From: Actinomycetes bacterium
GTDB taxonomy: Bacteria > Actinomycetota > Acidimicrobiia > Spongiisociales > UBA5794
Direction of reading: 5' to 3'
Assembly: GCA_023336815.1 (NCBI GenBank)
Contig: JAMBLJ010000164.1
Location: forward strand, 1-36,814
DNA length: 36,814 nucleotides
Positions within the stretch are counted from its first letter, which is position 1, and every line of letters starts with the position of its first letter. The notes under the pieces are model-generated. The model saw nothing but the letters and a program-made list of their open reading frames with translations, was not told where the DNA came from and did no database searches. Below, in pieces: positions 1 through 36,814 of this stretch. Both the position numbers and the translations under genes were made by a program.

Positions 1-8
1 ACACCACC

Positions 9-461
9 ATGACCATCGAGATAACTTCATCGACGCCTGACGATACGATGGCCATCGGTCGCCGTTTCGCTCCACTCCTGACAGCTGGCGATATCGTGCT
101 GCTCTCAGGGCGTCTCGGTGCGGGGAAGACGCTGTTCGTGTCCGGTGTTGCAGAGGGACTTGGCATCCGTGAACAGATCACCAGCCCGACCTTTGTCATC
201 TCGCGCATCTACACCGATGGATTCCTGCCCCTTGTCCATGCGGATGTATACCGGATCGGGTCGGTTGCGGAGTTCCATGACCTCGAGCTGCCGGATGACG
301 GGATCGATGGTGCGGTGCTTATCGAGTGGGGCGATGCGATAGCGGACAGCATGCCGGCTGATCGTCTCACGGTCCATTTCGAAGTGGACGGCGATAAGCG
401 TCACATCACGTTCCAGCCCGAGGGCTCGTGGTTGGATCGCAATCTGGCGGTCCTCGCGTGA
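9..461 (+). CDS. tsaE: tRNA threonylcarbamoyladenosine biosynthesis ATPase TsaE
   Basis: Walker A-like LSGRLGAGKTLFVSGVAEGLG, SPTFVISRIY, HADVYRI and LIEWGD motifs typical of TsaE; followed directly by tsaB, rimI, tsaD. Confidence 0.93.
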   Translation: MTIEITSSTPDDTMAIGRRFAPLLTAGDIVLLSGRLGAGKTLFVSGVAEGLGIREQITSPTFVISRIYTDGFLPLVHADVYRIGSVAEFHDLELPDDGIDGAVLIEWGDAIADSMPADRLTVHFEVDGDKRHITFQPEGSWLDRNLAVLA

Positions 462-1165
462 ACATTCTCTCGATTGAGACGTCGACGCCTGCTTCATCGG
501 TTGCGATCGGGATCGACGGGTCCGTCACCGGTATGTCCGTGAATGTGGATCGCCGCGGCCACGTCGGGTTTCTGATGCCTGCGATCGATTTCTGTTTCGC
601 TCGTGCAGGGTGGAAGCCACGTGACATCGACATCGTTGCCGTGGACATCGGTCCTGGGCCGTACACAGGGTTACGTTCAGGGATCGCGACTGCCCAGGCT
701 TTCGCAGCCGCCGTCGGGGCGCCGATGGTGACCGTATCGTCTCTCACAGTCATCGCAGTTCGCGCTGCTACGGGTCGGCGCCGTATCTGGCCTGTTGTCG
801 ATATGCGACGTGGTCAGTTCGCGATCGCTCCTTTCAGACCGCTGCCAGGGGGCGTCGCACCGGATGGCTCACCGGAGGTTGTCTCGCCCGAGTACTTCAA
901 GGCGCTGCTCGAGTCCGAGGGGTCTGACAGCCTGGTCGTAGGCGACTGGGAAGCAATGCCAGACGCCACATGGACCGGTCTCCACAAGGTGAGAAAGGGT
1001 CGACCCCGCTACCCGTCGGCAGAGACGATCCTCGAGATCGCCGCGCGCAAGGCGAGCAAGGGCATGGTCACCGATGCGGACAACATCCGGCCGACGTACA
1101 TGCGCGAACCAGATGTTCAGATCAACTGGTCGACCTTTCGGTCCGAAGGTGCGTGGCCGTCATGA
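458..1165 (+). CDS. tsaB: tRNA threonylcarbamoyladenosine biosynthesis protein TsaB
   Basis: NILSIETSTPASSVAIG and DIVAVDIGPGPYTGLRSGIATAQAFA motifs; GTG start at 458 overlaps the tsaE stop (GTGA). Confidence 0.9.
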   Translation: MNILSIETSTPASSVAIGIDGSVTGMSVNVDRRGHVGFLMPAIDFCFARAGWKPRDIDIVAVDIGPGPYTGLRSGIATAQAFAAAVGAPMVTVSSLTVIAVRAATGRRRIWPVVDMRRGQFAIAPFRPLPGGVAPDGSPEVVSPEYFKALLESEGSDSLVVGDWEAMPDATWTGLHKVRKGRPRYPSAETILEIAARKASKGMVTDADNIRPTYMREPDVQINWSTFRSEGAWPS

Positions 1166-1665
1166 CCATCACCATTCGTCCCATGGAACGAGGCGATATC
1201 CCCGCTGTCGCCGAGCTGGAAAATGAGATATATGACCAGCCCTGGTCACCCCGCGTCTTCTTTGACGAACTCGCTATGGGGAACCGGCGATATTTGGTCG
1301 CTTCGTCCAAAGGAGGGATGATCCTCGGGTACAGCGGGCTCCTCATCGTGGAAGATGACGCGCATATCACAACGATCGCTGTTGCCGAACAATCGCGCGG
1401 AACTCATCTCGGTACCAGACTGATGCTTGCTCTGGTCGATGTGGCCCGAGATGCGGACACGCGGCACCTGACACTCGAAGTTCGCGTGTCCAACGACGGA
1501 GCCCAAAGGCTCTACGAACGCTTCGGATTCGATCCCGTCGGACGGCGAAAGAACTACTACAAGGATGAGGATGCGCTTGTGATGTGGGCGACCGACATCG
1601 ACAACGATGCGTACCAGGAACGGATCGCCGAGATACGGGCTGCGATCGAGGACGCAACGACATGA
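1162..1665 (+). CDS. rimI: ribosomal protein S18-alanine N-acetyltransferase (RimI-like GNAT)
   Basis: GNAT fold motifs (QSRGTHLGTRLM, LEVRVSNDGAQRLYERFGF, GRRKNYY); ATGA overlap with tsaB stop; canonical position between tsaB and tsaD. Confidence 0.9.
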   Translation: MTITIRPMERGDIPAVAELENEIYDQPWSPRVFFDELAMGNRRYLVASSKGGMILGYSGLLIVEDDAHITTIAVAEQSRGTHLGTRLMLALVDVARDADTRHLTLEVRVSNDGAQRLYERFGFDPVGRRKNYYKDEDALVMWATDIDNDAYQERIAEIRAAIEDATT

Positions 1666-2675
1666 GCGGTCCTCTCATTCTTGGCATCGAAACGAGTTGT
1701 GATGAAACCGGTGTGGCCGTTCTCGAGGGTATGAAGGTGCGCAGTTCTGTTCTGGCGAGTCAGGTCGACCTGCATGCACGCTTTGGTGGTGTCGTGCCCG
1801 AGGTTGCAGCGCGGGCCCACGTCGAAGCGATCCGCCCGCTTGTCCACCAAGCGCTCACGATGGCTGGGGTCCATCCCGATGAACTCGATGCGGTTGCGGT
1901 CACTCAGGGCCCGGGGCTCGTTGGTGCATTGATGGTCGGGTACTCCTTTGCAAAGGCGCTGGCGTACTCCCTCGGCAAGCCGCTGTATGGCATCGACCAT
2001 ATGGAGGGCCATCTTTTCGCACCGCGTTTGTCCTTTGCGCGATACGAACCGCCAGCCGTTGTTGTGCTCGCAAGCGGTGGTCACAGCCAGATCGTTCACG
2101 TCAAGGGGTGGGGTGACTACGAGGTGCTCGGTGGCACGATCGACGATGCCGCGGGTGAGGCTTTCGACAAGCTCGCCCGCTTCATGGGACTCGGGTACCC
2201 AGGCGGTCCGGCGATCGACAAGGATGCTGTCGATGGCGACCCTGAGGCCATCTCCTTTCCGCGCGCTTTGCGAGATCGTCCGTACGATTTCTCGTTCTCC
2301 GGACTCAAGACGTCGGTTGTCACCTATCTCGAGAAGGCCAAAAAGGATGGCACATTGCCGCCTCGTGCTGATGTCTCAGCATCCATTCAGGAGGCGATTA
2401 TCGACGTGCTCGTTGCCAAGACGTTCAATGCTGTCGAGGCGACCGGCGTTGAAGTGGTAGGCGGCGGCGGTGGTGTCCTGGCGAATTCGAGACTACGAAA
2501 ACGACTCGCTGAGGAGGCCGATGCTCGCGGGGTTGGTCTATTCGTTCCCGAGCCCGCGCTCTGTACCGACAACGGCGCGATGATCGCAAGTGTCGCGTCC
2601 TACAGAATGGAGCGAGGCCAACCCGGCGATCCGCTCACTGGCGACGTGCTCCCCGGTCTCAGGTTGGGTTCATGA
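1662..2675 (+). CDS. tsaD: tRNA N6-adenosine threonylcarbamoyltransferase TsaD
   Basis: LGIETSCDETGVAVL, HMEGH metal site, ASGGHSQIVHV, GGGVLANSRLRKRL; ATGA overlap with rimI stop. Confidence 0.96.
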   Translation: MSGPLILGIETSCDETGVAVLEGMKVRSSVLASQVDLHARFGGVVPEVAARAHVEAIRPLVHQALTMAGVHPDELDAVAVTQGPGLVGALMVGYSFAKALAYSLGKPLYGIDHMEGHLFAPRLSFARYEPPAVVVLASGGHSQIVHVKGWGDYEVLGGTIDDAAGEAFDKLARFMGLGYPGGPAIDKDAVDGDPEAISFPRALRDRPYDFSFSGLKTSVVTYLEKAKKDGTLPPRADVSASIQEAIIDVLVAKTFNAVEATGVEVVGGGGGVLANSRLRKRLAEEADARGVGLFVPEPALCTDNGAMIASVASYRMERGQPGDPLTGDVLPGLRLGS

Positions 2676-3760
2676 GCGGGGGAATCCGGCTGGGACGACC
2701 GCTCGGAGTTCCGCTCGTCGCCGACGGGTCCGTATTCATTCTTGTTGCGTTGTTTGCCGTCGCCGTACTAGTGGACCTGAGTACCGCGGATGTTTCCGGG
2801 AGTTCTGCTGCCAGAGGCGGGGTGGCGGCCGGAGCAGGGCTCCTCGTCATTCTTTCGATTCTTGTGCATGAGTTGAGCCATGTTGTCATGGCGAAGCGTC
2901 GAGGTCTGCCGGTAAGGAGCACTCGGCTCTACATGTTCGGTGGCTATTCGGTCATCGCAGGCGAACCGTCCGCCCTAGACGAATTCGAGGTTGCCGCGGT
3001 GGGGCCCATCGTTTCGATCGGTCTTGGAGGGGTGTTCGCGGCGGCTGCCTGGTTCGCAGGAGATGTATCGCTCGTCGGTCGGGCGGCATGGTTGCTCATG
3101 ATCGCGAATGTGGCCATCGGGCTGTTCAACCTGATCCCCGGGTTCCCTCTCGATGGTGCCAGGGTGCTGCGGGGGGTGCTCACTACAGACATTCGAGATC
3201 GCGTCGCTGCAACCCGTCTCGTCACGTCGGTCGGTCGGGTTGTTGGTTGGGCGACCATCGGTGCCGGCCTTGTCCTCTTCGTTCGGAGACAACCGTACGG
3301 CGTTTTCCTGATAGCAGGTGGGTGGTTTCTTGCCCAGACCGCAACTTCGTCGGGTCGACGCGAGGAGTTGAGCGCTGCCTTTGATGGAGTCACGGTGGCA
3401 GACGTTATGCGGTCAACTCCCGAGGCGGTGTCGGGGGACTGGACTGTATCGACCCTGCTCAACCTGCACGCCCTCGGTCCAGACCTGCGGTCGTTGCCGG
3501 TTGAGGTGGATGGTCGTATTGTTGGCGTCATCGGTCAGGATGAGATCGACACCGTTGCCCCCTCCCGATGGCCGTCGGCACGTGTGAAGTCGCTCATGGT
3601 CAAGATCGGACCGACGGATGTCGTCGAATCTGAGGAGCCACTCGAGACCCTGCTGCTTCGTCCCGACCGTGCTGATCTGAGGGCCGTCGTGGAGCGAGAG
3701 GGTGAGGTCGTTGGCATCGTCGATCCGTCTGCCCTCGATGGTGCCCTTGGTAGCTCATAG
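2672..3760 (+). CDS. site-2 protease family (M50) membrane zinc metalloprotease with C-terminal CBS-like domains
   Basis: HELSH zinc motif in LVHELSHVVMAKRRGLPV, NLIPGFPLDGARVLRG second motif, multiple TM segments, C-terminal CBS-like repeats; ATGA overlap with tsaD. Confidence 0.88.
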   Translation: MSGGIRLGRPLGVPLVADGSVFILVALFAVAVLVDLSTADVSGSSAARGGVAAGAGLLVILSILVHELSHVVMAKRRGLPVRSTRLYMFGGYSVIAGEPSALDEFEVAAVGPIVSIGLGGVFAAAAWFAGDVSLVGRAAWLLMIANVAIGLFNLIPGFPLDGARVLRGVLTTDIRDRVAATRLVTSVGRVVGWATIGAGLVLFVRRQPYGVFLIAGGWFLAQTATSSGRREELSAAFDGVTVADVMRSTPEAVSGDWTVSTLLNLHALGPDLRSLPVEVDGRIVGVIGQDEIDTVAPSRWPSARVKSLMVKIGPTDVVESEEPLETLLLRPDRADLRAVVEREGEVVGIVDPSALDGALGSS

Positions 3761-3770
3761 GGATCAAGAT

Positions 3771-3822
3771 GTTCACCGTTCACCGTTCACCGTTTACCGG
3801 GACAGCGGGACAGGGGGACAGC
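3771..3822. repeat. two adjacent short tandem repeats: 4x GTTCACC (last copy GTTTACC) then 3x GGGACAGC (middle copy GGGACAGG)
   Basis: Read directly: GTTCACC GTTCACC GTTCACC GTTTACC GGGACAGC GGGACAGG GGGACAGC. Confidence 0.9.
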
Positions 3823-3934
3823 GTTCCAACTCTTGCGTAGCCTGATCAGTCTGCTTCTTCCGATCGCCCGAGCCGGCGCAGAGTGAACTTTCAGCAACCG
3901 TCTGCAATCTATCGTCTGTTGTCTGAAATATTTT

Positions 3935-3961
3935 CTGGCACTCGCGTGAACTGACTGCCAG
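3935..3961 (+). promoter_or_regulatory. CIRCE-like HrcA operator 1 (CTGGCACTC-N9-GACTGCCAG)
   Basis: Inverted repeat with the exact 9-9-9 geometry of CIRCE (consensus TTAGCACTC-N9-GAGTGCTAA) upstream of groES. Confidence 0.65.
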
Positions 3962-3973
3962 AACGCGGTATCA

Positions 3974-4000
3974 TTGGCAGTCGTAAGCACCGACTGCTAA
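3974..4000 (+). promoter_or_regulatory. CIRCE-like HrcA operator 2 (TTGGCAGTC-N9-GACTGCTAA)
   Basis: Same 9-9-9 geometry, 23 bp before the groES ATG; left/right arms retain pairing through a compensatory base swap. Confidence 0.75.
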
Positions 4001-4023
4001 CTCGACGTAAAGGAGAAAGTCGG

Positions 4024-5966
<1,943 letters not shown>

Positions 5967-5982
5967 CGAGCACAGCTTGCGG

Positions 5983-6346
5983 TAGTACGTACCACGTAGT
6001 ACGAGAGAGGGGCACCACCGGGTGCCCCTCTCTCGCGCTCAGCTCAGCAAATGGGGGTTCGGCTGGGTCTGCGTCTGTGGCGCCAGTTCGCGCGTCCAAG
6101 CGTTTTCGAAGTACGTACAACGTAGTACGAAGTCCGACTCGGAGGGAAGGCGCAACAACAAATCGTGGATGACTCCCGACACCGGGTATGGCGAAGATCA
6201 GCGACTGTGGACCTTCGGGTGCCGCGTCTGGTTCGCCAGTTCACGCGTCCGTGCCCTCGTACTACGTGATACAAGGCTTCGCCGCACGCTGTCGTGTCGC
6301 ACCAGCCTCACCGATCCGCGCGTCCTCTACGTACTTCGCACTACGG
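5983..6346. repeat. cluster of degenerate TACGTA-rich short repeats (AGTACGTACNACGTAGTACG family), both orientations
   Basis: Copies at 5983-6003 and 6109-6132 (+), 6258-6272 and 6327-6346 (-); associated CCAGTTCGCGCGTCC-like boxes at 6083-6097, 6236-6250, 6311-6325. Confidence 0.75.
6002..6035 (+). terminator. strong hairpin downstream of groEL (15-bp perfect stem, 4-nt loop)
   Basis: CGAGAGAGGGGCACC-ACCG-GGTGCCCCTCTCTCG; no clear T-run after it. Confidence 0.75.
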
Positions 6347-6384
6347 ATTCGCACAGCCAGACCCGGCTGAAATCCGAAGTCCTG

Positions 6385-6621
6385 CTATGTCCACCCGTCG
6401 ATCTTGTCGTAAACCTCGTCGACGATCTGCTCCTCGAGGGAGCCAAGAGCTCTCGCAAGCGCGAGCTCCTCACCGATGACTGGTCGTGATGCGTCGGCAG
6501 GGTTCCTTGTGGCCCGTCCGGTTGCGTTGAAATGGTCTCCGCGTAGGTCGAGAACCGCGTGTACCAGTGTGGTTGTGTCGTCCTCGTCGATGCCGATCTC
6601 GATCGTGATGTGCTTGTGCAT
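6385..6621 (-). CDS. DUF1876 (dsRBD-fold) family small protein
   Basis: MHKHITIEIGIDEDDTTTLVHAVLDLRGDHFNATGRATRNPADASRPVIGEELALARALGSLEEQI resembles actinobacterial DUF1876 proteins. Confidence 0.7.
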   Translation of the reverse strand: MHKHITIEIGIDEDDTTTLVHAVLDLRGDHFNATGRATRNPADASRPVIGEELALARALGSLEEQIVDEVYDKIDGWT

Positions 6622-6740
6622 ATGACCTCCGATGGTCGACCTGATGACATCATCTCCCAAACGGCATCGGCGGACAATCGCGTTCTGTGGGTTCCATTGC
6701 GCCTTTTCGCGCAGTCGGACCTGGGGTACGCGTGGTGCGG

Positions 6741-7400
6741 TCAGGAGGGTCGTGACTCCCGGCCCTTCGCGAGCACGTAGATGCCCATGTTTCCCCCACC
6801 GACGACGCGCGAACGAGTGTCGGTCAGTGCGGATGCCACGGTGAGGCCTGGTATACCTCCCGCGCCCAGATAGGCCCGGCAGTTCCTGTGATGTTCCCTT
6901 CCGGCGATCCGTTCGGCGATCATCGATACAACACGAAGGCCACGGCCCCTCAAGGTGAGATCCTCCGTAGCGAAGTCGACCAGAACGAGAGAGCCCCCTG
7001 GCGCTGTGACGCGGATCATCTCGCGGATCACATCATCGGTCACGACGGGTGCCAGTTCATGGAGGAACATGGATGCGCGAACGATATCGAACAGGTTGTC
7101 GTCGTAGGGCATGCTCGCCGCGTCGCCCAATGTCAGATGCGATGCGCCAGAAAGCCGGTTCCGTGCCTGGGTCAGCATGGCCTCAGAGGCGTCGAGACCG
7201 AACGTCTCGCAGCCCGCCTCAATATACGGCACGAGATTTGCCCCGGTGCCACAACCCACGTCGAGCACCCTCATTCCGGCTTCTGGAGGCAACATCTTCA
7301 TGCCGATCGCTCGCAGGGGTGCATTGAATCCTTCGAGCAGTCGGTCGTACCTGGGGGCTATTCGTGCGTATGGGTCCGTCGTCATGTCAACCTCAGTCAT
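6741..7400 (-). CDS. class I SAM-dependent methyltransferase
   Basis: MRVLDVGCGTGANLVPYIEAGCETFGLDAS motif I/II; YDDNLFDIVRASMFLHEL. Confidence 0.85.
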   Translation of the reverse strand: MTEVDMTTDPYARIAPRYDRLLEGFNAPLRAIGMKMLPPEAGMRVLDVGCGTGANLVPYIEAGCETFGLDASEAMLTQARNRLSGASHLTLGDAASMPYDDNLFDIVRASMFLHELAPVVTDDVIREMIRVTAPGGSLVLVDFATEDLTLRGRGLRVVSMIAERIAGREHHRNCRAYLGAGGIPGLTVASALTDTRSRVVGGGNMGIYVLAKGRESRPS

Positions 7401-7442
7401 CTCCCGCTTCTGCCACGCCCGGGTTTTTGGTAGGGAGCGATC

Positions 7443-8042
7443 CTAAGAAATCGTCCCCTCGGCCCTGTGGCGATCACGCTGAACCCACCATTCCTCTTCG
7501 AGCATCGACCAGACAGTGTGGTCAAGCCATCGATTGCCAACCTTGACTTCATCACGGAGCGTTCCCTCATGCACGAACCCGATGCGTTCGGCGATGCTCT
7601 CCGAGCGGACGTTGTCGACAGCGATGCGGAGCTGCACCTTGTGGAGGCCCATCTCCTCGAATCCGACCTGGACGATCCTCGTCGTCGCTTCCGTACCGAA
7701 CCCATGGTCTGTTTCGTCAGAGCGAATCCAGTAGCCAACCTCACCAACAGCATTCTGCTGGGAGATCGACCATATCGATACGTTACCGATATGTCGGTCG
7801 AGATCATCGACACGCCGGATCGTGAAGTCGAACGCCCGCCGTTCCGCCCAGGCGCTCACCGACTCTCGAACGAACCTCTGGGAGACCCCTCGATCGTACC
7901 CGTCGACCCACGGCAACCATGGTTGGAGATCGATCAGCGACACGGAGATCGCCTCGTGCAGAGAGCCCACATCACGTCTTCGAAACTGACGGAGCATCAG
8001 TCGCTTCGTATATCGGGGCTGGCTGTGGACGTGGGACGACAT
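7443..8042 (-). CDS. RimJ/RimL-type GNAT N-acetyltransferase
   Basis: TKRLMLRQFRRRDVGSL, EVGYWIRSDETDHGFGTEATTRIV, NVRSESIAERIGFVHEGTLRDE. Confidence 0.85.
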   Translation of the reverse strand: MSSHVHSQPRYTKRLMLRQFRRRDVGSLHEAISVSLIDLQPWLPWVDGYDRGVSQRFVRESVSAWAERRAFDFTIRRVDDLDRHIGNVSIWSISQQNAVGEVGYWIRSDETDHGFGTEATTRIVQVGFEEMGLHKVQLRIAVDNVRSESIAERIGFVHEGTLRDEVKVGNRWLDHTVWSMLEEEWWVQRDRHRAEGTIS

Positions 8043-8073
8043 GTGGTTCAGACTATCGGGATAAGCTCGCTCA

Positions 8074-8616
8074 ATGGACCCATGGACGATACTCCGATCG
8101 CTTCCCGCTGTGCCCGATCCGCCGGGGGCCGAGTATGCGGTTCTGGTTCCGCTGTACCTCGACGAGGCGGACGATATGAGGGTCATACTGACCCGTCGTC
8201 CTGACACGATGCCTACCCACCCGGGAGATATTGTCTTTCCCGGGGGTCATCGAGAATCGGGTGAGGATCCAATAGCGACCGCCAAGCGTGAAGCCTGGGA
8301 AGAGGTGGGGCTCCCGCACGACGCCGTTGTCGAGATCCTTGGTGGCCTCGAGCCTGTGACGACAAGGGATCGCAATCGTCCGATCGTCCCCGTGGTCGCT
8401 CGAATCGAACGCCCCGCTGAACTCGTTGCTGATCCTCGCGAGGTGGATGTGATCATCGAGCCAACGCTGAAGGAGCTTCTCGACGAGACGAGATGGTCGC
8501 GCCGCCCCTGGTTCGGGCATACGCTGTGGTTCTTCGAGTTCGATGAAGGGATCCTGTGGGGTGCCACCGCGTCCATGGTCAGGGAACTGCTCGACCATGT
8601 GAGAGTTTCCGACTGA
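8074..8616 (+). CDS. NUDIX hydrolase, CoA pyrophosphatase-like
   Basis: Nudix box GGHRESGEDPIATAKREAWEEVGL with DIVFPGG upstream as in NUDT7/8-type enzymes. Confidence 0.88.
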   Translation: MDPWTILRSLPAVPDPPGAEYAVLVPLYLDEADDMRVILTRRPDTMPTHPGDIVFPGGHRESGEDPIATAKREAWEEVGLPHDAVVEILGGLEPVTTRDRNRPIVPVVARIERPAELVADPREVDVIIEPTLKELLDETRWSRRPWFGHTLWFFEFDEGILWGATASMVRELLDHVRVSD

Positions 8617-8650
8617 CTCGCACGACGGCAGGATGTGGGAATATGGCGCG

Positions 8651-10042
8651 ATGGACTCTCACATGACACCAGATGAATTCCGCGAGAACGGGTATGCCGT
8701 TGTGGATTGGATCGCTGACTACCTCGAGAACGTGGATTCGTACCCTGTACTCTCGACTGCCGAGCCCGGCGACATTTCAGCGTTGTTGCCCGACCACGCA
8801 CCCGACCGTGCCGAGCCTTTCAGCGACCTTATGACGGACCTTGACCGTGTCGTGATGCCAGGGATCACCCATTGGCAGTCTCCAGGCTGGTTCGCATACT
8901 TCCCAGCCAACAGTTCTCCACCTTCGGTTCTCGCCGAGTTCGTCTCAGCCGGTCTTGGTGTGCAGGGCATGCTCTGGTCGACGTCTCCGGCCGTTACCGA
9001 GATCGAGGTCAGAGTGCTCGATTGGCTCGTCGAGATGCTCGGCCTCCCGACATCATGGAGATCGGATGGTCCGGGCGGCGGTGTGATCCAGATGAGTGCA
9101 TCTGACGCGACTCATGCCGCTCTTGTCGTCTCCAGGCACACAAGATCGGACGGCGTGCCAGCCGAGGATATGGTTGTGTACGTCTCGGACCAGGCTCACT
9201 CATCGATCGAGAAGGGATGCACCGTTGCGGGTATCGGGCACTGTGTCAAGGTGCAGACAGATGCCGACTTTGCGATGGACGTGCACGCGCTCGAGCGCTC
9301 GATCGCTGCTGACATCGCCGCGGGACGCACACCGATCTGTGTCGTCAGCGCGATCGGCACGACGGCAACGACCGCTGTTGACCCGATCCGTGCGATCGGC
9401 GAGATCGCGGAAAGAACCGGGATGTGGCATCACGTGGATGCAGCCTATGCGGGTACTGCAATGGTGTGTGAGGAGTTCCGGCATCACCAGGATGGGCTCG
9501 AGATGGCGGACAGTTACACGTTCAACCCGCACAAGTGGATGATGGTGAACTTCGACTGCAACGTGTTGTGGGTTGCCGACAGGAAACCGCTCATCGAGAC
9601 GATGAGCATCCTTCCCCCGTACCTGAGGAACGAAGCATCTGATGCCGGGTCCGTGATCGACTACCGGGACTGGCACGTTCCTCTTGGCCGTCGGTTTAGA
9701 GCCCTGAAGCTGTGGTGGGTGATTCGGTCCTACGGTGTAGAAGGCATCCAGACCATGGTTCGCGAGCACGTTCGTCTCGCGGATCATGTTGCCAGCTGGA
9801 TCGAGAGGGACGACCGGTTCGAGCTCGTGGCAGCGCATCCGTTCGGGCTTGTCTGCTTCCGTCATCTTGGGGGCAACGATGCTACGCGGTCCCTCGGCGC
9901 TGCCTTGAACGCGAGCGGTGAAGTTGCTGTCACACCATCACACATCGACGAGATGTGGTTCGTGAGGGTTTCTGTGGGACAGGCGACGACCGAGCTCGCA
10001 CATGTGGATCGGCTGCTGGAGCTGATCGACGAGCTGGCCTGA
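8651..10042 (+). CDS. pyridoxal-phosphate-dependent group II decarboxylase (aromatic-L-amino-acid decarboxylase-like)
   Basis: HWQSPGWFAYFPANSSPPSVLAEF, WHHVDAAYAGTAMVCEEFRH, PLP lysine motif FNPHKWMMVNFDCNVLWV. Confidence 0.93.
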   Translation: MDSHMTPDEFRENGYAVVDWIADYLENVDSYPVLSTAEPGDISALLPDHAPDRAEPFSDLMTDLDRVVMPGITHWQSPGWFAYFPANSSPPSVLAEFVSAGLGVQGMLWSTSPAVTEIEVRVLDWLVEMLGLPTSWRSDGPGGGVIQMSASDATHAALVVSRHTRSDGVPAEDMVVYVSDQAHSSIEKGCTVAGIGHCVKVQTDADFAMDVHALERSIAADIAAGRTPICVVSAIGTTATTAVDPIRAIGEIAERTGMWHHVDAAYAGTAMVCEEFRHHQDGLEMADSYTFNPHKWMMVNFDCNVLWVADRKPLIETMSILPPYLRNEASDAGSVIDYRDWHVPLGRRFRALKLWWVIRSYGVEGIQTMVREHVRLADHVASWIERDDRFELVAAHPFGLVCFRHLGGNDATRSLGAALNASGEVAVTPSHIDEMWFVRVSVGQATTELAHVDRLLELIDELA

Positions 10043-10179
10043 TGCCATACGTTTCAGGCTCGCAGTGTTCTGTAGTCGGTGCATCGCTTGCTGTCCCTCG
10101 TCCTTGACCCCGCGAGGGTCCACAGATCCGGTACGAGACAGACAACGCTCGGACAGGTACGCCGGAGTTGCCGGAATTG

Positions 10180-10875
10180 TCAGTGGTCCCGTGAAGTGGT
10201 TGACCACTCCTCAGCGGGGTATCGCATGCTCCGACGTGCGGCTTGTTCGACCGCGAACGCTGCAGCCTCGGTCCGCGACGACATCTCGAGTTTCGTCAGG
10301 ATGTGAGAAACATAGTTCTTGACCGTCTTGTCCGAAAGGAACATCTCGGCTGCGATCTGCTTGTTTGACATTCCCTGAGCGATCAGGTCGAGCACCTTGC
10401 GTTCTTGCAGGCTGAGGACACTCAACCCATCACCAGGGTCGCCTCCCGATCTGATGCGGTTTGCAAGTGCCGCGTCGAGAGCTTCACCGAACATCCTTTC
10501 GCCTCTACCGGCTCTGATGACGGCATCGATGAGGCCATCGGCATCGACGCGCTTGAGCACATAGCCCGCGGCCCCAGCATCGAACGCTTCGATGAGGGCA
10601 TCGTTGTCTGCGTAGGACGTGAGGATGAGCACCTGCGTATTCGGCCAACCAGCCCGGATCTTTCGACAGACGTCGAGACCTGAACTATCCGGGAGTCGGA
10701 CATCGAGAACGGCCACGTCGGGCGTTTCGAGCCCAACTCGCCGGATGGCTTCTTCGGCGGTACTGGCTTCGCCGACAACCTCGAGGTGCTCGTCCCCATC
10801 GAAGAGAGCTCGCAGGCCAGCACGCACCACGTTGTGGTCGTCGATGACTACCACACGGAGTTTGTCCTTGGTCAC
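10180..10875 (-). CDS. NarL/LuxR-type response regulator
   Basis: REC domain LRVVVIDDHNVVRAGL...VAVLDVRLPDSSG; HTH LSLQERKVLDLIAQGMSNKQIAAEMFLSDKTVKNYVSHILTKL; GTG start inferred. Confidence 0.9.
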   Translation of the reverse strand: MTKDKLRVVVIDDHNVVRAGLRALFDGDEHLEVVGEASTAEEAIRRVGLETPDVAVLDVRLPDSSGLDVCRKIRAGWPNTQVLILTSYADNDALIEAFDAGAAGYVLKRVDADGLIDAVIRAGRGERMFGEALDAALANRIRSGGDPGDGLSVLSLQERKVLDLIAQGMSNKQIAAEMFLSDKTVKNYVSHILTKLEMSSRTEAAAFAVEQAARRSMRYPAEEWSTTSRDH

Positions 10876-10929
10876 CCCTCCAGCATATCGGAAGATGTGC
10901 GACACCCAGATGCCTATCGTGGGCACGTG

Positions 10930-12066
10930 ATGGAATCGTCCGACAGAAGCGATGGGCTGGTGCGCGTCATCGAGCGGGCGTCGTCCTTGATCGAGCACGT
11001 AGAGATGCAGTCATTGCTCGAAGACACGATCGACGCCGCCATGGAACTCACGCAGGCTGAGTTCGGTGCGCTCGGCGTGGTGAACGACCACGGCCGAATC
11101 ATCGAGTTTCACCACAGAGGTATGTCGAGCGATGCAACGGAGATGATCGAAGGACCACCCGTTGGTCGTGGGTTGCTCGGAGACATCACACGCCACGGGA
11201 TGGTGGTGCGTACCGACGATGTCAAAGAGCACGCAGGGTTTTCCGGTATGCCGACCGGACATCCAGATATGTCGTCCTTTCTCGGTGTTCCCGTGAAGGT
11301 GCGGGGCAAGACCTTCGGGAATCTGTACGTGACGCGCGAACGATCTGGTTTCGATATGCAAGACGAGATATCGATGAAAGCGATCGCTGCCGCGGCGGGT
11401 GCGGGAATCGATTCGATCCGCATGTCGGATGAGCTCCGCGAGCGAGCCGTCATGGCTGATCGAGATCGTATCGCTCGGGACGTGCACGATTCGATCATCC
11501 AGAACCTCTTCGCCGTCGGACTCGATCTCCAGCTGCGTTCCGATGCAGCAAGAAAAGATCCTGCCCTTCAGGCCGCGCTCGACGGCGCGGCCGTCGCTAT
11601 CGATGCATCGATCTCCGAACTGAGGCGGTTGATCTACGACCTGCACGGCGACCTCCCCAGGAGGGGCAGCCTTGCAGAGGAGATCTCCGACCTCGTCGTG
11701 CGACTTGGCAGTCCCTATGCAGTTCGCCCTGAGCTTCACGTGAAGGGCGAGATACCGGAACTCGACATATCGATGATCGACGATGTTCTCCAGATCGTTC
11801 GTGAGGCTGTATCGAATGCTCTCCGCCATTCAGGGTCCACTTCGATCGATGTTTCGCTTTCAGCCGACGAACGGTCTTTGTTCCTATCCGTCACCGACAA
11901 CGGGCACGGATTCGAAGTTGCCACTGCACCCTGGGGTCTTGGCCTTACGAACATGAGGACGAGGACGAAGCGAGCAGGTGGTGAACTTGGGGTTGTATCC
12001 CATCACGATCTGGGAACAACCGTTGAGGTGAGGCTTCCGGTGCCGGGCGGGCCCGGGTCGGTCTAG
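10930..12066 (+). CDS. GAF-domain sensor histidine kinase (HisKA_3/NarX-DevS type)
   Basis: GAF-like N-terminus; RDRIARDVHDSIIQNLFAVGLDLQ H-box; HATPase VREAVSNALRHSGST...DNGHGFE...GLGLTNMRTR. Confidence 0.9.
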   Translation: MESSDRSDGLVRVIERASSLIEHVEMQSLLEDTIDAAMELTQAEFGALGVVNDHGRIIEFHHRGMSSDATEMIEGPPVGRGLLGDITRHGMVVRTDDVKEHAGFSGMPTGHPDMSSFLGVPVKVRGKTFGNLYVTRERSGFDMQDEISMKAIAAAAGAGIDSIRMSDELRERAVMADRDRIARDVHDSIIQNLFAVGLDLQLRSDAARKDPALQAALDGAAVAIDASISELRRLIYDLHGDLPRRGSLAEEISDLVVRLGSPYAVRPELHVKGEIPELDISMIDDVLQIVREAVSNALRHSGSTSIDVSLSADERSLFLSVTDNGHGFEVATAPWGLGLTNMRTRTKRAGGELGVVSHHDLGTTVEVRLPVPGGPGSV

Positions 12067-13079
12067 CCGCTTTCCGTGAGATAGCTATAGATCTTCTGAA
12101 GGTTCGCGTCTGAGATCGTTACCTCGTCGTACGCCGGCATTCCCTTTGGACCTTCTCTGACATCCTCGTTGAAGCTCCCGAAGGAGCCGATTTCGTCCAT
12201 GAGCGCCGGACCGATGACCGCACCTTGACCGGACAATCCGTGGCACGAGGCACAGGCGTACTCGAAGTACAGCACGCCACCGTCCGTCGCGGCATCTCCG
12301 CTCTCGGTACCGATACCGTCGTCGAGACCGAATCCGATATACGGATACGTCGTGCCCATGTACGCGATGGGCGTTCTGGTATACGAGTGGGGGTCAGTGA
12401 GATGGGTATTGGCAACGGGTGCCCTGACGAAGACGATCACCATTCCGGTAGCGGTGACGATCGCAGCCGTTGCCAGGATCACACTGATCCACATCGACCC
12501 CGCTTCGGTCGATGCTGTGACCGGTTCGGTTGTTTCATCTCGTCCCGCTCTACCGACGCGAACGATGTAGATCGCCGCCAGCGCGATAAAGAACCACACT
12601 CCTGATATCACCAGGATCACGAGCCCTCCGTTCACGAAGGGGATACTCACCCCGGACTGGTTGGTATAGAGTTGCTCGCCACTTGGGCTCACCTCAATGG
12701 TGAAGGTATACGGAGCCACGGGCTCGGCTTCGGGCCCGACGTACACAACCTGCATTTCGCCGTTGTCGTCTGCGCGCTGCTGGTAGAACATCACCGCAGT
12801 TCCGGTCTCGTCCGTGGTGGCTGAAGCCAACTCGACCCGAGCGCTCTCTCCTCCGAGTGCTGCCTGGTAGGTAACAGCAACCTCGGCGCCTTCGACCGGT
12901 TGTCCATCTTGTACCAAGACTGCCTTGATCTCGACGTCCTGGCCGACGGTCACCGTGCCTGGCGCCCCGACTGAGATCTCGATCCCCGCCGCGAGTGCCG
13001 GTTCGATCATGACAGCCACGGCGACGAGGACACAGATTGCGGCCAGGGTGCGGGCCGTTCCCCTTGTGGCGACGGTCAT
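12063..13079 (-). CDS. membrane-anchored monoheme cytochrome c with N-terminal Ig-like domain
   Basis: Signal peptide, Ig-like repeat (VTVGQDVEIKAVLVQDGQPVEGAEVAVTY), two TM helices, single CASCH heme site, GPALMDEIG...GMPAYD (axial Met). Confidence 0.8.
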   Translation of the reverse strand: MTVATRGTARTLAAICVLVAVAVMIEPALAAGIEISVGAPGTVTVGQDVEIKAVLVQDGQPVEGAEVAVTYQAALGGESARVELASATTDETGTAVMFYQQRADDNGEMQVVYVGPEAEPVAPYTFTIEVSPSGEQLYTNQSGVSIPFVNGGLVILVISGVWFFIALAAIYIVRVGRAGRDETTEPVTASTEAGSMWISVILATAAIVTATGMVIVFVRAPVANTHLTDPHSYTRTPIAYMGTTYPYIGFGLDDGIGTESGDAATDGGVLYFEYACASCHGLSGQGAVIGPALMDEIGSFGSFNEDVREGPKGMPAYDEVTISDANLQKIYSYLTESG

Positions 13080-14485
13080 GGCGCACCTCCCTGAGAACGA
13101 TCCGGTTGGCGAGGCGCATCGTGACCAATTGTGTGGCCTTGCGTCACCGACTCTGCAGTGTCCTGATCGGTTGTCGACATGCGCGAGATCGCGAGTTCAT
13201 GCTCCTCCGTCATCTCCCACACAGCGAACATAGGAAAGATCTTGATCGCGACAGTTATGAGCAAGAGGAAGAAGGCGAGGCCCGCAACGAAGATCGACCA
13301 CTCCACGAAGGTCGGCATGTAGCTTGCCGGCTCGTAGGGCATGAGCGGTACCCGCAAGCCGGTTACGACGATGAAGTAACGCTCGAGGAACATGGCCACG
13401 TCAACCAACACCGCAGCGATGACTACACCCGTGATCGTACGTGTTTTCGGTACGAGCATCAGCACGACCGGGCCGAGGAGTCCGCCGATGATGTAGAACC
13501 AGAACATGAAAGCGAAGTCCTCGATGAACAACTGTCGGAAGGCGAACTCTCCCGCTTCCTCGAGTTTGAATCCTTCGGTGAGGTACTCGTTGATGTTGAC
13601 ATACACCATGAAGGCGCCGAAAGCGGCCAGGAGATAGCCGAGGTAGAGGAAGTGCTTCTGGGTGAGGTACTCCTCCCAGTGATAGATCCGTCGAAGGACA
13701 GCCATAACAAGGATCAGTGTCGCTACACCGCTGAAGATGGCCCCGGCAACGAAGAGAACGCCGAAGATGCTGCTGTTCCAACCCGAGCGAAGCGTCATCG
13801 AGAAGATCCACGAAACGACGGTGTGAACCGATACGGCGATCGGGATGATGATCAACATCATGATCGAGATCGCTTTGCCGAGCAGTCGGAGCTGCTTCGG
13901 TGTACCGATCCAGTCGATGGCCAGAGTCTCGTAGATGTATCGCCGAAATCGCCCCACCTTGTCGGACAACCGATCCCTGAAAAGAGCGAGATCGGGGATC
14001 ATCGGTGCGTACAGATAGATGATGCTGGCGGTCAGGTAGGTGGTGATCGCCATGACATCCCACATGATTGGCGACTGCCAGCGGCCGAACAGGTAAACGT
14101 TGAAGATCCGTTCGGGTCGACCCATGTCGATGAGAACGAATGACGCTCCTACCAGGAGGGCGACTGCCGTTATGAACTCGGCGATCCGGGTAACCGGCGC
14201 TCGCCAGCTGGCCTTCGACGCCCTCAGGATCGCTGAGATCAACGTCCCGGCATGGCTGATCCCGATGAAGAACACGAATGCGGTGATGTAGAGCCCCCAC
14301 GAAATGCGATCTCGCATATCCGTGACAACCAATCCGTAGCGCCATTGCTTGGAGTACTGGTACGCACCGTTCCCGACGATCAGGATAAGGAAACTCAACC
14401 AGATCCAGTACCGATACGTCGTGTGCAGTGTCGGCTTGGTCGTCTTGGAGATCAATCGTTCCCGCCAGATCGTCAGCGTGTCCAT
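13076..14485 (-). CDS. NrfD/PsrC-family integral membrane subunit
   Basis: Polytopic; WGLYITAFVFFIGISHAGTLISAILR and IDMGRPERIFNVYLFGRWQSPIMWDVMAITTYL typical of NrfD; overlaps flanking genes. Confidence 0.9.
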   Translation of the reverse strand: MDTLTIWRERLISKTTKPTLHTTYRYWIWLSFLILIVGNGAYQYSKQWRYGLVVTDMRDRISWGLYITAFVFFIGISHAGTLISAILRASKASWRAPVTRIAEFITAVALLVGASFVLIDMGRPERIFNVYLFGRWQSPIMWDVMAITTYLTASIIYLYAPMIPDLALFRDRLSDKVGRFRRYIYETLAIDWIGTPKQLRLLGKAISIMMLIIIPIAVSVHTVVSWIFSMTLRSGWNSSIFGVLFVAGAIFSGVATLILVMAVLRRIYHWEEYLTQKHFLYLGYLLAAFGAFMVYVNINEYLTEGFKLEEAGEFAFRQLFIEDFAFMFWFYIIGGLLGPVVLMLVPKTRTITGVVIAAVLVDVAMFLERYFIVVTGLRVPLMPYEPASYMPTFVEWSIFVAGLAFFLLLITVAIKIFPMFAVWEMTEEHELAISRMSTTDQDTAESVTQGHTIGHDAPRQPDRSQGGAP

Positions 14486-15432
14486 GTCGCTGCTCCTTCG
14501 GCCCGCTCGATCCACGGCCATTCGGTTGGTATGCGGCCTTCGTCTCGAGCGTCGCGACCCACGGATTCGCCGTGCCCTGGCAGGTAGTAGACCCTTGGCT
14601 TCGTGCCGAGGTGCTCTTTCAGCCGGTATGCAGAGTTCTCCGCCATGAGCTTCGATGCCTTCACGATCGTTCGACCATTCGTCGCGATGTCTTCTTCGAG
14701 GTCGCCGTACCAGATCGCATCGTTCGGGCAAGCCTGAACGCAAAACGGCAGCGTGCCGTCTCGCACCATGTCCGGGCAGAAATCACACTTCATCACGGTT
14801 CCACGGCTTGCCGGGACCTGAACGTCGGCGTCGTAGTCCGCGAGTGCAGCTTCGGGCGGTATCGGTGGTGTGCCCCAGTTGAAGAACCGTCGATCGTATG
14901 GACATGCTGCCATACAGATGCGACAGCCGATGCAGCGCTCCTGGTCGATCAAGACCGTCCCCTCGGGAGTGGGGAATGTTGCGCCGACGGGGCACACCTT
15001 CACGCAGGGTGGGTTCTCACATTGCTGGCATGGTGTTGGGATGAACTGTGTCCCGCCTGCGGCAAGTTCTGCCTCGTAGACTTCTATCCATTCCATGGGT
15101 TGTGGGGCGAGATGACCTTCGATGCAGGCAGTTGTGCATTGTGGTGGCGTGCCCTGGCTTTGACATCCATCACAGTTCTTCAGATCGATGATCATCGACC
15201 ACTGCCGGATACGTCCGGACTTCGTGGTGGCCGGGCCGGGATCGGCCGCCTGGACATCCGTCTGGCTGCCCTTCACTACGTCTCGAACGAGCCCATCCAT
15301 GAGCCGAGCGGAGGCCATGAGAGGCACAGCTCCGATCGCTCCGATGCCGAGATACTTGAGCGCATGCCTCCGGTCCACAACGTCGAGGGAGTTGGGTTCC
15401 TGGCTCGCTGGCTTCGCGGGTTTCTTTCTCAC
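14473..15432 (-). CDS. Tat-exported ferredoxin-like subunit with four [4Fe-4S] motifs (PsrB/NrfC/DmsB type)
   Basis: Twin-arginine signal DRRHALKYLGIGAIGAVPLMASA; Cys motifs CDGCQSQGTPPQCTTAC, CQQCENPPCVKVCPVGA, CIGCRICMAACPYD, CDFCPDMVRDGTLPFCVQACP; GTG start inferred. Confidence 0.9.
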   Translation of the reverse strand: MRKKPAKPASQEPNSLDVVDRRHALKYLGIGAIGAVPLMASARLMDGLVRDVVKGSQTDVQAADPGPATTKSGRIRQWSMIIDLKNCDGCQSQGTPPQCTTACIEGHLAPQPMEWIEVYEAELAAGGTQFIPTPCQQCENPPCVKVCPVGATFPTPEGTVLIDQERCIGCRICMAACPYDRRFFNWGTPPIPPEAALADYDADVQVPASRGTVMKCDFCPDMVRDGTLPFCVQACPNDAIWYGDLEEDIATNGRTIVKASKLMAENSAYRLKEHLGTKPRVYYLPGHGESVGRDARDEGRIPTEWPWIERAEGAATWTR

Positions 15433-15530
15433 ATGCCTCTCCTGGTTCCTGTGGCTACGAGTGCCGGACCCTGTGTGCCCGTGGAGATCAGGGGAATTCC
15501 CCACGGGCAGTTGAGGGCGATCGCACGGGA

Positions 15531-17225
15531 CTAGCCGAGGTTGATCTGGATCCATCCCTGGTTGGAGGACTGTGCGTGGGTGTCGTCCTCCCAACCGTCC
15601 GGTCCGAAGTCCGGATCCCAGTACGCGATTGCGAGCATGGTCGATTCACCGACCGTGAACTGTGCATCTTGCTCGTCGTCGGTCTGGAGCGGACGGGACG
15701 TCTCGAAGTACCAGGTACCAGCCGAGTCATCGGTCGGGTTGGAGTGTGACCACACGCCGAGCAAGCTGTTCTCAGCACCGGCGCCGTTGTCGTCCTCGCG
15801 TGTCTCGGCGTCTGTCGCCCACTCGTCGTCGTAGTTGCAGACTGAGTCGTTGCCCGGATCCTTGCCATCACCTGGTGGATTCACGGATCCACCGGACTCC
15901 GCACCCGCTGCACATTCGAGTTCCCAGTGCCAGATATCGACCATGCCAGCTGAAACCTCACCCTCCACATCGTCAGCGCCCATGTGGGGGCCGCCGGTGT
16001 CGACAGGGAACATCAAGCCGAGCGCAGCCGAGAGTTTCGCGTCGTCGGGATTCCAGTTGTAGTCGTCAACGACGGTGAGCATCGCATAGAGGTTCTGGTC
16101 GTCGTGGGCCACCTTGATTGTGATGTCTCTGTTGTCGATCGGTTCTCCGGCCTCAGCGACGATCGGCTCGAGTGTTGTCGCCAACCCGGGCACACCTGCC
16201 CAATCTGATGGGTTTCCGTCGACGGTGATCGCCGCGACAGGTGCGTCAACTGAGCGTGACATGGCTTCTTCGGCTGGGGTTGAGATCAAGTTGACCTCGA
16301 TCCATTCCTGGTTGGCGGACTGCACGTGTGTGTCGTCTTCCCATCCGTCTGGCCCGAAATCGGGGTCCCAGTACGCGATGGCAAGCAGCGTCGGCTCACC
16401 AACGGTGAACTGTGCATCCTGCTCGTCACCTGTCTGGAGGGGTCGGGACATCTCGAACGACCAGATTCCCTGCGCATCTTCGGTGGGTGTGGAATGTGAC
16501 CACACGCCGAGCAGGCTGTTCTCGCCCGTTGCCGTGTTGTCGTCCTCGCGGGTCTCAGCGTCAGTTGCCCACTCGTCATCGAAGTTGCAGTTGGCGTCGT
16601 TGCCCGGATCCTTGCCGTCACCAGCGGGACCAACGGCTCCGCCTGTCTCGGTGCCCGCTGCGCACTCGAGTTCCCAGTGCCAGATGTCGACCATACCGGT
16701 TGAGACTTCGCCTTCTTCGTCGTCGGCGCCCATGTGTGGGCCGCCGGTATCGACGGGGAACAACATCGCAAAGGCGGCCGAGAGCTTCGCATCGTCTGCG
16801 TTCCAGTTGTAGTCATCTTCAACAGTCACGAGCGCGTAGACGTTCTCTTCGTCGTGCGCCATCTTGACGGTGATGTCCCGGTTGTCGATCGGTTCGCCAG
16901 CTTCGGCTTCGATCGGCTCGAGAGTGGTTGCCAGTCCCGGGACCAATGCCCAGTCCGAAGAGTCGCCATCGATGGTGATCGCGGCCGCTGGAGCGTCCAG
17001 AGTGCGTCCGAGGTCCTCTTCCTCTGGTTCCTCTGCCGGCGCCTCCGTTGCGGGCGGTGCCTCCGTTGCAGGGGGCGCTTCGGTAGTTGTTGACCCCAGC
17101 GTCGTTGATGTGGTCGTGATCGCTGCTGCCGTAGTCGTCGTGTCTTCATCGCTAGAACTGGTACACGCTGCAGCTACGAGCGATAGAACGAATACAACCA
17201 CGAGCCATCTGCTCTTGGTCCGCAT
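15531..17225 (-). CDS. lipoprotein with two tandem ethylbenzene-dehydrogenase gamma/DMS-dehydrogenase gamma-like heme-binding domains
   Basis: Lipobox LVAAAC, Thr/Pro/Glu-rich linker, two near-identical about 240-aa domains with MVDIWHWELECAAG and SRPLQTxDEQDAQFTVGE...LAIAYWDPDFGPDGWEDDTH as in the EB_dh family. Confidence 0.65.
   Translation of the reverse strand: MRTKSRWLVVVFVLSLVAAACTSSSDEDTTTTAAAITTTSTTLGSTTTEAPPATEAPPATEAPAEEPEEEDLGRTLDAPAAAITIDGDSSDWALVPGLATTLEPIEAEAGEPIDNRDITVKMAHDEENVYALVTVEDDYNWNADDAKLSAAFAMLFPVDTGGPHMGADDEEGEVSTGMVDIWHWELECAAGTETGGAVGPAGDGKDPGNDANCNFDDEWATDAETREDDNTATGENSLLGVWSHSTPTEDAQGIWSFEMSRPLQTGDEQDAQFTVGEPTLLAIAYWDPDFGPDGWEDDTHVQSANQEWIEVNLISTPAEEAMSRSVDAPVAAITVDGNPSDWAGVPGLATTLEPIVAEAGEPIDNRDITIKVAHDDQNLYAMLTVVDDYNWNPDDAKLSAALGLMFPVDTGGPHMGADDVEGEVSAGMVDIWHWELECAAGAESGGSVNPPGDGKDPGNDSVCNYDDEWATDAETREDDNGAGAENSLLGVWSHSNPTDDSAGTWYFETSRPLQTDDEQDAQFTVGESTMLAIAYWDPDFGPDGWEDDTHAQSSNQGWIQINLG
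15541..16970. repeat. intragenic tandem duplication, 750-bp period (250 codons)
   Basis: e.g. gtacgcgat at 15621 vs 16371, and catgtg(g/t)gggccgccggt at 15981 vs 16731: identical 750-bp offset, no indel seen between the anchor points. Confidence 0.9.
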
Positions 17226-17529
17226 GTCATTGTCCTCCTGGTCAGTCCGCCACGATTGTCGTGCGGTTTGTGTCATGGGGACAACGTACGACAGATGCCG
17301 GATCGCCAGCAGTGGCGTGGGTACCGTTATCGAAGTCCTTCGGATCGTGCGACGTGACCCTTTCGGCCATCGCAAACGGTGCCGATTGGCCCTGGCGGTC
17401 GGAGCGAGCACGATCGAGAGTGCGTGAGGGGCTGTGGCTTGCGGGTGCGGCAATTCGATCCGCATCCCGGGGTCTTCTCAGTGCTGTCAGAGTGAGGTGG
17501 AGAACTGCGATCGTGGGCTGTGCCAGCCG

Positions 17530-18291
17530 CTACGAGGCTGAATCGGCGACCTTGGGGATCATCAGGTACTGGAACGTAATGCATGCCGGTTCCTCGTCCT
17601 CGCAGTAGTAGGAATCGAACTGGAGCAGCACGTCGCGGTCCTCGCCGGTCCGGATAACGTACGTGTTTGGTTTCACACTTATGACGTGTCTGATGAACGA
17701 GTACTTGTACCAGCCGCCGATCTCCGGATTCTCTGGCTCATCCTCGTCTTCCCCTCCGAGTACATCGACGGCGAACGTGGCGAATTCTGGCGCCACCGCA
17801 TCAGTCAGGAGTACCTCGCCGAGATCGATCGCACCCCCTGGACCCGATGCGTTGGTCACGCCAGAGTTCGTGAGCAGGTTGGTCCGTTGGAGAGCGATGT
17901 CCCACGCTGGATCGGCAAAATCGCCGTGGACGACATCTCCCGTGTCGAAGTCGAACAGAATCCAGTCCTCCTTGCTTCGGGCATCAACGGTGTAGCGGAT
18001 CGGTTCGACCACGGGCTCCGCCAGACCGGCGGAGGGGAGATCGCTTTGGGGGCTATCTGCTTCGGCCATTGGAGGTTCGTCATCCGGTGACGCTTCGATG
18101 CTCGATCCTGCTGCGACGTCCGAGGGTCCAGAGGTGGCGTTGACGGTTGGCGCGAATCCCGCCGGCTTCGGCTGAGAGGTTCCCCATGCGTACATGCCTA
18201 CAGCGCCCAGTACCACCAGGGCAGGGATCCCGAGGAACCAGGTTCTCTTGTACTGCCACCATCGACGTTGTACATCTTCGATCCGTCTCAT
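17530..18291 (-). CDS. HmuY-like putative heme-binding protein, N-terminally membrane anchored
   Basis: N-terminal TM (TWFLGIPALVVLGAVGMYAWG); HmuY-type core DWILFDFDTGDVV...DPAWDIALQRTNLLTNSGVTNASGPGGA. Confidence 0.6.
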   Translation of the reverse strand: MRRIEDVQRRWWQYKRTWFLGIPALVVLGAVGMYAWGTSQPKPAGFAPTVNATSGPSDVAAGSSIEASPDDEPPMAEADSPQSDLPSAGLAEPVVEPIRYTVDARSKEDWILFDFDTGDVVHGDFADPAWDIALQRTNLLTNSGVTNASGPGGAIDLGEVLLTDAVAPEFATFAVDVLGGEDEDEPENPEIGGWYKYSFIRHVISVKPNTYVIRTGEDRDVLLQFDSYYCEDEEPACITFQYLMIPKVADSAS

Positions 18292-18480
18292 TACTGAGTT
18301 CCTTAGTACGGTATTCTGGAAATATACCACCGCTGTCCATCTGTGACTAGCGAAGACCGCCGATGTCGGTGCGTCCGGATCCTTGCCAGCGTCGCATGCG
18401 TGGCAGGTTCACGTCTGTAGCGCGCCATCACCGGACGACGAATGAGAGCCGAAGAGGGGGTGCTACAAACCTCAGGGGTG

Positions 18481-19113
18481 TCAGGTGATCAAGCCGAGCC
18501 TCATTGCAACGGCAACTGCCTCGGAGCGTCGTTGCACCCCGAGAGATGCATAGATACCGCGCAGTTTCGTCTTCGTTGTGGCTCCGCTGATGGATAGTGC
18601 TGTCGCTATCGCGGCGTTATCAGCTCCGTCGGCTAGGAGCTGCAGCATCTGAATCTGCTCGACTGTCATATCGCCGACGGGACCAACGGGATCGATTCCG
18701 ACCATCCTCGAGACGAGGGGACCGCTCACTTCTGCCTGAAAGTAGTTCTTGCCACGTGCCACGGTTTCGATTGCAGTCACCAACTCGTCCTGGCCGACAC
18801 TCTTGAGAACGTACCCTGATGCTCCAAGTTCGATCGCTCTGCTGACGTAGACAGGATCACCGTACATGCTCAGCATGAGCACGCCGACTTGTATTCCGAG
18901 TTCGGTGATGCGGGCCAGGATCTCGAGACCCGTCATGTTCGGCATTCGGACATCGAGCAACACGACGTCAACCTCGCTGGTTTCGAGTAGCTGTATCAGG
19001 GCGGGACCGTCTTCGGCCTGGCCCACGATCTCGATGTGCTCTGCTGACGCGAGAATGAGGTCGAGCCCTTCACGGATGATCCTGTGGTCATCAGCGATTG
19101 CGATCCTGATCAT
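18481..19113 (-). CDS. NarL/LuxR-type response regulator
   Basis: REC IRIAIADDHRIIREGL...VDVVLLDVRMPNMTGLE; divergent C-terminal HTH DNAAIATALSISGATTKTKLRGIYASLGVQRRSEAVAVA. Confidence 0.88.
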   Translation of the reverse strand: MIRIAIADDHRIIREGLDLILASAEHIEIVGQAEDGPALIQLLETSEVDVVLLDVRMPNMTGLEILARITELGIQVGVLMLSMYGDPVYVSRAIELGASGYVLKSVGQDELVTAIETVARGKNYFQAEVSGPLVSRMVGIDPVGPVGDMTVEQIQMLQLLADGADNAAIATALSISGATTKTKLRGIYASLGVQRRSEAVAVAMRLGLIT

Positions 19114-20447
19114 TCCGCGTGCTCGCCTCCGTTGGGAACCCAGGCGACGAACCGTGTGCCGCCACCCCTGGCATCGGATACCAGGATACCGCCTCCGATG
19201 GCCTCGAGCCGATCGCGGGTCGTCGTCAGACCCAGGCCGGGAGGGCCCATCGTACCCGAGCCGTTGTCAACCACCTCGATCATCGTCGAGTCCCCTCCCT
19301 CAACGAGACGGACCATGACCGTGTCGGCGTGGGCGTGACGGCCGACGTTGGTGAGAGCTTCCTTTGTTGCGCTGTACAACGTTGCCCGATGTGCAAGCGG
19401 CAGGACCGCATCGACGTCGGCTATGAAATCGATGTCGAGATCTGTTTCTCCTTCGACCACCTCGACCAACTCAATAAGGGCAGATTCGAGATCGATCTCT
19501 ACTCCCGGTTCCTGTCGGAGAGCTGTCAGTTCCGATCGCAACGTTGTATCGACGTCTCGCACGAGTTGGTCGAGTTTGGTCAACTCGTCGTCAACTGGTG
19601 ATCCGGGCTCGATCATGCCTTTACTCGCCTGGAGACCGAACATGATCCTGTACAGCGGCTGGCCGATGTCGTCATGCAGTGAGCCGACAATGCGGGTTCG
19701 CTCCTTCTCACGAACCTCGATGAGCTGGCCTATCAACCTCCGTGACCGGTCTCGCCGGTCCTTCTCGACGCGCGCGTTGGTCACAGCGGCGGCACCAAGC
19801 GCACCGAGGAGGACGATTGCCCCTATGCCGAGTGCCACCCAGATCGCATATCGAATCTCGTCGACTGTATCAACGACGTGTGCAGCGAGTTCGTACACCT
19901 CGAATACGATCTCGATACCCTGTGAGCCACTATCGACAGGGACGTAGTACTCCCGTAGATCCCCGAGGTCCCGCTCGTAGACGTTCTCCGTCCGCGAGAG
20001 ATCGGGCTCCTCGTAGATCACCTCCCCACTGAACGCGGCGAGCAGATCGTCTGACATTTCAAAGGTGAGGCCGATGAGTCGCGCCTCATCCGAAACGATT
20101 ATGGTTCCCGTCCGATCCCATATCTTCACACGAACGATCTCCCGTCCGAGTAGGGAGTGTTCCACTTCTGTTTGGAGCTTCTCGACGTCCTGAGCGTTGA
20201 GGCTGTCACTCGGTCGGATCGATTCTGCAATGTCGTTTACGGTCGTCTGGATCGACTCTGCGGTACCGGCGAGGAGGTGTCGCTCAACGATGCCGGGGAT
20301 GATGATCGCGAGTGCTACTGCGACGAGAAGCGACGCTATCGCGGCTATAGCCGCCGTAGTGCCCACGGGACCGAGACGAAGTCCTCTGGCCTCCGACACT
20401 TCGAGTGGAGGCCGGACCTTCGATGCTTCTTCACGTTCGCGCTCCAT
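19110..20447 (-). CDS. membrane sensor histidine kinase (NarX/HisKA_3 type)
   Basis: Two TM segments flanking an extracytoplasmic sensor; VGSLHDDIGQPLYRIMFGLQ H-box; KEALTNVGRHAHADTV, DNGSGTMGPPGLGLTTTRDR; ATGA overlap with downstream regulator. Confidence 0.9.
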   Translation of the reverse strand: MEREREEASKVRPPLEVSEARGLRLGPVGTTAAIAAIASLLVAVALAIIIPGIVERHLLAGTAESIQTTVNDIAESIRPSDSLNAQDVEKLQTEVEHSLLGREIVRVKIWDRTGTIIVSDEARLIGLTFEMSDDLLAAFSGEVIYEEPDLSRTENVYERDLGDLREYYVPVDSGSQGIEIVFEVYELAAHVVDTVDEIRYAIWVALGIGAIVLLGALGAAAVTNARVEKDRRDRSRRLIGQLIEVREKERTRIVGSLHDDIGQPLYRIMFGLQASKGMIEPGSPVDDELTKLDQLVRDVDTTLRSELTALRQEPGVEIDLESALIELVEVVEGETDLDIDFIADVDAVLPLAHRATLYSATKEALTNVGRHAHADTVMVRLVEGGDSTMIEVVDNGSGTMGPPGLGLTTTRDRLEAIGGGILVSDARGGGTRFVAWVPNGGEHAE

Positions 20448-20524
20448 GTCTATAGCTTCGCACGACCGTGCGCTACCACCAACACGGTTGGCGCGAGAAG
20501 CGCCTCAGATTGATCGGCCAGAGG

Positions 20525-22480
20525 TTACGGCGTAGCTCCTGGCGCGACCCAGCGGTTCAGCCACGCAAGGAACTCGCTCCACCACAGCTCGGCGTTGCGG
20601 CGAGTTTCGATCCAGTGTCCCTCGTCGGGAAAATACACGAGCCTCGCTGGAACGTCCTTGGCCTTCAGTACTCCGTAAAGGACAAGACCCTGGGTGACAA
20701 CCACCCGGTAGTCATCTTCGCCGTGGATCACAAGTGTCGGTGTGGTGATGTCATGCGCATGTGCCATCGGACTCCATCGTTGAACGGCGTCCATGTCCTT
20801 CCATGGCACGCCGCCAACAGCGGACTCTCGACCTGCGGTGACATCAGATGCCCACTGACCGAGGAGATCCGTGACACCGGCGTGGCAGATGGAGGTCTTG
20901 TACCGGTCGGTCTGCGTTGTGATCCAGGTCACCAAATATCCACCGTAGGAACCGCCAGCTATCGCCATCCGAGAGGAATCGATGTACCCGCGATCGAGGA
21001 GATGGTTGGTCGCTGCATCGATGTCTTTCCCCGGCTTGTCACCCCAAGCGCCTCGAATGCTTCGCGTGAAGCTATCACCGAACGACGATGACCCGTGGAA
21101 GTTGACCGACACGACGACGTATCCCGCGGCCGCCATTACCTGAGTGTTCCACCGCCAACTCCAGGCGTCCATCACCCCATTGTGGGGTCCGCCGTGAACG
21201 TTCTGAAGGAGCGGCCATGTGCGGGAAGGGTCGAAGCGAGGGGGCTCAACCACGAACGCCTGTATCTGGTTGTTGTCCGAGCCCGTGAACCGGATCTCCT
21301 CCGCCGGACGGAGTTCGAGTTCGCCCAGGGCGTCTTCGTTGAACGCAGATATGACGTTCGTATGTCCTCCACAGGTGAACGCGATTTCGGGAGGCTGATG
21401 CATGGATTCGGAACGATGCCAGAAGCAGTCGAGGCCTGGCCGCGGGCCATGGTTCGAGCCGCCGGAGGTCTGCGGAATCGGGTCCCCTGGGTCGAGCGAC
21501 ATAGTGAAGATACGGATGTGCCCCTCATCCTCGGCGTGGAGCACCAGTTCTTCGTTGCCGATGAACTCCCACCCAGCACACGAACGATCCCACCCTGCGG
21601 TCAAGATCGTCTCTGTGCCGGTCGGAAGGTGATGCGAAACGATACGCACGTGGTCCGCGTAGTAGTCGCGCTCGTATTGGGCTCCGTAGATGAGCATCGT
21701 GCCATCCGGAGAGACGCGCGGCCGGGTTGTACTCGCTGAGTCACCTGTAGGGATAACGGTCATCGCACCACCCTGGACCGGAAGCGAGTACAGGGAGAAA
21801 CTGATGTGGTTCCATGGCTCGGTGTCGTCGTCGAGGGTGAGGATGACCGTTGCGCTGTCCGGTGTAACCGTGAGTGAATCGGCGAACTCGCTGAGGCCGA
21901 TCAGCCGGTCGAGACCCTCTGTGAGATGGTGAACTGAGCCATCGGCGATATCGATCCGAAAGACATGATCGATCGTGTCACCAGCAAGCCATCGTTTCCA
22001 GTGGCGGAAGACACGATCTTCCGTAACCACAGGTCTCGGGCGACCATCGCGAGATTCCAGCTCATCCTGCGTCTCGGAGACTCCCGGGAATCCCCGCAGG
22101 AGCGGCGCCACGACGATCAAGGACTCTCCGTTGGGGATCCATGTGACGTAGCGCACGCCAAGGGGGAGAGCCGTGAGACGGCTTGCCTCTCCACCGTCGA
22201 TATCGATGACGTGAACCTGAGCCTTGTCATCTCCGATCTTGGAGAGAAACGCTATACGCCGGCCCGCAGCGTCGGGAGACGGGGAGGAGGCGTGGCGATG
22301 CTGGGACGTCAGTGGTTGTGTCACGCCATCTCGATCGACCGTGAACAGCTGGCTCGTTGCGTCTTCGCCGTCAGGGAACCCGGACACAGCAACCACGACG
22401 CTCTTCGAGTTCGGAATATGTTCGGGTTGTCCCACTCGCTTGAGGTTCCACAGGTCCTGAGATGAAATCGGTCGAGTCAC
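20525..22480 (-). CDS. S9-family prolyl oligopeptidase-like serine peptidase
   Basis: Beta-propeller repeats then alpha/beta hydrolase with GGSYGGYLVTW nucleophile elbow, HGEDDYRV and DEGHW; GTG start inferred. Confidence 0.88.
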   Translation of the reverse strand: MTRPISSQDLWNLKRVGQPEHIPNSKSVVVAVSGFPDGEDATSQLFTVDRDGVTQPLTSQHRHASSPSPDAAGRRIAFLSKIGDDKAQVHVIDIDGGEASRLTALPLGVRYVTWIPNGESLIVVAPLLRGFPGVSETQDELESRDGRPRPVVTEDRVFRHWKRWLAGDTIDHVFRIDIADGSVHHLTEGLDRLIGLSEFADSLTVTPDSATVILTLDDDTEPWNHISFSLYSLPVQGGAMTVIPTGDSASTTRPRVSPDGTMLIYGAQYERDYYADHVRIVSHHLPTGTETILTAGWDRSCAGWEFIGNEELVLHAEDEGHIRIFTMSLDPGDPIPQTSGGSNHGPRPGLDCFWHRSESMHQPPEIAFTCGGHTNVISAFNEDALGELELRPAEEIRFTGSDNNQIQAFVVEPPRFDPSRTWPLLQNVHGGPHNGVMDAWSWRWNTQVMAAAGYVVVSVNFHGSSSFGDSFTRSIRGAWGDKPGKDIDAATNHLLDRGYIDSSRMAIAGGSYGGYLVTWITTQTDRYKTSICHAGVTDLLGQWASDVTAGRESAVGGVPWKDMDAVQRWSPMAHAHDITTPTLVIHGEDDYRVVVTQGLVLYGVLKAKDVPARLVYFPDEGHWIETRRNAELWWSEFLAWLNRWVAPGATP

Positions 22481-22490
22481 TTCACTCCAG

Positions 22491-22519
22491 TCGTCGTGTC
22501 CCAGCATGGCACACGACGA
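22491..22519 (-). terminator. hairpin between cimA and the S9 peptidase gene (9-bp perfect stem)
   Basis: TCGTCGTGT-N11-ACACGACGA; terminator or 5'UTR structure, function unproven. Confidence 0.4.
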
Positions 22520-22546
22520 TCGACCTCGAAGCAGACTCCTGTGGTC

Positions 22547-24127
22547 TCAGGCGATCTCGGCCCTTCGTTGTGCTCGCATGAGTCCGATGAGGAGACCATC
22601 CGAGACAGCGGTCCACGATGCATCGATGATGTTCTGGTGAACACCGATGCATCCCCACGACGAATCGGCATCGGCGTGTGTAGTCAGCACCCGGACTCGT
22701 GCGCTGGATCCCTCGGAACTGTCGAGATCCCTCACCCGGTAGTCGGTCAACTTGATGTCGTCGATCGATGGATAGGAGTCGCGCAGCGCCGCCCGCAAGG
22801 CGCGGTCCATCGCTGATACGGGTCCATCACCTTCGCGCGTGGAGACGATGCGCTGGTCACCGACGTGTGCCTTCACAGTCGCCTCAGCGATGACCTCACC
22901 GGCGCGTTGCTCTACGAAAACTCTGTAGGACTCGACCTCGAAGAGATCCTGCTCCCACCCGAGCGCTCGACGAGCGAGCAGCTCGAACGAGCCTCCAGCG
23001 GCCTCGAACTGATAGCCAGCATGTTCGTACTCCTTGATCGTGTCGACTATCCGCTGGGCATCCTCTGGTGTTAGATCGAGGCCGAACTCGGATGCCTTCG
23101 CAACAACAGTTGATCGACCCGCGAGTTCGGAAACGACCATGCGAGTTGTATTCCCGATGGTTGATGGGTCGAGGTGCTCGTAGGCATCGGATCGTTTTGC
23201 CAGGGCTGAGGTGTGCAATCCTGCCTTGTGGGTGAACGCGGATGAACCGACGTACGGGAGGTGAGGGTTCAGCGTGAGGTTGATCACCTCAGCGATGTGA
23301 TGCGACACGGTGGTGAGTCGGGACAATCTGTCCTCAGGAATCGATTCGACCCCCATCTTCAATGTGAGGTTCGGGATCACCGAGCACAGGTCGGCATTGC
23401 CGGTTCGCTCGCCGTACCCGTTGATACACCCCTGCACCTGGGTTACTCCTCCTTTCACGGCTGTAAGTGTGTTGCCGACTGCGAGACCTGAGTCGTTGTG
23501 GAAATGGCACCCGAAGGTTCCGTCCGGGATGCGTTCTGTCACCTCACCGATCGTGCGTTCGACTTCGTCAGTGAGGAAGCCACCGTTCGTGTCGCAGAGC
23601 ACCAGACGGCTCGCACCGGCCTCATGAGCAGCAGTCAGGATCGCCGTTGCCAGATCCGGGTTGGATCGATAGCCATCGAAGAAATGTTCAGCATCGAAGA
23701 ACACCTCGCGTCCTTCTGAACGGAAAAATGAAACCGTGTCCGCAACCATGGCGACCGCCTCGTCGTGGGACACCCGGAGCGCATGGTCGATGTGGTAGTC
23801 CCAGGCTTTGCCGACGAGACATACGGTGCCGGTGTCTGCGGCGAGTAGACGTTGTACCTGTTCGTCGTCGCCCGGCTTCACCCCGGCCCTTCGCGTCGAT
23901 CCGAACGCGACGAGTTGCGCCGTCTTCAGATCGAGTTCGGTGCGAGCCCTGGCGAAGAACTCGTCGTCCTTGGGGTTCGCCCCTGGCCAACCGCCCTCCA
24001 CATACGCAACGCCAAGATCATCGAGAAGACCGCAGATCGCGAGCTTGTCCTTTGCGGTGAGGGAGATCCCCTCCTGCTGCGTCCCGTCGCGTAGGGTCGT
24101 GTCGTAGATCTCAATTGCTTGTTTCAT
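22547..24127 (-). CDS. cimA: (R)-citramalate synthase
   Basis: IEIYDTTLRDGTQQEGISLTAKDKL, YVEGGWPGANPKD, FGCHFHNDSGLAVGNTLTAVKGGVTQVQGCINGYGERTGNADL; C-terminal LeuA-type regulatory domain. Confidence 0.92.
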   Translation of the reverse strand: MKQAIEIYDTTLRDGTQQEGISLTAKDKLAICGLLDDLGVAYVEGGWPGANPKDDEFFARARTELDLKTAQLVAFGSTRRAGVKPGDDEQVQRLLAADTGTVCLVGKAWDYHIDHALRVSHDEAVAMVADTVSFFRSEGREVFFDAEHFFDGYRSNPDLATAILTAAHEAGASRLVLCDTNGGFLTDEVERTIGEVTERIPDGTFGCHFHNDSGLAVGNTLTAVKGGVTQVQGCINGYGERTGNADLCSVIPNLTLKMGVESIPEDRLSRLTTVSHHIAEVINLTLNPHLPYVGSSAFTHKAGLHTSALAKRSDAYEHLDPSTIGNTTRMVVSELAGRSTVVAKASEFGLDLTPEDAQRIVDTIKEYEHAGYQFEAAGGSFELLARRALGWEQDLFEVESYRVFVEQRAGEVIAEATVKAHVGDQRIVSTREGDGPVSAMDRALRAALRDSYPSIDDIKLTDYRVRDLDSSEGSSARVRVLTTHADADSSWGCIGVHQNIIDASWTAVSDGLLIGLMRAQRRAEIA

Positions 24128-24146
24128 CGTGTGTCCTTCAACGGAA

Positions 24147-24169
24147 GAACCCTCCACGAGGGAGGGTTC
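24147..24169 (-). promoter_or_regulatory. terminator-like hairpin in the cimA 5' leader
   Basis: Minus strand GAACCCTCC-CTCGT-GGAGGGTTC, 9-bp perfect stem. Confidence 0.65.
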
Positions 24170-24173
24170 ACAA

Positions 24174-24198
24174 GCGCACACGTCTGTGACGTGTACGC
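24174..24198 (-). promoter_or_regulatory. pause-like hairpin abutting the leader peptide stop codon
   Basis: Minus strand GCGTACACGT-CACAG-ACGTGTGCGC, 10 bp including one U.G; begins the base after TAG. Confidence 0.6.
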
Positions 24199-24237
24199 CT
24201 AGGTGATAATGATGGCTGTGGCCGAATGCGTGTTCAT
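24199..24237 (-). CDS. putative isoleucine attenuation leader peptide MNTHSATAIIIT
   Basis: ATG AAC ACG CAT TCG GCC ACA GCC ATC ATT ATC ACC TAG immediately upstream of two hairpins and cimA. Confidence 0.65.
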   Translation of the reverse strand: MNTHSATAIIIT

Positions 24238-24246
24238 CTTGTACCG

Positions 24247-24275
24247 AGTATGCACCATGATCCGGCCGAGGTCAA
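24247..24275 (-). promoter_or_regulatory. candidate sigma70-type promoter for leader-cimA (TTGACC-N17-CATACT)
   Basis: -35 TTGACC (24270-24275) and -10 CATACT (24247-24252) with 17-bp spacer; predicted start only a few nt before the leader ATG. Confidence 0.55.
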
Positions 24276-24329
24276 AGCGAGACATTCCCCGACAGGGGTG
24301 ATCTGGCTGCCCTGTAGTGTTGCGGTCGT

Positions 24330-24923
24330 ATGGATGAATCACTTTCGGAGATACCCGATCCGATGGGTCGTCAGGAGCGCAGTATCGCTTTCGTGCCAGG
24401 GTCTCGCCGCGCAGATTCTGTAAATGTGGCTCTTGCCGAGCTCTCAGCGGCGATCGCAACAGATCTTGGTTGTGTTGCGACGGTGGTGCACCTCGATGAT
24501 TTCGCGATGCCCATGTACGACGGTGACTGTGAGGACGAGGTCGGTGTACCCGATGCCGCCGCGAGGCTTCACGACGTGCTCGTTGCTTCTGAGATCGTCG
24601 TTTTGGTGAGTCCTGAGTACAACGGTGCGCCCACGCCACTCCTCAAGAACGCGATCGACTGGGTGACGAGGGTCTCGAAGCGTCCGCTTGAGAACAAGAC
24701 CGTCGGACTCATGAGCGCGACGCCCGGTTCCGGAGGAGGCACATCGGGCCTGAAGGTGCTGTCGGTGATCATGGCTTCCCTGAGGGTGAACCATGAGGTC
24801 CCCCCACTTGGTGTTGGGAAGGCGCGGTCACGTATCGCTGATAACGATCCCGTTCTGCGGGACGAGATCGAACGGTTCGTGAGTTCACTTCTCGTCGCGT
24901 CCGCGGGTAACGTTCCGGCGTGA
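24330..24923 (+). CDS. NADPH-dependent FMN reductase family protein
   Basis: IAFVPGSRRADSVNVALAELSA, VLVSPEYNGAPTPLLKNAIDWVTR. Confidence 0.88.
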   Translation: MDESLSEIPDPMGRQERSIAFVPGSRRADSVNVALAELSAAIATDLGCVATVVHLDDFAMPMYDGDCEDEVGVPDAAARLHDVLVASEIVVLVSPEYNGAPTPLLKNAIDWVTRVSKRPLENKTVGLMSATPGSGGGTSGLKVLSVIMASLRVNHEVPPLGVGKARSRIADNDPVLRDEIERFVSSLLVASAGNVPA

Positions 24924-24961
24924 CCTGACGGTCGGAGAACAACCGATTCGCATCAGGGTTC

Positions 24962-25981
24962 ATGAACCTCTGTGAGGAGAACACCTTGACCGCAACAGCC
25001 AGGCAGCGCATCTTCTCGGGTGTACAGCCAACGGGCAACATACACCTTGGCAACTATCTCGGCGCGTTCCGGAACTGGGTAGAACTCCAGGATTCATTCG
25101 AGACTATCTACTGCATCGTCGACCTCCATGCGATGACGGTGGACTACGAACCGGGGAAACTCGAGGCTGCACGAATCGACACTGCCAGGATCTTGCTCGC
25201 TCTTGGTGTCGATCCTGAGAGGTCGCTGTTGTATACCCAGAGCCAGGTGCCTGGACATGCAGAACTCGCTTGGATACTCGGCACGATGACCCCCATGGGT
25301 GTGCTGAATCGCATGACCCAGTTCAAGGACAAGACAGAAATGGGATCCTCTCCGAATCTCGGTCTCTACTCCTACCCGGTGTTGATGGCAGCGGACATCT
25401 TGCTGTACAGAGCCAACCTCGTTCCGATTGGGGATGATCAGCGTCAGCACATGGAGATGACGAGGGATCTTGCCGAACGATTCAACAACCGGTTCGGAGA
25501 CGTGTTCCCGATACCCGAGGGGTACTTTCCGGAGGTGTCGTCACGGGTGATGTCGCTGACAGAGCCGCACAATAAGATGTCGAAATCGGACCCCCAGATC
25601 AAATCCAGGGTTGCGATCCTCGATGACCCCGATGTGATTCGGAAACGGATCCGATCAGCCGTCACGGACAGTGATCCCGAGGTCCGGTACGACATCGATC
25701 AGAAGCCTGGCATCTCGAACCTGCTTGAGATCATGGCAGCGTGTACACGGCGCTCGGTCGATGATCTTGTCGAAGAGCACGCGAACGGTGGCTACGGGGC
25801 GTTCAAGGATGCCGTGGCCGATGCGGTGGTCGAGGAGCTTGCGCCCTTCAAGACTGCGTACAAGGCCCTCAACAACGGTGACGTCCGACAGGTACTCCAC
25901 GATGCCGGTGTCGAGGCTCGAGATATGGCATCCTCGTACATGCGCGAAGTGCACAAGGTGATCGGCGTTAAGAGGTACTGA
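24962..25981 (+). CDS. trpS: tryptophan-tRNA ligase (true start may be TTG at 24986)
   Basis: RIFSGVQPTGNIHLGNYLGAF, KMSKS motif (HNKMSKSDP); GAGGAG spaced properly for the TTG at 24986. Confidence 0.96.
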   Translation: MNLCEENTLTATARQRIFSGVQPTGNIHLGNYLGAFRNWVELQDSFETIYCIVDLHAMTVDYEPGKLEAARIDTARILLALGVDPERSLLYTQSQVPGHAELAWILGTMTPMGVLNRMTQFKDKTEMGSSPNLGLYSYPVLMAADILLYRANLVPIGDDQRQHMEMTRDLAERFNNRFGDVFPIPEGYFPEVSSRVMSLTEPHNKMSKSDPQIKSRVAILDDPDVIRKRIRSAVTDSDPEVRYDIDQKPGISNLLEIMAACTRRSVDDLVEEHANGGYGAFKDAVADAVVEELAPFKTAYKALNNGDVRQVLHDAGVEARDMASSYMREVHKVIGVKRY

Positions 25982-27672
25982 TGAGCACAACAAGCGAGAG
26001 ACTGATCAGCTGCGTTCCGAATTTCAGCGAGGGCCGCGACCAAGACGTCATCGACGCCATCACGGACCGAATCGAAGCCGTTGATGGCGTGAAGTTGCTC
26101 GATGTCGACCCCGGCTACGCAACCAACCGAACGGTCGTCACCTTCGTTGGTACCCCCGAGGCCGTCATCGATGCAGCCGTTATCGCTGGGGCCAAAGCGG
26201 CCGAACTGATCGATATGGCGGCGCACTCGGGCGAACACCCTCGTTTCGGTGCGATGGATGTGTGCCCGCTTGTTCCGGTGTCCGGTGTCACCATGGACGA
26301 AGCCGCGGCGTACGCTCGCACGCTGGCTGCTCGGCTTGGTGATGAGGTTGGTCTCACCGTCTATTGCTACGAGAACGCCGCAACGTGCCCCGAGCGCCGC
26401 AACCTCGCAGATGTCCGGGAGGGAGAGTACGAAGGCCTCGCCGCACGCCTCGCAGATCCAGCGTGGGAACCTGACTTCGGTCCGAAGGTGTTCAACGCTC
26501 GTTCAGGTGCTACCGCCGTTGGGGCACGCGGGTTCCTTGTCGCGTACAACATCAATCTCAACACGACATCGACGAGACGTGCGAACGCGATCGCATACGA
26601 CGTACGTGAGCGGGGACGGGTGAAACGAACCGGCGATCCCGTCACAGGAGAGATCGTTCTGGACGACAATGGCGACAAGGTGTGGACACCAGGATCCCTG
26701 AAAGGTGTCAAGGCGATCGGCTGGTACATCGAGGAGTACGGGGTTGCTCAGATATCGATGAATATCACCGACATCGATGCCACACCGGTACACGTGGCTT
26801 TCGACGAGGTGTGCGACCGTGCAAGTGATCGCGGCATCCGGGTCACCGGTTCGGAGCTCGTTGGTTTGATGCCCCTCCAGGCGGTTCTGGACGCGGGTCG
26901 TTATTTCTTGCGCAAGCAGAAGCGGTCCACAGGTGTGTCCGATGCCGAACTGATCAAGATCGCTGTGAAGTCTCTCGGTCTCGATGAGCTCGGCAGATTC
27001 GACCCCGCCGACAAGATCATCGAGTACGCCATCGATGACAGTTCCGACCGGCTTGTTGACCTGACCGTGCGACGGTTCGTCGAGGAGACAGCATCCGAAT
27101 CCGTTGCACCGGGCGGCGGTTCCGTTGCAGCCAACCTCGGTGCCCTCGGTGCGGCGCTCGGCACGATGGTGGCGAACCTGTCTTCTCACAAACGTGGATG
27201 GGATGACCGGTGGGAGGAGTTCTCGGACTGGGCAGACAGAGGCAAGACCTGTCATGACGAATTCCTGACCCTCATCGACAGGGACACCGATGCTTTCAAC
27301 GACATCATGGCCGCGCTCGGTATGCCCGGGGGCGACGACGCCGAGAACAAGGCACGGGATGAGGCGCTCCAGGCGGCAACCCGTCAAGCGATCGATGTCC
27401 CGATGCGGGTGATGGAAGTGAGCCTCGCATCGATGGAGGTCATCCATGCAATGGCAGAGATCGGCAATCCGGCATCTGTATCGGATGCCGGTGTTGGTGC
27501 ATTGTGCGCCCGCTCCGCCGTCATGGGCGCATATCTCAACGTTCGCATCAACGTACCCGGTCTCACCGATGGGGACGCTGCGAGTGCGTATCTCGAACGA
27601 GGCAGGGCCATCCAGGAGAAGGCGATCGCTGCGGAAGCAGCCATTCTGGCGATCGTGGATTCCAGAATCTGA
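25981..27672 (+). CDS. bifunctional glutamate formimidoyltransferase / formimidoyltetrahydrofolate cyclodeaminase
   Basis: N-terminal ISCVPNFSEGRD...AAHSGEHPRFGAMDVCPLVPV; C-terminal cyclodeaminase SVAPGGGSVAANLGALGAALGTMVANLS. Confidence 0.93.
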   Translation: MSTTSERLISCVPNFSEGRDQDVIDAITDRIEAVDGVKLLDVDPGYATNRTVVTFVGTPEAVIDAAVIAGAKAAELIDMAAHSGEHPRFGAMDVCPLVPVSGVTMDEAAAYARTLAARLGDEVGLTVYCYENAATCPERRNLADVREGEYEGLAARLADPAWEPDFGPKVFNARSGATAVGARGFLVAYNINLNTTSTRRANAIAYDVRERGRVKRTGDPVTGEIVLDDNGDKVWTPGSLKGVKAIGWYIEEYGVAQISMNITDIDATPVHVAFDEVCDRASDRGIRVTGSELVGLMPLQAVLDAGRYFLRKQKRSTGVSDAELIKIAVKSLGLDELGRFDPADKIIEYAIDDSSDRLVDLTVRRFVEETASESVAPGGGSVAANLGALGAALGTMVANLSSHKRGWDDRWEEFSDWADRGKTCHDEFLTLIDRDTDAFNDIMAALGMPGGDDAENKARDEALQAATRQAIDVPMRVMEVSLASMEVIHAMAEIGNPASVSDAGVGALCARSAVMGAYLNVRINVPGLTDGDAASAYLERGRAIQEKAIAAEAAILAIVDSRI

Positions 27673-27776
27673 TCCCGAGACGGACGCACAAGGTCCAGGG
27701 GGTCATCCGTGCCCGAGGTGTCACCGCCGGGTTCGACAGATCCGGTACCACAGCGGCTATATCGGTGTAGCTCTCT

Positions 27777-28172
27777 GAGGTTGATGAGCCCTGCGTTCGT
27801 TGCTGTGAACGCTGCCGCTTGGTAGTAGAACGGAGACAGCTCCTCATCGAAGTCGACGTGGAGCCACTTACATCCTGCGGACCTTGCGTGTTCTCGGGCT
27901 GTCGCGAGAAGAGCCGTTCCAATGCCCCGGTGTTGGGCCGAGGATGAGACCATCGTGTCCTGGATCTACGCGTGAACGAGACCGTCCCAGATGACGTTGA
28001 CGAACCCAACAAGATCGTGTCCACTCCTGGCTGTGACCCATCCGAGGCTGTGTTTGTGGACGAGTTGTTGCCAGTCATCGTCAAACGGTTGATGTTCGAA
28101 GGCACCAGCGTGGAGCGCGTTGAGTTCACCGTTGGTGAAGTCCCCTCGCCAGTCGCACCGCATCCCATCCAT
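27777..28172 (-). pseudogene. GNAT acetyltransferase interrupted by an in-frame amber codon
   Basis: GHDLVGFVNVIWDGLVHA-TAG-IQDTMVSSSAQHRGIGTALLATAREHARSAGCKWLHVDFDEELSPFYY: one continuous frame with TAG at 27966-27968. Confidence 0.7.
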
Positions 28173-28278
28173 CGAGTAATCCTAGGGACGACCATGAAGT
28201 GGTTACGGTTGCCCTTCGGCCCGACACACGGGGGAGCGGCTACGCTTGCGCCAAGCTGGCGTCATCGGAGGATGTCTC

Positions 28279-29436
28279 GTGGAGATCGAGATCGGAAGAG
28301 CAAAATCAGGTCGTCGTGCGTGGGGATTCGACGACATAGCGATCGTTCCATCACGAAGAACGCGGGACCCCGAAGATGTGGATCTTTCCTGGGAACTCGA
28401 TGCATTCACCTTCGATCTTCCGATGATGGCTTCGGGTATGGATTCGGCAGTGACTCCCGCAACTGCGGTCGAAGTCGGTCGCCTCGGCGGACTCGCGTGC
28501 CTCAACCTCGAGGGACTATGGACCCGCTTCGAGGATCCGATTCCCGTGTACGACGAAATAGCGGGTCTCGACCCTGAAAAGGCAACACGCCGCATGCAGG
28601 AGTTGTATGCATCGCCGGTCATACCCGAACTGATTACCCAACGCATCAGGGAAATCAAGGACGGTGGCGTCGTTTCGTGTGGCAGCCTCACGCCCCAGAA
28701 CGTCGCACGATACATCGACTACGCGAAAGCTGGTGGGCTTGACGTCCTCGTTATCCAGGGAACCGTCGTTTCAGCGGAGCATGTGTCCTCGCGTGAAGAG
28801 CCGCTGGACCTCTACGCGTTTATCCGTGAGGTCGAGATGCCCGTGATCGTTGGAGGGTGTGCCTCGTACTCAGGCGCACTCCATCTCATGCGTACAGGTG
28901 CGGTTGGCGTGCTCGTTGGTGTCGGACCTGGGGCTGCGTGTACAACACGTGGCGTTCTCGGTATCGGTGTGCCCCAGGCAACGGCGATCGCCGACGCGGC
29001 AGGGGCACGCACTGCATACCTCGAAGAGACCGGTCGATATGTCCATGTCATCGCCGACGGGGGCATGCGCAGCGGTGGGGACGTCGCCAAGGCGATCGCC
29101 TGTGGCGCTGACGCCGTGATGCTCGGTTCGCCGATCGCTGCAGCAGCAGAGTCCCCCTCTGGCGGCTACCACTGGGGAATGGCCACGTTCCACCCGACGC
29201 TTCCGCGAGGGTCGCGGGTTGAGACTGGTGTCCTCGGGACGATCGAAGAGATCCTCCTTGGCCCTGCCCATGAGAACGACGGACGCCGCAACCTGTTCGG
29301 TGGTCTTCGTGGCTCGATGGCAACGACCGGGTACGCAACCGTCAAGGAGTTCCAGAAGGCTGAGGTGATGGTTGCACCAGCGATGCAAACCGAGGGAAAA
29401 CAGTTGCAACGATCCCAGGGTGTGGGGATGGGCTGA
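28279..29436 (+). CDS. guaB3: GuaB3-family IMP dehydrogenase-related protein
   Basis: [47 protein letters not shown] barrel; GTG start after GGAGGA; adjacent to guaA. Confidence 0.9.
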
Positions 29437-31001
29437 TGGCCCATGCGATCACGGGTCAGGCGTCCGACGGAGACTTCGACCGGGTACTCGTCATCGACTT
29501 CGGTGCTCAGTACGCCCAGCTCATCGCCCGACGGGTTCGCGAGGCGCGAGTGTTCTCCGAGATCGTCCCTCGCGACATCACGGCGGATGAGATCGCTGCG
29601 AAGGGTCCCATCGGGATCATCCTGTCCGGCGGTCCCGCATCGGTGTACGCCGAGGATGCGTACGGACTTGACGAGGGCATCGTGGATCTCGGTATACCGA
29701 TTCTCGGCATCTGCTACGGCCACCAGGTGCTCGCTCAGACCCTCGGCGGTACGGTCTCTGCCACTGGCACGTCGGAGTTCGGGGCAGCTGCGCTGACCGT
29801 GTCTGACTCCGAAGGGCTGCTCTCTGGCCAGCCGGTGGATCAGCAGGTGTGGATGAGTCACAACGATGCGGTTTCAGAACCGCCCCCGGGGTTCGTCGTC
29901 ACGGCAAGTACACCCGAGGCACCGGTTGCTGCCATGGAGAACTCGGATCGCAAGATCTACGGGGTCCAGTATCATCCGGAGGTCAAGCACAGCGTTCACG
30001 GCCAGGCGGTGCTCGAGCACTTTCTCTGGCAGGTATGTGCTGCGCGTACAACCTGGACCCATGCGGGCATTATCGAACAATCCGTCGATGCCATCCGCGC
30101 GTCAGTAGGGGAGGGTGTTGCCATCTGTGGTCTCAGCGGGGGTGTGGACTCCTCCGTCGCAGCAGCGATCGTCCACAAAGCCATCGGCGACCAGCTTGTC
30201 TGTGTGTTCGTCGATCACGGTCTGATGCGCAAAGGTGAGGGCCAACAGGTCGAAGACACCTTCCGAGACCACTTCAAGATGAACCTCATCCACGTCAAGG
30301 CAGAGAATCGGTTTCTGAACGCGCTTGCTGGTGTGACCGATCCTGAGGAAAAGCGAAAGATCATCGGTGAGACGTTCATCAGAGTCTTCGAAGAGGTCGC
30401 CGATGGCATCGAGGGAGCTCACTATCTCGTCCAGGGAACGTTGTATCCCGATGTCATCGAGTCAGGTACGAAGGATGCGGCCAAGATCAAGAGCCATCAC
30501 AACGTCGGTGGACTTCCCGATGACATGCAGTTCGAACTCATCGAGCCCCTGAGGGATCTGTTCAAGGATGAGGTAAGGGCCGTTGGTGAGGAGATCGGGC
30601 TTCCTGAGGAGATCGTTTGGCGTCAGCCGTTCCCTGGCCCCGGTCTTGCGGTTCGCATCATCGGCGACATCACGAACGAACGCCTCGACATCCTCCGCGA
30701 AGCCGACGCGATCGTCCTCGACGAGATACACAAGGCCGGTCTGTACAGGGACATCTGGCAGGCCTTCGGTGTGCTGCCCGCAATCAAGAGTGTGGGGGTT
30801 CAGGGGGACGTACGCACCTACGCTTACCCGCTGATACTACGTGCCGTGACGTCAGACGATGCCATGACTGCAGACTGGGCACGACTTCCTTACGAGCTAC
30901 TGGCTTCGATCTCATCGAGGGTCATCAACGAAGTACCCGGCATCAACCGCGTGGCATACGACATCTCATCCAAACCCCCCGCCACCATCGAGTGGGAATA
31001 G
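29436..31001 (+). CDS. guaA: GMP synthase (glutamine-hydrolysing)
   Basis: GATase triad region [38 protein letters not shown]-loop, C-terminal [12 protein letters not shown]. Confidence 0.97.
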
Positions 31002-31005
31002 GAAA

Positions 31006-31110
31006 TCAGATACCAGAGCACGGATACCAGATCGCTGTGCGTCAGACGGCACAGCGCTTCGCTCGCTGATCCAAGGGTCTGTTGTCTGTGCTCTGCTGTC
31101 TTGCATCTGA
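31006..31110. repeat. CAGAC/GTCTG-rich inverted-repeat element downstream of guaA
   Basis: CAGAGCAC (31014-31021)/GTGCTCTG (31088-31095) and CGCTGTGC (31033-31040)/GCACAGCG (31049-31056). Confidence 0.7.
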
Positions 31111-31158
31111 ATAACTAGTCAGAACCCTTAAGACGGTTGGGAGTTCGTCCGATATCGC

Positions 31159-33789
31159 ATGAGTGAAAGCAACCCCTTAACTCATGGTGCGGTGATGGAC
31201 TGGCAGAACGATCCGGAGCTTGAAAAGCTCTTCAAAGAGGAACTCGATGAACGGGCAGGGAGCCTGGCTGAGGGTGCCCAAGCGATGCTCGATGGTGAGA
31301 TCACCTCGGAGGTCGCTGGAAGGATGTTGCGCGAGGGCCATACGATCAAGGGCACCGGACGTGTCATGGGCTACGAAGGTATCGCCAGGGGTGGCGAGAC
31401 GTGTGAGCTCATCTGGCGTTGGATTCAACAAGGTGATCTCGAGCCATCCTCGATGCTTGCCCGAACACTCACCCATCTCTCCGATGCCATACCCCAATCT
31501 CTCGGGGGCGATGACGCACCCGTGTCCATGGCGATCGACACCGTTCGTGCATTGATAGTCGACGAGGACAAGCTCGATCAGTTGCCGAAACCGCTTGATG
31601 AGGAAGACGAATCGACGGCAGAACTCGTCGATGAAACCCCGGAGCCGGAATCCCAGGAATCCGACAACGCAGGTGCCCCCGACAACGCAGGTGATTCCGA
31701 GGACGTGGTCGATGAGGCCGCCGATGGCGAAGAAGCCGGTGAGATCGAAAACGCAGGTGCGCCCGAAGACATCGACGCTACCTCCGATGCCATTGCAGAG
31801 GCGGACGAGATCGCTGCGGCACTTGACAAGATCGAAGAAGAGATCGCCGCGGCTCCTGCGGATGACGGATCACCAGATCCACCATCGGAATCTCACGACG
31901 ATGAGAAGGACGAATCAACTGTTGCCGCGGACGAGGATCAGGCCCAGGCCGACGACTTCGAGCCACTGGTATTCGAACCCGGCCCCGACGGGAAACTGCC
32001 AACACCCGTGATCACGTACGAGATCGTTCACGATGCGTTCGAAGAGGCCGAGCCTGTAGGCCGACCACGAGCGCCATCGACCGACGGTTTGATGGAGCCA
32101 CCTGGCTTGACGCTTGTCGATGAACAGCGATCGATCCTTGATCCGGAGGCGATCGATGCGTACGACCTCGGTGGTCTCGTAGGTGCAGTTGAAGCCTGGG
32201 CAGCCGAGGAGTCGGTTCCTGTCAATGCCGGTCGTCTCTTCCGAATGATCAACGATGTTGCTGCACTTCGCATCGACCTCTCAAGCACTATCCGTCAAAC
32301 CGAGCAGGTTCTGAACAGCGCTGACGGTATCTCGATGGCGGCCGTCGAGAGCTCGATGGAAGCGCTCGAGACCGTGAGGCGCGCATCCGTGGGTCTGGAA
32401 ACAGCCGCCCTTGGTCTCACGATGATGCCACTCACCAATATCACGTCCACACTGCCTCAGCTTGCTCGTTATCTGTCAAAGCGCGTGAGCCGCGACATCG
32501 AGCTCGTCATCGAGGGCGAGGACACCGCTGTCGATCGTCAGATGGTTGATCGCGTCGGTGAGATCATCCGGCATCTCGTGGTGAACGCACTCGCCCACGG
32601 TATCGAAGACTCTGAGACTCGTATCGCACGGGGCAAGGCCGAACATGGCACCGTGAAGCTGGCACTGTCGCGTGATGACCAGCATCTCCAGATCGTTGTA
32701 GCCGATGACGGGTCGGGCATCGATTGGCCGCGAGTTCGCGAGATCGCGCAACAGCGCGATCTCATACAGGACGATCCCACCGAAGATCAGCTGCGCTCTG
32801 CTCTCTTCTCTGAGGGATTCTCCACCGCACCGGGTCAATCAGAATTCACTGGAGATGGCGACGGACTGTCTCGTGTGACGACCATCGTTGAAGAGGTTTT
32901 TGGAACGATGACCATGGACTCGGCCCCTGGTCGTGGGACAACGTTCGTCATCACCTTGCCTGCCCACCGAGCTCTCCAGCGAGCACAGATATTTACAGCA
33001 GGAGGGCACTCGTGGGGGATTCCGGAATCGAGCATCCTCGCGATACTCAATATCCAGGATGTTGCGATCAGTGTCACCGAACACGGGAGCACGATCGGCT
33101 ACGAGACTGAAACGGTTCCGTATTCGTCGTTCGCCACCGTTGCCGGGCTCGACATCGAGGGTCTTCCCTCCCAGGTCCTTGTCCTCCAGAGTTCTACGGG
33201 GCACATCGCTGTCGCCGTTGATGACGTACTCGACCTCCACGAGGTAGCCACAAAGGATCTCGGAGGACTGTTGAGCGGCACCTCAGTTGTTTCGGGTGTT
33301 GCACTGCTCGGTGCAGACGAGACGGTCATGCTCGTGGACGCGGGTCGTCTCGCCGACAACCTCCGTGACCTTGCCATACGACCGGCCGGTCCTGTACATA
33401 CGGTCCTCATCGTCGATGACAGCCAGGGTGTTCGACAGGTTGTTTCCGGTGTTCTTGCATCGCATGGATTCTCGACCGTGTCAGCGGGAAGTGTCTCCGA
33501 TGCACTCGCGGCACTCGCAAAGAACGATATCGATGCGCTTGTTGTCGACTTCTCGATGCCACGCGCTGACGGTGTCGCCCTCGTCCACATGGTCCGCCAA
33601 CGCTACGGCGACATCCCCGTTGTCATGCTCTCCGGGGTGGCGTCCGCAGAAGATCGGTCTCGCGCCGAGAGGGCAGGTGTTCATGCCTTCTTCGACAAGG
33701 CCGACTTCGCAAAGGGCGCCCTCGTCGACAAACTGTCCGAACTTATCGAAGAGAAGGCAACAGATTCAGAGGCGGAAATCGCCTCGTAG
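31159..33789 (+). CDS. CheA-like hybrid histidine kinase (HPt - acidic linker - HATPase - CheW - REC)
   Basis: HPt MLREGHTIKGTGRVMG; HATPase LVVNALAHGIED...DDGSGIDW; CheW-like AQIFTAGGHSWGIPESSI; REC HTVLIVDDSQGVRQVV...ALVVDFSMPRADG. Confidence 0.9.
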   Translation: MSESNPLTHGAVMDWQNDPELEKLFKEELDERAGSLAEGAQAMLDGEITSEVAGRMLREGHTIKGTGRVMGYEGIARGGETCELIWRWIQQGDLEPSSMLARTLTHLSDAIPQSLGGDDAPVSMAIDTVRALIVDEDKLDQLPKPLDEEDESTAELVDETPEPESQESDNAGAPDNAGDSEDVVDEAADGEEAGEIENAGAPEDIDATSDAIAEADEIAAALDKIEEEIAAAPADDGSPDPPSESHDDEKDESTVAADEDQAQADDFEPLVFEPGPDGKLPTPVITYEIVHDAFEEAEPVGRPRAPSTDGLMEPPGLTLVDEQRSILDPEAIDAYDLGGLVGAVEAWAAEESVPVNAGRLFRMINDVAALRIDLSSTIRQTEQVLNSADGISMAAVESSMEALETVRRASVGLETAALGLTMMPLTNITSTLPQLARYLSKRVSRDIELVIEGEDTAVDRQMVDRVGEIIRHLVVNALAHGIEDSETRIARGKAEHGTVKLALSRDDQHLQIVVADDGSGIDWPRVREIAQQRDLIQDDPTEDQLRSALFSEGFSTAPGQSEFTGDGDGLSRVTTIVEEVFGTMTMDSAPGRGTTFVITLPAHRALQRAQIFTAGGHSWGIPESSILAILNIQDVAISVTEHGSTIGYETETVPYSSFATVAGLDIEGLPSQVLVLQSSTGHIAVAVDDVLDLHEVATKDLGGLLSGTSVVSGVALLGADETVMLVDAGRLADNLRDLAIRPAGPVHTVLIVDDSQGVRQVVSGVLASHGFSTVSAGSVSDALAALAKNDIDALVVDFSMPRADGVALVHMVRQRYGDIPVVMLSGVASAEDRSRAERAGVHAFFDKADFAKGALVDKLSELIEEKATDSEAEIAS

Positions 33790-33829
33790 ACCTGCCTACA
33801 CTGCCCGACCGGCCGATTGAGGGAGTGCT

Positions 33830-33973
33830 GTGGGAACGATCGTTTCGTTACTCGTCATATTCGTGATCATCTCTGTTGTGTGGTGGCTGTTCAAGAAGGT
33901 GCTCCACATCGGGTTCATCTTTGCGATCGGGTTCGCACTGCTCATCGGTTGGTGGTACTTCTTCGTTCGGTAA
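33830..33973 (+). CDS. 47-aa hydrophobic membrane microprotein (not in ORF track)
   Basis: GTG start; VGTIVSLLVIFVIISVVWWLFKKVLHIGFIFAIGFALLIGWWYFFVR, two predicted TM stretches. Confidence 0.5.
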   Translation: MGTIVSLLVIFVIISVVWWLFKKVLHIGFIFAIGFALLIGWWYFFVR

Positions 33974-34022
33974 TCGGCCACACCTGAGGTTCGATCACAG
34001 GGGTTCGGTACAATCGCACCCG

Positions 34023-36203
34023 ATGTCCGAATCACCTCTCTTTTCCTCGCTCAACCCAACCCAACGTGAGGCCGTGGCAGCCACTGAAGGACCCCTCCTC
34101 GTTATCGCTGGCGCGGGATCTGGGAAAACCCGTGTGCTCACGTATCGCATTGCACATCTCGTTCGTGACCGCGGTGTTTCACCGTACGAGATCCTCGCGA
34201 TCACCTTCACGAACAAAGCCGCAGGCGAGATGAAGGAACGGGTGCAGCAACTCATCGGTCGGGTTGCTTGGGACATGTGGGTGTCGACCTTTCACTCAGC
34301 GTGTGTTCGAATCCTGCGTCAGGAGATCCACAGACTCGGGTACCGATCGTCATTCTCGATATACGACGAGGGTGACTCGACCCGTCTTGTCACGATGTGT
34401 GTGAAGGACCTCGATCTCGATCCCAAACGATTCCCGCCGAGGCAGATCAAGGCTGCGATCTCCAAAGCAAAGAACGAGCTCATCGACTACGAGACATACG
34501 CCGGTCAGGACGCGGGTTACTACCACGAGAGAGTTTCCGACGTATATCGCCTCTATCAGCAGCGCCTCGTCGAGGCTTCCGCTGTCGACTTCGACGATAT
34601 TCTCAAACTCACCGTCGAGCTGCTTCAAGCGTTCCCTGAGGTACTCGAACGGTGGCAGAACAGGTTCCAGTACATTCTCGTCGACGAGTACCAGGACACG
34701 AACAAGGCCCAGTACATGCTGGTCAAGATGTTGAGTCAGGTCCACCAGAACGTGTGTGTTGTCGGAGACTCGGATCAGTCGATCTATGCGTTCCGTGGCG
34801 CAGATCTACGCAACATCATGGATTTCGAGAAGGACTATCCCGACGCGAAGATCGTCCTTCTCGAGCAGAACTACCGATCCACCCAGACGATCCTCGACGC
34901 GGCCAATGCTGTGATCAAGCACAACGTTGGGAGAAAACCCAAACGGCTGTGGACCGACGAGGGATCTGGCGAGAAGATCGTGTTCTTCGAGGCGGAAGAC
35001 GAACACGAAGAAGCTGCCTACATCGCTGAGGAGATCGCCAGGCTGCAGGATCTCGGCACCAGCCTTGACGATATCGCGGTCTTCTATCGGATGAACGCCC
35101 AATCGCGTGTGATCGAGGAACTGTTCGTGAGATTCGGTGTCACCTATCAGGTCGTCGGTGGTCTTAAGTACTACGACCGCAAAGAGGTCAAAGATGCGCT
35201 CGGCTATCTGAGGGCTGTTGTGAACCCCGATGATCAGGTCGCGATAAAGAGGGTGATCAACACACCGAAGCGGTCGATCGGGGATACGTCGGTTGCCCAC
35301 GTCGATCGGTTCGCCGAGGCGAACGGCATCAATTTCATGGATGCTCTCAGACGTGCGAGCGAGATCGATCAGCTCACTACTCGAGCTCAAAAGGCCATTT
35401 TCGAGTTCACAGGACTTATCGACATACTCCTGGTGAAGGCGTCGGCAGGGCCTGAGGCTGCGCTCGATGCGGTTCTGAACGACACCGGCTACATGGACAT
35501 GATCCGGGCCGAGCGATCGATCGAGGCGATGGGCAGGGAAGAGAACCTGAAGGAACTACTCACAGCTGCGGGTGAGTTCGAGGAGACGGGCCCCGCATCG
35601 ATGGGTCCGGAGGAATGGCTGGCACTCGATGGGGTCGGGAAGCTCCAGATGTTCCTCGAGTCGATCAGCCTCGTGACTGATCTTGATTCGGTTGATGACG
35701 CTTCGGCGGTCACGCTCATGACGCTGCACAATGCAAAGGGCCTGGAATATCCCGCTGTATTTCTCACGGGACTCGAGGACGGTGTGTTCCCCCATATGCG
35801 TGCCCTTGGTGATCCAAAGGAACTCGAGGAAGAACGACGTTTGTGTTACGTCGGTATCACGAGGGCAGAGCAGCGGCTGTATCTCACACGTGCGTGGAGC
35901 CGGAACATGTGGGGTCAGACGAACTACAACGGTGCCAGCCGCTTTCTCGGTGAGATACCGGATCACCTACTCACGAAAGCAAAGCGGGTTCGTCGTTCCG
36001 CAACCATGGAGTCCAGACAGCCAACGAGCACGGTTTCTGATGCTGATGTGTCGGTTGGTGACACTGTGCGGCATACGCACTGGGGCGAGGGTGTCGTCCG
36101 CGAGATCGTAGGAGCAGGTGACCGCGCGGAGGCGGTTGTTGTCTTCGGTGGCCATGGTGCAAAACGCCTCCTTCTTGCATGGGCACCCTTAGAACGAGTC
36201 TGA
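34023..36203 (+). CDS. pcrA: UvrD/PcrA-type superfamily 1 ATP-dependent DNA helicase
   Basis: LNPTQREAVAATEGPLLVIAGAGSGKTRVLTYRIAHL, VDEYQDTNKAQY, GDSDQSIYAFRGAD, TLHNAKGLEYPAVFLTGLEDGVFPH. Confidence 0.95.
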   Translation: MSESPLFSSLNPTQREAVAATEGPLLVIAGAGSGKTRVLTYRIAHLVRDRGVSPYEILAITFTNKAAGEMKERVQQLIGRVAWDMWVSTFHSACVRILRQEIHRLGYRSSFSIYDEGDSTRLVTMCVKDLDLDPKRFPPRQIKAAISKAKNELIDYETYAGQDAGYYHERVSDVYRLYQQRLVEASAVDFDDILKLTVELLQAFPEVLERWQNRFQYILVDEYQDTNKAQYMLVKMLSQVHQNVCVVGDSDQSIYAFRGADLRNIMDFEKDYPDAKIVLLEQNYRSTQTILDAANAVIKHNVGRKPKRLWTDEGSGEKIVFFEAEDEHEEAAYIAEEIARLQDLGTSLDDIAVFYRMNAQSRVIEELFVRFGVTYQVVGGLKYYDRKEVKDALGYLRAVVNPDDQVAIKRVINTPKRSIGDTSVAHVDRFAEANGINFMDALRRASEIDQLTTRAQKAIFEFTGLIDILLVKASAGPEAALDAVLNDTGYMDMIRAERSIEAMGREENLKELLTAAGEFEETGPASMGPEEWLALDGVGKLQMFLESISLVTDLDSVDDASAVTLMTLHNAKGLEYPAVFLTGLEDGVFPHMRALGDPKELEEERRLCYVGITRAEQRLYLTRAWSRNMWGQTNYNGASRFLGEIPDHLLTKAKRVRRSATMESRQPTSTVSDADVSVGDTVRHTHWGEGVVREIVGAGDRAEAVVVFGGHGAKRLLLAWAPLERV

Positions 36204-36320
36204 CCAGCAGACTGCAGATCGCTTCGCTTCAGACAGCAGAGCACTGACGTCTGTCGTGTGAGCTCTGCCGTCCGACTCCGTCATCTGCTGTCTGCGTTCT
36301 GGTATCTGTCGTCTGACTGG
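36204..36320. repeat. second CAGAC/GTCTG-rich inverted-repeat element, downstream of pcrA
   Basis: CAGACAGCAGA (36230-36240)/TCTGCTGTCTG (36284-36294) 11-bp perfect inverted repeat; shares CAGATCGCT and TCTGCTGTCT words with the element after guaA. Confidence 0.7.
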
Positions 36321-36805
36321 ATCAGTCGCTGATCCGGGGTGAACGCTTGTCTGGCGGTGACGATCGCAACAACTGTTGACGAGATGGCGACGGTTCCGAG
36401 TACCAGGTACATAACAACGAGTTGGATGACAACAGCATCGATAGGGTCGACTCCTGCGATCAAGAGTCCGGCCATTGCGCCAGGAAGTGCAACAAGACCG
36501 ACGACCTTCGTTCGTTCGATCTGGGGGAGAAGCGCCACCCGTGTCGATTCCCTCACGATGAATCTCGCGGCCTGACGTGAATCGAATCCAAGACTGAGAA
36601 GACCTTCCACCTCGAGACGGTCGTCGGTCATCTTCTTCGTGACCTGATCGGCGGCAACCACCGTTGCGGGGAGAGCGTTGCCGATCGCTATCCCTGCGAT
36701 GACGATGAGTTGGATCGGTTCGGGCGGAAGGACACCGAATCCGAACACCACCACGAGTGACAGCAGCGTTGACCCACCGACGGACAGCAGGGCAGCAGTG
36801 AACAC
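36281..36805 (-). CDS. UPF0014/FetB-family ABC transporter permease (possibly truncated by window edge)
   Basis: VIAGIAIGNALPATVVAADQVTKKM, LSLGFDSRQAARFIVRESTRVALLPQIERTKVVGLVALPGAMAGLLIAG. Confidence 0.88.
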   Translation of the reverse strand: MFTAALLSVGGSTLLSLVVVFGFGVLPPEPIQLIVIAGIAIGNALPATVVAADQVTKKMTDDRLEVEGLLSLGFDSRQAARFIVRESTRVALLPQIERTKVVGLVALPGAMAGLLIAGVDPIDAVVIQLVVMYLVLGTVAISSTVVAIVTARQAFTPDQRLIQSDDRYQNADSR

Positions 36806-36814
36806 ATTGCGCGA

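Follow-up and report, generated by a model that had tools for sequence, protein, structure and literature searches.

Branched-chain leader-peptide attenuation is known in Actinobacteria for ilvB (PMC1262725, PMC10272879, PMC11857589, PMC13236596). In the ilvBNC attenuator of C. glutamicum and the Corynebacterium ilvB-II motif (PMC11857589, PMC10272879), the branched-chain leader peptide begins one or a few nucleotides from the transcript start and there are two main hairpins, the second being an intrinsic terminator; the first hairpin contains the uORF, and the antiterminator that has been proposed overlaps the terminator. The ilvB1 attenuator of M. tuberculosis (PMC13236596) has a leader peptide with mixed control codons (LVVI), a downstream intrinsic terminator and a predicted terminator/anti-terminator pair. 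Changing LVVI to AAAA abolishes its induction, which supports leader-codon-dependent termination in the phylum; on the other side, a leader codon swap in S. coelicolor ilvB, cited in PMC1262725, had no effect and counts against the attenuator reading. In that paper, Seliverstov et al. (2005) describe ilvB leaders of Actinobacteria together with the leuA LEU element: the leader peptides have runs of Ile/Val/Leu, terminators are present, and the remaining parts of an attenuator are reported as missing. In the LEU element, a pseudoknot, Leu codons pair to the Shine-Dalgarno (SD) sequence; cimA does not appear in the sections consulted. In E. coli, thrL and trpL carry control codons for the end product and an intrinsic terminator before the first gene, and the 5' arm of the terminator is sequestered when the ribosome is on the control codons. 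Control of the E. coli pyrBI type, as discussed in PMC4824070, needs no antiterminator: the ribosome itself prevents the terminator from folding, and its coupling to the polymerase at a terminator inside the leader-peptide gene is decisive.

The leader described here, upstream of the citramalate synthase gene cimA, shows two general features of a leader-peptide attenuator: a small ORF close to the transcript start in which end-product codons cluster, and a terminator between this ORF and the first gene. It shares with ilvBNC and ilvB-II the position of the leader peptide and the two main hairpins, but its control codons are Ile only, its target is cimA and we found no antiterminator. In addition, the uORF of the ilvB-II motif, which stands upstream of ilvB, covers most of the first hairpin, whereas here the uORF ends where the first hairpin starts, at the stop codon. 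The same three points, codons, target and antiterminator, separate it from M. tuberculosis ilvB1. The runs and terminators recall those of Seliverstov et al., but the LEU pseudoknot is absent: there is no Leu run, and pairing of the codon region to the SD region does not exceed that of shuffled sequence. The arrangement is the reverse of that of trp, as the first hairpin of the cimA leader would stay folded under stall, and we found neither an exclusive antiterminator helix nor a control-codon ribosome blocking the 5' arm of that hairpin. Because a defining feature tested for each was missing, we do not class the cimA leader as an ilvB-II motif, a LEU element or a trp type. The proposal made below is closest to pyrBI in dispensing with an antiterminator, but in the cimA leader more than 20 nt separate the end of the ORF from the terminator, and the signal would be a stall on Ile codons.

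The element is apparently a leader-peptide attenuator whose new traits are the cimA target, control codons for a single amino acid, a first hairpin anchored at the stop codon and no detectable antiterminator; the citramalate route to isoleucine would join the pathways apparently governed by leader peptides. An earlier, sequence-only reading of this DNA knew of no description of attenuation for cimA, and we too found no account of it in the open-access literature, an absence that is weak evidence since most subscription papers lie outside that scope. At the gathering score, no family of Rfam 15 (T-box, riboswitch, ilvB-OMG and others) matched any of 25 loci; of the scans run in E-value mode, one gave only a sub-threshold P9 match (24.5 bits, gathering score 43), taken as chance, and another gave nothing.

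The leader region of cimA and its conservation

The window, that is, the whole 36,814-nucleotide stretch of DNA analysed, belongs to a metagenome-assembled genome of 299 contigs. All the features of the leader lie on the minus strand. The promoter-like boxes of the sequence-only reading are present: a −35 box TTGACC (24270-24275) and, 17 bp away, a −10 box CATACT (24247-24252), and TTGAC-N17-CATACT recurs 5' of the mini-ORF in relatives. With these boxes the cimA transcript would start near 24240 and have a 5' UTR of a few nucleotides only; the −10 box lies 6-11 nt from the leader start codon in most cimA leaders (median 9). The near-leaderless leader-peptide ORF, MNTHSATAIIIT (24199-24237), has 12 codons, starts with ATG at 24237 and carries the control codons ATC ATT ATC, then ACC and the stop TAG (24201-24199), exactly as read before. 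The following hairpin had been given 10 bp and a start right after the stop; the hairpin exists (hairpin 1, 24171-24201), but it begins inside the stop codon, which lies at its base, and has 14 bp in the fold. Hairpin 2, the 9-bp stem of an intrinsic terminator (GAACCCUCC-CUCGU-GGAGGGUUC, 24147-24169, −15.0 kcal/mol), the cimA SD sequence GAAGGA (24134-24139) and cimA itself (22547-24127, ATG at 24127) follow in the order already proposed. The gene encodes a 526-aa citramalate synthase, an identification borne out by the TIGR00977 equivalog (646 bits, cut-off 450). The U-rich tail of the terminator, UUCCGUUG (24139-24146), is weak in the window.

The folding energy of the leader RNA is −44.6 kcal/mol, whereas shuffled sequence gives −28.9 kcal/mol (z −4.9), and none of 200 shuffles was as good. 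The two strands of the window hold 465 mini-ORF stop sites, of which only that of the cimA leader combines at least three Ile in the last five codons with a strong stop hairpin.

Some 50 bp (24276-24329) separate the cimA promoter from a divergent FMN-reductase-like gene (24330-24923), after which comes trpS. Elsewhere in the window, one 563-aa ORF (25981-27672) is a glutamate formimidoyltransferase fused to a cyclohydrolase (FTCD_C) domain, and an HmuY-like protein (17530-18330) adjoins a two-component pair (18481-20447).

Lack of the mini-ORF and the Ile run in relatives had been set beforehand as grounds for abandoning the attenuator reading. We ran this comparison on the loci of 48 named relatives (CimA identity of at least 57%), and in 37 of them cimA is directly preceded by the Ile run, a hairpin adjoining the stop and the terminator. 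The order of parts is promoter boxes, near-leaderless mini-ORF ending Ile-Ile-Ile-X-stop, stop hairpin, terminator and cimA. The first base of hairpin 1 is the last nucleotide of the stop codon in 33 of 47 distinct leaders, another position of the stop in 7 and the next nucleotide in 7, and in these leaders 1-7 nt separate hairpins 1 and 2. Hairpin 2 averages −16.4 kcal/mol in relatives, with a T-rich tail in nearly all, and U-runs are longer than in the window: the 8 nt after hairpin 2 contain 4-7 U in 45 of the 47 leaders. The earlier remark that no clear U-run follows hairpin 2 is thus right for the window but not for its relatives.

Covarying hairpins, which had been suggested as a check, were also found, with compensatory changes in both helices. 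In a sequence-only alignment, not fitted to the structure, both-side changes affect 13 of 19 pairs and amount to 47 cells, compared with 14.6 in shuffled alignments and at most 28 in slid structures; a larger, model-fitted alignment gave 181 such cells versus 40.5 shuffled. No relatives of CimA were found in viral contigs.

Control codons and distribution of the element

We grouped 156 extracted leaders by the next gene (solo cimA 82, ilvB 46, leuB 28), counts that overstate the independent evidence because related sequences are not independent. The Ile codons of the window's cimA leader had been matched to the end product of the cimA route, and across this set the codon content of the leader does track the downstream gene. 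The last six codons of the solo-cimA leaders contain 271 Ile, 10 Leu and 8 Val; those of the ilvB leaders, 103 Leu, 56 Val and 48 Ile; and those of the leuB leaders, 63 Ile, 41 Val and 4 Leu, a pattern that stays when distinct control stretches are counted. Within codons −6 to −2, 65/82 cimA leaders have three or more Ile and neither Val nor Leu, versus 0/46 ilvB leaders, and all 46 of the latter carry Val or Leu. The leuB operon goes on with ilvE in the two loci checked, and with cimA in one of them. The element stands before leuB-ilvE(-cimA) operons in other families of the class (L070, L238 and others in L236-L274), with Ile and Val codons.

A covariance model, R1, was trained on cimA leaders picked for their Ile codons, and its matches therefore lean towards the Ile form. 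In the order, 118 of 138 genomes gave one to three hits, and in the class 220 of 296 did. In the genome of the window the model finds two, the element before cimA and a second copy (G000:C12:5083-5168; 1584-1669 of locus L119) 5' of ilvB-ilvN-ilvC-leuA-leuB with the leader MIIENTLVLILS, so that both kinds of leader are present: IIIT for cimA and LVLILS for ilvBNC-leuAB. In family f1, two genomes whose only match to CimA is weak and LeuA-like (G005, G006) have a single copy, before ilvB. In other classes of the phylum (L276-L295), the matches inspected mostly show the layout before ilvB, with ...LVLI-X-TAG, and two copies lie before cimA (L290, L295), with leaders VTTTVIIT and MTSWHVATATVIID. 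In the leaders as a whole, what appears to be a single attenuator occurs in natural replicates with three amino-acid settings, and one genome holds two of the three.

Several minor features of the set may be recorded. Most genomes of family f8 of the order (G043, G050, G056 and others) are without the element, and the three that were checked have no good CimA match. The stop is TAG in 138/156 leaders versus 53/160 ordinary genes in relatives, and the final G of TAG is usually the first base of hairpin 1; in several of the L276-L295 loci the entire UAG is paired within hairpin 1. Rare codons are favoured as control codons, GTA making up 45 of 56 Val in ilvB leaders (~9% in genes) and ATT 85 of 270 Ile in cimA leaders (~14% in genes). 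An ilvB-like gene (57% identity) at L160 (G127:C66) has a leader of the Ile type, MNLDLIIIH, unlike other ilvB leaders, and is possibly a paralogue with another role. Finally, the title of one record, Bifidobacterium breve (L086), looks wrong, its cimA region being almost identical to the one carried by a Lake Baikal Acidimicrobiia bacterium (L092).

Search for an antiterminator and alternative explanations

For ilvB of C. glutamicum and M. tuberculosis, a mutually exclusive antiterminator has been proposed (PMC11857589, PMC13236596), and attenuation of cimA could likewise be classical if folding tests missed such a helix, for instance one that is protein-dependent, a pseudoknot or built of non-standard pairs. 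The sequence-only reading had already expressed doubt about the antitermination step, and we detected no competing pairing in any of the three leader sets. In segment-pair duplex tests, hairpins 1 and 2 alone clearly beat shuffled sequence, and the 3' arm of hairpin 1 against the 5' arm of the terminator scored no better and mostly worse than shuffled (z +0.76, +0.83 and +0.15). A region-wide test for competing pairings gave z values of +0.4 to +1.0, compared with −5.9 for E. coli thrL and −2.4 for trpL, the sensitivity of this test being incomplete, as ilvL and hisL gave no signal. Pairing of either hairpin arm with the SD region did not clearly exceed that of shuffled sequence.

We also folded, for each position of the ribosome, the RNA present before the 3' arm of the terminator is made. 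For E. coli thrL and trpL, the terminator 5' arm is ~60% paired when the ribosome occupies the control codons and almost free when it is at the stop, whereas in cimA leaders the paired fraction is 0.15-0.18 at the first Ile codons and 0.36 at the stop, the opposite trend. Equilibrium folding is uninformative as a test of switching, since the E. coli controls also always favour the terminator. Given that the pairing tests, though not perfect, yield no competing helix, a classical antiterminator is unlikely in these leaders, and we give little credit to one that escaped folding. This large comparative set lacking the textbook antiterminator makes the working of antiterminator-free actinobacterial branched-chain attenuators directly testable.

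Four specific candidates were rejected. The weak UCACAG/UUGUGA alternative pairing put forward earlier did not hold up, as anything similar is possible only in the window and its closest relative. Pairing of CGUGUG in hairpin 1 with CACACG before the cimA start is confined to the window and unconserved. A ribosomal frameshift on the Ile run that would take translation into the terminator was discarded because both alternative frames are open in ~80% of leaders, with no preference, and fusion of the leader to the cimA frame because distances from the leader stop to cimA are not kept modulo 3.

Control might instead be translational or linked to Rho, the leader governing cimA translation or Rho access and not intrinsic termination. 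Polycysteine leaderless ORFs have been reported as operon attenuators in mycobacteria (cited in PMC13236596), and the weak U-run of the window would suit such control; against it stand the strong hairpin 2 and T-rich tail of the relatives, as well as the arm-to-SD result above, and we regard it as improbable. A constitutive upstream terminator, next to a mini-ORF with another role or none and an incidental Ile run, can practically be set aside, because codon content shifts with the downstream gene across the 156 leaders and because codon −1 is rarely branched-chain while codons −2 to −4 nearly always are.

How the ribosome might control termination

From these comparisons of sequences, we put at roughly 80% the probability that the element is a ribosome-mediated, isoleucine-specific attenuator of cimA, and isoleucine leader-peptide attenuation, as first read, mostly holds. 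The set of parts is kept in more than 100 related genomes and its codons match the end product, which makes an isoleucine-sensing switch very probable. The parts, their conservation and covariation and the match of codons to genes were computed here, with no competing antiterminator detectable; we infer the sign of the response to isoleucine, and that the stalled ribosome itself would keep hairpin 2 from working.

In the attenuator that we propose, RNA polymerase would start a few nucleotides 5' of the 12-codon leader ORF. When charged tRNA-Ile is sufficient, the ribosome would clear the Ile codons, get to the stop and depart, and hairpin 2 would then stop transcription before cimA. When Ile-tRNA is scarce, the ribosome would stall on the Ile codons and transcription would run on into cimA, termination being controlled by the ribosome with no antiterminator. 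Since hairpin 1 starts at the stop codon, footprint arithmetic predicts that a ribosome stalled at codon −4 would leave it intact and that opening it would take a ribosome positioned on the stop or immediately beside it. Hairpin 1, while folded, may place the stalled ribosome close enough to act on the terminator.

A more general form of this proposal, which we advance as a conjecture, is that branched-chain attenuation is antiterminator-free across the phylum and that the stop-anchored hairpin acts as a folding ruler: when folded, the stalled ribosome would be near enough to block the terminator, and when opened, the ribosome would be too far. The codons would be Leu/Val/Ile for ilvB, Ile/Val for leuB-ilvE-cimA and Ile for solo cimA. 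The specific ruler step is equally tentative and draws on an analogy with an E. coli intrinsic terminator, which is repressed by a ribosome whose A site is less than 27 nt away (PMC4824070). The distances fit the ruler model, in a comparison made after the fact with a threshold from that one terminator: between the stop and hairpin 2 there are 27 nt or more in 96-98% of leaders (median ~31), and in 155 of 155 leaders a folded hairpin 1 leaves 15-26 unpaired nt between the first control codon and hairpin 2.
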